Assembly: GCF_015207035.1 (NCBI RefSeq)
Contig: NZ_JADEXQ010000013.1
Coordinates: 1 to 64,000 of the forward strand
DNA: 64,000 nucleotides
From: Romeriopsis navalis LEGE 11480
Lineage (GTDB): Bacteria > Cyanobacteriota > Cyanobacteriia > Leptolyngbyales > Leptolyngbyaceae
Direction of reading: 5' to 3'
Position numbers and translations under genes: made by a program. The notes beneath the pieces are model-generated. The model was not told the DNA's origin. It worked only from the letters and a program-made list of their open reading frames with translations, and did not search any database. Shown piece by piece: positions 1 through 64,000 of this stretch. Numbering within the stretch: the first letter of the stretch is position 1; each line of letters begins with the position of its first letter.

Positions 1-141
1 CAGACCGATCAGCCGAATGGTCAGCCGCGTCGTTGTTTGGATACGACGCGGGCGAAGGAGCGATTTGGGTTTGAAGCGCAGGTGGGCTTTGAGGAAGGTA
101 TGAAACGGACGATCGCTTGGTATCGGGAGAATGCGGCTTAA
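1..141 (+). CDS. fcl: GDP-L-fucose synthase, C-terminal end only
   Basis: This is the 3' end of a gene that begins outside the window; reading frame 1 gives 46 codons and ends at TAA 139-141. The C-terminal pattern ([19 protein letters not shown], then [12 protein letters not shown]) is the characteristic tail of GDP-4-keto-6-deoxymannose 3,5-epimerase/4-reductase. This family makes GDP-L-fucose for exopolysaccharide or O-antigen. The N-terminal NAD-binding part cannot be seen. A broken polysaccharide pyruvyl transferase gene lies beyond the insertion sequences, so the two may once have belonged to one surface-polysaccharide locus (inference). Confidence 0.85.
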
Positions 142-207
142 TTGCGGTTAAGGATGTAAATATAGTAGGGAGATTCTTTAATACTTCCTACTATGCAAAA
201 TACTCAG

Positions 208-215
208 ATAATGCT
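208..215. repeat. Left 8-bp target-site duplication of the IS1-like element
   Basis: ATAATGCT sits immediately outside the left inverted repeat, which starts at 216. The same 8 bases occur at 1282-1289, immediately outside the right inverted repeat. Target duplications of 8-9 bp are known for IS1-family elements. Confidence 0.85.
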
Positions 216-1281
216 GGCACTGGCCCGCTAAGTGGGGAAATCATGTAAGCCTCGTGAAAGCAGCATTTCCGGCAGCGAAAAGGGTCGTTCCGTTAAGCCC
301 AAAGCAACCGCAGGTGTGGTCTTGAGGCTACAGTGTGGTCGGACCCAGTTATGAATTAAGCGTTGGACCGTGATCGCCCGTTGCAATCCAACCACAGTTT
401 TCGCATAGAGATTTTGCCGCCGCCGAAATGCACTACAGCGTCGTCGGATCGCTGCATTGTGGGCCTCACAATGATTCGCATGCACCTCAACTGCAGAACT
501 GATGCTGGTCCAAGGATGCTCGACTTTGCACCAAGCCCGGCGGGGTCTGCCTTGTGACCCCTTGATTTTCATCGCCACTTCGAGTCCCTTGGGCCAGACT
601 TTACGATGGGGATAGACTTTTGGATAATCACGCCGCTTCAACCAGACGGCTGACAGTTTCCAGAGTTGCTGGCTATAGCGCGGTTCACCATCGGTAAACC
701 AGCGAACCGTCGGAGAGGACTGACACCATTGCCAGGTTTGTTGCACAACTTGTTCAAACAGGGATGCTTGGCGTTGACCACAGACGGCACTGACCCAATA
801 GCGACTTTGACGTTCCAGGAAACAACTGGTTCAGCCTTGACTCAAATGGGCCGGGCGATTTTGGCCAACTTTCGTATACAACTCATCCCCTTCCAATGCG
901 ACATCACAGTCACTGGGGGCCGGGGGTGACCAAGCCTCTGATTGCACCGCAAATCGTGCTTCCCACTGACTAATAGTGGCATGACTGCGACCCAGCACTC
1001 GACCACTGGCCCGTAAACCCAGGCCTTCACTGCGCATCTTCAGGGCCATTGCGACTTCATCGACGGAATTGCGCAAGCGCGACATCGGCGTCCCAGAACG
1101 CTCATTAAAGCGTTTCCCACAACACCGACATTGATAATACTGAGCTGGTGTGCCATCTTTCAGATGACGCACACCGTTCTTATACAAATGGTCGCTTTCA
1201 CACCGGGGACAACGCATCAAATCCTTCTCTATCAATTGATGCGCCTAGAGTTCCCTATTCCTCACTTAAATGCCCAGTGCC
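216..1281 (-). mobile_element. IS1-like insertion sequence, complete ends
   Basis: The 1066-bp element is bounded by 24-bp imperfect terminal inverted repeats matching at 19 of 24 positions. Both ends begin GGCACTGG and share TAAGTG and GGAA further in. It contains one transposase gene on the minus strand and is flanked by perfect 8-bp direct repeats (208-215 and 1282-1289). The clean duplication suggests a single, relatively recent insertion without later rearrangement. The transposase has an internal stop, so this copy may not move by itself. Confidence 0.85.
228..1235 (-). pseudogene. IS1-family transposase, interrupted by one in-frame TGA
   Basis: Read from 1235 downward, the N-terminal part has an InsA-like zinc-binding region (CPRC near residue 9, CRCCGKRF near residue 36) and a helix-turn-helix-like stretch (GRVLGRSHATISQWEARF). 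The C-terminal part (HANHCEAHNAAIRRRCSAF, RLIHNWVRPHCSL) is the catalytic half of cyanobacterial IS1-like transposases. The two open parts are in the same frame. They are separated only by a TGA at 833-831 and 28 in-frame codons with no second defect, continuing TSCFLERQSRYWVSAVCGQR. Family members usually have Trp after SQG, so TGG to TGA is the likely mutation. This is not the -1 frameshift arrangement of classical IS1. Confidence 0.8.
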
Positions 1282-1289
1282 ATAATGCT
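1282..1289. repeat. Right 8-bp target-site duplication of the IS1-like element
   Basis: This is the second copy of ATAATGCT, directly outside the right terminal inverted repeat that ends at 1281. See the entry at 208-215. Confidence 0.85.
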
Positions 1290-1366
1290 CTAAAGTAGCG
1301 TGGATGTTGAAGTTTAAACCCTCTGGGAACTCTAGAAGTAGAAAGTATTTCTAGTTTGAAGCAGGG

Positions 1367-4264
1367 TTGTTTATCTTGATAGATCCTATTTTGGTGGCTA
1401 AACCAATTAATAGTGTTGAAAAACTTTTAGAAGTTGTTGTTGATACTGTTTGTTTTGCTCGAATTTTAGATGATAGAGAACTGATTCATCCTTTTCGTGG
1501 GAAAGTAAGAGTCAATGTTCGTCATGAGATTCCCTGTGAATTCATACTAAAATATCCTGTAATAATTCTAAATACCCATTATGGCTTTGAACATGAATAC
1601 TATTCACTAGAAAATATAATTCAAAAATCTTTTAAATTAGCACATCCGATTTCTTATCAAGAAATTCGTGGATTCATTAGAAGTTACGAAGTAAAAAGAA
1701 AAGAAATACTAGAGAAAAAGAAAAGAGCCGAATTAGAACAAAAAATAAGGTGTCAAGCGTACATAAGGAGACAGGAATCAACCAGGAAAATGAGGAATTG
1801 TTTTAAATCACAATTTCTTTTAGCAGATGATATCTATGAGAAATCTATATCTGACTATCTATCAAAAAAAGAATATCGGGAGTTCAAAAGAAGATTTATA
1901 CAAATTTGGATAAAGGATAATCTACAGACTTTAATAGATCTGGATCAGTCGAATGTAGTTGGATCGGTTAGAAATAACACTCAAGTTGTTGCCAGGGCTG
2001 GAAGTGGTAAAACATCAACACTTATTAATCGGACGATATTCCTTCAAAAGCACTGTTCCGTATTCCCGTCAGAGCTCCTTCTGTTAACCTTCAATAGAAA
2101 AGCCGCTCAAGAAATAGAGCAGCGTCTGAGGCATATTCTTCCAGATGATATTCCTCATGTCATGACGTTTCATGCGCTGGCCAATGCGATTGTGCATCCG
2201 GAAGAAGCATTGATTTATGATGAAAATACTAAAAATCAGCGTAAAAGCCGTAGTATACAGATAATTATTGATGAATATCGTCAAAAATCGCCATTCTCAG
2301 AAAAAATTCGAGATGTAATGCTTTACCATTTTCGGGAAGATTGGTTCCGAATTGTATGGGGTGGCTACGATAAAAGTCCAGAGGAAATGCTGGAGTATCG
2401 GAAATCGTTGCCTCACGAAACGCTGAAGGGCGATTATGTCAAATCATTTGGCGAGAAAACTATCGCAAATTTTTTATTTGAGCATGGTATTGAATATAAA
2501 TATGAATCGAATTTCTGGTGGGATGGGAGGAATTATCGTCCTGATTTCACGATTCATACTGGTAAAAAAGAAGGAGTTATTATTGAATATTTTGGTCTGA
2601 AAGGTGAGCCAGATTACGATGAGATGTCTCAGAAAAAGCGAAAGTACTGGTCAGATAAAGCTCCGCAGTGGCAATTCCTAGAATTTTCTCAACACGATAT
2701 TGCTAGAAATGGTGTAGAAGGATTCTGCCATCTGCTGAAGGATAAGCTCGAATCTTATGGGCTTGAATGCCATCGTCTCAGTGAAGAAGCAATCTGGTCA
2801 AAAATCAAAGTCCGTGCCATTGATCGTTTTACAAAAGCGGTGATGAATTTTATTCAGCGTTGTCGCAAAAAGCTATTATCTCCTGATTCACTTGAAGAGC
2901 TGATTGTCCGTTATGCACCTGTTAGCAGCGTAGAAAAGCAGTTTTTAGAATTAGGAAAATTTTTTTATCGATCCTATCTTGAGAGTCTTGGTAGGAACTG
3001 TGAGGAAGATTTTGATGGCTTGATACAGCGAGCCGCAGAACAGGTTGAATCAGGAAATACGAAGTTTTCTAGAAAATCAGGTAGTGGCGATCTGAGAAAA
3101 ATCCGATACATCATGATTGATGAATATCAGGATTTTTCTGAACTGTTCCATAAGCTAATTGCGGCAATTCAGCATCATAATCACAAAGTCCAGTTTTTCT
3201 GTGTGGGCGACGATTGGCAGGCAATCAACGGCTTTGCTGGTTCTGATTTGAGGTTCTATCAAAATTTCGATCACTATTTTTCCTCATCTAAGAAGCTCCA
3301 TATTTCTACAAATTATCGCTCCGCTAAATCGATTGTTCAAGCTGGAAATTCTCTTATGTTAGGTCTTGGCCAGCCATCTCGGGCTCATAAGGCTGATGAA
3401 GGAAGCGTTGAGTTTGCTGATTTATCTCAGTTTGAACCTACTCTGCAAGAGCGAGAGAAATATCCTGGTGATTCTATTACACCTGTGTTGCTGCGATTAA
3501 TTTACAAAATTACCCAAGCTGAACAGCATATTGCCAAATCCGAGGAAAAAAGTGGGATCGTTCTGCTTGCTCGAAAGAATTCGCTACCCTGGTATGTTAG
3601 TAAACTGACACAGAGGAAGAATTTACAAGGTGATGTTCTCGATCGTTTTCTACAGATTGTTCGAGACGAGTTGCCTGATCACCTCCGTAAATATATTTCG
3701 ATTTCGACTGTACATAAGTACAAGGGACTCGAAAAACAAGTGGTTATTATTCTGGATGCAGTCCAAAATTGCTATCCATTAATTCATCCAGATTCCGTAT
3801 TTGCAGCTGTGCTTGGGGATAAAGTAGAGGATATAGTTGCCGAAGAGCAGCGGCTATTCTATGTAGCATTAACTCGGGCAATAAAACAGCTATTTATCAT
3901 TACCGAAAAGGAAAACATATCGCCTTTCCTCCAGAAATTACAGCAGCGATCCTCGGTTCAAGCTTTAGATTGGTCTGACTATCGGCCACTTTCTATTGAT
4001 CTTGACAAGCTCACAGTCAAAATATGTAATCTCCAGGGCAAGTCTAGTGGTGGAACATTTCCGATAAAAGAGCAACTGAAGAAAGATGGCTTTAAATGGC
4101 AAAAGCCTAATTGGTGGAAAACCTACTCTGCTGTTGGATTTGTTGCGCAAGATTTGTTGAAAGAAGCGACTTGGATGAAGGAAGCCCACAACATTCAGGT
4201 TCAAGTCTGCGATAGCCAGGATCAAGTGAGTGAAATCTACTACATCGATCGAGGCCAATGGTAA
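1367..4264 (+). CDS. UvrD/Rep-type superfamily 1 helicase with nuclease-like insert
   Basis: The 965-residue protein has SF1A helicase motifs in order: Walker A ARAGSGKTS (about residue 207), Ia LLTFNRKAAQEI (240), Walker B MIDEYQDFSE (582), III VGDDWQAINGFAGSD (613), IV TNYRSAKSI (646), V STVHKYKGLE (780) and VI RLFYVALTRA (828). Between Ia and Walker B, about residues 355-445, lies a region with YRPDFTI followed by GVIIEYFGL. This resembles the PD-(D/E)xK nuclease-like insert of helicase-IV-type proteins, although the last catalytic Lys is not obvious. The N-terminus has a charged coiled-coil (100-150). The C-terminal 85 residues (FPIKEQLKKDGFKWQKPNWW) resemble a small DUF5710-like module. 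The gene is clearly richer in A+T than its neighbours and lies between insertion sequences, so I infer horizontal transfer, possibly with a DNA repair or phage-defence role. The start is uncertain: TTG at 1367 is the longest option. Confidence 0.8.
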   Translation: MFILIDPILVAKPINSVEKLLEVVVDTVCFARILDDRELIHPFRGKVRVNVRHEIPCEFILKYPVIILNTHYGFEHEYYSLENIIQKSFKLAHPISYQEIRGFIRSYEVKRKEILEKKKRAELEQKIRCQAYIRRQESTRKMRNCFKSQFLLADDIYEKSISDYLSKKEYREFKRRFIQIWIKDNLQTLIDLDQSNVVGSVRNNTQVVARAGSGKTSTLINRTIFLQKHCSVFPSELLLLTFNRKAAQEIEQRLRHILPDDIPHVMTFHALANAIVHPEEALIYDENTKNQRKSRSIQIIIDEYRQKSPFSEKIRDVMLYHFREDWFRIVWGGYDKSPEEMLEYRKSLPHETLKGDYVKSFGEKTIANFLFEHGIEYKYESNFWWDGRNYRPDFTIHTGKKEGVIIEYFGLKGEPDYDEMSQKKRKYWSDKAPQWQFLEFSQHDIARNGVEGFCHLLKDKLESYGLECHRLSEEAIWSKIKVRAIDRFTKAVMNFIQRCRKKLLSPDSLEELIVRYAPVSSVEKQFLELGKFFYRSYLESLGRNCEEDFDGLIQRAAEQVESGNTKFSRKSGSGDLRKIRYIMIDEYQDFSELFHKLIAAIQHHNHKVQFFCVGDDWQAINGFAGSDLRFYQNFDHYFSSSKKLHISTNYRSAKSIVQAGNSLMLGLGQPSRAHKADEGSVEFADLSQFEPTLQEREKYPGDSITPVLLRLIYKITQAEQHIAKSEEKSGIVLLARKNSLPWYVSKLTQRKNLQGDVLDRFLQIVRDELPDHLRKYISISTVHKYKGLEKQVVIILDAVQNCYPLIHPDSVFAAVLGDKVEDIVAEEQRLFYVALTRAIKQLFIITEKENISPFLQKLQQRSSVQALDWSDYRPLSIDLDKLTVKICNLQGKSSGGTFPIKEQLKKDGFKWQKPNWWKTYSAVGFVAQDLLKEATWMKEAHNIQVQVCDSQDQVSEIYYIDRGQW

Positions 4265-4368
4265 AGAACGGGATAGGAAGGCTGATTAAACTTTGAGCAT
4301 TTATTGTGAGGGAGCGGGATTCAGCACTTTTTTGTACGTGTGTCACATCGATTCAGTAAGTACTCTAA

Positions 4369-4389
4369 CCTACATTCCGCAGGTTTAGG
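4369..4389. repeat. Putative IS terminus, CCTACATTCCGCAGGT motif
   Basis: CCTACATTCCGCAGGTTTAGG lies just past the stop codon of the IS1634-like transposase fragment, where an element end would be expected. A close copy occurs at 4589-4608 (CCTACGTTCCGCAGGTAAGG), inside that fragment's coding sequence. An inverted copy is at 5538-5553. A weaker inverted copy lies near 5388-5402. Confidence 0.5.
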
Positions 4390-4405
4390 CCGTATCTGCG
4401 ATCAA

Positions 4406-4653
4406 CTAATAGCGGCAGGTTGGCGGTCCTAATAGCCGCATAATCAGTTGCCGTTCATCATCTAAATTCGTGATCTGTTTCAGTCCCTTGAGTATGACCA
4501 GATGGATGCCCTGAAACCTTTGGAGTATCCATCGGAAGGTTGGTTTAGCCGTTGGTCGTTTGCGTTGGTCCAGTACAGTCAGTTGTAGCCTACGTTCCGC
4601 AGGTAAGGTGATTTTGGCAGAAATAGGTATTTACGAACTATTTTCTGGGTCAT
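4406..4653 (-). pseudogene. Transposase C-terminal remnant, IS1634-like
   Basis: An open frame on the minus strand ends at the TAG complementary to 4406-4408. It encodes a typical transposase C-terminal tail with RPTAKPTFRWILQRFQGIHL and then DDERQLIMRLLG. This pattern resembles the end of cyanobacterial IS1634-type (DUF4277) transposases; the family assignment is by memory of the pattern only. All catalytic parts are missing. The fragment is cut off where the IS630-type transposase begins, so the IS630 probably inserted into, or recombined with, this older element. Confidence 0.55.
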
Positions 4654-4677
4654 CTCCTATTGCAATCCAAGGCCGAG

Positions 4678-5400
4678 TTAGGACAATGCGCGAAACGCTT
4701 CATCGACGGCATCCCAGAGACAATCCAACGGTTGTAAGTTCTGGCCCAGGTAGTGTTTCAGTCTGGCCCAAAACTTCTCAATCTTATTCAAGTCCGGCGA
4801 ATAGGGTGGCAAAAATAAGAGCACACACCCGGCTTGTTCAATCAATTGCCGCATCCGTTCCGACTTGTGAAAGCTGGCATTATCCATCACCACCACCTGT
4901 CCCGGGTTGAGTGCCGGAACCAGCATCTGCTCGACCCAGACTTCAATCAACGCCTGGTTGCAATAGCCCTCGAAGGTCATCGGTGCCACAATCTGACGTT
5001 CACACCAGCCGGACACCATACTGATACGTTGGGTGCGATGCCCCAGTTTGAATGCGTAGAAGCGTTCGGAACGGTGACAGTAACCATAGGGATAATCGTG
5101 CCGGTCATCCACCCCCGCTTCATCCACGTAGACCAACTGATGCGGTTGATAATCAGTAAGTTGTTGTTGAAACACTTGGCGCTGTGCTTCATCCCTTTCG
5201 CGGTACCCATAAGTCTTTTTTTCTCGTGAAGTTAATCCGTTTCAGCGCTTTGCCAAGCGTCACATCACTAATTGGTTCCGGCCACAATTCAGCCATGGCT
5301 TCTGCCGTGAGATGGCCATGCATTTCAACAAAGCGTTGAAATGCCTCCAGATCCGTGATTTTCGGCTCCGGACCCCGCCGAAACGGGGTCTGCGGAATTA
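4678..5400 (-). pseudogene. IS630-family transposase, N-terminally truncated and frameshifted
   Basis: The catalytic half (from about 5175 down to the stop at 4678) shows the DDE triad of the IS630/Tc1 superfamily: VYVDEAGVDD, VVMDNASFHKSE and YSPDLNKIEKFW. Upstream, the same frame reads TYGYRERDEAQRQVF. The preceding helical DNA-binding part (PEPKITDLEAFQRF to LKRINFTRKK) is in another frame. The change falls at a run of seven A followed by G on the coding strand (plus strand 5215-5222). That is a plausible programmed -1 slippery site, but it could equally be a mutation. The first roughly 60-70 residues of the family are absent: an in-frame stop lies near 5415. No terminal inverted repeats were found with confidence. 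I treat it as a dead element. Confidence 0.75.
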
Positions 5401-5537
5401 CACTTATGCTGTCTTAATCCAAACGTAGATTGCAATACATGCGTTTGAATGAAAAAATCATGAGCTGAGCATGGATAATACATGGATGGAGAGGACGCCT
5501 CTGTGTTTTCATGTAATTTCACAAGTAAATCTGCACT

Positions 5538-5553
5538 ACCTGCGGAATGTGGG
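5538..5553. repeat. Inverted copy of the CCTACATTCCGCAGGT motif
   Basis: ACCTGCGGAATGTGGG is nearly the reverse complement of the motif at 4369-4389. It lies at the left edge of recognisable pyruvyl-transferase homology. It could be the opposite end of the IS1634-like element, whose middle was lost or replaced by the IS630 copy (inference). Confidence 0.4.
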
Positions 5554-5554
5554 T

Positions 5555-6020
5555 TATGCGCCGCCATTGCGCGAATTGATTGAAAAATACGGCACGCATA
5601 TCCACTTGCTACTGGGTAATCTTGGTCCTGATACGAATGACAGACAACAAGTTCCATGAAAAAATGCAGCGGGTGCTACCCGCAGGCAGTAGCACGATCT
5701 ATAACTGGGAAAGCCCCGAGCAATTCCTCGAAGTGATGCAAGGGATGGATTTCCATATTGGGAACCGGCTGCATTCGATTATCTTGGCCGATATTTTGGG
5801 TGTGCCTAGCATTGGGATTAATGCCGAACCGCCGAAGATTTTGGACTATTTGTAAAAGACAAATCAACTGGTGAAGCCTCGCTCGGCACAGCAATTTCTG
5901 GATGAAATTACGATCGAGCAGATTGAACAGATTTTCCAGCAATACCAACGCCCGACGGAGTTTATTCAACATGAAACCCAAACTGCTGAGGCTTGTTTGG
6001 CTGCAATATTTGTTCGCTAG
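5555..6020 (+). pseudogene. Polysaccharide pyruvyl transferase remnant
   Basis: Three stretches in two frames together give the C-terminal half of a polysaccharide pyruvyl transferase (WcaK/CsaB type). They are PLRELIEKYGTHIHLLLGNL in frame 2, then FHEKMQRVLPAGSSTIYNW and MDFHIGNRLHSIILADILG in frame 3, with the frame change between about 5625 and 5650. The second frame hits a premature TAA at 5853-5855. It continues in the same frame (RSAQQFLDEITIEQIEQIF) to the true TAG at 6018-6020. The family transfers pyruvate from phosphoenolpyruvate to sugars. With the N-terminus missing, a frameshift and a nonsense codon, this gene is dead. Confidence 0.7.
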
Positions 6021-6517
6021 GTCGATCTGGTAATGTCGGGCGCGGAGGATTCTGGCAATGATTGACGCAGTTGGGCGATCGTCTTCAGAATGGCGGCGCG
6101 ATTTTTGTGGGATTGAATCCATTTGGGTAAACGCGAGACGAGACTCCGATTGCTCCAGCCGTGGATTGTGTGTGGTCGGCTTTCCCGGTGTTGGGCTTGG
6201 ACGAAGGCGGCCAGAAAATCCAGATGTTCGGGATTGAATGCCCAAAGTTGTTCACTACAGCAGGATGCTTGCAGCCAAAGCGGATAGTGAAAGTAGGGAT
6301 CGACCGTGGGCGATGGTTGTTTGCGTACGGGACGATCACCCAAGACCTTCACCGCCGCACAATTGCCACAAATAAATCGCCAGACTGCAGGTTGCTGCTG
6401 GTTTTGTGCCGGGTCAAGCGGTTGCACCGTCGCGCAGTGATGACACTCAGGACAATTCACCAGGAAGCGATCGGTGAAGTCGTGGATTGATTGGTACTCG
6501 TCGCGAAAGCGTTGCAT
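6017..6517 (-). CDS. Zinc-ribbon protein of unknown function
   Basis: From the ATG at 6517 the product is 166 residues; a TTG 12 bases upstream is an alternative start. It has CPECHHC near residue 21 and CGNC near residue 51, forming a likely four-cysteine zinc ribbon. A histidine/tryptophan-rich middle and an arginine-rich, probably helical tail follow. I do not recognise a functional family. It follows the thioredoxin-NHL gene by about 36 bases on the same strand, so the two are probably cotranscribed. Its stop overlaps the tail of the dead pyruvyl-transferase gene on the other strand, marking the boundary between the accessory region and the conserved unit. Confidence 0.65.
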   Translation of the reverse strand: MQRFRDEYQSIHDFTDRFLVNCPECHHCATVQPLDPAQNQQQPAVWRFICGNCAAVKVLGDRPVRKQPSPTVDPYFHYPLWLQASCCSEQLWAFNPEHLDFLAAFVQAQHRESRPHTIHGWSNRSLVSRLPKWIQSHKNRAAILKTIAQLRQSLPESSAPDITRST

Positions 6518-6553
6518 GGATGGTGGCAAAATGTAGCTTTAGTTTAGTCGATC

Positions 6554-7975
6554 TCATCTGAAGCAAATTCCAGGTGGGCAAAGACCAGGAAATTCGATTG
6601 AGTCAGGATGCCCCCCATTGGACGGCAGTTGTTGGATTTGATGCTGGTTGGTATTGGCGATCAAGAGGTTATGTTGATTGGCGGTGATACCCGTTGGCTC
6701 AGCGAAGCCGGTCGCAATTGTGCAACATGCGCGAGTTTGGCAATCGAACCGTTTGATTTTTTGGTTGTAAGTATCGGCAATCCAGAGCGCCCCATCAGCA
6801 TAGGTTAATCCCATTGGATGCTGGAGCTGAACGGATTCACCCCGGCCATCACGATCGCCAAAGGTATACAGATTTCCATTGCCACAGATAGTGCTTGTGA
6901 TCCCGCTGGTCAAATCAATTTGGCGAATGCTACTGGATTCACAATCAGCGACGAATAGAGAATGGCCATCGGTCGCTAAGCCGCTGGGTTGAGCAAATGC
7001 CACAATCTCTGGTGAGCCGTCAAAACAGCCTTCGGCCCCGCTACCAGCAAATGTTTCGATTCGCTCTGTGTCTAAGTCCATCTGCCAAATTTGGTGACTG
7101 CCTGCCATCGCGATCAAGAGACGACGATCGATCAGGACCAAATCCCAAGGTGAATTGAGCGGGATTTCCTTGGCCCGGCCACCATAGGGATAAATGGTTG
7201 GGCTTTGGGTGCCATTACCGGCGATCGTTGTCACCTGTTGGGCCCACAGATCAACTTGGCGGATTGCATGATTACCTGTGTCGGCAATGTAGAGGATTTG
7301 TTGAGCGCGATCGTAGGCCAGACCTTGGGGCTGGTTGAATTGGGCTTGAAAGTAATCCCCGTCGATTAATCCGAGTTGGCCATTGCCAATGGTTTGTGGC
7401 TGGCTACCATCGATTTGGCTCATGATAATTCGATGATGCCCCGAGTCGGCAATGCAAAGTTGATCAGCGATCGCCAGAACTTTGCCGGGAAAGTATAAGG
7501 GGGAATCACTGGCTGGGGCGACGGCGGTTGGGGGGATTTCAACTGCCGTTAATTGTTGATCAATTGCTGCGGCTACGGCAGCAAACCCTGACTCCCCCGA
7601 TCGGCTCAAGACAATATAGCCCTGTGGGTCAATGAGGACAAATGTGGGATAAGCCCGTATGGTATAGCTTTGCCAGATTGTCTGTTGCTGATCACAAATG
7701 ATCGGATGCTCAACCTGATGTTTGGCAATTGCGGCTTGAACGCTGTTGAGTTGTTGTTCTTGGGCAAATTTGCCGCTGTGAATCCCAATAATTGTCAAAT
7801 TGGGGAATTGCTGTGCAAGTTGATGAATCTTGGGCAACACGTGGATGCAGTTGATGCAGCCGTGGGTCCAAAAGTCGAGCAAAACATAATGCCCCTGGAG
7901 ATCCCGCAGCTTCAGTGGATGGCTATTCAACCAGTCGAAGTTAGTGGGAAATTCGGGGGCACGGATGCGGGGCAT
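6554..7975 (-). CDS. Thioredoxin-like / NHL-repeat protein (NHLRC2 type)
   Basis: The 473-residue protein starts with a thioredoxin-like domain (about residues 10-145) containing VLLDFWTHGCINCIHVLP, where CINC is the redox motif, and the cis-proline segment IRAYPTFVLID. Residues 160-470 hold five or so NHL repeats. Examples are LYIADTGNHAIRQVD, LFVADCESSSIRQID and LWIADTYNQKIKRFD, which predict a beta-propeller. The two-domain order matches the NHLRC2 family; the substrate is unknown. No signal peptide is seen, so it is probably cytoplasmic. It starts 6 bases after the stop of the giant Lys/Pro/Ala-rich gene, which argues strongly for cotranscription. ATG at 7975 is the only sensible start. 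Confidence 0.85.
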   Translation of the reverse strand: MPRIRAPEFPTNFDWLNSHPLKLRDLQGHYVLLDFWTHGCINCIHVLPKIHQLAQQFPNLTIIGIHSGKFAQEQQLNSVQAAIAKHQVEHPIICDQQQTIWQSYTIRAYPTFVLIDPQGYIVLSRSGESGFAAVAAAIDQQLTAVEIPPTAVAPASDSPLYFPGKVLAIADQLCIADSGHHRIIMSQIDGSQPQTIGNGQLGLIDGDYFQAQFNQPQGLAYDRAQQILYIADTGNHAIRQVDLWAQQVTTIAGNGTQSPTIYPYGGRAKEIPLNSPWDLVLIDRRLLIAMAGSHQIWQMDLDTERIETFAGSGAEGCFDGSPEIVAFAQPSGLATDGHSLFVADCESSSIRQIDLTSGITSTICGNGNLYTFGDRDGRGESVQLQHPMGLTYADGALWIADTYNQKIKRFDCQTRACCTIATGFAEPTGITANQHNLLIANTNQHQIQQLPSNGGHPDSIEFPGLCPPGICFR

Positions 7976-7981
7976 GGGGAA

Positions 7982-10900
7982 TTATTTCGTGAGTTTGCCG
8001 ATCGGAATTAATTCATCGGGTTGCTCCTTCGGCATGGGGAGGCGATCAAATAGACTACGCACACTTTTCGGTAGTTCTAAATCATCAAAATGAGCCTTGT
8101 CATTTTTTGGCGCCTTGGGTGCTTTCGCAATGGTTGACGCTTTGCGGTCTGATCCAGTTGTTTGATTTTTGCTCACTGCCCGGGAGTCAATTGGCTTGCT
8201 TGGGGTTGAAGTAACTTGACTGGGGATTGTGGTGGTTTTGAGGGCGACCGGTTTTACCGATGATGTTTTGGTCACTGACGCGGTGGCGCGATTGAATGTT
8301 CGGGGTGTTGTTGCTGGTGTGGCAGCTTTCGCTGGAGTTGATATGGAGACGCTGGAATTAGTTGGCTTAGCGGCTGGCTTTGGTGTTACCGATTTTGGTG
8401 CCGTTGGTTGAGCTGATGCGGGTTTCGCTGCTGTGGGTTTAGTCGCTGTGGGCTCTGGCGCAAATCTAAATCGACGGGGGCCAGTTTTGCTGGCGCTTGA
8501 TTTTGCGGGTGCAGGTGTTGGCGCTACGGTTTTAGCGGGTGCCGGGGGCTGTTTTGGCGTCGCCGGTTTTTCCGTGGGTGCCGGGGGTTTTACGTCCGCT
8601 TTTTTGTTGGGCGCTTGTGGTGTGGCCGCGGCAGGTTTAACGGGTTTTGTTTGGGATTTAACTGTAGTTTTGGGTTTTGGTGCCACTGATTTAGCCGGTG
8701 CTGATTTTGCCTTGGGTTGATCGAGATACTTCTTCAAGTAGTCAAATTGTTCGCCGTTATCTTGTGCCTGATTGGGCGTTGGCGTGGCGACCGGTTTTGC
8801 CACAGTCGTTGGTTTAACTGCTGGTTTAGTTGTTGCTGGTTTGGTTGTTGGGATGCGATTGGTCGGGACGGTTGTATTTTTTGCTGTTGGTTTGGCTGCC
8901 GGTGCGACTGGTTTGCTTTCCCGTTGCTTGGCGGCTGGTTGGCTAATCGGTGCTGGTTTTACGTCAGATGGTTTTGGTGCAGCGGCTTTGGGGGTTGCGT
9001 CATTTTTGAAGAATCGATCGAAGAAACCACCACTGTTTTGCTTGACGGTTGATTTTTTTTCTGCGGTTTTGGGTTTTGCTGTGGGTGTTTCAGGCTGTTT
9101 CGCGGCCGCTGGTTTGACCGTTGGGGTTTTGGCCTCGATCGGTTTTTGTGTCGCCGGTTTTACAGCTGGTTTGGTGGGTTTAGCCGCTGGCTTTGCCGCA
9201 GGTTGTTGGAAGAGGCTACGTCGATTTGTGGGTGTATCGGGCTTCTTAATCTCGGTTTTTTTAATTTCAGGTTTTTTAATTTCAGGCTTGACCGCTGGTG
9301 TCGCGGGTTTAATCACCGCTGGTTTAGCCTCGGGTTTATCGAGGTACTTCTTTAAGTAGTCAAACTGCGAATCGTCATTTTTGGATGGCGCGCTTTTTGG
9401 GTTTTCTGTTTTAACGGATGCCTTAGTTGCGTTTTGTGGGGCTGCTTTTTCTGTGACTGCCGGTTGTTTGACGGCGGCGGGTTTTGTTGGGGTACTTTTT
9501 GCGGGTTGGCGCATCGGCGTTGCCGCTGGTTTCGCGATCGTGGGCGTTGGTGTCGCGGGTTTCACTGCGGGCTGTTTCGCCTCGATTGCCTTTGGCGCAG
9601 CCGATTTTGCGGCCGGTTTCGTTGCCGGGGCGCTAGGTTTTGCGGCGGGCCGTTGGAAAAATCGCCGTGGGGCTGTTTTCTTGACTTCCGGTTTCTTGAC
9701 TTCCGGTTTCTTGACTTCCGGTTTCTTGACTTCCGGTGCTTTCATCTCAGGCTTGATGGCCGGTGATGTGGGCTTAGTGACTGCTGGTGCAGCGGTTTTA
9801 ACTGCGGTTGGTTTCGCCTCGGGTTTATCGAGGTATTTCTTCAAATAGTCAAACTGTGAATCGTCATTTTTGGATGGTGCGATTTTTGGTTTGTCTGATT
9901 TGACTGGTGTCTTAGTTTCGGTGGTCGATGCCGGTTTTGGTGTGACCGCTGGTTGTTTGACTGCGGTGGACTTGTTGGTTGGTTTGATGCTGGCGGATTT
10001 TGACTTTGATGGTGTTGTGGGCTTCACCGCTGGCTGTTGTTTCGCCTCGATCGGTTTTGTCGTGGTCGGTTTCGTTGTCGGGGCGCTAGGTTTTGTCGCG
10101 GGCCGCTGGAAAAATCGCCGTGGGGCTGGCTTCTTCGCTTCCGGTTTCTGGGCCGTAGGTTTGGTCACCTCAGGTTTGACGGCTGGTGCTGTTGGCTTGG
10201 CGACGGCTGGAGCCGGTGTAGCAGGCTTAACTACGGTTGGTTTTGCCTCAGGTTTATCGAGGTATTTCTTTAAGTAGTCGAATTGCGCACCATCATCTTT
10301 GGGTTTATCGGTGGCTGGTTTTGCGGCCGGTTTTGGTGCAATTGATTTAACTGCTGGCTGACTCACGCCGGAAGCCTTGCTGGGGGCCGGCTTCGCCGCT
10401 GGTTTTTGAACTGCCGTTGGTTTTGTCGGAACGGCTGTTACGGGTTTCTCTGGAGCAGTTGAAGTTGGATTTTTGGGTGCTACAGGTTTGTCATCCGATT
10501 TGAACCGATTGAAGAAACCACCGAAAGACGGCTCTGATTGTTTGGTTGTTGCTGCCGTTGGTTTTGGTGGAGTTACCGGTTGAGTGGTTGTCGCGGGTTT
10601 CCGGGCCGGTGCGGTGGCTGGTTTCGCGATCGGTGGAACGGCCTTCGGTGCAGTGGGTTTTGCAACCCTCGGCGCGGGCGTTTCGAGCTTCTTACTTGTG
10701 GGTTTTGCGGCTGGGACTTTTGTGGCCTCTGGTGCCGTTGGTTTGGATGTTGCCGGTTTTGCTGTTGTGGCTGCTGGCTTGTCGTCGGACTTAAAGCGAT
10801 CGAAGAAATTACGGTTTGGTGCTTCTGGTTTTGCTGCCGGTTTTGGCGTGGCGGCTTTTGCTGCCGGTGCAACGGCTGGTTTGGTGGTGGCCGGTTTTGG

Positions 10901-13864
10901 TTTAGCTGGCTCTGGTGATTTAACCGCTGGTTGAACTGCGGCTGGCTTTGGTGTCGTCGGTTTTGTAACGGCCGATGGTTCCGTTGATTTAAATCGATCG
11001 AAGAGTCCACCAAACGGCGAATCATCGCTTTGGGGGGGTGCGGATTTTGGTGCAACGGTTGGAGGCTTAACTTCGATCGGCTTTGGTGCTGTGGCCGGTG
11101 CTTTCACGGCGGGTGGTGCCGCTGTGGCCTTTGGTTCCACTGGTTTGATCGTCGCTGGCTTCTTAACTTCCGGCTTCTTAACTTCCGATTTGGCCGCCGG
11201 GGCCTTCACGTCTGGTTTTGTGGTGGTTTGGCTTGTGGGGGCTTTTGATGTCGCGGGTTTGTCGTCTGACTTGAACCGATCGAAGAGTCCGCCAAATGGT
11301 GAATCAGTTTGAGCTTTTTCCGGTGTTGTCGGTTTTGGTGCGACTGGTGGAACCTTAAGTTCGGCTGATTTTGGTGTTGTCGGGACTTTGACTGCCGCCG
11401 ATGGTGGTGGTGTCGGTTGCGTTACCGATTTGATGGATTTGGGGGTAACGGCTTTTGGTGCGGCTGATGCCTTTGGTTTAACAGGCTCCGGAGTTTTCTC
11501 TGCTGGTTTTGTTGCTGGCTGTGTCTCGGCGGGCTTTGGTGTAGCCGCTTTAGTGTCTGCTGGTGTGTTTTTCGAATTAAACCGATCGAAGAAACCACCA
11601 AAGGGTTTATCTGATTCCGTTGGCTTAGGGGCAGTGGGTTTTGGTTGCGGTGTTGCAGTGGGTTTGGGATTACTGCTTGGGGCTTTTGCCGCTGGTGTTA
11701 CGGCCGATTTTGGTGTGACGACCTTCGGTGCCACTGACTTAGGCGCTGCAGCTTTTGGTTGCGTCGCTGGCGTGGGTTTGAGATTAGTGCTGGGCGCTTT
11801 TACCGTGGGTGCTACTGTCGATTTTGGCGTCACAGCCTTCGGTGCGCTGGGTTTGTTCGCTGCTGGCTTCGGTTGCTCAGATGGTTTAACGGGTTTAGAG
11901 TCGGGCAGCTTCCCTGCGCTTGGCGCTGCGGATTTAGGCGCTACGGCTTTGTCTGGCGTCGGTTTGTCATCGGACTTAAATCGATCGAAGAAACTCCCGA
12001 AGGATTTGTCGTCAGATTTAGGCGCTGCAGGTTTTGGTCGTGCTGGCTGACTCGGAATCGGCTTGATGGATGGCGCTTCTAATTTGGCGGGAACGTCGGT
12101 TGATTTTACTGCGGGTTTACCGAGTGTTGGCCGATCGCCTGGCTTGCCTTCAATCAGCTTTGGCGTAGCTTTTGGTGCAGCTGGAACTGGTTTGACTTCA
12201 ACTTTTTTGGGAACTGTTGGAGTCTCAACTTTCGGTGGTGTCGTCTGCGGTTTGTCGATCGGTGGTGTGACAACCTTGGGTGTAGCCGGTTTGACGCTGG
12301 AGCTGGCCGCAGGTTTACCGAGCGGTAATGGGGCCGCTTTTGGTGTGGTCGGTTTGACGCTGGGTTTAGCTTCAGGCTTTGTCTCCGACTTGCTCGGGGC
12401 GGATTTTTCTGCCGGTGTTGGGACAACGGGCGCAGCTTGTTTTACTGGTGCTGGGACGATCGGGGCAACGGGTTTGACGTCTGTTTTGCCGAAGGGCAAG
12501 GGGATGGGGATAGGGAAGCCAAATCCTTTCTGATCTTCCGATTTCTCGACTTCTGGTGGGCTGCTCGGTTGGTTCGCCGGTGTTTTCTGATCGTCTGTCT
12601 GATCCGTCGTTGATTTAGTGCTTGATTTGGGCTCGCTGTCGGATGGCTTGATTTCGATCGGTTTCGGTGTAACCGGTGCCTGATCCGTCGTTGATTTAGT
12701 GCCTGATTTGGGCTCGCTGTCGGATGGCTTGATTTCGATCGGCTTCGGTGCAACCGGTACCGGCTTGATCGCTGGTTTTGTGTCTGCTTCCGATTTCACC
12801 GGTGGTTGGTTTTCAACCTTACTGGGTAAGGTTGGTGCCGTTTTCGCTGCGGGTTTTGTGGTGGTTGGTTGTTTCCCAAGGCTGGGCTTGGTGGTCGGGG
12901 TGCTGACTTTACTTGATGCTGGGGGGACTACCGGTATCACAGCAGGGGGAGCCGCTGGTTTGGCGACCGGCGGTTTGTACTTTGGATCGACGATCCCCAT
13001 TGCTTCCGTTGCCGTTAACTCACCACGGACAAGCTTGGATAGCGCATCATCGCCTCCAGGTGTGTAATCAAATAGCTTGACTGTGTTGTTAAAGACGTTC
13101 GAGATCGCCTTCCCTTGCTGATCGACAAACTCTAGCTGGGCCCAGTTCTGACCGGGTTTAAATCCCTTTAAGTAGATCGGTTGCCACTGGTTCAGGATGA
13201 AGCTATCACCGTTAATCGTTGCTTTGACCCGCCAATCGCGGACATCTTTATCGTCATCGGCGACCATATGCAGTGGCGCATTGGTCAAGTAGTAGTCCAG
13301 CATCACCGGTTCCGCACCGTAGCTGCCTTGGGGGCGGCTGTAGGTGAGCAGTGGGAGATCGGGATTTGGCTGATCATCCTGGGTTGCAGTCAGGACATTA
13401 AAAGTGACTTGGGCAAAAGCGCCATCATTTTTGAAGCTCTCATGCCAGGGCCGCGAAGCAAAGACGCGGACGGTATGGGTCCCTGGCTGTAGATCCTTCA
13501 GGACGAAGGGTTGGGATATGTCGTAGACCGCCTGGTAGTTATCTTCATCTAAGAAAACATGCAGGTGTGGCCCCAGACCATATTTTGCATCCTTATATAT
13601 AGGTAGATCTTTAACTTGGAATTGCAAGGAGACACTGGTGTCTTGCAGTGTTTCACCGGGTTTTGGTGTGAGAATCTTGACTTGGGGTTGATATCGGTCA
13701 AGTTTGCGGCGCAATGCTTGGATCGCGGGAGGGGTTGAGGCCTCAGCAATTTTTGGGGTTGCCGCGATCGCCATTGGGGGCAGTGATGTGCCGACAAAAC
13801 TCAGCACTAGCACAGCGATAAAAAAGCGGTGTAAACCCTTCCACCAGGACTTATTCACAAACAC
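7982..13864 (-). CDS. Giant exported Lys/Pro/Ala-rich protein with repeated aromatic motifs
   Basis: The 1960-residue product starts at GTG 13864, preceded at good distance by GAGGAG. Residues 1-35 form a signal peptide or membrane anchor (FFIAVLVLSFVGTSLPPMAIA). Residues 40-290 form a compact, probably beta-rich domain (HLHVFLDEDNYQAVYD, HTVRVFASRPWHESF). The remaining ~1650 residues are low-complexity K/P/A/T sequence, certainly disordered, carrying three recurring motifs. Motif A (GGFFDRFKSDDKP type) occurs near residues 620, 757, 857, 950, 1020, 1117 and 1615. Motif B (FDYLKKYLDKPEAKP) occurs near 1195, 1335, 1503 and 1708. Motif C (RRFFQRPA type) occurs near 1250, 1400, 1550 and 1797. 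B and C alternate. The C-terminus (FDDLELPKSVRSLFDRL) blends B and A. I recognise no named family; a multivalent scaffold or envelope-spanning linker is an inference. Confidence 0.85.
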   Translation of the reverse strand: MFVNKSWWKGLHRFFIAVLVLSFVGTSLPPMAIAATPKIAEASTPPAIQALRRKLDRYQPQVKILTPKPGETLQDTSVSLQFQVKDLPIYKDAKYGLGPHLHVFLDEDNYQAVYDISQPFVLKDLQPGTHTVRVFASRPWHESFKNDGAFAQVTFNVLTATQDDQPNPDLPLLTYSRPQGSYGAEPVMLDYYLTNAPLHMVADDDKDVRDWRVKATINGDSFILNQWQPIYLKGFKPGQNWAQLEFVDQQGKAISNVFNNTVKLFDYTPGGDDALSKLVRGELTATEAMGIVDPKYKPPVAKPAAPPAVIPVVPPASSKVSTPTTKPSLGKQPTTTKPAAKTAPTLPSKVENQPPVKSEADTKPAIKPVPVAPKPIEIKPSDSEPKSGTKSTTDQAPVTPKPIEIKPSDSEPKSSTKSTTDQTDDQKTPANQPSSPPEVEKSEDQKGFGFPIPIPLPFGKTDVKPVAPIVPAPVKQAAPVVPTPAEKSAPSKSETKPEAKPSVKPTTPKAAPLPLGKPAASSSVKPATPKVVTPPIDKPQTTPPKVETPTVPKKVEVKPVPAAPKATPKLIEGKPGDRPTLGKPAVKSTDVPAKLEAPSIKPIPSQPARPKPAAPKSDDKSFGSFFDRFKSDDKPTPDKAVAPKSAAPSAGKLPDSKPVKPSEQPKPAANKPSAPKAVTPKSTVAPTVKAPSTNLKPTPATQPKAAAPKSVAPKVVTPKSAVTPAAKAPSSNPKPTATPQPKPTAPKPTESDKPFGGFFDRFNSKNTPADTKAATPKPAETQPATKPAEKTPEPVKPKASAAPKAVTPKSIKSVTQPTPPPSAAVKVPTTPKSAELKVPPVAPKPTTPEKAQTDSPFGGLFDRFKSDDKPATSKAPTSQTTTKPDVKAPAAKSEVKKPEVKKPATIKPVEPKATAAPPAVKAPATAPKPIEVKPPTVAPKSAPPQSDDSPFGGLFDRFKSTEPSAVTKPTTPKPAAVQPAVKSPEPAKPKPATTKPAVAPAAKAATPKPAAKPEAPNRNFFDRFKSDDKPAATTAKPATSKPTAPEATKVPAAKPTSKKLETPAPRVAKPTAPKAVPPIAKPATAPARKPATTTQPVTPPKPTAATTKQSEPSFGGFFNRFKSDDKPVAPKNPTSTAPEKPVTAVPTKPTAVQKPAAKPAPSKASGVSQPAVKSIAPKPAAKPATDKPKDDGAQFDYLKKYLDKPEAKPTVVKPATPAPAVAKPTAPAVKPEVTKPTAQKPEAKKPAPRRFFQRPATKPSAPTTKPTTTKPIEAKQQPAVKPTTPSKSKSASIKPTNKSTAVKQPAVTPKPASTTETKTPVKSDKPKIAPSKNDDSQFDYLKKYLDKPEAKPTAVKTAAPAVTKPTSPAIKPEMKAPEVKKPEVKKPEVKKPEVKKTAPRRFFQRPAAKPSAPATKPAAKSAAPKAIEAKQPAVKPATPTPTIAKPAATPMRQPAKSTPTKPAAVKQPAVTEKAAPQNATKASVKTENPKSAPSKNDDSQFDYLKKYLDKPEAKPAVIKPATPAVKPEIKKPEIKKTEIKKPDTPTNRRSLFQQPAAKPAAKPTKPAVKPATQKPIEAKTPTVKPAAAKQPETPTAKPKTAEKKSTVKQNSGGFFDRFFKNDATPKAAAPKPSDVKPAPISQPAAKQRESKPVAPAAKPTAKNTTVPTNRIPTTKPATTKPAVKPTTVAKPVATPTPNQAQDNGEQFDYLKKYLDQPKAKSAPAKSVAPKPKTTVKSQTKPVKPAAATPQAPNKKADVKPPAPTEKPATPKQPPAPAKTVAPTPAPAKSSASKTGPRRFRFAPEPTATKPTAAKPASAQPTAPKSVTPKPAAKPTNSSVSISTPAKAATPATTPRTFNRATASVTKTSSVKPVALKTTTIPSQVTSTPSKPIDSRAVSKNQTTGSDRKASTIAKAPKAPKNDKAHFDDLELPKSVRSLFDRLPMPKEQPDELIPIGKLTK
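9678..9737. repeat. 15-bp tandem repeat, four units
   Basis: Four identical units of TTCTTGACTTCCGGT lie in frame inside the giant gene and encode consecutive PEVKK pentapeptides. Related, diverged units (PEIKK, TEIKK) lie near 9241-9290. Confidence 0.9.
12601..12762. repeat. 81-bp in-frame direct duplication
   Basis: Two nearly identical 81-bp copies begin GATCCGTCGTTGATTTAGTG at 12601 and 12682. They encode a duplicated segment containing PKPIEIKPSDSEPKS in the disordered part of the giant protein. The near identity suggests a recent slippage or unequal exchange. Confidence 0.9.
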
Positions 13865-14131
13865 GCTTACCGTCTCCTCGTAAAAACCAGTTTGCTATCA
13901 GCTATCAGCTTAGAGCGGATTCGGCAAAAAAGTCTTGAGGCCTGCGGCAAATCCTTACAAATTAACACTCCTAGAACTTTCAACTAGGACTTGAAATCGG
14001 ACTAAGTAACCTCTCGGATCCAAAGTTTATCGACGTTTTACGGATCAGATTTACTGATCCCGTAACAAAAGTACAAGCTAAAGCACAGCAAATCCATCAA
14101 CGTTCGTCAATACTTTGTCGCTTTATTTCTT

Positions 14132-14149
14132 ATTGTTAAACAATGTAAA
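14132..14149 (-). promoter_or_regulatory. HLR1-like RpaB binding site upstream of psaA
   Basis: Read on the minus strand, TTTACATT-GT-TTAACAAT matches the HLR1 consensus (two KTTACAWW octamers two bases apart) at 15 of 16 positions. RpaB at HLR1 sites controls photosystem I genes with light intensity in other cyanobacteria. The site is about 120 bases upstream of the putative psaA -10 box and 270 upstream of the divergent giant gene. The 11-mer TATTGTTAAAC at its edge recurs exactly 100 bases downstream, at 14231. Confidence 0.45.
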
Positions 14150-14269
14150 TCTGTGGGATACAAGGCTTGACAATTTGGAGCGAAGCGAAGGGTGCAAGCT
14201 CAGTCAGATCAGGCTTTTCTGAATTTGAATTATTGTTAAACCAAGACAAGCTGACGAAACACCTACTCC

Positions 14270-14275
14270 TATAAT
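14270..14275 (+). promoter_or_regulatory. Putative psaA -10 box
   Basis: TATAAT is a perfect -10 hexamer 210 bases before the psaA start. No good -35 hexamer lies 17 bases upstream. The HLR1-half-site-like ATTGTTAA at 14232-14239 falls near -50, where an activator would fit. A leader of about 200 bases would result. Confidence 0.5.
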
Positions 14276-14485
14276 GGCTCTCATGAGAACCTGTTTAAGG
14301 TATTCGCTTCTAGTTGTTCAGGATTCATCATCTTGGATCTATTAGGAGTATTTACAGGGTGTTTACTCACTCGTTTGCCTGGTCTTATTGATCCCGTTAT
14401 TGAGTGGGGGCACGCCTGCAAAGCCCAAGTGGCACCTTGAAGCAGGCTAACCTCGTTTCTGTTTTTAGAGAGAGGAGAGTCTCTG

Positions 14486-16753
14486 ATGACAATCAGCCCA
14501 CCGGAGCGCGAGGCGAAGGTGAAGGTTGTTGTCGATAAAGATCCGGTTCCAACTTCTTCCGAGAAGTGGGGCAAGCCAGGTCATTTCGATCGCACCCTCG
14601 CTAAGGGTCCCAAAACCACCACTTGGATTTGGAACCTGCATGCTAACGCTCACGACTTCGACAGCCATACCAGTGACTTAGAAGACGTATCTCGCAAAAT
14701 CTTTAGCGCTCACTTCGGCCACTTGGCAGTTGTGTTCGTCTGGCTCAGTGGAATGTATTTCCACGGGGCGAAATTTTCAAATTACGAAGCTTGGTTAAGC
14801 GATCCCATCGGCATTAAGCCTAGTGCTCAAGTCGTATGGCCGATCGTTGGTCAAGAGATCCTCAATGCAGACGTCGGCGGCGGCTTCCACGGGATTCAGA
14901 TCACATCGGGTCTGTTCCAAATGTGGCGCGCTGCTGGTATTACAAACTCTTACCAGCTCTATGTCACTGCCATTGGCGGTTTGGTCATGGCTGGTTTGAT
15001 GTTGTTTGCTGGCTGGTTCCACTATCACAAAGCTGCTCCCAAGTTGGAGTGGTTCCAGAATGTGGAATCGATGCTCAACCACCACCTAGCTGGCTTGTTC
15101 GGCTTAGGTTCCTTGGCTTGGGCAGGTCACCAAATTCACGTCGGCAACCCGATCAACGAACTGTTGGATAAGGGTGTGCCGATCGATAAAATTCCGTTAC
15201 CTCATGAGTTTTTAACTAATACTCAATTGATGGCGGATATTTATCCGAGCTTTAGCAAAGGTTTAACGCCTTTCTTCACGCTCAACTGGGGCGAGTATGC
15301 TGACTTCCTTACGTTTAAGGGTGGTCTCAACCCGCTTACAGGCGGTCTTTGGTTGACTGATACGGCACACCATCACCTAGCAATCGCTGTGATGTTCATT
15401 GTTGCCGGTCACATGTACCGCACAAACTGGGGTATTGGCCACAGCCTCAAGGAAGTCCTTGAAGCGAATGGTCCTGATCCCTTCATGATCACCGGTACTG
15501 GTCATAAAGGTCTTTTCGAAGTCCTGACCAAGTCCTGGCACGCACAGCTGGCTGTTAACCTGGCGATCGGTGGCTCTGTCACCATCATCGTGGCGCAGCA
15601 CATGTATGCCATGCCTCCGTACCCGTATTTGGCTACTGACTATCCGACAATGCTGTCGCTGTTTACCCACCATATGTGGATTGGCGGCTTCCTAATTGTT
15701 GGTGCTGGTGCCCATGCAGCCATCTTTATGGTGCGTGATTATGATCCCGTGGTGAACCAGGGTAATGTTCTTGACAACATGATCCGCCACCGCGACGCCA
15801 TCATTTCCCACTTGAACTGGGTTTGTATTTTCCTCGGCTTCCATAGCTTTGGTCTGTACATTCACAACGATACAATGCGGGCCTTGGGCCGTCCTCAGGA
15901 CATGTTCTCGGATACCGCAATCCAGTTGCAGCCAATCTTTGCCCAATGGGTTCAAGGTTTGCATTCCGCAGCTGTGGGCGCAGGTAGTACTGCACCTAAC
16001 GCGCTGGCTCCGGTCAGCTATGCTTTCGGCGGCGACACAATCGCTGTTGGTGGCAAGGTCGCTATGATGCCGATCGCCTTAGGCACGGCTGATTTCATGG
16101 TGCACCACATCCACGCATTCACCATTCACGTGACTGTGTTGATTCTGCTGAAGGGCGTTCTGTTCGCTCGCAGCTCACGCTTGATTCCAGATAAAGCGAA
16201 CTTGGGATTCCGTTTCCCTTGTGACGGTCCGGGTCGTGGCGGTACTTGCCAGGTTTCTGGTTGGGACCACGTCTTCTTGGGGCTGTTCTGGATGTACAAC
16301 TCGCTATCGATCGTGATTTTCCACTACTCGTGGAAGATGCAGTCAGATGTCTGGGGTACAGTCGGGGCTGACGGCTCGGTGACTCACATCACCTACGGCA
16401 ACTTCGCACAAAGTGCAATCACCATTAATGGGTGGCTGCGCGACTTCCTGTGGGCGCAAGCTGCTCAGGTAATTAACTCCTACGGCTCAGCGCTATCTGC
16501 GTATGGTCTCATGTTCTTGGCGGCTCACTTTATCTGGGCTTTCAGTCTCATGTTCCTATTCAGTGGTCGCGGTTACTGGCAGGAATTGATCGAATCGATC
16601 GTTTGGGCGCACAACAAGCTGAAAGTGGCTCCCGCAATCCAACCTCGCGCTCTGAGCATTATTCAGGGTCGTGCTGTGGGTGTGGCGCACTATCTGCTGG
16701 GTGGTATTGCCACCACGTGGGCGTTCTTCCTTGCTCGATCGTTATCACTTTGA
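14486..16753 (+). CDS. psaA: Photosystem I P700 apoprotein A1
   Basis: The 755-residue product is full length for PsaA, one half of the photosystem I core heterodimer in the thylakoid membrane. It binds P700, most of the antenna chlorophyll and the electron carriers. The FX iron-sulfur loop [12 protein letters not shown] (about residues 573-584) holds the two cysteine ligands. Many paired histidines in hydrophobic helices ([34 protein letters not shown]) match chlorophyll ligands. The start ATG 14486 follows AGGAGAG at good distance. psaB follows after 20 bases, so they form the usual psaAB operon, ended by the terminator at 19001. Confidence 0.99.
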
Positions 16754-16773
16754 TGAGCGGAGGATAAACAACA

Positions 16774-18975
16774 ATGGCAACTAAATTTCCTAAATTTAGC
16801 CAAGACCTCGCTCAAGATCCGACTACGCGTCGTATTTGGTACGGTATCGCGACGGCTCACGACTTTGAGAGTCATGACGGAATGACGGAAGAAAAGCTTT
16901 ACCAAAAGCTTTTCGCTACGCACTTCGGTCACTTGGCAATCATCTTCCTGTGGGCTTCGGGAAACCTGTTCCACGTAGCTTGGCAAGGCAACTTCGAACA
17001 GTGGATCACTGATCCGCTGAATGTGAAGCCCATCGCTCACGCGATTTGGGACCCTCACTTTGGACAGGGCGCAATGGAAGCGTTTACGCAAGCCGGCGCA
17101 TCATCCCCTGTTAACATCGCTTACTCCGGTGTTTATCACTGGTGGTACACGATTGGTATGCGCACGAATGGCGACCTTTATATGGGGTCAATCTTCTTGC
17201 TCGTCCTGGCGTCTTTGTTCCTGGTTGCAGGTTCATTGCACCTTCAGCCTAAGTTCCGTCCGAGCCTGGCTTGGTTCAAGAATGCTGAATCCCGCCTAAA
17301 CCATCACTTGTCTGGTTTGTTCGGTGTTAGCTCCTTGGCCTGGACTGGTCACTTGGTTCACGTTGCAATTCCTGAATCCCGTGGTCAGCACGTGGGTTGG
17401 GATAACTTCATGACCACGTTGCCGCACCCTGCCGGTTTGGCCCCGTTCTTTACGGGTAACTGGGGCGTTTACGCCGCTGATCCGGATACTGCGAGCCATG
17501 TCTTTGGGACTTCCCAAGGCGCTGGTACCGCAATCCTGACTTTCTTGGGTGGTTTCCACCCGCAGACTGAATCGCTTTGGCTGACTGATATGGCGCATCA
17601 CCATTTGGCGATCGCTGTCATCTTCATCATCGCGGGTCACATGTATAAGACCAATTTTGGGATTGGTCACAACATGCGTGAAATCCTGAATGCTCACAAA
17701 CCGCCTTCGGGCAAGTTGGGCGCGGGTCACACAGGCATGTTTGATACTGTGAATAACTCGCTGCACTTCCAGTTGGGTCTCGCCCTCGCTTCTTTGGGCG
17801 TTGTGACTTCTCTGGTGGCTCAGCACATGTATGCCATGCCTCCGTATGCCTTCATCTCGAAGGACTTTACGACGATGGCGGCGTTATACACCCATCACCA
17901 GTACATTGCTGGTTTCTTGATGGTCGGTGCGTTTGCGCACGGCGCGATCTTCTTCGTCCGTGACTACGATCCCGAGCAGAACAAGGACAACGTCATCTCT
18001 CGGATGTTGGAGCACAAAGAGGCAATCATCTCTCACTTGAGCTGGGTTTCCCTCTTCTTGGGCTTCCATACCCTTGGTTTGTACGTTCACAATGACGTTG
18101 TAGTTGCCTTCGGTCAGCCGGAGAAGCAAATCCTCGTTGAGCCTGTATTTGCTCAATGGGTTCAAGCATCGTCAGGTAAGCTGTTGTACGGCTTTGGTAC
18201 ACTCTTGTCTGATCCTTCCAGCATGGCTTCGGCCTCCGGCGCAGTTTATCTGCCTGGTTGGTTGGATGCGATCAACAACACAGCGAACTCTTTATTCCTT
18301 TCGATCGGGCCTGGGGACTTCTTGGTTCACCACGCGATCGCCCTCGGTTTGCATGTAACTACCTTGATCTTGGTCAAAGGTGCGTTGGATGCCCGTGGTT
18401 CGAAGCTAATGCCTGATAAGAAAGACTTCGGTTATGCCTTCCCTTGTGACGGCCCTGGCCGTGGCGGTACTTGCGATATCTCGGCATGGGATTCCTTCTA
18501 CCTGTCCATGTTCTGGATGCTGAACACAATCGGTTGGATTACCTTCTACTGGCATTGGAAGCACCTGTCGCTCTGGTCGGGTAACACCGCTCAGTTCGAG
18601 ACCAGCTCCACCTATCTGATGGGTTGGTTCCGTGACTACCTCTGGCAGTATTGCGCTCCGCTAATTAACGGTTATAACCCTTACGGTGTAAATAACCTGG
18701 CAGTATGGAGTTGGATGTTCTTGGCCGCACACTTGGCTTGGGCAACTGGCTTTATGTTCCTGATTAGCTGGCGTGGTTACTGGCAAGAATTGATCGAGAC
18801 TTTGGTTTGGGCCCACGAGCGCACTCCTCTCGCACAGTTGGTGCGTTGGAAGGATAAGCCCGTTGCACTTTCCATCGTTCAGGCACGTTTAGTTGGTTTG
18901 ACTCACTTTACTGTGGGCTACATCCTCACCTACGCGGCCTTCTTGATTGCTTCGACCGCTGGTAAGTTTGGCTAA
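16774..18975 (+). CDS. psaB: Photosystem I P700 apoprotein A2
   Basis: The 733-residue product is full length for PsaB, the partner of PsaA. It begins [20 protein letters not shown], the standard start, preceded by CGGAGG nine bases upstream. The FX loop [12 protein letters not shown] near residue 556 contributes the other two cysteine ligands of the shared 4Fe-4S cluster. Histidine-rich transmembrane helices are intact and there is no sign of damage. It is cotranscribed with psaA. Confidence 0.99.
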
Positions 18976-19000
18976 ATCGATAGCTTAACCGCTTAAGCGA

Positions 19001-19042
19001 ACAGAAGACCTCCCTGGATTCGTCCTTTGGGGGGTCTTCTGT
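19001..19042 (+). terminator. psaAB terminator hairpin
   Basis: ACAGAAGACCTCCC (19001-19014) pairs with GGGGGGTCTTCTGT (19029-19042) over 14 positions with one G-T pair and a 14-base loop. It lies 25 bases after psaB. There is no long T run after it. Confidence 0.8.
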
Positions 19043-19171
19043 TGTGAGGCGGTATATCATAGGGGCACATACATCATCATGATTTAGTGCCAGATGCGAT
19101 TGTGGCTTGCACGATGTTGAGAAAATTTGTGTTACCTCGATCGCTATTGTTGTGGAGGCGAAGTTCGGCGG

Positions 19172-19999
19172 ATGAAAATTGAGCTTTTATTAGGTGCCCT
19201 GGCGGCAATTCTCGGAATTTTTGGGGTTGTACTATTTGGTCGGCCCAAGGGTGAGACGCAAGATGCCGCACCGACGGTCGAACAAGTGGAGGTGCCTCCC
19301 GTTCCGCCAACTGATACTGCGGATAAACTGCCAACGTTTGAGCCAAATGTGCCACCGTCAACACCGACGAGTGAAGCGGTTGGCTCTGCGATGACTGATG
19401 CGGCCGGTACGGATGTTGAACCATCGCCGACTGTGCCTGAGACTGCCCCGATCGCTGACCCTTGGGCCGAGGATAGTGCAACAGCAATCATCGATCCAGA
19501 TGCGGAAAACGATTCAGAGGTCGCGACACCAGCCGATCGCGCCGAGGCAATGGCCGCTTCTCAATCCGCATTGCCACCCGCATCGGCCCCCTCGATGCCA
19601 CCCTTTGCGGCAATTCACGATCCGAAGCGTCCGAGTACGCCAATGTTGCAGGATCTGAGCCAAGAAATTGTCAGTATGGGCACGTCTCAGAAACTCAGCT
19701 ATGTGCCGAAGTTGGCCCAATATAGTCAGCATGATGATCCGATGATGCGCTGCTATGTTGCCCATGCCATGGGACATATTGCCGCTGCGAACAGCGATAA
19801 TCTCGAAAATCAGCCGGTTATTCCAGCCTTGGGTAATCTGATGGATGATGCTGATCCGTCAGTGCGGCAGATGGCTTTGAAAGCGTTGAGCCGAATTCAA
19901 GCGCCCCAAGTGCTGCCATATTTGGAAAAAGGGGCATTGACGGCCTCTGGCTCCGTCAAGGAATTAGCGGATGCCGCGATTCAAAAGCTGCGGCAATAA
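19172..19999 (+). CDS. Membrane-anchored HEAT-repeat protein
   Basis: From the ATG at 19172, preceded by TGGAGGCG, the product is 275 residues; an upstream in-frame start at 19127 lacks a ribosome site. Residues 1-24 form one transmembrane helix (IELLLGALAAILGIFGVVLF). A Pro/Thr/Asp/Glu-rich linker runs to about residue 165. The C-terminus holds two to three HEAT/PBS-type helical repeats (DDPMMRCYVAHAMGHIAA, ADPSVRQMALKALSRI). The repeats suggest protein-protein contact at the membrane. The partner is unknown. It stands alone between the psaAB terminator and a convergent pilin gene. Confidence 0.7.
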   Translation: MKIELLLGALAAILGIFGVVLFGRPKGETQDAAPTVEQVEVPPVPPTDTADKLPTFEPNVPPSTPTSEAVGSAMTDAAGTDVEPSPTVPETAPIADPWAEDSATAIIDPDAENDSEVATPADRAEAMAASQSALPPASAPSMPPFAAIHDPKRPSTPMLQDLSQEIVSMGTSQKLSYVPKLAQYSQHDDPMMRCYVAHAMGHIAAANSDNLENQPVIPALGNLMDDADPSVRQMALKALSRIQAPQVLPYLEKGALTASGSVKELADAAIQKLRQ

Positions 20000-20059
20000 T
20001 CCCGATAATTTGAGGTATGCGCTTCTACGACGATTGAGCCAGTGTGTCTATCGGGGTAT

Positions 20060-20587
20060 CTAGTAGCAATATCGGCCCCGCTTTGGTTTCTGGTGTGCTT
20101 CGCCGCGCCGAATCTTCCCCAGTAGAGTGGAAATCATAATGCATTGCTTCTGCTTGGGATATTTCGTCAGAGAAAGCGTAACGCGTCCGAGTTGCCCATT
20201 GACTTCACCGTAGTCATTGAATTGCAAGACATAGTTGCCCCGCCGCCGCCGTAAAGTTGTTTCTGGATCAATTTGCACATCCGGGGGCAGTGAGTTCCAG
20301 TTGACGGCAGGGGTGTTGGTCGGATGAATGCTCCACTCCGCGCGATCGCCAATTTTGCGCAGGCTGAGCTGCTGCGATCGTTTATGTCGCATCGCAGTGC
20401 GTTTGGTTCGGTGAATTAAGCTGAAGACTTCTTCATTCGCCGCTTTGAGGCGCTGTTTATTGGCCCAACTAATATAGCTAGGTGCAGTGACGGCAAAAGC
20501 AAAACCGACAATCGCCATACTTGTCACTAATTCAATTAGGGTAAATCCCGATCGCTTCTGCTGCGCCGGACGCGTAACCATATCCAC
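20060..20587 (-). CDS. GspH/FimT-type pseudopilin
   Basis: The 175-residue product has a class III prepilin signal (KRSGFTLIELVTSMAIVGFA) with G/F cleavage site and Glu at +5. The following helix (SYISWANKQRLKAANEEVFS) and Lys/Arg-rich C-terminal domain are of the FimT/GspH kind. GTG 20587 is favoured as start because AAGGAG lies 9 bases upstream; ATG 20581 is possible. It resembles the next pseudopilin (20769-21413) in its N-terminal half, including SYxxWANxQR, so the two are probably paralogues. A terminator separates them, so this gene may be expressed on its own. Confidence 0.85.
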   Translation of the reverse strand: MDMVTRPAQQKRSGFTLIELVTSMAIVGFAFAVTAPSYISWANKQRLKAANEEVFSLIHRTKRTAMRHKRSQQLSLRKIGDRAEWSIHPTNTPAVNWNSLPPDVQIDPETTLRRRRGNYVLQFNDYGEVNGQLGRVTLSLTKYPKQKQCIMISTLLGKIRRGEAHQKPKRGRYCY

Positions 20588-20693
20588 AGTGATCGACTCC
20601 TTAAACCGTCATGTTCAAGGTAGCTACACTCCTGCCTTCAGCTTAGAATGCCCATTTTTATCTGAAAATAGGAAAATATTCGGTGAAATTACT

Positions 20694-20728
20694 AAAACCC
20701 GCCCTGGTGCAATGGCAGGGCGGGTTTT
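20694..20728 (-). terminator. Terminator after the pseudopilin operon
   Basis: A perfect 13-bp stem AAAACCCGCCCTG / CAGGGCGGGTTTT with a 9-base loop follows the stop of the gene at 20769 on the minus strand. Four T end the stem. Confidence 0.8.
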
Positions 20729-20768
20729 ACTGTGATGTGAGTATGGATTAGCGTCAGGCAAACCGGAC

Positions 20769-21413
20769 TTAGAAGGGACAATCTTTGCCTTTTTCCTCTT
20801 GCAGGGAACCGAGCAAAGTCCGAATCACAATGCAACTTTTGTGCTGATTCCCCTTTGTGCTGATTTGCACGGCGAAAATGCGCTCGCTGATGGTGTTGGC
20901 GGTGCCGAGGGTGGTGTTGGGATTGCTGACGACCACTGCTCCGTAGGAATTAAACACCAATCCGCCGAGATTTTGGTTGTCCACTACACCGGAACTTTGG
21001 TAAGGCGAAACGGTATCCATCCGGAGTTCGAGCCCGGCTTTACCATCGGTGTTCAGCGGTTCCCAATTGCGAATTTGAGCATTGGGAATGCGTTTGGCAA
21101 CACCAGTCGTGTCATTGATTGCCGGGACGATCGCAAAGCGCGGATCGCCGTTATTGTTATCAAAGCGAATTTCGCGATTGACTTTGCTGGTGCGGGCGAG
21201 ACTTTGGGCTTTACGGATGGCGCTGGTCAGTTGGTTACGGGCGGAGCCGACCCGCTGGTTGTTGGCCCAAGCCACATAACTGGGTGAGACGATCGCGGCT
21301 AATACGCCCACCATGATCACCACCACTAAAACCTCAATCAAGGTGTAGCCCGCCGGGGATGCTGGTTGTTTCGAGAAGTGGTGCTGCATGATTCTGTGGG
21401 ATTGCTTGCTCAT
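20769..21413 (-). CDS. GspH/FimT-type pseudopilin, HpsD-like
   Basis: From ATG 21413 the product is 214 residues (ATG 21389 is another option; neither has a clear ribosome site). It shows a prepilin leader SPAGYTLIEVLVVVIMVGVL and then the FimT/GspH pattern SYVAWANNQRVGSARNQLTS. It is the last gene of a minus-strand run hpsA-hpsB-hpsC-this gene. By position it corresponds to the small pseudopilin of the hormogonium polysaccharide (hps) locus known from Nostoc. The probable role is a minor pilin that primes a type IV pilus-like machine. Confidence 0.8.
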   Translation of the reverse strand: MSKQSHRIMQHHFSKQPASPAGYTLIEVLVVVIMVGVLAAIVSPSYVAWANNQRVGSARNQLTSAIRKAQSLARTSKVNREIRFDNNNGDPRFAIVPAINDTTGVAKRIPNAQIRNWEPLNTDGKAGLELRMDTVSPYQSSGVVDNQNLGGLVFNSYGAVVVSNPNTTLGTANTISERIFAVQISTKGNQHKSCIVIRTLLGSLQEEKGKDCPF

Positions 21414-21469
21414 GGTTGGTGCTAGGGCGTTGACGTCGATGATCAAAATTCAGTCGGGACGAGTCGCGA

Positions 21470-22579
21470 CTAGTTCTTACCCAAAACGCCGCGGGTGAGG
21501 ATGCGACTTTCCAGGGCAATCGGTAAGCTGCTACTGTCCTTGGGCAAACCGGGCTGACCCGCGGCATTCCCCCGAATCCGAACAATCACTTCTTGGTTGA
21601 GTGTGGCGGCATCACCCCCTCGAACACAGGCATAAAAAGTGCGACGACTCAGGTCAACAGCCGCAACATAGCCGCCATTCACTTGCGCCGGACTGGCGAA
21701 AAATCCCCCGAATTGCTCGGTATTGACGTTGTTGACCGTCGGACAAACCGCGGTTGATCCGGCGGGGCCGCTGTCGTTGGCTCGATCGTCAACGAAGTCG
21801 ACTAAAACTTGGTTGTTCCCTTGGATGTTGGTGGCTTGACCCGTCTGGATGGTGTTGGTATTTGGGTTACGCGGCCAATTGGCAAACCCGGTTTCCAACG
21901 GGTTTGCCCAGCCCGGAGTCTGGGTCGTACCGTTCCCAAAGGTGAATTGGGGTAGGGTATAGCGCGTGATCCGGGCGCGGCCGCGCCAAGTATCAGGATT
22001 GCTGCGATTGAGCGAGTAGACGACCAGGGTATACATCTTGCGTGAACTGCAAGGTACGTTATCGAATCCAGCTGGGGCGTTCCCACTGACAATTTGACTG
22101 GCGACAGCCGGGTTACTGCAGCTTGCAAGTAGCTGTTGGGGAAGTGGATCGACACGCCAAAAGGCGAGAACCGGTAAGTTATTGGCGCTATTCAATTCGC
22201 CCGGTAGCGAGTTAAGAATTCCAGGGCAAGTGTTAATCCCGCCAGGGGTGAGTCCCGGTGGGGTTTTTGTCCCAGTCGTGCGGAGGCAATCACCGTCATA
22301 AACATAGACGGCTTCCCGGATATCTCGATTGATATAGTCGATCGCCGCTTGCATTTCCCGTTGGGTGTTGCTGCGCGAGGCTTCCCGTTGGTTCGTGCCC
22401 ATCAGCTGTACCGCACTGAACAATACCAAGGTGGTAATAATGCTGCCAATAATCAGGGCGACCAATAGTTCGACTAGGGTGAAGCCCGATCGGGTCGGAT
22501 TGTGGCGCAGTTTGCAGTTTACCCCCATCAGCCAGTGGATGCTGGAAGTCAGAGTTAATTGGGTTGGCCTCGATTTCAT
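21470..22579 (-). CDS. hpsC: PilW-like pseudopilin, HpsC-like
   Basis: From ATG 22579 (AAGGGAG lies about 10 bases upstream) the product is 369 residues. The prepilin leader is TRSGFTLVELLVALIIGSII. It is followed by a long amphipathic helix (REASRSNTQREMQAAIDYIN) and a large, Asn/Pro/Thr-rich globular domain, as in PilW/PilJ-type minor pilins. In Nostoc, hpsABCD encode pseudopilins needed for polysaccharide release and gliding of hormogonia. The gene lies 80 bases after hpsB. The hpsC symbol is given by gene order and leader type; I could not compare sequences directly. Confidence 0.75.
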   Translation of the reverse strand: MKSRPTQLTLTSSIHWLMGVNCKLRHNPTRSGFTLVELLVALIIGSIITTLVLFSAVQLMGTNQREASRSNTQREMQAAIDYINRDIREAVYVYDGDCLRTTGTKTPPGLTPGGINTCPGILNSLPGELNSANNLPVLAFWRVDPLPQQLLASCSNPAVASQIVSGNAPAGFDNVPCSSRKMYTLVVYSLNRSNPDTWRGRARITRYTLPQFTFGNGTTQTPGWANPLETGFANWPRNPNTNTIQTGQATNIQGNNQVLVDFVDDRANDSGPAGSTAVCPTVNNVNTEQFGGFFASPAQVNGGYVAAVDLSRRTFYACVRGGDAATLNQEVIVRIRGNAAGQPGLPKDSSSLPIALESRILTRGVLGKN

Positions 22580-22659
22580 CACGAATGACTCCCTTGCACA
22601 AGTATCAAATCTAGTTTTGGAACGCTGGATGACGGAATGGGGAAATAATGCGCGGAATG

Positions 22660-23481
22660 CTATGTTCCTGGTGCAGCGAAGCAAGCCTGCCCAGCGGCTT
22701 CACAGAGTTGTCGATAAATCCCTAAGCCATCGCTTCGATTGCTCTTAACGACGGTGCTGTATAGCACCGTTAAGGGCCGTGTTTTCTGACTTCCCAGACC
22801 ATTCGTGCTGCGCAAAGAGCCAGCTTCGGCTTTGGCCGTGCCACCCCGAATGCTGTCTTCGGCGATGATCGAATAAACGCGGACGCCCATGACAAAACCA
22901 TCTGGTACGGTTGTCGCCGTTGTATTTGGCAGGCCGTTACCACGGAACGTCTGAACTAGAAATTCCGGTGCACAGGGTGTCGCGCTGCCAACGGGTTCTG
23001 GATCGGTATCGACCAAGATGGCATCGCCAACGCTAACGGTCTGATTCCCATCATCGACATTGCAGCCGGGGACCTGTGAGCGGAGTTTTGTGCCTGCTGG
23101 AATGACGTTGTTCGGTGCAGCGGCGTCTGGCTTCAGTGAGCCGCTACCGGATTCCGGGGGGAGTTGTTCGAGGGTGGCAGTTTTGCGTTCAACTACTGCA
23201 CGGACCCGATCGACTTCCCCCTGTGCGATTTGGACCGCTTGTTCGGCGCGGCGGTTTTGTACCCGCGTGGCCGTGGCCCAAAAGATGGGTGGAGTGATAC
23301 TGACGATCGTCACAGCAATAATGACGATCGCCACGAGTGATTCAATCAGGGTAAACCCGTCATTGACGCATGCCCGGTTGCTTGGTTGGCTACGGGTTAG
23401 GAGATTGAGCGCGAGCCGCTGCTGTAGCCGCAATGGTTGCGGTGTAGTGGCGGAGGCGCGTCGGGGAGAATTAGAGTTCAT
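22660..23481 (-). CDS. hpsB: PilV-like pseudopilin, HpsB-like
   Basis: From ATG 23481 (GAGG nine bases upstream) the product is 273 residues. The prepilin leader CVNDGFTLIESLVAIVIIAV is preceded by an unusually long ~40-residue basic N-terminal tail. The long helix RRAEQAVQIAQGEVDRVRAV follows and then an Asn/Thr/Pro-rich globular part. The type resembles PilV/GspI. It starts 18 bases after the hpsA stop, so the two are cotranscribed. The symbol follows from position directly behind hpsA. Confidence 0.75.
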   Translation of the reverse strand: MNSNSPRRASATTPQPLRLQQRLALNLLTRSQPSNRACVNDGFTLIESLVAIVIIAVTIVSITPPIFWATATRVQNRRAEQAVQIAQGEVDRVRAVVERKTATLEQLPPESGSGSLKPDAAAPNNVIPAGTKLRSQVPGCNVDDGNQTVSVGDAILVDTDPEPVGSATPCAPEFLVQTFRGNGLPNTTATTVPDGFVMGVRVYSIIAEDSIRGGTAKAEAGSLRSTNGLGSQKTRPLTVLYSTVVKSNRSDGLGIYRQLCEAAGQACFAAPGT

Positions 23482-23498
23482 TGTTGGTACCTCACGCA

Positions 23499-26400
23499 CT
23501 ACGGTTGTTGAGCGACACAAGCGGTGGAAAGGCCCGCATTTTGCGCAGCTACACAGAGCTTATTGATATATGGGTCGGAGACGGGGGGTTCTGTATAGAA
23601 CTCACTGCGGGTCGAAGATGGCGCGACAAATCGCGCTGCAGCGGGACCGGCTGGTGCGAACTGCAATGCGACGTCGTAACCCCATAAACGAGCGGGTGGC
23701 GCATAGTGCGGGATCGGCTCGCTATTACTGGGGGATTGACCCGGTTCCCAGGCTTCTTGTTCAAACGGGCCAGTGGCATAGTTGCTAAAGTTCAACTGCA
23801 AGAATGAACCTGCGAAGAAGAACCGGCGACTACTCCACAGCTCCAGGAAGCGCGGGAAGTTATGCAATCCACCGTAGGACTGCTGGATACGTGACGGTGA
23901 TAGACCGCTCACCACAATTGCGTTCATGCTGGTGTTGTCGGCTCGCGCCACCAGACGTCGGCCATTACCGCGTCCTTCATTCGGGGTGGCATAGCTGCGG
24001 TTGAGTCCACCGATGCCATAGTTGACTGGCAAGGTCTCGTTTTTGTCGATCGGGCGAGCAACAACCAATGGTTCACCGGTCCGACCAATTTGAATTGGTG
24101 TAGTGAAGTCAGCCCAGGCGGGTCGAGTACCCGTTGTGCCATCGGGTGCGACAAATGAAGCCCCTTCGCGCTTCCAGGACCAGCCACGGGCATTATCGGG
24201 TGGCTCTTGCTTCACGCGGTTTTGGTTTTGATAAGAAGTGGAGGCATTGCCACCCTTATCGCAGGCCACGGAATAGAGCCCATTGTCGTTGTAAACCGAT
24301 TTCTGAATGTTATTCGGATATTGGATATTTCCATTGCCACCGCTGCTAGCTTGGAAGTCAGGCACACTATTGGAAGTAGTCGCCGGTCCCACAAAGGCAT
24401 CGGCAATACTGCCTTCACAGAAGTCATTCGATAGAATCGAGATCGCATCCGCCAAGATTTCGGTTGGCCGCCAGCGGTCTTCGTTACTGGTGGCAAATTT
24501 CGGGTTCTTGGTGACTCGATCGTTGTAGAACGTGTTGTAGTTGTAAGTCCCGCCGCTGTTAAGCCCGGCAATGGTCGTTGGGAATAGGGGTTGAGTAAAC
24601 TCTTCCAACAAGTTGCCCACCGTGTTCTCGTTCCCGGTGCCTTCCTGGTGCAGGTTGAAATTGCCCATCATGTAGACCGGCTGATCGGTAAAGAACGACA
24701 GACCCCGGACGTTCTTCGCTTCTTCAATCGGCGCAATGACTGCTGGATTGCGTTTAAGCTGCGTTGCGTTGCGCATCCGGAAACCGTGGATGCGGCGATC
24801 GGGGTCAGGCAGATGGTCAATCGGCTTGACGGAAATCCCTTTATCTTGCAGCGCTGGATCGCTGGGCTGTTCCGGGTTACTGACATTCATTGCCGTACCC
24901 TGGATCAATTGATTATTGGTGACGCCCACCGCGGTGATTGGGCTCGTGCCGATCGGTCGGGCAATGCCGTCTTCCCGCACAGCGTCCTCGCGGAAAGCGT
25001 AAACGATACCACTCATCGGTAGCCATGGCTCATTCGGGGCAAATTCCGTGTTGTCATTGGTTTGTGCTGTCGGCTTGGTGCTACGCAGCATGCCCCAGTC
25101 GATATCGGTGATGCGTGCTGTTTGGAGCTGTCGCCCATCGAAGAGCGCCCAATCGAGGAACGGTACGGCCCAGGGTTTGGTTGGTAAGTTACCCAGATTA
25201 CTCACCTGCGTCGAGGCGGGGTTGGCATTACTGGGGATCATGATGCGGTTGGGCGAAGTGTCATTCTGGAAATCACGCGGTGTGTAATTCGGCAGGACAC
25301 CATTCGCGGCTGCAGCAGGGAACCCGTCAATCTTCCGTGGCGCCAAAGCGAGGCTTGTAACTGGCAGATCAGCAACCGGCAACGGAGAAGAATCCGCGTA
25401 AGGCAAGCGACTAAAGAACGGGTCAGTCGGATTGGCCTGCATCGTGGCTACGGGAATCGGGTTGATTGTGCCATCCGTGCTGGTCGGCGCGGGATAAGCC
25501 GCTAAGCGTGGATTTGCCGATACTGTGGTCGAAACCGGCTTGAAGACATCGTTTGCCACGGTAATGGTGTTGATGTAGTTATCCGTGACGTAGGGTTCTC
25601 GATCGAAGGGATTCAATCCAGCGGCAGCCGCCGCTGCGTCATTCGCATTATTCACCGTAGTTGAAACTGTACGGTTCGTCCCAATGGCGCCGGGCTGACG
25701 ATGATCCCATTCCAGTGGCGTATTTGCTACATCCTCAGGGCTGGAACCATTATCTGTTGGGTCATCGACAAATCCGCCGCGGAGGCCATGGGCAACCTCG
25801 GGGAAGATGTAGTAGAGCGATGGGAATTTCGGTAGAACGACGGGGCGAAGCGCTGGATCGTTGCTGTTCAAGACGGTTGGATCACCAGGTTGGTAACCCC
25901 GTGGGACGCGAATTGCACCACATAGCCGCGAAAGCGCTAAGCGACGACCGGAAACCGTACTTAAGTCACCACCTACAGCGCCAGGGAAATCAGTTTCAGT
26001 GCTATAAGCCGCTGGGGTGGCCGCAAATGGCTTGAAATTCCAGGTGGTTGGATCAACCGATGTATTCTCACGCAATTCCGATCGATTGCCACTGGCTGTT
26101 GGATGACGCTTGACTGGGACCGTGCGATCGCCTAGTGCAAACAAGTCAGGGTCACAAGCCGAAGGGAAAAGTTTTACTGGATCCGCCGTGTTGACGTTAA
26201 AGGCGATACCGTATTCCCCGAAGGCCGGGGATGGTCGGAAACCAAACGTTCGGTCCCGGCGGATCTGATGGCCATTCATAATCAGCTCGGCCATCCGAAT
26301 AACGGGGTCATTCAGATAGTCGCCACCACTCTTGATGGTCTGCTGCTTCAAGCCCGCCACGAATGCCTCAGGCGGCACTTCATAGTAGTCCTCGGCCTTA

Positions 26401-29060
26401 TACAGGCGCGTATCAGGATTGTTCTGAGCCGGATTATAGTTGTAGGTGTTGAGACGGGCTTTGGGTAGGACTTCGCCATTTTCAACTTGTCCATCCATCA
26501 GACGCGTCATGCGATCGGCCAGGTCGCTCATTACCTGTGCGGATGCATTATTCCAAGTGACATCGTTGTTGACGTTCGTTGGGTCGAACTTCTGCACTTG
26601 GTCGATATTGGTCGCCAGCATGCCCAGCGAGCAAGCAGCGGTGTGAATGTAAGTCTTGTCAGCCACACTGAGGGCGGTATAGCTGCTCGAATTCATTCTG
26701 TTCAAGGCCCGCCGCAGATTCGATTGGTTCCCCCACATGCTCATCGCGGGATATGGGTGAATCACATTCGCATCTTGGGTCGGTGGGAAGGCCCCATCCG
26801 GGTCGCCCCCAAAGTTGGCGAGATTATCTAAGGCCTGTCGCAATGGTCGGCCCGGTGCGATCTCCGCAATAAATGTTGACTCGCTGTCGCCTGGGGGCGC
26901 ATATTCCCAGCCGTCGGTACCGCGACCACTGAAGAAGTCACTCAGCAGATAGGTATCGGCATTGGAGTCGTTATCTTTGAAGTTCGTCGGGAAGAAGTTA
27001 ACGGACTGCCGCAATGTGTTTTGCGTCCCTGGGTGAACCGTCATGGCAACACAGGCAACGGGATAGTCTTTATTGCCCACGGCCGCGTGGTAAACCGCTG
27101 CTGATTGAACGGCGGGAATATTGTCGCGTAGTGAACGGCGCTGCTGCGTCAGGTGCGGTAGCGTCGTACCTTGGGTAAAGGGATAGGGCTGAACGGTGGG
27201 CGGATAGAGCGGATCCCCTTCGCGCTCACTGAGGTCAGCGGGTGTGGCCGCATCTTTGTCGCCCACGAGTGGCGGTGGATTATTCGCATCAATTGATGCC
27301 GGGGGATCAATGTGGTCATCCCGATCGACATCTCTAGGTGTGACCCAGCCACCGATATTGCCGAGTTCTAGCCGCTCGCCCACGAGCACGCGCAACCCCT
27401 CAGTGCGGGCCCGGCGCTCCCAGTAACCATCCAAGCCAATTGCCACGGAGGCGTTGCCGGTGGCGGGCGGTGTGGAAATCAAGCGATCGTTCGCGGGAAT
27501 ATCTTCACCGACGCTTGCCCCATCGGGAATGCGGCCCCCGGCATTATCGTCGTACTTCGGTTTTGGTCCCCAGCGATCGTCCGCGCGGTACAGATCATCG
27601 ACGAAGGGCACACGCTGTGAGCTGTTGTTGAATCGCTCTTGTAAGACACCATCGAGCTTGGTATTCCAACCGTTGAAACTGCGATTGGTATCGTCTGCAT
27701 TATTGACGGATTTCGTCTTCTCTTCGAGCACAATCTCGACTGGGTCGCTAGCGAGATTGCCCACTGCCGCGTTTTCCGTGGAAGAGTCGTTGTTTTGATC
27801 CAGACGTCTCACCGTTGGCGGTGCCGTATCGTTGGTCTGGACGTGAACATCCGCCCGACCCTGGCGGAATTGGGGTTTTCCGACCAAGCCAGCCACGACC
27901 ATCCCTTGGAAATCGCCCAGATCTGGTTCGTCGGGATCATTGCCGCTCGGTGGCGTGCGATTGGTAATCGATAGCTCAGAAGATTCTGGCTGATAGAGGC
28001 AGGACGCCGGTGCACTGACGAGATAGGCATCGAAGTTATTGTTGCCGAGGATCATGTTCCCCTCGGTGTGCATCGCGCCGTTCCAGTTGAACTGCGGACC
28101 GGGGAAGATCTCAAGGTCGTAGCGGAACCACGCGCCCCATTTGTTACCGCGCAGAATCTGTCGATCCTGCTGAAATTCCATGGTGGTGGTGGCGGCCTTC
28201 GGATTATCGGGGATGACGATCGTGTTGACCTGGAAGTTCTTCCGAATGATCGAGGTGTTGCCAACGTCTTCAAACCAGGCTTCTTGGGTAAAGCCACTGT
28301 CGCCCGCGCCGGAGCTATTGCCGCAGCCGGTCAAGCGCGATTGGCTACTGATCGGACCGTTACGGACAATGCCCGCATCCGCTTTCTGCTGTTCGGTCAT
28401 GGTCAGCAGACGTTCTGGCGGAGTTTGGCCGCCTTGGGCCTCGGGTGTTTCAAAGATGATGGAGTAGACGATCGTCGCATCGGCAGTGCCATCGCCGTCG
28501 GTATCGGAGCGATAACGCCAAGCAATGTCAGGATTGCCATCTAAAGTCGCGGTCGTGGGCGAACCAATGTCGATCCGCTCCTCATCCGGCAGCGTATAGG
28601 GGTCAACATCGGCCCCGGCGCTATTTTTGACGGTGAACTTGGCGACGCCATTGGTGGTGCCATCGTTGGTTAACATGCCAACCAAGAAACTCTCGAACGG
28701 CGTACCACCGGGATAACGCGCATCCTTGGAGGGGTCAAACAGAAATTCTAATTTTGAGCGGGCGCGGTCGATCGCTGGTGTGGCGGCGTTGTAGATCACC
28801 TTTTCCTGAGCGTTGGCGATTACTTGCGTATTGCGATCGAATGCCCGCAGCGTCATCGCTCCGACCGTCAAGGTCAGGACCAATAGCAGCAGTACCGTGG
28901 TCGGCAGGATAAAACCAGCGACTGGTGATTGCCCTCGCCGGTTGGCCACAAATGCCGAGCGGAGTAGCCAGTTAATGGCCGCCCGGTTGAACTGTCGGTA
29001 GAGTTTGCGAACCTCACGCGCAAGGTTCTGCATGGCTTTGGCAAATTTACGGTTCGTCAT
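23499..29060 (-). CDS. hpsA: Giant pseudopilin-like hormogonium polysaccharide protein HpsA
   Basis: From ATG 29060 the product is 1853 residues; an upstream TTG at 29135 is less likely. A basic cytoplasmic segment (residues 1-45) precedes one hydrophobic helix (VAGFILPTTVLLLLVLTLTV), which resembles a PilX-type pilin leader. A huge exported domain rich in Asn, Pro, Asp, Gly and Thr follows. Segments such as GPQFNWNGAMHTEGNMILG (about residue 330) and YMMGNFNLHQEGTGNENTV (about 1460) resemble repeated beta-strand modules. Size, N-terminus and neighbours match HpsA of filamentous cyanobacteria. I infer a PilX-like minor pilin with a very large surface domain, acting at the cell surface in polysaccharide secretion. 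Confidence 0.85.
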   Translation of the reverse strand: MTNRKFAKAMQNLAREVRKLYRQFNRAAINWLLRSAFVANRRGQSPVAGFILPTTVLLLLVLTLTVGAMTLRAFDRNTQVIANAQEKVIYNAATPAIDRARSKLEFLFDPSKDARYPGGTPFESFLVGMLTNDGTTNGVAKFTVKNSAGADVDPYTLPDEERIDIGSPTTATLDGNPDIAWRYRSDTDGDGTADATIVYSIIFETPEAQGGQTPPERLLTMTEQQKADAGIVRNGPISSQSRLTGCGNSSGAGDSGFTQEAWFEDVGNTSIIRKNFQVNTIVIPDNPKAATTTMEFQQDRQILRGNKWGAWFRYDLEIFPGPQFNWNGAMHTEGNMILGNNNFDAYLVSAPASCLYQPESSELSITNRTPPSGNDPDEPDLGDFQGMVVAGLVGKPQFRQGRADVHVQTNDTAPPTVRRLDQNNDSSTENAAVGNLASDPVEIVLEEKTKSVNNADDTNRSFNGWNTKLDGVLQERFNNSSQRVPFVDDLYRADDRWGPKPKYDDNAGGRIPDGASVGEDIPANDRLISTPPATGNASVAIGLDGYWERRARTEGLRVLVGERLELGNIGGWVTPRDVDRDDHIDPPASIDANNPPPLVGDKDAATPADLSEREGDPLYPPTVQPYPFTQGTTLPHLTQQRRSLRDNIPAVQSAAVYHAAVGNKDYPVACVAMTVHPGTQNTLRQSVNFFPTNFKDNDSNADTYLLSDFFSGRGTDGWEYAPPGDSESTFIAEIAPGRPLRQALDNLANFGGDPDGAFPPTQDANVIHPYPAMSMWGNQSNLRRALNRMNSSSYTALSVADKTYIHTAACSLGMLATNIDQVQKFDPTNVNNDVTWNNASAQVMSDLADRMTRLMDGQVENGEVLPKARLNTYNYNPAQNNPDTRLYKAEDYYEVPPEAFVAGLKQQTIKSGGDYLNDPVIRMAELIMNGHQIRRDRTFGFRPSPAFGEYGIAFNVNTADPVKLFPSACDPDLFALGDRTVPVKRHPTASGNRSELRENTSVDPTTWNFKPFAATPAAYSTETDFPGAVGGDLSTVSGRRLALSRLCGAIRVPRGYQPGDPTVLNSNDPALRPVVLPKFPSLYYIFPEVAHGLRGGFVDDPTDNGSSPEDVANTPLEWDHRQPGAIGTNRTVSTTVNNANDAAAAAAGLNPFDREPYVTDNYINTITVANDVFKPVSTTVSANPRLAAYPAPTSTDGTINPIPVATMQANPTDPFFSRLPYADSSPLPVADLPVTSLALAPRKIDGFPAAAANGVLPNYTPRDFQNDTSPNRIMIPSNANPASTQVSNLGNLPTKPWAVPFLDWALFDGRQLQTARITDIDWGMLRSTKPTAQTNDNTEFAPNEPWLPMSGIVYAFREDAVREDGIARPIGTSPITAVGVTNNQLIQGTAMNVSNPEQPSDPALQDKGISVKPIDHLPDPDRRIHGFRMRNATQLKRNPAVIAPIEEAKNVRGLSFFTDQPVYMMGNFNLHQEGTGNENTVGNLLEEFTQPLFPTTIAGLNSGGTYNYNTFYNDRVTKNPKFATSNEDRWRPTEILADAISILSNDFCEGSIADAFVGPATTSNSVPDFQASSGGNGNIQYPNNIQKSVYNDNGLYSVACDKGGNASTSYQNQNRVKQEPPDNARGWSWKREGASFVAPDGTTGTRPAWADFTTPIQIGRTGEPLVVARPIDKNETLPVNYGIGGLNRSYATPNEGRGNGRRLVARADNTSMNAIVVSGLSPSRIQQSYGGLHNFPRFLELWSSRRFFFAGSFLQLNFSNYATGPFEQEAWEPGQSPSNSEPIPHYAPPARLWGYDVALQFAPAGPAAARFVAPSSTRSEFYTEPPVSDPYINKLCVAAQNAGLSTACVAQQP

Positions 29061-29779
29061 AGCAGCTATAGGTCTCAACAGAGACGAAAAAGGCTTCCCA
29101 AAATCAAAAATCAAGCAGAGTACGCAAGCTAACAATCAGCTACGATTGCTTCGCTCAAATTCGTACAGCGCGTCAGACCAGCACCCCTACACATTAGAAA
29201 CCGAAAGTCTCGCAGCGGGAAGAAAATTACCGACCGTGCGATGTTTCTCTTCCGGGTTCATTCACTTACTGGCTGTATATCCAATAAGCGCATCCGTCCC
29301 AGGTATCTTGATGTTACTCATTCCTTCGACAGATTGACCGAGAACTTAGGCGCAGTGCTTAGCTGGGATAAATTCGCAGACACCTGTATAAAAGTGCAAG
29401 AAATCTCACCAGTGCACGGAAACCTGCCCTACTTCTTCAGTTTTAGTCGATACAGATTGAGTTATCCACTTTGATAACTGCTATTCCACCGAATCTTCAA
29501 CAGCGAAGATACGGTTTAATCCCCGTTGCGCTGCTGTCGAATCGACTCTAGCATCAGCCAAATCTCGCAATAAAATCGCCCAGAATGGCTGTCCCTCGGT
29601 ACCCCATTATGCCAAAAGGCTATGTGTACTATTGCTAACCTACCCACAAATGACCCGTTTGATAAAGGGAAGGGTTTGAATTTTTGATGAATATTTTTTC
29701 GAGAAGGACAATTCGAAGGACGAAATACTGCTTGAATCCCCTTCCCCTTGTGGGTTTAGGTGATATTCTGCGGTTGATG
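29061..29779. other. Intergenic region before hpsA, with an imperfect inverted repeat
   Basis: No convincing gene is present in these ~720 bases. An imperfect inverted repeat occupies about 29636-29763. Its left arm has ACCTACCCACAA and GGGAAGGGTTTGAA; its right arm, on the other strand, has ACCTAAACCCACAA and GGGGAAGGGGATTCAA. It could be a small non-autonomous element or a long hairpin. The hpsA promoter must lie here, but I could not place it. Confidence 0.4.
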
Positions 29780-30481
29780 CTAGTAGGCACCATTGCCCTT
29801 TGGAAATAAAACGACGCCGATCGTCTTAATTGCGATCTTGATGTCGAGGCCGACGTGGTGGTTGCTAACGTAAAAGCTGTCAATCCGAACGCGTTGGGGG
29901 TAAGGAATGTCATTCCGCCCGGAAACTTGCCAGAGGCCGGTGATGCCAGGGCGAATCGTCAGGACTCGATTAATCTGATCGCCATAACGCACCAACTCTT
30001 CCGGGACAAGTGGGCGTGGCCCCACAACACTCATATCCCCCATCAGCACATTCCAGAACTGGGGAAACTCGTCGAGGCTTGTGACGCGGAGGAAATGACC
30101 GATCGGCGTGATGCGTGGATCATGCTTAAGCTTGAAATTCTGGGCAAATTCTTGCTGCATCTCAGGATCCGACTCAAGCAGCTTCGCCATCATCAAATCA
30201 GCATGTTGCACCATGGTGCGAAACTTAATACATCCGAAAGCCCGAAAATCTTTGCCTACCCGCTTTTGAACGTAAAACACGGGTCCGGGCGAAGTCAGGG
30301 CAACGAGCGCCGCGATCGTCAGGTAAAACGGCGCAAATATGGTCAAAGCGAATAATGAGAAAGCGATATCCACCAAGCGTTTGATCCGCGGGTGATTCAG
30401 CCGCCGCAATAAGGGTGGTCGGCCACCGCGCCGGTAAAACGTTCGAATTCTGCTAGGGACAACTGGGCTCTTAGCAGTCAT
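29780..30481 (-). CDS. Undecaprenyl-phosphate sugar phosphotransferase
   Basis: From ATG 30481 (GAGGAG directly upstream) the product is 233 residues. This is the bacterial sugar-transferase core without the N-terminal multi-membrane half seen in WbaP/WcaJ. One membrane helix (LVDIAFSLFALTIFAPFYLT) precedes the catalytic motifs PGPVFYVQKRVGKDF, KFRTMV, SLDEFPQFWNVLMGDMSVVG, PRPL and RPGITGLWQVSGR. It transfers a sugar-1-phosphate to undecaprenyl phosphate to start a polysaccharide unit. Its place upstream of hpsA on the same strand fits a role in the secreted polysaccharide. Confidence 0.9.
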   Translation of the reverse strand: MTAKSPVVPSRIRTFYRRGGRPPLLRRLNHPRIKRLVDIAFSLFALTIFAPFYLTIAALVALTSPGPVFYVQKRVGKDFRAFGCIKFRTMVQHADLMMAKLLESDPEMQQEFAQNFKLKHDPRITPIGHFLRVTSLDEFPQFWNVLMGDMSVVGPRPLVPEELVRYGDQINRVLTIRPGITGLWQVSGRNDIPYPQRVRIDSFYVSNHHVGLDIKIAIKTIGVVLFPKGNGAY

Positions 30482-30645
30482 GCTACTCCTCGGATACCAC
30501 ACATCACACCAACCTCAATGGGGGGCAGTTTAACAAAATGTTTCGGGTCTGAACACTCACGTGTGACAGATTTCTTCAAAGCCACATACTCGCCATAGAT
30601 TGCTTCGCGGCTCAGCATATGCATTTATCTATAGTCTTGACCGCG

Positions 30646-31800
30646 CTAATAAGCCCTGGAGCGCTGTTGCTGAAACGCCTTGTAGGACTGATCGACAAAG
30701 TCGTGGTAGCGCTGGCGAAATACCCCTGTATCGAAGCTTTCGGCATGGGCGCGGACGACTTCTGGCTGAATTTGGGCATAATTGGCCTCGAAATAGGTCA
30801 CGGCTTCGACGATCGCTGGCACAGTCTGTTCCGCAAACAAAACCCCTGTTCCCTGATTGGCATATTGCCGAATATCACGGACTGTTTCCATTGTGCCCCC
30901 AGCGCCATAGGCAATCACAGGGGTGCCACAGGCTTGGGCTTCGACCGGGGCAATACCAAAGTCTTCGTAGGCCCCATAGACAAATCCCTTAGCTTGGCTC
31001 ATATAGGATTCAACATCTGCATCTGACTGCCAACCTAAGACTTGGATGTGGGGCTGTGCCAGTTGTCGCACGAGATCTAATTCCGGTCCACTGCCAATGA
31101 CGACCAGTGGCAGGCCTAATTGATTAAAGGCGGCGACAATCATCGGGATCTTCTTATAGCCCACCAGCCGCGATACGGTGACGTAGAAATCTTGTTTTTG
31201 GGACTTATAGGGAAAGCGATCGATTGGCACGGGTGGGTAAATGACTGTGGCTTCGCGGCGATAAGCCCGCCAAATTCGTCGGGCGGTGGTGTGGGAGTTG
31301 GCAATAAAGTGATCAACACGGTTCGCGGCGATTGTGTCCCAAAGCCGCAGGCGGTGCAGCAAATACCGGGTCAATCCGCCTGGAAGTCCCCGCCCGGCCC
31401 GGCTATTCCCCAAATATTCAAAGGTCATGTCCCAGGCGTATCGCATCGGTGCATGGCAGTAGCAGACGTGCATTTGTTCGGCATTCGTCAAGACGCCCTT
31501 CGCCACGGCATGGGCCGATGACAACACAATGTCATAACCCCGGAGATCGATCTGTTCGATCGCTAGGGGTAAAAATGGCAAATATTTCTGTACCCCGTTA
31601 CGAGCACCAGGAAACTGCTGAAGGAAAGTCGTGCCAATTTGGCGCTGGTATAGATAGCTGTTGGGATTGGTCGATTCAAAATCGATCAGTGCATACAAAT
31701 CAGCCTCGATAAAGCTCAGGATGTCTTGCACTACTAACTCCGAGCCCCCAGTGGCCTTGGGCGTTAGCCATTCATGCACCAGTGCGTATTTAACGGTCAT
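30646..31800 (-). CDS. Glycosyltransferase family 4
   Basis: The 384-residue product has the GT-B pattern of retaining GT4 enzymes. The N-terminal part has VHEWLTPKATGGSELVVQDI, and the C-terminal part has VIGSGPELDLVRQL and the E-x7-E motif EDFGIAPVEAQACGTPVIAY. It would add a sugar from a nucleotide or lipid donor to a growing polysaccharide. It lies upstream of the sugar phosphotransferase on the same strand with a gap of about 160 bases, and is probably part of the same pathway. Donor and acceptor cannot be told from sequence. Confidence 0.9.
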   Translation of the reverse strand: MTVKYALVHEWLTPKATGGSELVVQDILSFIEADLYALIDFESTNPNSYLYQRQIGTTFLQQFPGARNGVQKYLPFLPLAIEQIDLRGYDIVLSSAHAVAKGVLTNAEQMHVCYCHAPMRYAWDMTFEYLGNSRAGRGLPGGLTRYLLHRLRLWDTIAANRVDHFIANSHTTARRIWRAYRREATVIYPPVPIDRFPYKSQKQDFYVTVSRLVGYKKIPMIVAAFNQLGLPLVVIGSGPELDLVRQLAQPHIQVLGWQSDADVESYMSQAKGFVYGAYEDFGIAPVEAQACGTPVIAYGAGGTMETVRDIRQYANQGTGVLFAEQTVPAIVEAVTYFEANYAQIQPEVVRAHAESFDTGVFRQRYHDFVDQSYKAFQQQRSRAY

Positions 31801-32168
31801 ACTTCACTCAAATTAGCCCCAGCCACTGCGATGTTCCAGCGCTCAATGCGCCTAATTAGCTTAAAACGTGCCGCTCATCCGTGTCCTAAAGAATCAGGCC
31901 CAACCAAACAAAAAGCCAGGGAGAAAACTCAACCTGGCTCAGATGTAAATATTAATTTGTTGTCGTCTCCCAGCGGAGAAATTCACCGTTGCGCGTTCCC
32001 ATACGAGCAGCAGTTTCAGAGATTTTCATCCCTGTTCGAGCGCAATTGTAACAGGTTACACAGACAAAACTTTGAGAAACTTCACTGAACTCGTGGGTCA
32101 TTGGTGTTTTCCGATGTGAAACTGTAGATCAATAAGCTGGAGTAATCAATTGGCCGGGGGATCGCCAA
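31801..32168. other. Intergenic region without recognised features
   Basis: These 368 bases lie between two minus-strand genes. I see no open frame, tRNA or clear terminator hairpin. The promoter of the glycosyltransferase gene and the end of the rqcH transcript are expected here. Confidence 0.5.
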
Positions 32169-33962
32169 TCAATTAGCTGTGGCGGCAGACTGGCTATCCC
32201 GCGCGGGATTGATCAATTGCTTAGCGCGTTGGGGCTTCCCCCAAATTACGGTTTCGTGTTTGTAAATCACCATACCCAGGTTTGCCCCTTTAGGTTTGTA
32301 AACGTGTTTGGGCGCGGTGTAGACGATCGGTGCTTGCTCGCTATCGCGGGCTTGGCTGAAATATGTTGCAAGGTCAGCGGCGTGCTGCAAATCGGCATCG
32401 CTCGGTTGGCTGCCCGCATCTAAGCGGAGTAAGACGTGACTGCCGTGAATCTGCTGTGTGTGAAACCAGAGATCGTAGTCGGTGGCGGTGCGGAAAGTCA
32501 GTTGATCATTTTGGCGATTATTCCGGCCGACGAGAATTTCGTAGCCACTCGGACTGCTAAAGCGGTGCGGTTGGGTTGCTGAGTCGATCGTTCTACGGGG
32601 GCGCTGATATTCCGAGGCAACGACGTAGCCGGCTGTGACTAATTCATCACGAATTTCTTCAAGCGTGGTCAGATCGATTTGGGTTTGACCGGTTTCCAGC
32701 TGCGCGATCGCGATAGTAACTTGCTCGAGATAATCGACTTCTGACTGTACGGCATTGAGTAGCGGGGTGATTGCCCCGCGTGATCGCTTGAGTTTCTGAT
32801 GCTTTTTATAGAGTGCTTGGGCATTTTGCACCGCGTTTTTGTCGGGACTCAGGGAGATTGTCACGGGCTCATGACTTTCAAAGTCGATGATTTCAATGGT
32901 GCGCATGCCCGGTTGCCATTGCTGTAGATGTGCCATCAACAAATCCGCTTGTTGTTTTACTTGGGCGGTTTTTTCGGAGTCATCGAGGCGATCGAGAAAA
33001 CCTTGACGTTTGCCCTTGAGGCGTTTCAGTAAATATTGCAAACGTTGTTGGAGTTGGTGGCGCAACTGTTGGAAAATCTGTTCGGCTAAGCGATCGCTGT
33101 AATATTCCTTCAAAATTACTTGAAGTGATGTGACATTTTTCTGATTGTTGGAAGAAATTTGAGGAAAACTTGCCCAATCAATCACGGTATATCCGGTGTC
33201 GGTCCAGTGGGGGGAAAAAGTTTCTGATTCGATGGTTTTGAGCCAAAACTGCCAAACTTTAAACAGTTGCTGCCATTGTTGTGGATTTAATTCATCTGTT
33301 GAAATATCCCAGTCAATTTGGCTGCATTGCAACATTGATTTGACTAATGAAGAACTTAAGCCGCGATAGAGAGAAGTCAAATTTTTACGCAGTTTCCCCG
33401 GAATAAGGCGAATTTTTTCCTGCCAATTTGTCAGGGATTCCTCTAAGCTGGGGATATCGGCAATTAATGTTGGTGGAAGCTCGTAGCGTGCCCCCGTCTG
33501 AATTGGCCGAAGTCGAGATTGTCGTTCACTGACCTGATGTGCTGCAGTGATAATCAGACCTTCCTGACTGACTAAAACTGCATTGCTATATTGCCCCATA
33601 ATTTCTACATAAATGTGCCCTGCAATGGGATCGCCAGGACGTTTCGCAAAGCGTAGTTCTACTAAGCGTTCCCATGGTGAAACGATTACAATTTCAACTA
33701 ATGCTAATCCCCCTAGCTGATGCCATAGTTGTTGGCTGAAGGTGAATGTATCAGGTTGTTTCGGTGGCGCATCTTCGATGCCGATCCGGGCCGCCTGTCG
33801 GTGCCAAGAAATGCTGAGCCAGCGGCGTCCTTCAAGGGTGCGTAGGGCGAGGCAAATCGTCCAGCGATCGCGCTGATAAACCTGCTCTAATCGAGCGGGC
33901 AAAAGCATCTGTTGCAGCTCGCAACAGGATGCCATAAGTGTAGTGAAATCGACGGGTTGCAC
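32169..33962 (-). CDS. rqcH: RqcH / NFACT-family ribosome quality-control factor
   Basis: The 597-residue product starts at GTG 33962 (MQPVDFTTLMASCCELQQML). The NFACT-N domain is followed by a helical coiled-coil centre (residues about 290-440) and the NFACT-R domain with ILVGRNNRQNDQLTF and DLWFHTQQIHGSHVLLR. The family binds the 50S subunit with stalled peptidyl-tRNA and recruits Ala-tRNA to add C-terminal alanine tails that mark the peptide for degradation. The length is normal. It faces the remA-like gene divergently across 324 bases. Confidence 0.93.
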   Translation of the reverse strand: MQPVDFTTLMASCCELQQMLLPARLEQVYQRDRWTICLALRTLEGRRWLSISWHRQAARIGIEDAPPKQPDTFTFSQQLWHQLGGLALVEIVIVSPWERLVELRFAKRPGDPIAGHIYVEIMGQYSNAVLVSQEGLIITAAHQVSERQSRLRPIQTGARYELPPTLIADIPSLEESLTNWQEKIRLIPGKLRKNLTSLYRGLSSSLVKSMLQCSQIDWDISTDELNPQQWQQLFKVWQFWLKTIESETFSPHWTDTGYTVIDWASFPQISSNNQKNVTSLQVILKEYYSDRLAEQIFQQLRHQLQQRLQYLLKRLKGKRQGFLDRLDDSEKTAQVKQQADLLMAHLQQWQPGMRTIEIIDFESHEPVTISLSPDKNAVQNAQALYKKHQKLKRSRGAITPLLNAVQSEVDYLEQVTIAIAQLETGQTQIDLTTLEEIRDELVTAGYVVASEYQRPRRTIDSATQPHRFSSPSGYEILVGRNNRQNDQLTFRTATDYDLWFHTQQIHGSHVLLRLDAGSQPSDADLQHAADLATYFSQARDSEQAPIVYTAPKHVYKPKGANLGMVIYKHETVIWGKPQRAKQLINPARDSQSAATAN

Positions 33963-34286
33963 AATTTTTAAAAATCAACGAAAGCGAACTAAAACCGATA
34001 AATACGCAAAATTGCGTGTTTTGAAGAATGCCGACGAGTATTGCTTGTCTAGGAAGAAGAATAGCAATAATCATCGGATTTTCGTTCTTTGCACCTACCG
34101 ATTTTCGCGAGTAGAGTAGATGCGTCTATTCTGGTCAAACGCTTGATTGCTAAATTACTTAGCGATTTGAGGTTGGCCCAAAGTTGCTGGTTCTCGAATT
34201 CTTATCTTTTTCCAGCAAAAATAGCCATATCACGTTACGTTTGTCTGTGCTCTTAAGTTTTTCCTTTTTCTGAACCAAAAGCAATA
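33963..34286. other. Divergent promoter region between rqcH and the remA-like gene
   Basis: No gene is seen in these 324 bases. Both flanking genes must start from promoters here, but no box is clear enough to report. Confidence 0.4.
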
Positions 34287-34550
34287 ATGGACATTAAATT
34301 AATCAATATCGGTTTTGGCAATATCGTTTCGGCGAACCGCGTAATTGCAATTGTCAGTCCAGAATCAGCGCCTATCAAGCGTATCATCACAGAAGCCCGG
34401 GAACGGGGTGAACTGATTGATGCGACCTATGGTCGCCGCACCCGCGCTGTCATTATCACTGATTCCGGTCATGTCGTCCTGTCAGCCATTCAGCCCGAAA
34501 CCGTCGCAAATCGGTTTGTGGTGAGTAAGGAGAATCTGGCGGAGGCCTGA
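34287..34550 (+). CDS. RemA-like DUF370 protein
   Basis: The 87-residue product is full length for DUF370 and matches its pattern throughout ([57 protein letters not shown]). In Bacillus, RemA is a DNA-binding regulator of matrix genes. The cyanobacterial role is unknown. The neighbouring guanylate kinase gene downstream reproduces the DUF370-gmk order seen in many bacteria, although a terminator lies between them here. Confidence 0.9.
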
Positions 34551-34663
34551 TTACTGCCCAAAAATACTGTCCTGACAGTCCCGTATTGATTTGCGTTGAG
34601 CAATGCGAAACCACTGCGGTGATGCCTACTGTTAGATTGTCTCAATTGAAATTAGTCAACAGA

Positions 34664-34701
34664 AATTGGTGTGGTTACACAGTTCAGTAACCGCACCAAT
34701 T
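34664..34701 (+). terminator. Terminator between the remA-like gene and gmk
   Basis: AATTGGTGTGGTTAC (34664-34678) pairs with GTAACCGCACCAATT (34687-34701) over 15 positions with one G-T-type mismatch. T residues follow (TTTTTT). Confidence 0.88.
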
Positions 34702-34849
34702 TTTTGCATGGCTGTGCCGGAAATCGGTGGCAATTGAGCGTGTCGCTTGTCAGGTGTAGTATTCCACGGCACTATGAGGGGATAAAGCAGTTGTGGTTGT
34801 CCCCTGAGCGCGATTTCAACCCAATCTATTCGAGGCAGTGGTTCAAGTT

Positions 34850-35440
34850 ATGACGATGCAGCATGCAATTGGTAAATTGATTGTCCTGACGGGACCCAGT
34901 GGGGCGGGCAAGGGGACTTTGCTGAAGGCGTTACTCGCTGAGCATCCTGAACTATATGTGTCAATTTCTGCGACAACCCGATCGCCCCGGCCCGGCGAGG
35001 TGCATGGTCAGCATTATTTTTTCCTCGAGCGGGCGGAATTTGACCAGATGGTCGCGGATGGCAACTTACTGGAGTGGGCGGAGTTTGCGGGTAATTGCTA
35101 TGGGACACCGCGTCAGCCGGTCGCCGAGCAGATTGCCGCCGGTAAGACTGTAATTTTAGAAATTGAGCTCGAGGGGGCGCGGCAGGTTCGCGCGAGTTTC
35201 CCTGAGGCGTATCGTATTTTCATTTTGCCTCCGTCATTTGACGAGTTGGAAAATCGCCTGCGCGGTCGTGGGACGGAATCCGATGAGGTTATATCGCGGC
35301 GGATGACCCGTGCGAAGGATGAAATTGCCGCCGCCAATGAGTTTGATATTCAGATTGTCAACGATCAAGTTGAGCGCGCCGTGCAGGAATTAGCGACGAT
35401 CGTTTTTCCGGTGGATACCCCGGTGCCCACCTCGGTTTAA
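34850..35440 (+). CDS. gmk: Guanylate kinase
   Basis: From ATG 34850 (GAGG about 14 bases upstream; an upstream GTG at 34838 is too close to that site) the product is 196 residues. It has the P-loop [11 protein letters not shown], the GMP-binding segment [19 protein letters not shown], and lid-region [15 protein letters not shown]. It phosphorylates GMP to GDP with ATP. The sequence is intact. Confidence 0.97.
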
Positions 35441-35540
35441 CGCGGTTGTGCAATCGCCTGCCGGTATCGCTGAACGGAATTCCTGCCAATTGTGTGGTGG
35501 CGACTTATCCTAGAGAGATGGTTTAGGTTTTGTTGGCATT

Positions 35541-37127
35541 ATGTTGCGTTGGATTGTGGCTCGAATTCGGGTTCTGTTGGCAGTATTAGTCAGTTGGTTG
35601 ATGTTGGCAGCGCCAGCGCTGGCGTTGCCTGTGCCTCCGGCCCCAACGGCGGAGATGTTGGCGCCGGCGGTGCCAGTGTCGCCGGCGAAGTCAATTCAGC
35701 CCTATCTTGATCGGGTGATGGATAACGTCACCGAATTCACCCTGGATAATGAACTGAAGTTTGTGGTCTTAGAACGCCACCAAGCGCCAGTGGTGTCATT
35801 TATGACCTATGCCGATGTCGGGGGCTCGGATGAGCCGCCGGGCTATACCGGCATTGCCCACTATTTAGAGCATTTGGCCTTTAAGGGGACCGATCGCATT
35901 GGCACCACTGATGCGGCGGCGGAACAGCGGTTGTTAGAAAAACTGGATGTGATCGCGGCGGAAATCCAGCAGGTGTCAAACTCGACTGATCCCGCAAAGT
36001 CGGAAAAACTGAAGGACTTACAAGACCAATTCAAGCAAACCGAAGTGGCGGCGCAGCAGTTTGTCGAACAGAATAAATACGGCCAGATTGTGCAGCAATC
36101 CGGGGGGACGGGTTTAAATGCCAATACCTCATCTGATGCCACCCGCTATTTCTACAGTTTCCCGTCGAATAAGCTGGAGCTGTGGATGTCGTTGGAATCA
36201 GAACGGTTTCTGAAGCCGGTGTTCCGCGAGTTCTATAAAGAGAAACAGGTGATCCTCGAGGAGCGTCGGATGCGCACCGAGAACTCGCCGATCGGTCAAC
36301 TGATCGAAGTCTTTTTAGCTAAAGCCTTCACGACTCATCCTTACCAACAACCCGTGATTGGTTCGCGCGCGGATTTGGAGCGGACGCTGCGCCCGGATGT
36401 GCAGAAGTTTTTTGAGACTTACTATGTGCCGAATAATCTGACGATCGCCATTGTTGGAGACGTTGATCCAGTTCAGGTGAAGCAACTGGCCCAGACTTAC
36501 TTTGGCCGGTTCCCGAAGCGACCGGCTCCCCCCGCGGTGACGGTGGTCGAACCGCCGCAAACTGAGACCAAAGAATTTACCCTGCGGCTCAACAGTCAGC
36601 CCTGGTACGTCGAAGCCTACCATCGCCCGGCCGTGAATCACCCGGATAGCGTGGTGTACGATGCGCTATCGAGCATCCTGAGTGATGGCCGGACTTCCCG
36701 TTTCTATCAAAAGCTCGTCCAGGAGCAAAAGGTGTCGCTGAATGCCCAAAGTTTCAACGGCTTTCCGGGTGATAAATATCCTAACTTGATCATGTTTTAT
36801 GCCCTGACCGCGCCGGGGCGCAGCGTCGATGAAGTGCAAACCGCCTTTCATGCCGAGATCGATCGCTTGATCAAAACGCCGGTTTCGACGGAAGAACTCG
36901 ATCGGGTGAAAACCCAAGCGCGGGAGGGACTGCTACGATCGCTCGATTCCAACTCGGGGATGGCCCAAGCCTTGCTGGAGTACGAAAATAAGACCGGGAG
37001 TTGGCGGAATTTGTTTAAGCAAATTGATGAGATTGCGGCGATTACCCCAGCGGATATTCAGCGCGTAGCCAAGGCGACGTTTACGCCCGAAAATCGGACG
37101 ATTGGCCGAATCTTGCCCAAAGCCTGA
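35541..37127 (+). CDS. M16-family zinc peptidase, catalytic member
   Basis: The 528-residue product has a signal peptide (residues 1-28, VLLAVLVSWLMLAAPALALP) and a Pro/Ala-rich spacer. The M16 peptidase N-domain follows with the inverted zinc motif HYLEH (about residue 109) and EERRMRTENSP downstream. The C-domain has VGDVDPVQVKQLAQTYFGRF. It should act in the periplasm. It is followed after 61 bases by a second M16 protein without the zinc motif, so the two probably form an active/inactive heterodimer, as is known for M16B pairs. Confidence 0.92.
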   Translation: MLRWIVARIRVLLAVLVSWLMLAAPALALPVPPAPTAEMLAPAVPVSPAKSIQPYLDRVMDNVTEFTLDNELKFVVLERHQAPVVSFMTYADVGGSDEPPGYTGIAHYLEHLAFKGTDRIGTTDAAAEQRLLEKLDVIAAEIQQVSNSTDPAKSEKLKDLQDQFKQTEVAAQQFVEQNKYGQIVQQSGGTGLNANTSSDATRYFYSFPSNKLELWMSLESERFLKPVFREFYKEKQVILEERRMRTENSPIGQLIEVFLAKAFTTHPYQQPVIGSRADLERTLRPDVQKFFETYYVPNNLTIAIVGDVDPVQVKQLAQTYFGRFPKRPAPPAVTVVEPPQTETKEFTLRLNSQPWYVEAYHRPAVNHPDSVVYDALSSILSDGRTSRFYQKLVQEQKVSLNAQSFNGFPGDKYPNLIMFYALTAPGRSVDEVQTAFHAEIDRLIKTPVSTEELDRVKTQAREGLLRSLDSNSGMAQALLEYENKTGSWRNLFKQIDEIAAITPADIQRVAKATFTPENRTIGRILPKA

Positions 37128-37188
37128 ATTGCACCTTGACCGATCACTCGACTCAAATCGCCTCTAGCTAGCTCAGCCGATAAACGTA

Positions 37189-38679
37189 ATGGATAAAAAT
37201 CAAGAAAAGCGGATTGCGCAAATTATTACGGTGACAGTGACGCTGCTGTTGATCCCGGCGCTGTTATTGCTGATGTCGGTATGGCCAGCCCATGCGGATG
37301 TGGGCCAGCCTAAGCACTATACGGAGTTGAAATTCCCACCGCTGCCGGAAATCCAGGTGCCAAAGTACGATCGCTTCACCCTGAAAAACGGCATTGTGGT
37401 CTACCTGATGGAAGACAAGGAATTACCACTGGTCAGTGGTACCGCCATGATTCGCACCGGGGAGCGGTTTGAAGCTGCTGATCAAACGGGTCTCGCGGAT
37501 GTGATGGCGACAGTCATGCGATCGGGCGGCACCAAGGCGCATCCTAGTGAACAACTAAACCAAATCCTGGAGCAAAAAGCGGCTTCGATCGAAGCGGGGA
37601 TGAGCGTCAATGCTGGGAGTGCTGGCTTTAGTGCGTTGAGTGAGGATTTGCCGCAGGTCTTGGATTTGTTCGCGGAAGTGTTGCAACAGCCAGCTTTCCC
37701 GGAGGATAAGCTCAACCTCGCGAAGGTGCAGATTCAGGGTGGGATTGCCCGCCGCAATGACAGTGCCAGTGACATCATGCGCCGTGAGTTTCGTAAATTG
37801 ATTTATGGGGAAACGAGTCCCTATGGTCGCACGGTGGAATACGCCACATTAGACAAAATCAACCGTCAAGATTTGGTGGACTTTTACCAAACTTGGTACC
37901 GGCCGGAAAACCTGATTTTAGGGATTGTCGGTGACTTTGATGCCCCAGCGCTCAAAGCCCAGCTGGCGGAGCGGTTTGGCAGTTGGCAGGCGGATACCCC
38001 CAAACCGCGTCAGCCGCGTTTACCCCTTGTGCGTCAACGTCGCCAAGATGGGGTCTACTTGGTGAATCAACCCCAACTCAACCAAAGTTCAATTCGGTTG
38101 GGACATTTGGGCGGATTTGTGGGGGACTATGACTACCCCACGTTGGCGGTGATGAATGAAGTACTCAGTAGCTTTGGGGGACGGTTGTTTAACGAAATCC
38201 GATCGCGCCAGGGTTTAGCCTACTCGGTTTATGCCGCTTGGAGTCCCCAGTTCGACTATCAGGGCGTCTTTCTGGCGGGTGGGGATACGCGATCGGCCGC
38301 GACAGTGCCCTTCGTCAAGTCGTTGAAAAAAGAGATCGAACGGATTCGCCAGGAGCTAATTTCTGAGACCGAACTCAAAGCGGCCAAAGATGCCGTCTTG
38401 AACTCCTTTATCTTCAACTTCCAAAAGCCAGCCCAGACGCTTTCCCGGCTGATGCGCTACGAATATTTTGGTTATCCACCGGATTTCATCTTCACCTATC
38501 AAAAGGGCATTGAAAATGCGACGATCGCCGACGTCCAGCGCGTCGCGCAGAAATATCTGGCACCCGACAAAATCGTGACGATCGTCGTCGGCAACGAAGC
38601 CGCCATCAAACCCAGCCTCAGCGAATTAGGCAAAGTCCGCGAAATCGACGTCACTATCCCCAAACCCACCGATTCGTGA
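37189..38679 (+). CDS. M16-family protein lacking the zinc motif
   Basis: The 496-residue product has a membrane signal (residues 13-35) and the M16 fold (FTLKNGIVVYLMEDKELPLV, VGDFDAPALKAQLAERFG, FGGRLFNEIRSRQGLAYSVY). At the place of HxxEH it reads TGLADVMATVM, so it cannot bind zinc and is not catalytic by itself. The R/Y-containing C-terminal segment typical of non-catalytic subunits (RSRQGLAYSV) is kept. It pairs with the upstream active homologue and probably helps bind substrate. Confidence 0.9.
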   Translation: MDKNQEKRIAQIITVTVTLLLIPALLLLMSVWPAHADVGQPKHYTELKFPPLPEIQVPKYDRFTLKNGIVVYLMEDKELPLVSGTAMIRTGERFEAADQTGLADVMATVMRSGGTKAHPSEQLNQILEQKAASIEAGMSVNAGSAGFSALSEDLPQVLDLFAEVLQQPAFPEDKLNLAKVQIQGGIARRNDSASDIMRREFRKLIYGETSPYGRTVEYATLDKINRQDLVDFYQTWYRPENLILGIVGDFDAPALKAQLAERFGSWQADTPKPRQPRLPLVRQRRQDGVYLVNQPQLNQSSIRLGHLGGFVGDYDYPTLAVMNEVLSSFGGRLFNEIRSRQGLAYSVYAAWSPQFDYQGVFLAGGDTRSAATVPFVKSLKKEIERIRQELISETELKAAKDAVLNSFIFNFQKPAQTLSRLMRYEYFGYPPDFIFTYQKGIENATIADVQRVAQKYLAPDKIVTIVVGNEAAIKPSLSELGKVREIDVTIPKPTDS

Positions 38680-38757
38680 GGGCGCGGGAGACACGCGCCC
38701 TTACCCATACGCATCCCCTCGATCTATCCCCCCGATCTATCCCATTCGATTCCCAAC

Positions 38758-39273
38758 ATGCAAGGCAAAATCGGCATCCTGCAAGGTGACATCACCCAAC
38801 TCCCCGTTGACGCGATCGTCAATGCCGCCAAGCCATCACTACTCGGGGGTGGCGGCGTGGATGGGGCGATCCATCGCGCCGCCGGGCCAGAACTATTAAC
38901 CGCTTGCCGTGCGCTCAACGGTTGCAAAACGGGTCAAGCCAAAATCACCTCCGGTTATCACCTGCCAGCACAATACGTGATCCATACAGTGGGCCCGATC
39001 TGGCGGGGTGGCGATGCCGGTGAAGCAGAACTGCTGCGATCTTGCTATCGCGAAAGTCTACGATTGGCCGTGGAAAATGGCATCAAGCTGATCGCATTCC
39101 CCGCGATTAGCTGCGGTGTCTATAGTTACCCGATCGATGCAGCGGCCCCAATTGCCCTATCGACCGTGGCGGAGTTTTTACAAACTGATGGTGACTCGAT
39201 CGATGGCGTTAGTTTTGTCTGTTTTGGTGATGAAACCTACAACGCCTATGTCGAGGCATTTGGCATGATTTAA
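38758..39273 (+). CDS. Macrodomain protein, probable O-acetyl-ADP-ribose deacetylase
   Basis: The 171-residue product is a single macrodomain. It has [20 protein letters not shown], the glycine-rich loop [17 protein letters not shown], and [14 protein letters not shown], as in YmdB/MacroD-type enzymes. These hydrolyse O-acetyl-ADP-ribose or remove ADP-ribose from proteins. Key Asn (VNAAK) and Asp (GGVDGAIH) positions are present. Two ADP-ribosylglycohydrolase genes lie 8 kb further on, so ADP-ribose handling recurs in this neighbourhood, but no direct link is seen. Confidence 0.93.
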
Positions 39274-39317
39274 CTGGCGAACTGTGATCTCCTGGATGAA
39301 TCCGGCACAATGAATCT

Positions 39318-40304
39318 ATGAATCGAATTGATTATTTGCGGATTAGTCTGGTCGATCGTTGTAATTTTCGCTGTACTTACTGCATGCCCGAGGGGATGCC
39401 GATTGATTATCTGCCGCCACCAAATCTGTTAACCCACGACGAATTGCTGGGGTTACTGCAAGAAGTCTTTATCCCGTTGGGGTTTACCCGCTTTCGATTG
39501 ACTGGGGGGGAGCCATTGGTGCGTCCGGACGTGGTGCCGATTGTGAAGGCGATCGCTGCCTTGCCCCAAACCGAAGATGTGTCGATGACGACCAATGCCT
39601 TTTTGCTGGCGAATGTTGCCCAGGATTTATATGACGCCGGTCTCAATCGGATCAATATCAGCCTTGATTCCTTAGACCCAGAAATTTTCGATCAAATCAT
39701 TGGCAATCGGGGTCGATCGCGCTGGCAGCAGGTTTGGTCTGGGATTCAGACGGCCTACGACGTGGGTTTTAATCCCCTGAAACTGAACGTGGTGGTAATT
39801 CCTGGCGTGAATGATCACGAAGTTCTGGATTTGGCGGCATTGAGTATTGAGCGCCATTGGCATGTGCGGTTTATTGAGTTTATGCCGATCGGCAATAGTG
39901 ATTTATTTGGCGATCGCGGTTGGATCGATTCAGAAACTATTCGCCAACAAATTCGCCAGCGTTGGGGTTTGGGCGAAGGTGAAGTTCAGGGCGCGGGTCC
40001 CGCCGATGTGTTTCAGATTCCGGGAGCCAAGGGAACCGTGGGATTTATTAGTCAGATGTCGGAGTGTTTTTGCGATCGGTGTAACCGGATGCGACTGTCG
40101 GCGGATGGTTGGTTGCGCCCTTGCCTGTTGAACGAAACGGGGCAGATTGATTTGCGATCGCAACTGCGATCGGGCGTGCCGTTAATTGATCTGCGCCAGC
40201 AAGTCGGTGACTTATTAGCGGCCAAACCGGAGATTAATTACAAAATGCGCGAGTCGGGCACAACCGGGATGTATGCCCGCACTATGTCCCAAATTGGAGG
40301 TTGA
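39318..40304 (+). CDS. moaA: GTP 3',8-cyclase MoaA
   Basis: The 328-residue product is a radical-SAM enzyme of molybdenum cofactor synthesis. The N-terminal cluster motif is CNFRCTYC (residues 14-21). The C-terminal cluster has [12 protein letters not shown] with a further Cys in LRPCLL. The protein ends in GG, which is needed in MoaA for GTP cyclisation. With MoaC it converts GTP to cyclic pyranopterin monophosphate. No other mo genes are in view. Confidence 0.96.
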
Positions 40305-40470
40305 GGCGGCGGCCTGATCCCGTTGGAGTGATCGATTGATAACGCTAGCCTAACGCCCTAATAATCAATTTCAAAGTCGATCATCTTGGTGATCGATAGA
40401 AAAGAGTCAATGCAAGACCGTATACTGGTCAAGGCTTAATTCTTTTTAATTCTTCTTGGCGGGCTGATCC

Positions 40471-41112
40471 TTGGGCGTTGAACTCCGGAGCTACGTATAT
40501 ATCGATCGCCTGCAATCGCAGCATGCAGCTTATCTCGGCACAGAGTCCCAGGGCTTTTTACCATTGCCCGGTGATTGTTCGCTGTGGATCGAGATTTCAC
40601 CGGGGATTGAGATTAACCGGATGATGGATACGGCGCTGAAGTCAGCGGTTGTGCGTCCTGGGGTGCAGATCGTCGAACGTTTGTATGGCTTGATGGAAAT
40701 TCATGCCAGTAGTCAAGGGGAGGTCCATGCCGCGTCGCGGGCGGTGTTGGATTATATCGGCGCTACGTCCCGCGATTGCTACAAACCCCGAATTATCTCT
40801 AACCAAATTATTCGCAATATTGATCCCCACCATACGCAGCTAATTAATCGATCGCGGCGCGGCAACATGATCTTGTCGGGGCAAACGCTGTATGTGTTGG
40901 AAGTTGAGCCAGCGGCCTATGCGGCCTTAGCGGCCAATGAAGCGGAGAAATCGGCCAATATCAATATTCTCCAAATTTCAGCCGTTGGTGCTTTCGGGCG
41001 ACTTTACTTAGGCGGGGCCGAGCAGGATATTAAGGCCGCGCAGCAAGGGATTGTCGCGGCCCTTGAATGTCTTCCGGGCCGGGAATTTAGTGGCTCGAAG
41101 CGGAAGGAATAG
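40471..41112 (+). CDS. ccmP: Carboxysome shell protein CcmP (tandem BMC domain)
   Basis: The 213-residue product starts at TTG 40471, which gives the conserved start [20 protein letters not shown]. Two bacterial-microcompartment domains follow each other (residues about 1-105 and 106-210). The second contains [20 protein letters not shown] and [20 protein letters not shown]. CcmP forms pseudohexameric trimers that stack face to face and can gate a large pore in the beta-carboxysome shell. As in other genomes it lies away from the main ccm operon. A pentapeptide-repeat gene starts 4 bases after its stop. Confidence 0.93.
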
Positions 41113-41115
41113 CGG

Positions 41116-41925
41116 ATGAAGAATCGTCCCCATCTGCGGTTACTCCGTCAGGGCAATCAGCGCTGGGATGCTTGGCGATCGTCACAAACGCTGAAGCAAG
41201 TCGATCTGACGGAAATTAGTATTCGGGGTGAACGGTTTCACGGGATGGATCTGCGTTGGGTCAAGCTGAATCGGGCTTATTTAGACTATGCGGATCTGCG
41301 GTGGGCGGATTTTCGGTTTGCGGAGCTGGTGGATGCCAGTTTAATCGGCACAAATCTGTCGGAGGCCAATTTGTCAGAAGCCAATCTGATTGGCTCGGAA
41401 CTGCGGGAAGCGAAGTTTTTGGGTGCGGATCTAACGGGGGTGAATCTCGTCGGGACGCAGCTGTGGCGGACTCAGCTACAACATACTGACTTAGCTTCGG
41501 CTCAACTCCACCGGGCTTGTTTGGTGGAATCGAGTCTGATGGATGCGAACTTGGCGGATGCCGATTTGACCAGTGCTGTGTTGAATCAAGTAGAAGCAAA
41601 TGGGACGCATGCCTATCGCGCTAACTTTAGTCAGGCCCGGCTGATTCGATCGCACTTTGTGAATGCGTATTTGTTTGCGGCGAATTTTGGTGGGGCCGAT
41701 TTAGCTGGTTCCGATTTTGGTTGGGCAAACTTAACCAAAGCCAATTTTGCGGGTGCGAACCTACGCGGCGTGAACTTGCGCGGTGCGAAGGTCGCCGATG
41801 TGAATTTTATGGGTGCTGATTTGCGCGGGGCCTGCTTGCGGGATGTTGAGCTGAGTGAGGCGCAGCTACAAGCGGTGGGCTGGATGGATTCACCCGAGGA
41901 ACTTGCCCGTCGGCGTTTCTGTTAA
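41116..41925 (+). CDS. Pentapeptide-repeat protein
   Basis: The 269-residue product carries about 40 tandem A(D/N)LxX pentapeptides from residue 35 to 255 (LSEANLSEANLIGSELREA, ANLTKANFAGANLRGVNLRG). These form a right-handed quadrilateral beta-helix. No extra domain is visible. The spacing of 4 bases from ccmP strongly suggests translation from one message. Its function is unknown. Just past the stop, another frame (41926-42046) stays open and protein-like (NASRLAAVCHELAGRLGLRL). This could be a lost C-terminal extension or a tiny gene, so the 3' end deserves care. Confidence 0.88.
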   Translation: MKNRPHLRLLRQGNQRWDAWRSSQTLKQVDLTEISIRGERFHGMDLRWVKLNRAYLDYADLRWADFRFAELVDASLIGTNLSEANLSEANLIGSELREAKFLGADLTGVNLVGTQLWRTQLQHTDLASAQLHRACLVESSLMDANLADADLTSAVLNQVEANGTHAYRANFSQARLIRSHFVNAYLFAANFGGADLAGSDFGWANLTKANFAGANLRGVNLRGAKVADVNFMGADLRGACLRDVELSEAQLQAVGWMDSPEELARRRFC

Positions 41926-42044
41926 CGATATCTTTGGCGCTGCCCATATCTCTGACAATGCCAGTCGGCTGGCTGCGGTATGTCATGAATTGGCGGGTCG
42001 CTTGGGGCTACGGCTCAAACGAGACTACGGTCTGAAACCCACTT

Positions 42045-42080
42045 AAAACAAAAAGCCGGTAACTCAATGAGCACCGGTTC
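42045..42080 (-). terminator. Terminator after initiator tRNA
   Basis: On the minus strand AACCGGT pairs with ACCGGCT (one G-T pair) and is followed by TTTTTGTTTT. It ends the tRNA transcript 10 bases after the CCA. Confidence 0.7.
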
Positions 42081-42090
42081 TTTGTTTATT

Positions 42091-42167
<77 letters not shown>

Positions 42168-42314
42168 TCGTTCGCTTAGCTACTATAGCGTAGAACGTAT
42201 CGTAGATTGCAAACTTATTTCGGATAATTTGCGGAATGTCGTGTTTGAGCACTGAAGGCTAAACTGGAATAGCTCGCTGACGCTTCACTAGACCGCTGTT
42301 TGACACGTGATTCT

Positions 42315-43019
42315 ATGCAGATTTTAATTATTGAGGATGAGGCGGAAATCGCCCAATTGATCCAGCTTTATCTTGAAAAAGAAGGGTTTGCCTGTCGGAC
42401 TTGCCGTGACGGGATTACCGCGTTACAAGTTTTCCAAGAGCAACAGCCGGATCTAATTATTCTTGATCTGATGATTCCCGGTTTAGATGGGCTGGAAGTT
42501 TGTGCCCGGATTCGCCAAAAGCCAGGGGCGAAAGATCCCTACATCATGATGTTGACGGCGAAAGGGGAGGAGATCGATCGAATTATTGGCCTTTCCACCG
42601 GAGCCGATGACTATATGGTCAAACCCTTTAGTCCAAAGGAATTAGTGGCACGGGTCCGGGCGTTGCTGCGTCGCTCGATGCGGCAAGGGGGGCAAAGTGA
42701 GACCTATCAAACGGCGAGTTTTACGATCGATGTTGATCAGCGATCGGCCCAACGGCATCTGACTCCCGATCAGCCAGAGAATCTTGATCTGACGACGTTG
42801 GAATTTGATTTGCTGTCAACCTTTTTGAGCTATCCGGGTCGGGTCTGGAATCGATCGCAGCTGATTGACAAACTTTGGGGCAGCGATTTCTTTGGGGATG
42901 AGCGCGTTGTTGATACGCACATTGCCCGCCTGCGCAAAAAAATTGAACCGGACCCATCGAATCCGACGTTTGTCAAAACCGTGATTGGTGTGGGTTATAA
43001 ATTTGAGGATGCGACTTAG
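42315..43019 (+). CDS. OmpR-family response regulator
   Basis: From ATG 42315 the product is 234 residues. The receiver domain has acidic pair ED (IIEDEAE), phospho-acceptor D51 (LIILDLMIPG), Thr in MLTAKG and Lys in VKPFSPKEL. A winged-helix DNA-binding domain follows (VDTHIARLRKKIEPDPSNPTF, VIGVGYKF). No cognate kinase is adjacent on the same transcript; a membrane kinase gene lies 0.8 kb downstream beyond a convergent MarR gene. It may pair with that kinase (inference). Confidence 0.93.
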   Translation: MQILIIEDEAEIAQLIQLYLEKEGFACRTCRDGITALQVFQEQQPDLIILDLMIPGLDGLEVCARIRQKPGAKDPYIMMLTAKGEEIDRIIGLSTGADDYMVKPFSPKELVARVRALLRRSMRQGGQSETYQTASFTIDVDQRSAQRHLTPDQPENLDLTTLEFDLLSTFLSYPGRVWNRSQLIDKLWGSDFFGDERVVDTHIARLRKKIEPDPSNPTFVKTVIGVGYKFEDAT

Positions 43020-43086
43020 TTACCGCAATTTCGCTGCCGTGAGTTAGCGGCTACGACCTCTGGAGAATTAACGTCTCCCTGGATGA

Positions 43087-43617
43087 TCAATCGTGCGGTC
43101 GATCGATGACGGGCCTGTGACGGTGCAGCTTGAAGAGCAAATCTTTCAGGGTCAACATCTCGTCACTGGTCAGTGGTTGGCTGACGGCAGAAACAAGCCT
43201 GAAATGCTCTGGGAGCATGGCTTCGAGCCGTTGCCGACCGTTTACGGTCAGCGTGATAATCTGACGTCGTTTGTCATCGGGATGGTGCTGCCGTTGCAGC
43301 CAATTTTGCCGCTCTAAGCCATCGAGCAGTCCGGTAATGGTGCCCCGGGTGACGCCGGCCATCGTGGCACATTCGGAAGGGGTGAGAAATTCTTCGGGAA
43401 TTAAGGCGCGATCGGCTTGGTAAAGCAGCATTAACACGGTAAATTTGCCCGCTGATAAATCATACTTGGCAAAGTTGGCATCAATGATCGCGTGGATGTC
43501 ATGGGCCGTTTTGAGCAATGTGAGGCAGGTATCGACGGCGGCGACATCAAGTTCTGGATAACGCTGGGCCATGGCCTTGAGGGCATCATGTTGGGGCAGG
43601 TCGCGAGGCGATAACAC
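43087..43617 (-). CDS. MarR-family transcriptional regulator
   Basis: The 176-residue product has the MarR winged helix-turn-helix: LSAGKFTVLMLLYQ, then LTPSECATMAGVTRGTITGL as recognition part, and the wing HHPDDKRRQIITLTVNGR. Such proteins repress genes until a small ligand or oxidation releases them. It is divergent from the histidine kinase gene across 221 bases and so might control itself and the kinase-regulator pair. Ligand unknown. Confidence 0.92.
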   Translation of the reverse strand: MLSPRDLPQHDALKAMAQRYPELDVAAVDTCLTLLKTAHDIHAIIDANFAKYDLSAGKFTVLMLLYQADRALIPEEFLTPSECATMAGVTRGTITGLLDGLERQNWLQRQHHPDDKRRQIITLTVNGRQRLEAMLPEHFRLVSAVSQPLTSDEMLTLKDLLFKLHRHRPVIDRPHD

Positions 43618-43838
43618 AGGGCGGTACGGGGAGCGAATGTGAGTGCTTCATCATCAAACCGTACCCTTGCCCGGCTGTCTACTCCGGCTAATTGGGGACT
43701 CAATACTTATGAGCACGTCATGCATTACGGTGTGTTGCTGACATACGATCGTCACCTGGGTAAGCTAACCTAGGGCACATTGATTTGCGACGCTTCGGCT
43801 GGGTGCAAAATTGCTGATCTTCCCCCCGCGACTGACCC

Positions 43839-45008
43839 ATGCGACAGATTGACCTCAAAACCCGGCTCTTCCTCTCTCACATGATCGTCATGACGGTGGG
43901 GATTGCGACGCTCTTAGCCGTCGGGAAATTTTATTCGCCGCGCTTTTTTGTCGAGCATTTGCAGCAGTTAGAAATCGATGGCATCAATTTGGTGTTTGTC
44001 AAAAAACGGTTGGTCAATGGGTTTGAGTCGGCCTGGAGTCGTGGGGCGTTCTGGTCGATGATTGTCGGCGGTTCGATGGCAGGGATGCTGAGTTATCTGG
44101 TGTCCAAACGGATCATGCAGCCGTTGATTCAGATGCAAAAGATTACCCGTAAATTCGCCTCGGGCAATCTGGCAGAACGGATGCCGGCGAATGAAATCCC
44201 CGAATTAAATCGCCTTGCGGATAGTTTTAACCGGATGGCATTTGCGTTAGAAGATGTCGAGCAGCGACGCCGCGAATTAGTTAGTGACCTCACCCATGAA
44301 CTCCGAACGCCCCTGACCGTGGTGGAGGGATATTTAGAAGGGCTGGCCGATGGCACGATCGAGCCAGAACCAGAAATTTACGGTAACTTGGTGCGGGAAA
44401 CCAGCCGCTTAAAGCGCTTGGTAAATGACTTGCAGGAACTGTCCAAGGCGGAAGCGGGCTATCTGCCAATTCAGGCAAAACCATTGGCGGTGCGACCGTT
44501 GATGGATGAGCTCGTGCAGCGGTTTAGTGATCAGTTATTAGATAGCCCCACCCGGATCAAGCTCGATTGTCCCGAAAATTTGCCCCGGGTGATGGCCGAT
44601 GCCGAACGGGTAGAGCAAGTCTTAGTGAACTTGATTGGCAATGCGCTGCGCTATACACCGTCTGGAGATGTATCTTTGCAAGCCTGGGTTGGCGAACAAA
44701 AGCAATTTCTCTGGATTGGGGTGAAAGATACCGGTCAAGGGATTGCCCCAGAAGAGTTGCCCCATGTGTTTGAGCGATTTTGGCGATCGGATCGCTCCCG
44801 TGATCGCAACTCGGGGGGGACGGGAATTGGCTTGGCCATTTCGCGTCGCTTAGTTGAGTTGCAGAAAGGCGTGATTCGGGTTGAGAGTCAGTTAGGGCAG
44901 GGCAGTTTCTTCCAGTTTTCGTTGCCGATCGCCAAGAAAAGTCTTGGCTTGAGTGCGACGAAAGTGCTGGCCCCTGGTTCTGTCAATGTTGAAGATCAGA
45001 TGGTGTAG
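43839..45008 (+). CDS. Membrane sensor histidine kinase, BaeS/HisKA type
   Basis: The 389-residue product has two membrane helices (residues about 11-31 and 66-88) around a short extracytoplasmic loop and a HAMP linker (MQKITRKFASGNLAERMP). HisKA follows with phospho-acceptor H153 (SDLTHELRTPLTVVEGYLE), then HATPase with N box NLIGNALRYTP, G1 DTGQGIAPEE and G2 GGTGIGLAISRRL. The next gene, 2 bases on, is a NarL-type regulator. HisKA kinases normally serve OmpR-type regulators, so this pairing is unusual. The upstream OmpR-type regulator is an alternative partner. Confidence 0.92.
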   Translation: MRQIDLKTRLFLSHMIVMTVGIATLLAVGKFYSPRFFVEHLQQLEIDGINLVFVKKRLVNGFESAWSRGAFWSMIVGGSMAGMLSYLVSKRIMQPLIQMQKITRKFASGNLAERMPANEIPELNRLADSFNRMAFALEDVEQRRRELVSDLTHELRTPLTVVEGYLEGLADGTIEPEPEIYGNLVRETSRLKRLVNDLQELSKAEAGYLPIQAKPLAVRPLMDELVQRFSDQLLDSPTRIKLDCPENLPRVMADAERVEQVLVNLIGNALRYTPSGDVSLQAWVGEQKQFLWIGVKDTGQGIAPEELPHVFERFWRSDRSRDRNSGGTGIGLAISRRLVELQKGVIRVESQLGQGSFFQFSLPIAKKSLGLSATKVLAPGSVNVEDQMV

Positions 45009-45010
45009 GC

Positions 45011-45682
45011 ATGCTGCAACTACTATTGGTCGATGACCAAACCTTAATTCGCCGGGGGCTGAAAGCTGTCTTAAAGCCTGAGCCCGATTTAACGGTGCTG
45101 GGGGAAGCGGGTAATGGCCTTGAGGCATTAGCTTGGCTGCGATCGACGGATCAAATGCCGGATGTGATTTTGATGGATGTGCGGATGCCGGAGATGGATG
45201 GAGTGTCTGCGACTCAGGCGATCGCCGCCGAATTTCCCACGGTCAAAATTTTGATTCTCACAACCTTTGATGATACGGAATACGTGATGCAGGCCCTGCA
45301 AAATGGGGCATCGGGTTATTTGCTCAAAGATACCCCTGCAGAGGAACTCGTGCAGGCGATTCAATTAGTCCAGAAAGGATATACCCAATTGGCCCCGGGG
45401 TTGGCTCAGAAGCTTATGGTGGCCCCACCACCGTCGCCAGTTGCGCTGGACCCGCCGAGCTTTGCGGCGGAAAATGATGTGAGTCTGGCCGAATTAACCC
45501 CCCGAGAGCAGGAAATCCTGCAACTGATTGCAACAGGCTCCAGCAATCGCGAAATCGCGCAGCAACTTTATATTTCGGAAAAGACAGTCAAAAATCACAT
45601 CACGAACCTGCTGGGCCGCTTGGGACTGCGCGATCGCACCCAAGCCGCAGTGTGGTGGCACACCCGTCAAACCCAGCTCTAG
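45011..45682 (+). CDS. NarL/LuxR-family response regulator
   Basis: The 223-residue product has a receiver domain with DD (LLVDDQTLIRRGLKAV), phospho-acceptor D56 (VILMDVRMPEMDG) and Lys in LLKDTPAEELV. A LuxR-type helix-turn-helix follows (LTPREQEILQLIATGSSNRE, EKTVKNHITNLLGRLGLRDR). It starts 2 bases after the kinase stop, so both are made from one message. Targets are not visible. Confidence 0.95.
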   Translation: MLQLLLVDDQTLIRRGLKAVLKPEPDLTVLGEAGNGLEALAWLRSTDQMPDVILMDVRMPEMDGVSATQAIAAEFPTVKILILTTFDDTEYVMQALQNGASGYLLKDTPAEELVQAIQLVQKGYTQLAPGLAQKLMVAPPPSPVALDPPSFAAENDVSLAELTPREQEILQLIATGSSNREIAQQLYISEKTVKNHITNLLGRLGLRDRTQAAVWWHTRQTQL

Positions 45683-45698
45683 TGGTCTGAGTCAGGGC

Positions 45699-45732
45699 AG
45701 AATTGCAAAGAGTCCGTGAGGTTTGCAATTCT
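45699..45732 (+). terminator. Inverted repeat after the NarL-type regulator gene
   Basis: AGAATTGCAAA (45699-45709) and TTTGCAATTCT (45722-45732) form a perfect 11-bp stem 17 bases after the regulator stop. No T run follows. It may end the transcript or be an operator. The rest of the gap up to metK (45733-45985) holds no gene, and I see no riboswitch fold I can name. Confidence 0.5.
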
Positions 45733-45985
45733 ATGTATGAAAAATAACGCGTATGTTGATAAGATTTCTGTAACAATGGACTATATTAAATCCCTATTTT
45801 GCTTCATTAAGCAGGAATGCGATGGCTTTCACGGACGAAAGATCAGCCATTCTTGCACTGAATTGATAGGATGGATTGCTTGTCGATCCGCAACATCCTT
45901 GTTGATTTTTAGCGACTTGTCGTTTGACTCGCAATTGCTAAACCTAGATTAGTCTCTAACCATTACTCATAGAGAGGGTACTGTA

Positions 45986-47218
45986 TTGTCTCGTCGTTAT
46001 TTCTTTACGTCTGAGTCTGTGACGGAAGGGCATCCCGACAAAGTCTGTGACCAGATCTCTGACACGATTTTGGACGCAGTTTTAGCTCAGGATCCCAAGA
46101 GCCGTGTCGCGGCTGAAGTGGTCGTAAACACCGGGTTGGTGCTGATCACGGGTGAAATTACCACCCACGCACAGATTGACTTTATTGATTTGGCCCGCCG
46201 CAAGATTGCGGAAATTGGCTATACGATGGCTGATAACGGGTTCTCCTCGGATAGTTGTTCTGTGCTTGTGGCCTTGGATAAGCAATCGCCGGATATTGCT
46301 CAGGGCGTTGATTCGGCACAGGAAACACGGGAGCAGTTAAGCTCCGAGGAACTGGATAAAATTGGTGCCGGTGACCAAGGCATCATGTTTGGCTTTGCCT
46401 GCAACGAGACACCTGAATTGATGCCGTTGCCCATTAGCTTGGCCAACCGGATTTCCCGCAAGCTGGCGGCAGTGCGTAAGACTGGCCAAGTCAAGAACTT
46501 GCGTCCCGATGGTAAGACGCAGGTGACGGTTTTGTACGATGGGGACAAGCCGATCGGGATTGATACGGTCTTGATCTCAACGCAGCATGATGCGGAAGCT
46601 TCCCAAGATGTGCTCAAAGAAGAGCTGTGGAAGAATGTTGTTGAGCCTTGCTTTGCGGACATCGAACTCAAGCCGGATGATCAGACGAAGTTCTTGATGA
46701 ATCCGACTGGTAAGTTCGTCATCGGTGGTCCTCAAGGTGATGCTGGTTTGACGGGTCGCAAGATCATTGTCGACACCTACGGTGGCTATTCCCGTCATGG
46801 CGGTGGCGCATTCTCTGGTAAGGATCCCACAAAGGTTGACCGTTCGGCTGCTTATGCCGCTCGTCACGTTGCGAAAAATATCGTCGCGGCTGGTTTAGCG
46901 GATAAATGTGAAGTCCAGCTCAGCTATGCGATCGGTGTCGCACGTCCTTGTAGTCTGTTGGTCGAAACCTTCGGCACTGGCAAAATCGACGAAGAGAAGA
47001 TCACGGATTTGGTGAGCCAGCACTTTGAGTTGCGCCCCGCTGGGATTATCCAAAACTTCGGTTTGCAGACTGTAACGGCTGATCGCGGTGGTCGCTTCTA
47101 CCAGGATGTCGCAGCTTACGGTCATTTTGGTCGTAACGACTTGGATCTGCCTTGGGAGCAAACGGACAAAGCTGAGGCATTAAAATCCGCTGCCGCAAGT
47201 CTCATGGCAACAGCTTAA
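45986..47218 (+). CDS. metK: S-adenosylmethionine synthetase
   Basis: The 410-residue product starts at TTG 45986, with AGAGAGGG 7-14 bases upstream and the conserved start [20 protein letters not shown]. It contains [12 protein letters not shown] and [19 protein letters not shown], the ATP- and metal-binding motifs. It makes S-adenosylmethionine from methionine and ATP. The length is normal for cyanobacteria. It is ended by a strong terminator at 47277. Confidence 0.98.
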
Positions 47219-47276
47219 GTCTCTCAGTTAGAAGTTTGGATTTGAACGAAAGTTGGATTTGAACATTGATTGCCTG

Positions 47277-47306
47277 ACGGCGCTACTGTAGTAGCGCCGT
47301 TTTTTT
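47277..47306 (+). terminator. metK terminator
   Basis: ACGGCGCTAC-TGTA-GTAGCGCCGT is a perfect 10-bp stem with a 4-base loop followed by seven T. Confidence 0.95.
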
Positions 47307-47381
47307 ATGGCAGGCAAGAGTCGATCGGCTATTGTTGGAAGGTGTTTGAGCCCAGCCGGGTATGTTTAGAGCGCAGGATTT

Positions 47382-48311
47382 ATGGATAGGCAGGATCGGA
47401 TTCAGGGTGGGTTATTAGGCTTATTGATTGGGGATGCGTTGGGTGTGCCCTACGAGTTTCAGGATGCCGCAAACTTGCCACCGATCGCCGAAATTGAAAT
47501 GACGCCGCCCTTGGGCTTTCGGCGTTCCCATGGGGCAGTGCAGCCAGGAACTTGGTCAGACGATGGAGCGCAAGCGTTGTGTTTGCTGACTTCACTTTTG
47601 GACTGTGGTCAGCTTGACCCCGATGATTTGGGGCAGCGGTTTGTGACTTGGTATCAGTCGGGCTATATGGCGCTCGATAACCATGTGTTTGATGTGGGTG
47701 TGCATACGAGTGTGGTGTTGCAGGCGATCGCGACGGGTATGCCCGCCTTAGATGCGGGTGCGATGGGCCAAGATGCCCGTGGTAATGGTTCATTGATGCG
47801 ATCGTTACCGTTGGTGTTGTGGCATCAGGGGAGTGATGCGGCCCTGGTGGCAGACGCCCATTTACAGTCGCAGGTTACCCATGGTGACGCCTACTGCCAA
47901 GTTTGTTGTGCGTTGTATTGTCTGTGGGCGCGGCGGCTTTTGGAGCGGGTGCCGTTCCCATGGAGTGAGGCCACCCGTGCTTTACGCGCGATTTACCAGC
48001 AGAACCCGACATTCCTGGATATTTTAGATTGGGCGGTTCGACCTGATGATCGGGCTGAAGGTCAAGGGAGTGGATACGTGATTGATGCTCTGAGATCGGC
48101 GCGGATGGTGATGCGCTCAGGGCGTTATGAACAGGTGGTAAAAGCCGCGATCGCCCTTGGCAATGATACGGATACAACAGCTTGTATCGCCGGCGGAGTG
48201 GCCGGTATTCGCGATGGGTTGAGTGCAATTCCGAGTCGTTGGATTGAACAATTGCGCGGCCAGGAAATTGTGTTGCCGCTCTTAGAACGATTGTTGGAGC
48301 GTTGTGTTTGA
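47382..48311 (+). CDS. ADP-ribosylglycohydrolase, first of a pair
   Basis: The 309-residue all-helical protein has the family's metal-binding motifs: GLLIGDALGVPYEF at the N-terminus, WSDDGAQALC (usually W-S/T-D-D-T), and GNDTDTTACIAGG at the C-terminus. Relatives (DraG, ARH) remove ADP-ribose from arginine or other acceptors. Gly after SDD replaces the more usual Thr, which may change metal binding or activity. The stop overlaps or directly abuts the next gene of the same family. Confidence 0.9.
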   Translation: MDRQDRIQGGLLGLLIGDALGVPYEFQDAANLPPIAEIEMTPPLGFRRSHGAVQPGTWSDDGAQALCLLTSLLDCGQLDPDDLGQRFVTWYQSGYMALDNHVFDVGVHTSVVLQAIATGMPALDAGAMGQDARGNGSLMRSLPLVLWHQGSDAALVADAHLQSQVTHGDAYCQVCCALYCLWARRLLERVPFPWSEATRALRAIYQQNPTFLDILDWAVRPDDRAEGQGSGYVIDALRSARMVMRSGRYEQVVKAAIALGNDTDTTACIAGGVAGIRDGLSAIPSRWIEQLRGQEIVLPLLERLLERCV

Positions 48312-48314
48312 GTG

Positions 48315-49385
48315 ATGAAGCATCGTCTGGAAGCCTCAATTATTGGGACATTGCTCGGCACGGCGGTCGGTGATGCGATTGGCTTGCCCTACGAAGGCCT
48401 GAGCCGTGATCGACGGCGGGTGCTGTATCCCATGATCAATCATCATCGCCTGGTGTTTGGCAAAGGGATGATCTCGGACGATACGGAGCATACTTGCTTT
48501 GTGGCGCAGTCGTTGATTGCTTCGGCGGGTAATGTCGAGCAGTTTCGCCGGGAGCTGGCGGGGCGTTTACAGTTTTGGTTATTGGGTTTGCCGGCGGGCA
48601 TTGGCTTGGCGACGTTGCGATCGATTTGTCGTTTGTGGGTGGGAATTGCGCCGCAAAAATCGGGAGTGTTTTCGGCGGGTAATGGTCCAGCTATGCGGGT
48701 GACCTTATTGGGGGTTTGCTATGGTGATCAACCAGAATATTTACGCCGCATGGTCCAGGCTTCGACGCGGATTACCCACACTGATCCGAAGGCGGAATAT
48801 GGGGCAATGGCGGTAGCGATTGCTGCTTATTTGGCGAGTTTAGGGCAGGATGTGTTGCCGAATGACTATGCCCAATTACTCAACGATCGCTTGCCAGTCG
48901 AGGCTGAGGCATTGCTTGATCTGATCAAACTCGCTGTAGCGAGTGCGGTGGCGAATGAATCAACGATTGATTTTGCCAATTCGATCGGTTGTCGTGGCGG
49001 TGTTAGCGGTTATGTTTATCAAACTGTGCCGGTAGTGATTCAAACTTGGTTGCGTTACCAGGATGATTATCTCAATGGCATTTTAGAAATTGTTCAGGCG
49101 GGCGGCGATACCGATACGACGGCGGCGATATTGGGCGGGATTATTGGAGCCAGGGTCGGGAAGCTGGGGATACCGCAGTTGTGGGTGGCGGATATGTTGG
49201 AATGGCCGCGATCGATGGATTGGATCGAGCGATTAGGTAGACGTTTAGTGCAGGTGCTGGATGGTGATTTACAGCCAGCGTTGCCGGTGTTTGTGCCGGG
49301 ATTGATTTTACGGAATCTAGGGTTTCTGATGATTGTGTTGTTTCATGGATTCCGTCGCTTGTTGCCGCCGTATCAGGTGAAGTGA
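48315..49385 (+). CDS. ADP-ribosylglycohydrolase, second of a pair
   Basis: From ATG 48315 the product is 356 residues; GTG 48312 immediately before it is also possible. It has GTAVGDAIGLPYEGLSRDRR, ISDDTEHTCFVAQS and GGDTDTTAAILGGIIG, so all metal-binding motifs are intact. A C-terminal hydrophobic segment (LILRNLGFLMIVLFHGF) is extra and could touch the membrane. It shares only the family motifs with the upstream gene, so the pair is old or differently specialised. The substrate is unknown. Confidence 0.9.
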   Translation: MKHRLEASIIGTLLGTAVGDAIGLPYEGLSRDRRRVLYPMINHHRLVFGKGMISDDTEHTCFVAQSLIASAGNVEQFRRELAGRLQFWLLGLPAGIGLATLRSICRLWVGIAPQKSGVFSAGNGPAMRVTLLGVCYGDQPEYLRRMVQASTRITHTDPKAEYGAMAVAIAAYLASLGQDVLPNDYAQLLNDRLPVEAEALLDLIKLAVASAVANESTIDFANSIGCRGGVSGYVYQTVPVVIQTWLRYQDDYLNGILEIVQAGGDTDTTAAILGGIIGARVGKLGIPQLWVADMLEWPRSMDWIERLGRRLVQVLDGDLQPALPVFVPGLILRNLGFLMIVLFHGFRRLLPPYQVK

Positions 49386-49420
49386 ATATCCGGTTTGTGC
49401 TGGGATTTTGATGTTCGAAT

Positions 49421-49798
49421 TTAATCACCAAGGCAATTAACTGTGTAACTGTTTTCCAATGCCACTTCGATTAATGCTTGGAGTTCTTCCAGCATTGCCA
49501 TATGAGGATTTGTTTGTAAATCTTTCTGCATCAGACGTTGAAGGATTTGGGCGCGGATGATGCGATCGGCGGGTAATCGAGTTGTTTTGACATAATGCGC
49601 CCGCCGTTCGTCCTGGAACTGTTGGATAATCGCCTTAATTTTTGCGAGTAGCCGAATTGGCCCATGTTCATGCAACATGACATTAGCGTAGGCATCAAGT
49701 TCGATTGGGCTATGTGGAGTGCGTTGCTGATTCAGCCAATGAATATAATGAGTCCTTGGTTGATAACTCAATTTCAACTTGTTTTTTGTCCTGAACAA
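49421..49798 (-). CDS. Hypothetical helical protein
   Basis: This is an open frame of 125 codons with a mostly alpha-helical, charged product (PIRLLAKIKAIIQQFQDERR, RLPADRIIRAQILQRLMQK). The only start for the full frame is TTG 49798 without a good ribosome site. I do not recognise a family. It may be a remnant, since a Uma2 pseudogene lies next to it on the other strand. Confidence 0.4.
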   Translation of the reverse strand: MFRTKNKLKLSYQPRTHYIHWLNQQRTPHSPIELDAYANVMLHEHGPIRLLAKIKAIIQQFQDERRAHYVKTTRLPADRIIRAQILQRLMQKDLQTNPHMAMLEELQALIEVALENSYTVNCLGD

Positions 49799-49829
49799 TG
49801 AAATCCATGAATCTGGACATTGAGTAATA

Positions 49830-50024
49830 ATGGCAGTTGCTGCTTGTCGTTTATTTGCTGCTTGCGAAACATTGCGATTCGGGGTATTGATTAATCCCCA
49901 CGATCAGCAAGTGGAAATCTATCAAGCGGATGGCTCGATCGCCTAATTGGATAATCCGGCGCAGGTTGGTTGTTCCGCGGTTTTGCCCGGATTTGTGATT
50001 AATCTTCAGCGCATTCTGTGCTAA
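49830..50024 (+). pseudogene. Uma2-type (DUF820) endonuclease C-terminal remnant
   Basis: One frame reads FGVLINPHDQQVEIYQADGS, stops at TAA 49944-49946, and then continues LDNPAQVGCSAVLPGFVINL to TAA 50022-50024. This is the typical tail of the abundant cyanobacterial Uma2 family, which has a PD-(D/E)xK nuclease fold. The N-terminal two thirds are missing. Confidence 0.65.
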
Positions 50025-50026
50025 TA

Positions 50027-50062
50027 AAAACCGCTATTTCAAAACTGGAATAGCGGTTTTTT
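50027..50062. terminator. Bidirectional terminator before rtcB end
   Basis: AAAACCGCTATT (50027-50038) pairs perfectly with AATAGCGGTTTT (50049-50060), with T on one side and A on the other. It can serve rtcB on the minus strand. Confidence 0.9.
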
Positions 50063-50081
50063 GCGAAACAGTTGCTACAGC

Positions 50082-51263
50082 CTAACCCTTGACGCAAACT
50101 ACTTGCTTCAGCGTTGCCACGACTTCGACTAGATCATTTTGGTTGGCCATGACCTGCTCGATCGGCTTGTAAGCCGCTGGAATCTCATCGAGAATGCCTT
50201 CGTCCTTCCGACATTCAACCCCCTCGGTTTGCTGTACGAGGTCATCGAGCGTGTAGGTTTTCTTGGCTTTGGAACGGGATAGCCGTCGTCCCGCCCCGTG
50301 GGAACAGGAGCAATAGCTTTCGGCACAGCCCTTGCCCTTGACGATGTAGGACTTTGCCCCCATCGACCCAGGAATGATGCCGTAGTCGTTTTCCTGGGCG
50401 CGCACGGCCCCCTTGCGGGTGACGTACACTTCTTCGCCGTAGTGGACTTCCTTCTCGGCGTAGTTGTGGTGACAGTTCACGGAGAGCACCGGTTTCGTCG
50501 GCTTGCCCCCGACTGCGTGACGCTCAACGATCGCCTTAAAGCGGGCCATCATCACATCGCGGTTGTACTTCGCATAAGCTTGTGCCCACTGGAGATCGCG
50601 CCAATAAGCGGCAAATTCTTCCGTCCCTTCGACAAAGTAGGCGAGGTCACGATCGGGCAGCCGTTCTCCCGCCATGCGCGCCAGTTCCCGGCCTGTGGAC
50701 ATGTGCCGTTGGGCCAGCATATTCCCGATATTGCGGGAGCCGGAGTGCAGCATCAGCCACACTGAGTCGGTTTCATCAATGCAGACCTCAATGAAGTGGT
50801 TGCCACCACCCAGGGAACCCATTTGGCGCATGGCTTTACCCGCTAAGTGGCTGACGCCGTTGTGTAAATGCTTGAAGTCCTGCCAACCTTGCCAGTTCAG
50901 CACTTGCTTATCGGCTTCGTTGTTTTCATTGAAGCCGACCGGAATCCTGGATTCGATGTCCTGGCGAATTTGCTTTAGCTTGCCATCGAGCTTGGCGGAT
51001 TTGAATGGCATCTGAATCGCACACATGCCACATCCAATATCGACCCCGATCGCCGCTGGAATCAAAGCATCTTTGGTGGCGACGACAGAACCGACTAAAG
51101 CCCCTTTGCCGAGGTGAACGTCCGGCATCAATGCCACATGCTTAAACACAAAAGGCAGACTGGCTACGTTGCGGGCCATTTGGGTTTCAGCTTGACTCAA
51201 TGTGTGATTGGCCCACGATAAAGCACGGGTTTGTTGAGTTAACTCCAGTTGTTCGTACGTCAT
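50082..51263 (-). CDS. rtcB: RNA ligase RtcB
   Basis: The 393-residue product has the metal-binding motifs of RtcB: DVHLGKGALVGSV, GVDIGCGMCAIQ, GGGNHFIEVCID, HSGSRNIGNML and SVNCHHNYAEKE. SHGAGRRLSRSKA holds the guanylylated histidine. It joins 2',3'-cyclic phosphate or 3'-phosphate RNA ends to 5'-OH ends with GTP and manganese, in tRNA repair or recovery from toxin damage. No rtcA or archease gene is adjacent. Confidence 0.97.
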   Translation of the reverse strand: MTYEQLELTQQTRALSWANHTLSQAETQMARNVASLPFVFKHVALMPDVHLGKGALVGSVVATKDALIPAAIGVDIGCGMCAIQMPFKSAKLDGKLKQIRQDIESRIPVGFNENNEADKQVLNWQGWQDFKHLHNGVSHLAGKAMRQMGSLGGGNHFIEVCIDETDSVWLMLHSGSRNIGNMLAQRHMSTGRELARMAGERLPDRDLAYFVEGTEEFAAYWRDLQWAQAYAKYNRDVMMARFKAIVERHAVGGKPTKPVLSVNCHHNYAEKEVHYGEEVYVTRKGAVRAQENDYGIIPGSMGAKSYIVKGKGCAESYCSCSHGAGRRLSRSKAKKTYTLDDLVQQTEGVECRKDEGILDEIPAAYKPIEQVMANQNDLVEVVATLKQVVCVKG

Positions 51264-51316
51264 AAGTGATCCACCGATTCAGGGCGCTGTGAAAAAAGGG
51301 CATGCCCGATGCTCTA

Positions 51317-51345
51317 TTTGTAGTATATGTAATACGCAATGTCAA
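51317..51345 (-). promoter_or_regulatory. Putative rtcB promoter
   Basis: On the minus strand a perfect TTGACA (51340-51345) is followed after 17 bases by TACAAA (51317-51322), about 50 bases before the rtcB start. Confidence 0.45.
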
Positions 51346-51741
51346 GCGCGATGTTGGCTGATTTCACGGGTGCTTGAGTGATGTTGAAGTGGCCTTTGTC
51401 TCGGGCTGCGGCTGCTCGCCGAATTCGCTTGAATGATTGCTAGTCAGCCTTTGGGCGACGAATGTAACACGAAGACGAAATTAAGAATCAACTGGGATGG
51501 TGGGATTCTGCTTTACAATAATCATCAATAAATACATTGTTTTTATTCGGCGCTTCACCAAATCAAATTTTGAAGTCGTCCTCTGTCTGTTTCTGTGCAA
51601 GTGGACGCTATAGCGGTTCAGTGGTGCACATCACCATGTGTGATGTTGCTGCCTAGCGCGTTGAGTTTGTGCTTGACGTGTATTTTCTGTCTTTAGCTTC
51701 ATGCTTGGCATTGGGGCAGTTATTTTTGTTTGTTGAAAGTT
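51346..51741. other. Intergenic region between rtcB and the hybrid kinase gene
   Basis: No gene is recognised. The promoter of the kinase gene is expected here but no clear boxes are seen. Confidence 0.4.
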
Positions 51742-53955
51742 ATGTCCAGTTCGTCAGCTTTGCCTTTTCGCGTTACGGTGTCGCCGTCGCTGCTGGGCCG
51801 AATTGTATTGCTCCTGGAAGAGTTCGCCGGGCATCAAGGAATATTTATTACGAATTTGCGATCGGTAACCAATGTGGTTGCGGCGGAGCTGACACATCAG
51901 GAGTCGCTGGCGCTCGCAGAAGTTTCGGCTGGCTATGCCGTGGTGGTTGCTGATGGGTTTAGTGTCTTACTACAAGCGCAGTCAGTGCGTTCGCAGTGCC
52001 AGCTAAATCTCAGTTTTGTGCCGGATGCGATTAACCAATTTTTAGCGGATTTAGATGGTGCCTTAGATGTTGGTCCGGTGGCATGTAATGCAGCTACCAG
52101 GCAAACGGAGTTCACGTTGCGGTTGATGGCTTTGTGTGTGGCCTCCCCGGTTGCTGGCGATGCGGCACCCGATGTGGCGCAGTTGATTGAGCAATCAGAG
52201 TTATTGCATCAAGTGACAAAAACGATCGGTCAAAGTCTAGAACTGCCGAATATTTTAGAAACCGCAGTGCATCGTGTGCGGGAGTTTTTGCAAGTCGATC
52301 GGTTACTGATCCATCAGTTTGATATTCCGGCCCCGATCTGTGTGCGATCACTTGATGATGACGCACCGGTTGCGACTCCAGTGGACGGTGTGACCTACGA
52401 GTCCTGTGCCCATGATGCAATTCCTTCGGTACTGAACCAAATGGGCGATCACTGGGTCAATGCCTCGCGCAATTTGCGCGAAAAGTATCAGTCGGGCTTG
52501 ATCATGTCGAAAACCCACATTGAAGGGATTCCTGAACTGGCCGAAGTTTTACAGTTTCCACCGATCGCCCAAGTCAAATCAGAACTCACGACCCCGATCT
52601 TGGTCCAAGGTGAATTGTGGGGGCTGCTGATTGCCCATCAATGTGACCGTGAGCGGCGCTGGGAGCAGGCAAACCGGAAGTTTCTCCAGCAGATTGTTGA
52701 TCATTTATCGATCGCGATTTATCAAGCGCGGCTGTTTTCGCAGTTGCAAGATCAAGCGGCCAGCCTGGAGCAGGTTGTGGCCTCACGCACGCAAGAATTA
52801 CGCACGGCATTAATGGCCGCTCAGGCTGCTGATGTCGCGAAGTCAGAGTTCTTGGCGACCATGAGCCATGAGTTACGAACGCCGCTGACCTGCATTATTG
52901 GTATGGCCGCCACCCTAATGCGGACGCCTAAACATGAGTTATTATCCGCTGAGCGTCAGCAATCGCACCTGCAAATTATTCACGATCGAGGGGCCGGATT
53001 ACTGGCCTTAATCAACGATATTTTAGAGTTGTCGAACATTGAATCGGGCCGCACGGTGCTGAATATCCGCCGGTTTTATTTGTCGCAGCTAGCCAATCGA
53101 ACGCTGCGTGAGATCGAGGATAAAGCGCAGGCTAAGCAGATAGGCCTGGTGCTTGATCTGCCGCCAGGGTTCGCGACTGAAGATCAGTTTGATGCTGACC
53201 CGCAGCGAGTGCGACAAATCCTGCTCAATTTACTCAGTAATGCGGTTAAGTTTACGCCCGTTGGTGGCACGGTAACCCTGCGTATCCGTCTGACCCCCCA
53301 CGGTGTGATGTTTCAAGTCGAAGATACTGGGATTGGAATTGAGCTAAAGCAACAGCCCTTGATTTTCCAGAAGTTCCAACAATTGGACTCGTCCTATCAA
53401 CGGAAATACGAAGGAACTGGTCTGGGCCTGGCGCTGACCAAACAACTGGTGGAATTGCAAGGTGGCCAAATTAAATTTACCTCTGAGGTCGACGTGGGGT
53501 CAGTATTTACGGTGACCTTGCCGAAGCAAGCGATTGACCCAGCGGACTTGCCGGATGAATTAACGATGATGCCGGTTTATATGCGGGTCATGCTGGTTGA
53601 GGGGAGTGAAGCCCAGGCGACGCTGATGTGTGACTTGCTGACGGCAGCGGACTATCAGGTGGTGTTGATGCAAGATTTAGAAATTGCGGCCTATCAGCTT
53701 GATGCGGCTTATCCAAATATTGTGATTCTCAATTGCGATCAACCTTATACGGCAGACATCATCAATCAATTCTGTGAAACGTTAAAAAGTCGTCAAATTC
53801 GCTTGCTAGCTGTGGTTCCCCAGGGCCAATCAATTGATGATTACCGCCATTTGGCCGCGGATGACTATTTGCTCACGACGGTTGGGCAACCGGAACAATT
53901 AGTCGATAAGGTGATGGCCTTATCAAGTTCAATTATGCTGCCGACCACGGCTTAG
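51742..53955 (+). CDS. Cytoplasmic hybrid histidine kinase, GAF-HisKA-HATPase-pseudoreceiver
   Basis: From ATG 51742 the product is 737 residues. An unassigned N-terminal domain (1-130) is followed by a GAF domain (about 155-325; VREFLQVDRLLIHQF, ELWGLLIAHQCDRERRW) without the Cys of bilin-binding domains. HisKA has H376 (LATMSHELRTPLTCIIG) and HATPase has NLLSNAVKFTP, DTGIGIEL and GTGLGLALTKQL. The C-terminal receiver-like domain reads IVILNCDQP where the phospho-acceptor Asp should be, and lacks the usual Lys (VGQP), so it is probably not phosphorylated. No response regulator is next to it. Confidence 0.88.
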   Translation: MSSSSALPFRVTVSPSLLGRIVLLLEEFAGHQGIFITNLRSVTNVVAAELTHQESLALAEVSAGYAVVVADGFSVLLQAQSVRSQCQLNLSFVPDAINQFLADLDGALDVGPVACNAATRQTEFTLRLMALCVASPVAGDAAPDVAQLIEQSELLHQVTKTIGQSLELPNILETAVHRVREFLQVDRLLIHQFDIPAPICVRSLDDDAPVATPVDGVTYESCAHDAIPSVLNQMGDHWVNASRNLREKYQSGLIMSKTHIEGIPELAEVLQFPPIAQVKSELTTPILVQGELWGLLIAHQCDRERRWEQANRKFLQQIVDHLSIAIYQARLFSQLQDQAASLEQVVASRTQELRTALMAAQAADVAKSEFLATMSHELRTPLTCIIGMAATLMRTPKHELLSAERQQSHLQIIHDRGAGLLALINDILELSNIESGRTVLNIRRFYLSQLANRTLREIEDKAQAKQIGLVLDLPPGFATEDQFDADPQRVRQILLNLLSNAVKFTPVGGTVTLRIRLTPHGVMFQVEDTGIGIELKQQPLIFQKFQQLDSSYQRKYEGTGLGLALTKQLVELQGGQIKFTSEVDVGSVFTVTLPKQAIDPADLPDELTMMPVYMRVMLVEGSEAQATLMCDLLTAADYQVVLMQDLEIAAYQLDAAYPNIVILNCDQPYTADIINQFCETLKSRQIRLLAVVPQGQSIDDYRHLAADDYLLTTVGQPEQLVDKVMALSSSIMLPTTA

Positions 53956-54071
53956 GGATTTGCTTTGTCTGTGGTGATGCGTGTCTGTGGCGATTCGATG
54001 GGTGTTACCAGCAGCGGCGGCGTGATTGTGGGGATTGGCTGTGATTGCCCCCTTCGGCATATAAATCGGCA

Positions 54072-54099
54072 TAAAAAAAGGCCAACGGACGTTGGCCTT
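54072..54099 (-). terminator. Terminator after the Spy-like gene
   Basis: On the minus strand AAGGCCAAC pairs perfectly with GTTGGCCTT and is followed by seven T. It lies 50 bases beyond the stop at 54150. Confidence 0.9.
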
Positions 54100-54149
54100 G
54101 TGTTACCTGAGTTGTTGAATGCTTGATTGAGTCGTGTTGGTTGTGTTAC

Positions 54150-54698
54150 CTACTGGTCGTTTTGCCGTTGTTGGCGACGTTGCTGCCGCTGTTGCTTCAT
54201 TTGCTCCATTTGGGCTTGTTGTGCCGGTGTGAGGATGGCCTTCATTTCGGCTTTCATTTCCTGACGGATAGCCTTCATTTCGGCTTTCTGCTGATCCGTT
54301 AAGTTCAGCTTAGCGCGCATTGCCTTGCGTCTTTCACGTCGGCTTTCGCGTGAGGGTCGCTGACCGCCATTGGCTTGATATTCCTGCCGCTGCTGCTGCC
54401 GCTCGGCCCGGGCTGCTTCGAGTTGGGCCAGCTGTTCGGTGGTAAAGACCGCTTTCATTTTGGCCTTTTTGCGCTGGTGAATCGCTTTCAGTTCGGTTTT
54501 CTGACTGTCACTGAGATTGAGCTTTTTCGCCATCCTTTCAATCTTATTGCCGCGGCCACCAGGGCGCTTTGCGGTGGCACTGTTGGTGGCGATCGGCGCA
54601 ATTACTAATGCGGCACCAACAATTAAGGCGATGATCTGACGTTTCATCATGCGGTTAAGTCCTTGAGTTTGCGTGAGGAGATTGAGTAGTCGTTGCAT
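54150..54698 (-). CDS. Spy/CpxP-like periplasmic protein
   Basis: The 182-residue product has a signal peptide (RQIIALIVGAALVIAPIATN) and two copies of the LTxxQ-type motif, LNLSDSQKTELKAIHQRKK and LNLTDQQKAEMKAIRQEMK. Each is followed by a Lys/Met/Gln-rich helix. This is the pattern of Spy/CpxP periplasmic chaperones, which protect exported proteins and sense envelope stress. ATG 54698 follows GAGG closely. ATG 54650, just before the signal peptide, follows AAGGA and may be the true start. The tail is very Gln/Arg-rich. Confidence 0.8.
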   Translation of the reverse strand: MQRLLNLLTQTQGLNRMMKRQIIALIVGAALVIAPIATNSATAKRPGGRGNKIERMAKKLNLSDSQKTELKAIHQRKKAKMKAVFTTEQLAQLEAARAERQQQRQEYQANGGQRPSRESRRERRKAMRAKLNLTDQQKAEMKAIRQEMKAEMKAILTPAQQAQMEQMKQQRQQRRQQRQNDQ

Positions 54699-54748
54699 AT
54701 TGATACCTCTATCTTAAAAAATGGTCGGCTGGTTGACCTGAGACAAAC

Positions 54749-54778
54749 GTCCTAACTTTGAATTCAGTATGTTAGGAC
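54749..54778. promoter_or_regulatory. Inverted repeat upstream of the Spy-like gene
   Basis: GTCCTAAC (54749-54756) and GTTAGGAC (54771-54778) are perfect arms 14 bases apart, about 50-80 bases before the start. The size suits an operator for a dimeric regulator. Confidence 0.4.
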
Positions 54779-54835
54779 CAAAGTCCCGATCGGGCCGAAT
54801 GGGTCGTTAGAATTACGGAGTTGTATGATCTGTAA

Positions 54836-54881
54836 CAGCATCGCCCGCAGTAATTGAATTCAATCACTGCGGGCGATGCTG
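54836..54881. repeat. 46-bp near-perfect palindrome
   Basis: CAGCATCGCCCGCAGT (54836-54851) and ACTGCGGGCGATGCTG (54866-54881) are perfect arms. The 14 bases between them contain ATTGAATTCAAT, itself palindromic, so 22 of 23 pairs match. It lies about 90 bases after the DUF362 gene stop on the minus strand. No T run follows. Confidence 0.85.
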
Positions 54882-54967
54882 GGATTTATTGCAACGCGGC
54901 GCTAAGGCCATGTTTGAGTAATATGTCTGTCGGAGCAATCGGCATTGCTTTACTGCTCGGTGTCGCT

Positions 54968-55960
54968 TTAACGCTCGGCGTAAGCCTTCATCGGCTCTTT
55001 GATAAACCGAATGTACATATGCTTGAACGTGGATTTCACCACGCGGGGTGCGCCAAAGTCGATCGCCATCATCTTCTCAGGTAACTTCCAGCCGTCGATT
55101 TGCAGTTCTGCTGGTGTCATCAGCGGGAATTGAATCGCGTCGAATTCGCCAATGAGATCCAAACGTTTGGCTGCCCGCATTGTGGGCATACGCTCTGGAG
55201 CAACTTGTAATACTTCGAGCATCGCTTGATCAAGTGCAAATACATCGCTGGTGGCTGCTAAGACCCCCAAATCCCGTGGTTCCCCAGCACTTGGACCATT
55301 GCCTTCATGGCCAATAATGCCATCGAGAATAGTCAAATCAGGATTAATCGCGCGGGCTGTTTCGACCAACATCATGCCAAACCGATCGGCATCCTTACCC
55401 GCTTCCATATGCCACCAAGCCTTCATTTTGCCTGGAACGCACCCGAACAGATTTTTCACCCCGAGGGTCATAGTCAGTTGCATATGTGACTTCACCTTCG
55501 GCAGGTTAATCACCACATCGGCATCCATCGCTTCTTTGCACAGTCGGAGATGCTGGAAGTCCTCCCCCGCCGCTTCGTAGCGTTTCCCTTTAAACTCGAC
55601 GATCGGCAAATCTAATTCCGCCATCAAATCCAAATAACCATTTGACTTTGCCACGCCACGCGCACTACCAAAGGCGGGGCTATCACCGAGGAAAGGTTTT
55701 CCTCCCACCGCTTTGACCATTTTGGCCACGCAGTAGGCGATTTCCGGGCGGGTGACGCATTCTTTTGTGGGGCGTGAGCCAGTTAGCAAATTCGGCTTCA
55801 GGAGGACCCGATCACCCGGTTTGACAAAGGCCGCCATCCCACCCAACGGTGCAAGCACGGCTTCTAACTTTGTCTGGAGGCTCTCCAAATCGTAGGAAGT
55901 CGCACGGGTCAAGCTAACAGTTGGTTGCATGGCGTTAGGAGTGGAAAATGATGTATTCAA
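54968..55960 (-). CDS. DUF362 protein
   Basis: The 330-residue product matches DUF362: GDRVLLKPNLLTGSRPTKEC, KPFLGDSPAFGSARGVAKSN, DADVVINLPKVKSHMQLTMT and LGVKNLFGCVPG. It lacks the ferredoxin-like cysteine clusters that some members carry. The family's reaction is unknown, although iron-sulfur or redox links are often proposed. TTG 55960 has AAAGG upstream; ATG 55930 is the alternative start. It lies 15 bases after the stop of the exported protein gene upstream, so the two are probably cotranscribed. Confidence 0.85.
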   Translation of the reverse strand: MNTSFSTPNAMQPTVSLTRATSYDLESLQTKLEAVLAPLGGMAAFVKPGDRVLLKPNLLTGSRPTKECVTRPEIAYCVAKMVKAVGGKPFLGDSPAFGSARGVAKSNGYLDLMAELDLPIVEFKGKRYEAAGEDFQHLRLCKEAMDADVVINLPKVKSHMQLTMTLGVKNLFGCVPGKMKAWWHMEAGKDADRFGMMLVETARAINPDLTILDGIIGHEGNGPSAGEPRDLGVLAATSDVFALDQAMLEVLQVAPERMPTMRAAKRLDLIGEFDAIQFPLMTPAELQIDGWKLPEKMMAIDFGAPRVVKSTFKHMYIRFIKEPMKAYAER

Positions 55961-55975
55961 ACTGTAACGCAGCCT

Positions 55976-56791
55976 TTAGAAATAAGTCATGCGATTCTTG
56001 AGGGATTCCTGGGTGGGTTTGAATGTCACGGTTGTGGGTAGGACGGTCAGTCCCTTGGGTAACTGGTCAAGGGCGATCGGTGGATCAACTTCAAGATTGC
56101 CGACATCAATTCCTTCATTTTGGGATGGTTCGAGCATAAAGGCTTTGAGCCAAAATGGGTTTTCCTGGAGCCGAATTCCTTTAAACCCGTTTTGAACTTG
56201 CTTGAAGATGATGGATTTAGTTCCACTGCTGTCGGTGCTGACGGTAAATTCGTTTGGCTTCTCTAAGTAAGTGCTGTAGATCGAGCGCATAATTGCCGAC
56301 GGATCGATCATATACATGACAAAGGCTAAAGTATCGCCGGGAAAACGTTTGAGAATGACGCCTTCCGTGGCATCAGGTTTCCAGCTATACAGCTGACCGT
56401 CCACTGTGGCGAATAGCTCATCACTTTCTGTGGTGTCGTAATTGATGAATAGCGCTCCTTGGGAGAAATAGATGTTACCGGCATAGTTGATTGAGCGATG
56501 GCCCGCGCTTTCGGAAACAAATCGGAACGGAATCTGCACCGCTGCCGGTTTGAATAATTGGTCTAAAACCGCTTGAAAAGCGCGATTGCTTGGACTATCT
56601 GGGGCGGTTTTGACTTGCTCATACATTGAGACTACGCCTTCGAGATAGCCCGTATCCGGTTTCGGTGGCAACGCGGCGGCCTGTAGCGGTAACGCATAGA
56701 TTAAGCCCGCAGTGAGGGCAAACAGCATCGAGATCGCCAATTTATGCCAAGTTGCTTGGAGATATTGTCGGAAGTGGGAATTCTCAGTCAT
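55976..56791 (-). CDS. Exported protein of unknown function
   Basis: The 271-residue product has an N-terminal signal or anchor (residues 18-39, LAISMLFALTAGLIYALPLQ). The mature domain is rich in beta-strand patterns (GNIYFSQGALFINYDTTESD, ELFATVDGQLYSWKP, NEFTVSTDSSGTKSIIFKQV). This layout is reminiscent of LolA-like lipid-carrier folds, but I cannot confirm that. It precedes the DUF362 gene on the same strand. Confidence 0.55.
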   Translation of the reverse strand: MTENSHFRQYLQATWHKLAISMLFALTAGLIYALPLQAAALPPKPDTGYLEGVVSMYEQVKTAPDSPSNRAFQAVLDQLFKPAAVQIPFRFVSESAGHRSINYAGNIYFSQGALFINYDTTESDELFATVDGQLYSWKPDATEGVILKRFPGDTLAFVMYMIDPSAIMRSIYSTYLEKPNEFTVSTDSSGTKSIIFKQVQNGFKGIRLQENPFWLKAFMLEPSQNEGIDVGNLEVDPPIALDQLPKGLTVLPTTVTFKPTQESLKNRMTYF

Positions 56792-56875
56792 GTTGGTGGT
56801 GTGACGTTAGAACGATTTGCGTGGTAGTGGGGCAGGGTGTGCGGCGGACCCACGGTATGTTGTCGCAGCAGTGTT

Positions 56876-58387
56876 TTACCAGACATTTTCAATCACATTC
56901 ATCGCGCGTAAATGGGCCGGAACGTCATTCTGCTCGCTATCATCATCAAGGCCACTATCGTCATTAATGGCTTTGCGGGCATTGTCGGCAATCACGGCAT
57001 TGGCCAGTAAATCCAGCGCCTCAGGTTTATCCAGATTGTGCAAAGCCTCGGCATACTTACGACTATGGGTGGGCCGCACGGATTCCTGACAGTAGTTTGA
57101 TAGCTCGCGACTTTCGGTCATGACAGAGAACGCAATTTCCTTGGTCGGGGGATTCCCATAGAGCGACATGTAAAGCAAGTTGACCATCGATGCATCATGG
57201 ACCGGAATATTATATTGCCTTACGATTTGAGGCCAATAGCGGAGGGCTTTGAGGCCCTCAAGACCACCTTTTTTGAGTCCGGCTTCTTCGCAGGCATCCT
57301 CAAATTCCTCAATCCCTTTGGGGCAGCGTTGGCGTTCTTCCATCATCTTGGCTAAGACTTGTCCCGCGCGGAAGTTGCGGGTGGGACTGCCGGATACCGG
57401 CAGCATCATACTGCCCCGGACATCGGCCACCATTGCGGTGAGCTGCGAAAAAGTATGATCGCGGACTTTTTCCATATCGCCGCCTTTATTCAAGGCCGCT
57501 TCAATGCGTTGGACGCCGTAGCCTAGTTCGGTCAGGGCGATCGGCTGGCGAGTATAGAGGCGTTTGCGATCGCGGCGGCACATGGAGACGGTGGCGGCTT
57601 GATCAACACATTGATCCAGTAAGAGGGTCAGCAGCGTCGGTAGAATGCCGGTGTTCTTGCGATGGTAGGTATAGCCAAACCCCGCAAAAATCGAGGACAT
57701 GTTTTTGGCGGCCTTAATGTATTGTGCTTCAACATTATGGATCCCTGGTGAAACCTGAATGTTGGGGGAGAGTTTGTCGAGCATGCGGGCCCCGAGCATT
57801 GCGGTTAGCGCATTGGGGTGGCAGAAGTTGGCGGTGAAACTATCGACGGGGTTACGCAATGCGCCATCGCGGTGGAAGCCAGAGAAAAATCCTAAGGTCG
57901 GCTGCTTTTCACACAGGACGTAGGATTCATTCTTGATATGGTCATGGCTAAATGACCCGGCTAAGCAGGCGAGCACCACATGGTCGCGATCCAGTTCGCT
58001 GCGTAGCGCCTGTGCTTGCTCAACGTCTTGGGCAATGTGATTACTGTTGGCACTGAGAACCACCAGATCACAGGTTTTGAGTAAATGTTCGAGGGTATTG
58101 GGAATCAGCTTGGTGCCTTCATCGTGGTAAACCATGCTGCGCATTGTTTCTACATGGTCAGGATCCATTCCCTGAATCGCGTCTTCAGAAAAAGCGCCCA
58201 TCAGTTCACGCCCCTCCCTTGGGGCTAAGAGGAGGTGCTTGCCGTCGGTTTGCATCGCGCAGTTATATGCGATCGAGCCGGGATATAGACCGATGCTATA
58301 AAAGCCGACTTTGCCATCCTCTAATGCGAGAATTCGCTTTTTGATGGTTTCTTGGTCGAGGGAGGCATCAAAAAAACTGTTCTGCAT
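56876..58387 (-). CDS. Conserved NAD(P)-binding dehydrogenase-like protein
   Basis: From ATG 58387 (AGG shortly upstream) the product is 503 residues. Features suggest a Rossmann-type enzyme related to glycerol-3-phosphate or 6-phosphogluconate dehydrogenases: VGFYSIGLYPGSIAYNCAM, CDLVVLSANSNHIAQDVEQ (as in an NAD-domain edge strand), HVVLACLAGSFSHD, and a helical C-terminal half. No catalytic residues can be assigned. The long C-terminus ends in an acidic stretch (INDDSGLDDDSEQND). No metabolic partner is visible next to it. Confidence 0.5.
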   Translation of the reverse strand: MQNSFFDASLDQETIKKRILALEDGKVGFYSIGLYPGSIAYNCAMQTDGKHLLLAPREGRELMGAFSEDAIQGMDPDHVETMRSMVYHDEGTKLIPNTLEHLLKTCDLVVLSANSNHIAQDVEQAQALRSELDRDHVVLACLAGSFSHDHIKNESYVLCEKQPTLGFFSGFHRDGALRNPVDSFTANFCHPNALTAMLGARMLDKLSPNIQVSPGIHNVEAQYIKAAKNMSSIFAGFGYTYHRKNTGILPTLLTLLLDQCVDQAATVSMCRRDRKRLYTRQPIALTELGYGVQRIEAALNKGGDMEKVRDHTFSQLTAMVADVRGSMMLPVSGSPTRNFRAGQVLAKMMEERQRCPKGIEEFEDACEEAGLKKGGLEGLKALRYWPQIVRQYNIPVHDASMVNLLYMSLYGNPPTKEIAFSVMTESRELSNYCQESVRPTHSRKYAEALHNLDKPEALDLLANAVIADNARKAINDDSGLDDDSEQNDVPAHLRAMNVIENVW

Positions 58388-58576
58388 TCTGTCTTTACCT
58401 ATTCGCTGCACTGAACAAATGGCAGAGTGATCGTTGCCTGGGGGGAATCGGCTCAATCGCTGGTAAGCAGATTTGCTCACTCTACCAATTACCAATTGTA
58501 AGATGCAGTTGCTGCATCTTTAAGCCGGGTTGATAGGACTGTCGCGGTTTAGGCATTTTTTAGGTGCAACAATGTG

Positions 58577-59488
58577 CTACTGAATGCCACTGTTTTGCTC
58601 GCCGGTCAGTTGCTGGACCCCCAGACGGATAATCGATAACAGCAGAATCAGCAGAAACATGACCAAGCCGATCGTGCAGCCGTAGCTAAAGCCATCAGCA
58701 CTAATGGATTCAAAGGCTTGTTCGTAGGAGTAGTACACCAGCGTTTTGGAAGCATTCAAGGGACCGCCGCGGGTCATGATGAAAATTTCTTCAAACACCT
58801 TTGTGGCGGAAATCGCAGAAATGACTGCAACCAGAAGAATATAGGGCTGCATCAAGGGCACCGTAATATCGAGATGCTGTCGCAAGCCATCGGAGCCATC
58901 GATCGCGGCGGCTTCGTAGAGATCCTGGGGAATCGCTTGGAGTCCCGCTAGATAGACCACCATGTAATAGCCGAGACCTTTCCAGATGGTGACGGCCATC
59001 ACCGCAAAGAGCGCAATGTCGGGGCTGGTCAACCAGTTAAGTTGTTTGAAGCCGATCGCCATTAAAATTTGATTGAACAATCCCTCGCCGGCGTAAAGCC
59101 ACTTCCAGGCAAACCCCGCGACGACCATGGAAATGACGACGGGGGTATAGTAGGCGACTCGGAACCACTGAATTCCCCTCAACCGTTGATTTACCAAAAT
59201 CGCTAATCCGAGGGGTAAGCTGGCCAGCAGGGGCACAACACAGAGTAAGTAGAGCAATGTATTGCGCAAGGCTTGCCAAAAAACGGGGTCTTTCGCCAGT
59301 TTCTGGAAATTTTTGAGGCCGATCCACTGGGTTGTATCGGCGATCGGATCGAACTGCATCACACTCCAAAACAGCGCTTGCAGAACCGGATAAAATACTG
59401 CTGCACCTAGCACCGTCAGTGCCGGAAGCAGAAACCAGTATGGGGCCAGTTTGGATTGACGCTGATCAGTCGACGAACTATTCGACAT
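58577..59488 (-). CDS. Sugar ABC transporter permease, MalF/UgpA type
   Basis: The 303-residue product has six membrane helices and the EAA loop YEAAAIDGSDGLRQHLDIT followed by VPLMQPYI, which contacts the ATPase. The family imports sugars or glycerol phosphates. No partner permease, binding protein or ATPase gene is next to it, so the substrate cannot be deduced. In cyanobacteria the glucosylglycerol transporter has similar members. Its start overlaps the stop of the upstream gene by 11 bases. Confidence 0.9.
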   Translation of the reverse strand: MSNSSSTDQRQSKLAPYWFLLPALTVLGAAVFYPVLQALFWSVMQFDPIADTTQWIGLKNFQKLAKDPVFWQALRNTLLYLLCVVPLLASLPLGLAILVNQRLRGIQWFRVAYYTPVVISMVVAGFAWKWLYAGEGLFNQILMAIGFKQLNWLTSPDIALFAVMAVTIWKGLGYYMVVYLAGLQAIPQDLYEAAAIDGSDGLRQHLDITVPLMQPYILLVAVISAISATKVFEEIFIMTRGGPLNASKTLVYYSYEQAFESISADGFSYGCTIGLVMFLLILLLSIIRLGVQQLTGEQNSGIQ

Positions 59489-60131
59489 CCTCTAAATCGA
59501 CTCGACGAATGGTACGGCGGGGCGGCAGCGCTTGGGCGCGCCGACGGGAAGATAGGTAAGCCGGATAGTCATCATGGACATATTCCACTGTGCGGGTCGG
59601 TCGCCCTTGCTTGGAAAACATCGACATCATGCCTACGAGGGCAATGCCGCCTCCGAAAGTCAACAGTACACCACCCAAGGCCCAAGGCAAACCAGAGACG
59701 ATCGACTGATCATTTCCACGTTGCGCCATTGCTTGGGGTGCCATTTGGGGCACGGGCGATGGTGGTACAAGGTTATTGGCCTTGGCTTGCAGGGTCAAAT
59801 TATCAATCAGGCTTTGCTGACTGCGAATCTGAGTTTGCTGCTGATCAATTTTGGCTTTGAGTTGGTCAAATTCCAGCCGCATTTTTGCGTCTTGGTAAGT
59901 GCGGTCAGCCGGCGACATTGCGGTTGGCAGCTGGCTCGGAACTGGCAAAGTATTGGGCGGCGAAAAATTCTGCACGCCATTAGTGGGTGGCAAGGATGGG
60001 GGCATCGGCAAGAGCGAACCATTCGGATTCGAAATCGTCGGTGTGCCAAAGTTGATGCCCCCGCGCAGGACAATCATTGCTGCGAGTCCAGCGAGGGCAG
60101 CGCCGCCCAAAAAGGAAGTTGTGTCACTCAT
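59478..60131 (-). CDS. Membrane protein with coiled coil, unknown function
   Basis: The 217-residue product has a hydrophobic N-terminal helix (residues 7-24), a Pro-rich stretch, and a coiled coil (MRLEFDQLKAKIDQQQTQIR). A second membrane helix (LPWALGGVLLTFGGGIALVG) and a basic tail (SSRRRAQALPPRRTIRRVD) follow. I recognise no family. The 11-base overlap with the permease gene implies translational coupling, so it may be an accessory part of that transporter (inference). Confidence 0.6.
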   Translation of the reverse strand: MSDTTSFLGGAALAGLAAMIVLRGGINFGTPTISNPNGSLLPMPPSLPPTNGVQNFSPPNTLPVPSQLPTAMSPADRTYQDAKMRLEFDQLKAKIDQQQTQIRSQQSLIDNLTLQAKANNLVPPSPVPQMAPQAMAQRGNDQSIVSGLPWALGGVLLTFGGGIALVGMMSMFSKQGRPTRTVEYVHDDYPAYLSSRRRAQALPPRRTIRRVDLEDVE

Positions 60132-60367
60132 ATCGCTTTGCCCCTTGCTGAATCAAGTTGCCTGTTGTGAATGGTACTCAGATGACCGATGGGTAACTGA
60201 ATTGCGGTGCAACGTAACTAAATAGATGCCCAACAGCCATAGCCAGCGGTAGGATTATAGCCTGATTTTTTCGGGGTGGAACACTAAATCTGGTGTTTCT
60301 TCCCAAAACAACGGTTTAATATGTTTTTGTATTATGGGATACATGGGATTGATTGTTGCCGGTCGCA

Positions 60368-61414
60368 CTATTGTTTCTGGGCAAGCATGACGCCAAACCA
60401 GTTTTGGGGGTCAGTCCAAATTCTTTGAACGTGGAGCTGTTGATTTTGGAGTTGAATTTGTAGTTCTGCTGGGTCAAATTTGCGCGAAATTTCACTGAGG
60501 ATGGTTTCGTCTGCGGCCAGCTCGATCGTCAGGTTGATCGCCTTGAGTCGGATGGTCTGAGGTTGACGGCTGCGGAGGTGCATTTCGATTTGGTGTGTGG
60601 TTTGGTTATACAGCGCCACATGCTCAAATTGAGTGAGGTCAAAATTCGCTTCAAACCGATTGTTGAGGTGTTGCAGCATATTTAAATTGAAGGCAGCGGT
60701 GACGCCTTGGGCATCGTCGTAAGCGGCTTCGAGGATTGCTGGATCCTTGCGGAGGTCGATTCCGAGCAAGAAAAAGTCGCCGGGTTGTAGGGCCGCGCTG
60801 ACTTGGGCAAGCAGTCGATCGCAACCGGCGGGGGTGAAGTTGCCGAGACTACTGCCGATAAACCCGATTAGCCGTTTCGTGGTGGTTGGTGTGGCGGCAA
60901 GCTGGGCCAGGGCGAGGTCATAGGTGCTAACGCGACCTTGGATCTGGAGGTCGCTGTAATCTTGGAGTAATTGTTTTGCACTGAGTTTGAGGATGCTGGG
61001 GCTGACGTCGATCGGCGAGTATTTTAGATCAGCAATCTGATGCTTCTGGTTGAGTCGTTGATAGGCGTCGAGCAGTAGGCGGGTTTTGGTTGAACTACCG
61101 CTGCCGAGTTCAATAATTTCGCAGGGGCCAGTGATCTGGGCGAGTTCATCCGCACAGGTTCGGAAGATACTGGTTTCGGTGCGGGTCAGATAGTACTCTG
61201 GCAGGTCGCAGATTTGTTCGAAGAGTTGGGAGCCGCGCTCGTCGTAGAAATATTGGGCGGGAATCGTTTTGGGGGTTTGGGTCAAGCCTTGGTAGAGTTC
61301 GCGCTGAGGGGATTGTGGTTGATGTGAGAGGGCAGCAGGACCGAGCAAATCGTCGAGTTGCAGCCGATTGTCCGCTGTGGTGGTCGATGCAATTGATTCA
61401 GAAGATGAAACCAC
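60368..61414 (-). CDS. egtD: Histidine N-alpha-methyltransferase EgtD
   Basis: The 348-residue product starts at GTG 61414 with AAGGAA 8-9 bases upstream. It has the SAM-binding motif EIIELGSGSSTKTRLLLDAY, the segment YFYDERGSQLFEQICDLPEY typical of EgtD, and LIGFIGSSLGNFTP. It trimethylates histidine to hercynine, the first step of ergothioneine synthesis. It is the last gene of the egtC-egtB-egtD run, 238 bases after egtB; that gap holds no gene. Confidence 0.95.
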   Translation of the reverse strand: MVSSSESIASTTTADNRLQLDDLLGPAALSHQPQSPQRELYQGLTQTPKTIPAQYFYDERGSQLFEQICDLPEYYLTRTETSIFRTCADELAQITGPCEIIELGSGSSTKTRLLLDAYQRLNQKHQIADLKYSPIDVSPSILKLSAKQLLQDYSDLQIQGRVSTYDLALAQLAATPTTTKRLIGFIGSSLGNFTPAGCDRLLAQVSAALQPGDFFLLGIDLRKDPAILEAAYDDAQGVTAAFNLNMLQHLNNRFEANFDLTQFEHVALYNQTTHQIEMHLRSRQPQTIRLKAINLTIELAADETILSEISRKFDPAELQIQLQNQQLHVQRIWTDPQNWFGVMLAQKQ

Positions 61415-61506
61415 AGATTACAGTTCCTTAAGGTCATTGGTATGGGGCTCGAGGACGCTGGCTGGATATCCAGTCGGTTTTGTTCGAACTCGTACGTATT
61501 TTGCCA

Positions 61507-61540
61507 CATTGCCGGTGGGCCTACATTGCCGGTGGGTCTG
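61507..61540. repeat. 17-bp tandem repeat between egtB and egtD
   Basis: Two adjacent copies of ACATTGCCGGTGGG(C/T)CT differ at one base. No function is evident. Confidence 0.7.
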
Positions 61541-61652
61541 ATGGATCGCTCCACCAGTATGCTGGTTGCCTCATCGTCAGTGGTTTCTGGTCCACTGCGT
61601 CTGGAACGCGGGAAAGTGGGAATCGTGAAGATCGGGGATCGAACATGCTGGC

Positions 61653-63026
61653 TTATGGTGCTGTGTCACTAACGCAGCGAAATCCAGCAAAGATAATCCG
61701 GGTCCAGGGATGGTACCAATTGCGGAACCCGGGTCGAATACTCCAAGGCCGGGTGGCCCAACTGCCCCCCCGCAGCACCCGATGCGCGCCATCAAAATAC
61801 GTTGTCGAATAGCCTGCGTAGGGAAAAGCGGTAAATCCTTCATACTCGACAAACCAACTATCGGTCCATTCCCAGACATTCCCGAAACAGTCCCATAACC
61901 CCGCCGGACTGCGACCCGCCGGATAGGTTTCTACCGGTGTTGTCCCGCGCAGTAATTGGTGCGGATCGAGACCACTTAGATTGGCCCATGCCGCCGTTTG
62001 GGCATCGGCCCCCTGAAATAAGCTGTCGCTACCTGTCTCAGCGTGCCAACGCTCCCCCCAAGGTAACGCTTGACTGCGGCGGCTATTCCATCGCGCTGCC
62101 TTTTCCCATTCGGCCTCTGTGGGTAACCGCGTCCCCCGAAACCGCGCATAGGCATCGGCTTCATACCAGCTCACTCCACAGACTGGATGCTCGGATGTGG
62201 CCATCGTGGGTTGCCAATAATGCGGTTGCTGGGCCTGGGTCTGTTGCTGCCATTGCCAACCCGCGTCCGACCACCATTGTGGCTGTGTATAACCGCCTGC
62301 GGCGATAAATTGCTGAAACTGGGCACCGGTCACCAGGGTTGAATCGATCCAATATTCTTCCAGCTCGACCCAATGCGCTGGCTGTTCATTGTCTAATGCG
62401 GTTGGCCCCTGTTGGCCTTGCCAAAAGCCCCCGGCCGGAATGTGCATCCGCTGTGTTGGTGGCACCTGCGGATCGGCAGAATTGATGGTCCCGATCGGAT
62501 GGACGGATTGCTGGCCTAATGCGGCCAAAACCATGACGATTGTCTCGCAATGTTGACTCTCATGTTGCAGAAGAAAATGCCAAAGTCGCTCCTCTTGATC
62601 GAGGTCAGCTTGGGTTAAGTAGGCTTCAACTTGCGATCGAATATCCGCTAAATAAGCCAAAATCTCGTCTATAGCCGGTAAATTCTGGCGTTCTTGCTTG
62701 GGCAGGCCATCGGCGGCGAATAGTTTCTGGTATTGGGGATAGGCACAAGGCTGTCCGGCCAACCGTTCCAAAATCCACAGGCTTTCGGTAAATCCGATAT
62801 GGCCTAAATGCCAGCCCACCGGACTAAAATCCTCGTGGGCCTGGGCGCAAAACACTGCCGGTGTAATCGTTTCAAATAGTTGTAAAGTCATGGCCCGACT
62901 GTGTTGCATTGCATGCAGCAAACGTGATCGGGTGATGGCTAATGAATCAATTGATGGGGTAACGGCGGCATTGGAATTATGGTGTAAACCATGCTTCCAA
63001 TGATTCAGTTTCGACAGTGAGGTCAT
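61653..63026 (-). CDS. egtB: Ergothioneine synthase EgtB
   Basis: From ATG 63026 the product is 457 residues, overlapping the 3' end of egtC by 50 bases; starts further inside are possible. The DinB-like N-domain holds the likely iron ligands, His in GWHLGHIGF and the HxxxH of LLQHESQHCETI. The C-terminal formylglycine-enzyme-like domain has HIPAGGFWQG, RLPTEAEWEKAARW and GNVWEWTDSWF. It joins hercynine to a thiol (gamma-glutamylcysteine or cysteine) with oxygen, giving the sulfoxide. Confidence 0.95.
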   Translation of the reverse strand: MTSLSKLNHWKHGLHHNSNAAVTPSIDSLAITRSRLLHAMQHSRAMTLQLFETITPAVFCAQAHEDFSPVGWHLGHIGFTESLWILERLAGQPCAYPQYQKLFAADGLPKQERQNLPAIDEILAYLADIRSQVEAYLTQADLDQEERLWHFLLQHESQHCETIVMVLAALGQQSVHPIGTINSADPQVPPTQRMHIPAGGFWQGQQGPTALDNEQPAHWVELEEYWIDSTLVTGAQFQQFIAAGGYTQPQWWSDAGWQWQQQTQAQQPHYWQPTMATSEHPVCGVSWYEADAYARFRGTRLPTEAEWEKAARWNSRRSQALPWGERWHAETGSDSLFQGADAQTAAWANLSGLDPHQLLRGTTPVETYPAGRSPAGLWDCFGNVWEWTDSWFVEYEGFTAFPYAGYSTTYFDGAHRVLRGGSWATRPWSIRPGFRNWYHPWTRIIFAGFRCVSDTAP

Positions 63027-63777
63027 GGGAAACAGTGAGCAGCGATCGGTCAGCAAATGGTTGCCAATTCCCTTCAAAGAAAGGCTCTGACGCAATTAGT
63101 ATAGAAGAAGCTGTAGCCGATTCTGGCTGTAGCCAATATAAACTTGGCACGGGATCGCGATTGGCAAAACGGGCCGCAATCAGGCTTGAACCATCGCTAA
63201 TCACGAAATTCGCGGAGAAATCGGTTTGGTGAGTTGCAGCGAGCTCCAGCATGACCTCCAACATTTGCTTAAAGGCCAAGCTCAAATCCTGGGTCGCTTT
63301 GTACGCATCTAAAAATAGACCATACATATGCTCTGAATCGGTGGTGCCCTGAATTGACCCATAGGTTTCGTCACTTAACCGGGCTCGAATGGGCCGCAGC
63401 AGGGTTTTGCGGAACCGATCGATATAGCCATTGTGAATCGCCATCAGTGATCGGTGCTGAAAGGGTTGGCAGTTGCTCAGATCCACGGAAATCCCCGGTG
63501 TGGCGCTGCGCACATTCGCCAGGATGCAACTGGAACGCACGTAACGACTCAAATCGGGCAAATTTGCATCATTCCAAATCGGCAACGTGTGGCGATAAAT
63601 ATAGGGATCCTGCGATTGATCTGCCCCATACCACCCAATGCCAAAGCCATCCGCATTCAGAATTCCCCCAGTCATTTCTTGCGGTTGGTAACTTTGGACA
63701 ATGAGTGAATGTTGGGGATCATAAATCAACTGTTCTAGCTGAACGGGTTCCCCGAGATAAGCAAGGAGTCGGCACAT
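62977..63777 (-). CDS. egtC: Gamma-glutamyl-hercynylcysteine sulfoxide hydrolase EgtC
   Basis: From ATG 63777 the product is 266 residues and begins MCRLLAYLG, placing the class II glutamine-amidotransferase nucleophile Cys directly after Met. Further motifs are NADGFGIGWYG, ILANVRSATPG and HNGYIDRF. It removes the gamma-glutamyl group from the EgtB product. Its presence implies that EgtB here uses gamma-glutamylcysteine. egtA and egtE are not in view; glutathione synthesis could supply the thiol. Confidence 0.9.
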   Translation of the reverse strand: MCRLLAYLGEPVQLEQLIYDPQHSLIVQSYQPQEMTGGILNADGFGIGWYGADQSQDPYIYRHTLPIWNDANLPDLSRYVRSSCILANVRSATPGISVDLSNCQPFQHRSLMAIHNGYIDRFRKTLLRPIRARLSDETYGSIQGTTDSEHMYGLFLDAYKATQDLSLAFKQMLEVMLELAATHQTDFSANFVISDGSSLIAARFANRDPVPSLYWLQPESATASSILIASEPFFEGNWQPFADRSLLTVSHDLTVETESLEAWFTP

Positions 63778-64000
63778 AAACTTTCTAGTCGAATATGGGA
63801 GATGGCAGGCGGTTGAAGCGTGAGCCAAAGGGCAGTCTATAGAGCAGCGCAAATTGGCTGATTGGGCACGTAGTTTATCCTAACCAAAATCGGCTGGCGT
63901 CTCACCTCAAATCCCTCGGTGTGCGCCCCAATCACTGTATAGCCGTCGCCGTTGGGCCGCCGCAACGGTGTCAAGGTAAAATAAAGTTGTAGCGAGGTTG

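Follow-up and report, generated by a model that had tools for sequence, protein, structure and literature searches.

The window, comprising the first 64,000 nt of contig 13 (NZ_JADEXQ010000013.1) in the 6.47-Mb draft genome of the cyanobacterium Romeriopsis navalis LEGE 11480, starts at the first base of that contig and carries, on the forward strand at positions 1367 to 4264, a gene for a 965-aa HelD-like SF1A helicase with an inserted domain that is predicted to be a nuclease of the PD-(D/E)xK type. Genes resembling psaA and psaB, together with the relatives found, mark the genome as cyanobacterial. The reading frame of the helicase gene contains no internal stops, and relatives match most of its length at an E value of 0. 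The TTG at 1367 is the first in-frame start codon; the true start is possibly the GTG at 1394, because this codon lines up with the start region of a relative from the same family (L002). All SF1A motifs, described as intact in the original prediction, were located in the protein (GSGKT, residues 212 to 216; TFHA, 267 to 270; DEYQD, 585 to 589; GDDWQAI, 614 to 620; NYRS, 649 to 652; HKYKG, 783 to 787; and YVALTRA, 832 to 838), and the key residues of these seven motifs are near-invariant across the 71 relatives compared; taken together with four residues of the insert (E363, D393, E407, and K424), they are kept in 65 to 71 of these sequences, across phyla. Matches to the Pfam domains UvrD-helicase (PF00580, 1.7e-38) and UvrD_C (PF13361, 6.7e-20), together with the intact motifs, place the protein among the UvrD/Rep-like SF1A helicases. 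The top structural match of the helicase is UvrD (2is2, 2.1e-20), HelD of Bacillus subtilis is also among the structural matches, and the top NCBIfam model is DNA helicase IV (NF008276, E = 7.6e-60).

The N-terminal region (residues 1 to 190, positions 1367 to 1936), in which a poorly modelled stretch (residues 1 to 94) is followed by long helices, has the lowest GC content within the gene, 29%. The first part of helicase domain 1A, containing motif I (GSGKT) and TFHA, and the first half of 1B (residues 191 to 337, positions 1937 to 2377) precede the inserted domain (residues 338 to 472, positions 2378 to 2782), with its conserved residues E363, D393, E407, and K424; after it come the remainder of 1B, motif II (DEYQD), the GDDWQAI motif, and the second RecA-like part, which contains HKYKG and YVALTRA (residues 473 to 871, positions 2783 to 3979). 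The C-terminal alpha/beta domain (residues 872 to 965, positions 3980 to 4261) is found in the close clade and is absent from E. coli HelD. DNA helicase IV of E. coli (HelD, b0962) resembles the window protein in its SF1A motor, the VGDDWQAI signature, and an SPF motif near the C terminus, but it is shorter (684 aa), lacks both the insert and the C-terminal domain, and shares only 23% identity. The window protein is not DNA helicase IV proper, as it scores 203 bits against an equivalog cutoff of 543 and its domain 1B is interrupted by the insert of ∼130 residues.

By its composition, this gene appears clearly foreign and horizontally acquired. Its GC content is 0.383 and its GC3 is 0.328, whereas 17 other genes of the window (GC contents of 49 to 55%) average 0.521 and 0.584, respectively; the codon-usage score of the gene is −0.14, compared to +0.02 to +0.15 for the other window genes, which bears out the earlier remark that its base composition departs from that of its neighbors. 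The gene had also been described as boxed in by insertion sequences (ISs). An IS is indeed present on each side, the left one being complete, but the two belong to different families and the right one is decayed. The left IS (positions 216 to 1281, reverse strand), with the terminal inverted repeat GGCACTGG and a two-ORF IS1-like layout judged by eye, is also represented at other genomic sites by several copies that are partial or diverged. It is bounded by two identical copies of the 8-bp target-site duplication ATAATGCT (positions 208 to 215 and 1282 to 1289), the right copy lying less than 80 bp upstream of the TTG start. This clean insertion may have separated the helicase-nuclease gene from its promoter; a promoter scan around the left IS returned nothing above shuffled sequences. 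On the other side lies a degenerate IS630-type element (approximately 4658 to 5437, reverse strand) with a DDE_3 transposase fragment (4678 to 5175) and 28-nt imperfect terminal repeats. As the two elements are unrelated, a composite transposon is ruled out. The repeat CCTACRTTCCGCAGGT occurs three times around the decayed element (4366 to 4384, 4586 to 4605, and 5537 to 5556), once in inverted orientation, and a polysaccharide pyruvyl transferase remnant consisting of the C-terminal part only (5580 to 5855) is found beyond it.

Compared to E. coli HelD, the ∼130 extra residues (338 to 472) lie between TFHA and DEYQ, and the PF00580 match is stretched over residues 193 to 638 for 267 profile positions. 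This spread and the anatomy of the UvrD family suggest that the insert sits in subdomain 1B. Its initial placement between motifs Ia and II needs correction to a position after TFHA, in subdomain 1B. An AlphaFold2 model of the insert, built with 65 relatives (mean pLDDT, 95.9; pTM, 0.89), consists of a leading helix followed by a helix, strands, a helix, a strand, and a helix; the alpha-beta-beta-beta-alpha-beta core of PD-(D/E)xK enzymes can be recognized in it, and the predicted fold is that of a restriction endonuclease. The PD-(D/E)xK-like segment noticed earlier inside the helicase, for which a search for a nuclease core by structure prediction had been proposed, is therefore supported both by this model and by the nuclease-dominated lists of structural matches. 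Although a Foldseek search of the insert against the PDB gave no match under an E value of 0.001, the top of the list is made up mostly of nucleases (R2 retrotransposon endonucleases, McrC, TnsA, and VRR-NUC) and includes the catalytic domain of I-Bth0305I (probability of 1.00, TM score of 0.69 by target length). Against viral models, there were 43 matches at E values of ≤0.001, including proteins annotated as Vsr, homing endonucleases, endonuclease I, and Holliday junction resolvases. By Foldseek, the insert is connected to Vsr-like endonucleases.

When the insert profile was compared to PDB sequences, the best match was T7 endonuclease I (E = 0.004), whose catalytic residues E20, D55, and E65 align with E363, D393, and E407 of the insert. 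This sequence link is weak, and T7 endonuclease I falls outside the structural top 50. Phage_endo_I is the most common Pfam match among family members (12 of 65, weak, with a best E value of 1.4e-4), ahead of TPD, Vsr, DUF559, and RE_endonuc; the window insert by itself has no match to Phage_endo_I and is not assigned to the T7 endonuclease I family. T7 endonuclease I and the Vsr-like (EDxHD) endonucleases share the PD-(D/E)xK-type fold with the insert but, unlike the window protein, are stand-alone enzymes. E363 is found in all 71 sequences compared, E407 in 70, D393 in 69, and K424 in 65, and the columns for E363, I366, Y379, E380, D393, F394, E407, and K424 are invariant in a 46-row alignment with a mean column identity of 24%. 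The lysine of the ExK motif is replaced, with E407-Y-F in the window protein and E407-Y/H-F/W in the family, so that F409 aligns with position 67 of T7 endonuclease I (Lys in the wild type); K424, on the helix that follows, may take the place of the canonical lysine. The absence of that lysine, the loss of D393 or K424 in some relatives, and the appearance of B. subtilis HelD among the structural matches could instead mean that the insert has no nuclease activity and serves a structural or DNA-binding purpose, or that it works in the manner of the RNA polymerase-binding parts of Bacillus HelD; this is highly improbable, given the near-invariance of the acidic triad and K424 in very divergent members and the nuclease fold of the model.

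The same nuclease module is found in other protein contexts. The PADLOC models PDC-S68 and PDC-S69 match the insert only; positions 1088 to 1174 of the PDC-S68 profile correspond to residues 344 to 430 of the window protein, and this confined match does not make it a PDC-S68 member. In PDC-S68, the module forms the C-terminal end of a ∼1,200-aa RecD-like helicase, whereas in PDC-S69 it ends a ∼290-aa protein. The PDC label denotes a predicted candidate rather than a demonstrated system (PMC11514479). A genome from the same family as the window carries a PDC-S68 protein (L120, positions 5742 to 9527), a RecD-like helicase that ends in the same nuclease, beside PDC-M26A/B. The whole group at that locus (1600 to 9527) comprises AAA, McrC-like, and RecD-like helicase genes, the last with the terminal nuclease (PDC-M26A/B and PDC-S68), and lies behind a transposase fragment. 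The module is also present in cyanobacterial open frames of ∼270 to 450 aa and ∼1,220 to 1,270 aa. A single nuclease thereby links three unexplained gene sets, namely, the HelD-nuclease family, PDC-S68, and PDC-S69.

Proteins that pair a helicase with a nuclease feature prominently in prokaryotic immunity. In the familiar examples, the two activities are fused end to end or divided between subunits, whereas a nuclease located within domain 1B represents a different coupling geometry. GajB of the Gabija system, as well as RecB, AddA, and AdnB, resembles the window protein in having a UvrD-like motor tied to nuclease function. However, GajB requires the separate GajA nuclease, and RecB, AddA, and AdnB carry a RecB-type nuclease at the C terminus and require partners. 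Membership in Gabija was rejected, as GajB models match only the helicase stretches of the window protein and no GajA (OLD-TOPRIM) ORF was detected among the flanking genes scanned, the left flank stopping at the contig end. Similarly, the Pfam scan revealed no C-terminal RecB/AddA/AdnB-type nuclease domain, and there is no recurring partner. The anti-phage protein Hna, like the window protein, combines a helicase and a PD-(D/E)xK nuclease in one gene, in that case with an SF2 motor (PMC13381803). The window protein is not a member of the Hna family, since its motor is of the SF1A type and its nuclease is internal rather than C-terminal. The kind of protein is known, but this geometry and this family have no model of their own in the Pfam, NCBIfam, and PADLOC libraries searched, and no paper on PDC-S68 or on the HelD-nuclease fusion was found in the literature searched, although comparative surveys, such as a PD-(D/E)xK census, may contain an earlier mention. 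Family members are annotated generically as “UvrD-helicase domain-containing,” and DNA searches of E. coli genomes with two relatives found no orthologue; these two circumstances could be the reason why the family has been overlooked so far.

A GTDB scan gathered 80 loci with relatives from Cyanobacteriota, Poribacteria, Pseudomonadota, Myxococcota, Chloroflexota, Bacillota, Planctomycetota, Armatimonadota, archaea, and others, and the catalytic residues are kept in all but a few of them. The exceptions include two proteins with an intact helicase and a D393S (L034, 9983 to 12892) or K424Q (L037, 9941 to 12508) replacement, an apparent decay of the nuclease alone, and one (L069) with a degraded insert. 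Within the family to which the window genome belongs, a full-length relative is found in 4 of 42 genomes, its own included, and relatives occur in 9 of 386 cyanobacterial genomes, 3 being broken or truncated (G151, G208, and G229). In a quick tree with SH-aLRT support only, the window protein is basal to a cyanobacterial-poribacterial clade (support of 99) and apart from its same-family relatives (L002, L004, and L047), and the copy from a plasmid of Anabaena sp. 90 is nested among chromosomal ones. The patchiness and the tree are what would be seen for a mobile gene that its hosts can do without, and, as had been expected, the homologs do not occupy core-genome positions, being patchy in occurrence and having no recurring neighbor. 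An accessory host DNA repair helicase, i.e., a foreign HelD paralog acting in recombination or at stalled forks, would agree with the closeness to the helicase IV model and with the ordinary chromosomal neighbors of some copies; such a role is nevertheless distinctly unlikely in view of the very patchy distribution, the broken copies, the foreign composition, and the score below the helicase IV cutoff. No full-length close match was detected in 50,697 phage records, and IMG/VR yielded a single full-length match from the close clade (43%), so a phage replication gene is not favored. In Thalassomonas, two family members from different clades are adjacent (L052, 9719 to 16449) and a third is located on another contig.

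Comparison of 37 loci revealed no recurring neighbor family beyond a few pairs or triples, mostly from near-identical loci or general families. An operon partner was therefore rejected, which implies that the helicase-nuclease works either by itself or in concert with host factors that are scattered; the initial impression that no known partner is present holds for the window genes and for these loci alike. Whether homologs lie in defense islands has a mixed answer. Some relatives have a BREX PglX-type methylase immediately upstream (L054), HsdM and HsdS of a type I restriction-modification (R-M) system downstream (L055), or an abutting GmrSD gene together with an upstream large helicase bearing an MTES_1575 nuclease (L057), but only a handful of the 123 neighbors of mostly cyanobacterial and poribacterial members have a PADLOC match. 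More distant relatives reside on plasmids in Vibrio, with an abortive infection gene nearby, and in Acinetobacter, near a ThiF/multiubiquitin cluster. In Rossellomorea (L059, 6573 to 17629), a relative is located beside an RlmH-like gene, recognized by eye, among several serine recombinases, a setting suggestive of an SCC-like cassette. A group of IMG/VR contigs (L168, L173, L174, L176, L179, L181, and L190) encodes closely similar HelD-nuclease relatives, and on one of these, a prophage-like contig (L176), the gene lies just past the tail fibre/host specificity genes.

Such carriage on plasmids and prophages, the combination of a HelD-type motor with a domain resembling junction nucleases, and the adjoining integrases, serine recombinases, or primase-like genes at four loci (L059, L065, L130, and L163) would also suit an enzyme that serves mobile elements in recombination or replication repair, unwinding and resolving branched intermediates of plasmid, prophage, or integrative-element DNA for its carrier. 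This alternative appears rather unlikely: the gene is found in a minority of elements only and has no fixed replication partner, it also occurs in chromosomal defense loci and is essentially absent from isolated phage genomes, and its nuclease module is shared with defense candidates. The interpretation that we favor, with moderate confidence, is a stand-alone helicase-nuclease that would act on foreign DNA with branches or ends and most likely serves as a horizontally moving one-gene module of immunity or DNA competition, degrading incoming or replicating foreign DNA. An anti-phage or anti-plasmid role is plausible and draws indirect support from the nuclease module common to PDC-S68 and PDC-S69, the BREX, R-M, and GmrSD neighbors, and the presence on plasmids and prophages. 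Points against it are the missing ExK lysine, the existence of relatives that lack catalytic residues yet keep the helicase, the paucity of defense genes near cyanobacterial and poribacterial members, the weakness of the T7 endonuclease I link, and the fact that carriage by plasmids and prophages fits DNA-processing genes as well.

Both active sites of this architecture are conserved, its distribution is patchy, its contexts are mobile, and its nuclease module is shared with defense candidates. We infer its unwinding and cleavage activities, polarity, substrate, and defensive role as follows. A 3′-5′ SF1A motor of the HelD/UvrD kind would load on single-stranded or branched DNA, and the nuclease in subdomain 1B would cut DNA near the single-strand/duplex junction. 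In PcrA and UvrD, 1B contacts the duplex at the fork, and 3′-5′ translocation of the motor should therefore bring the nuclease to the junction. Its kinship with T7 endonuclease I and Vsr points to a nuclease that recognizes the structure of DNA instead of its sequence; such a nuclease would be well suited to attacking foreign DNA during replication or recombination. The module would be carried by plasmids, prophages, and genomic islands. The simplest guess for how self DNA could be spared is that a free end or a branched intermediate acts as the trigger, akin to ideas put forward for Gabija (PMC12407980). More tentatively, and as a possibility that we would not yet call probable, these proteins may make up a widespread and so far undescribed family of single-gene immunity proteins. 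By sitting in 1B of a HelD-type motor, a structure-selective endonuclease would tie cutting to the opening of a junction, and the nuclease would be a mobile cassette that RecD-like and small proteins recruited separately and that several helicase-based defenses have in common.

Elsewhere in the window, positions 7982 to 13864 encode a repetitive 1,960-aa protein rich in Pro, Ala, and Lys, with a signal peptide-like start and recurring blocks of the FDYLKKYLDKPEAKP and FGGFFDRFKSDDKP types. A macrodomain-like gene (38758 to 39273) and two tandem ADP-ribosylglycohydrolase-like genes (47382 to 49385) were recognized by eye, suggesting that genes of ADP-ribose turnover are grouped in one stretch of the window.
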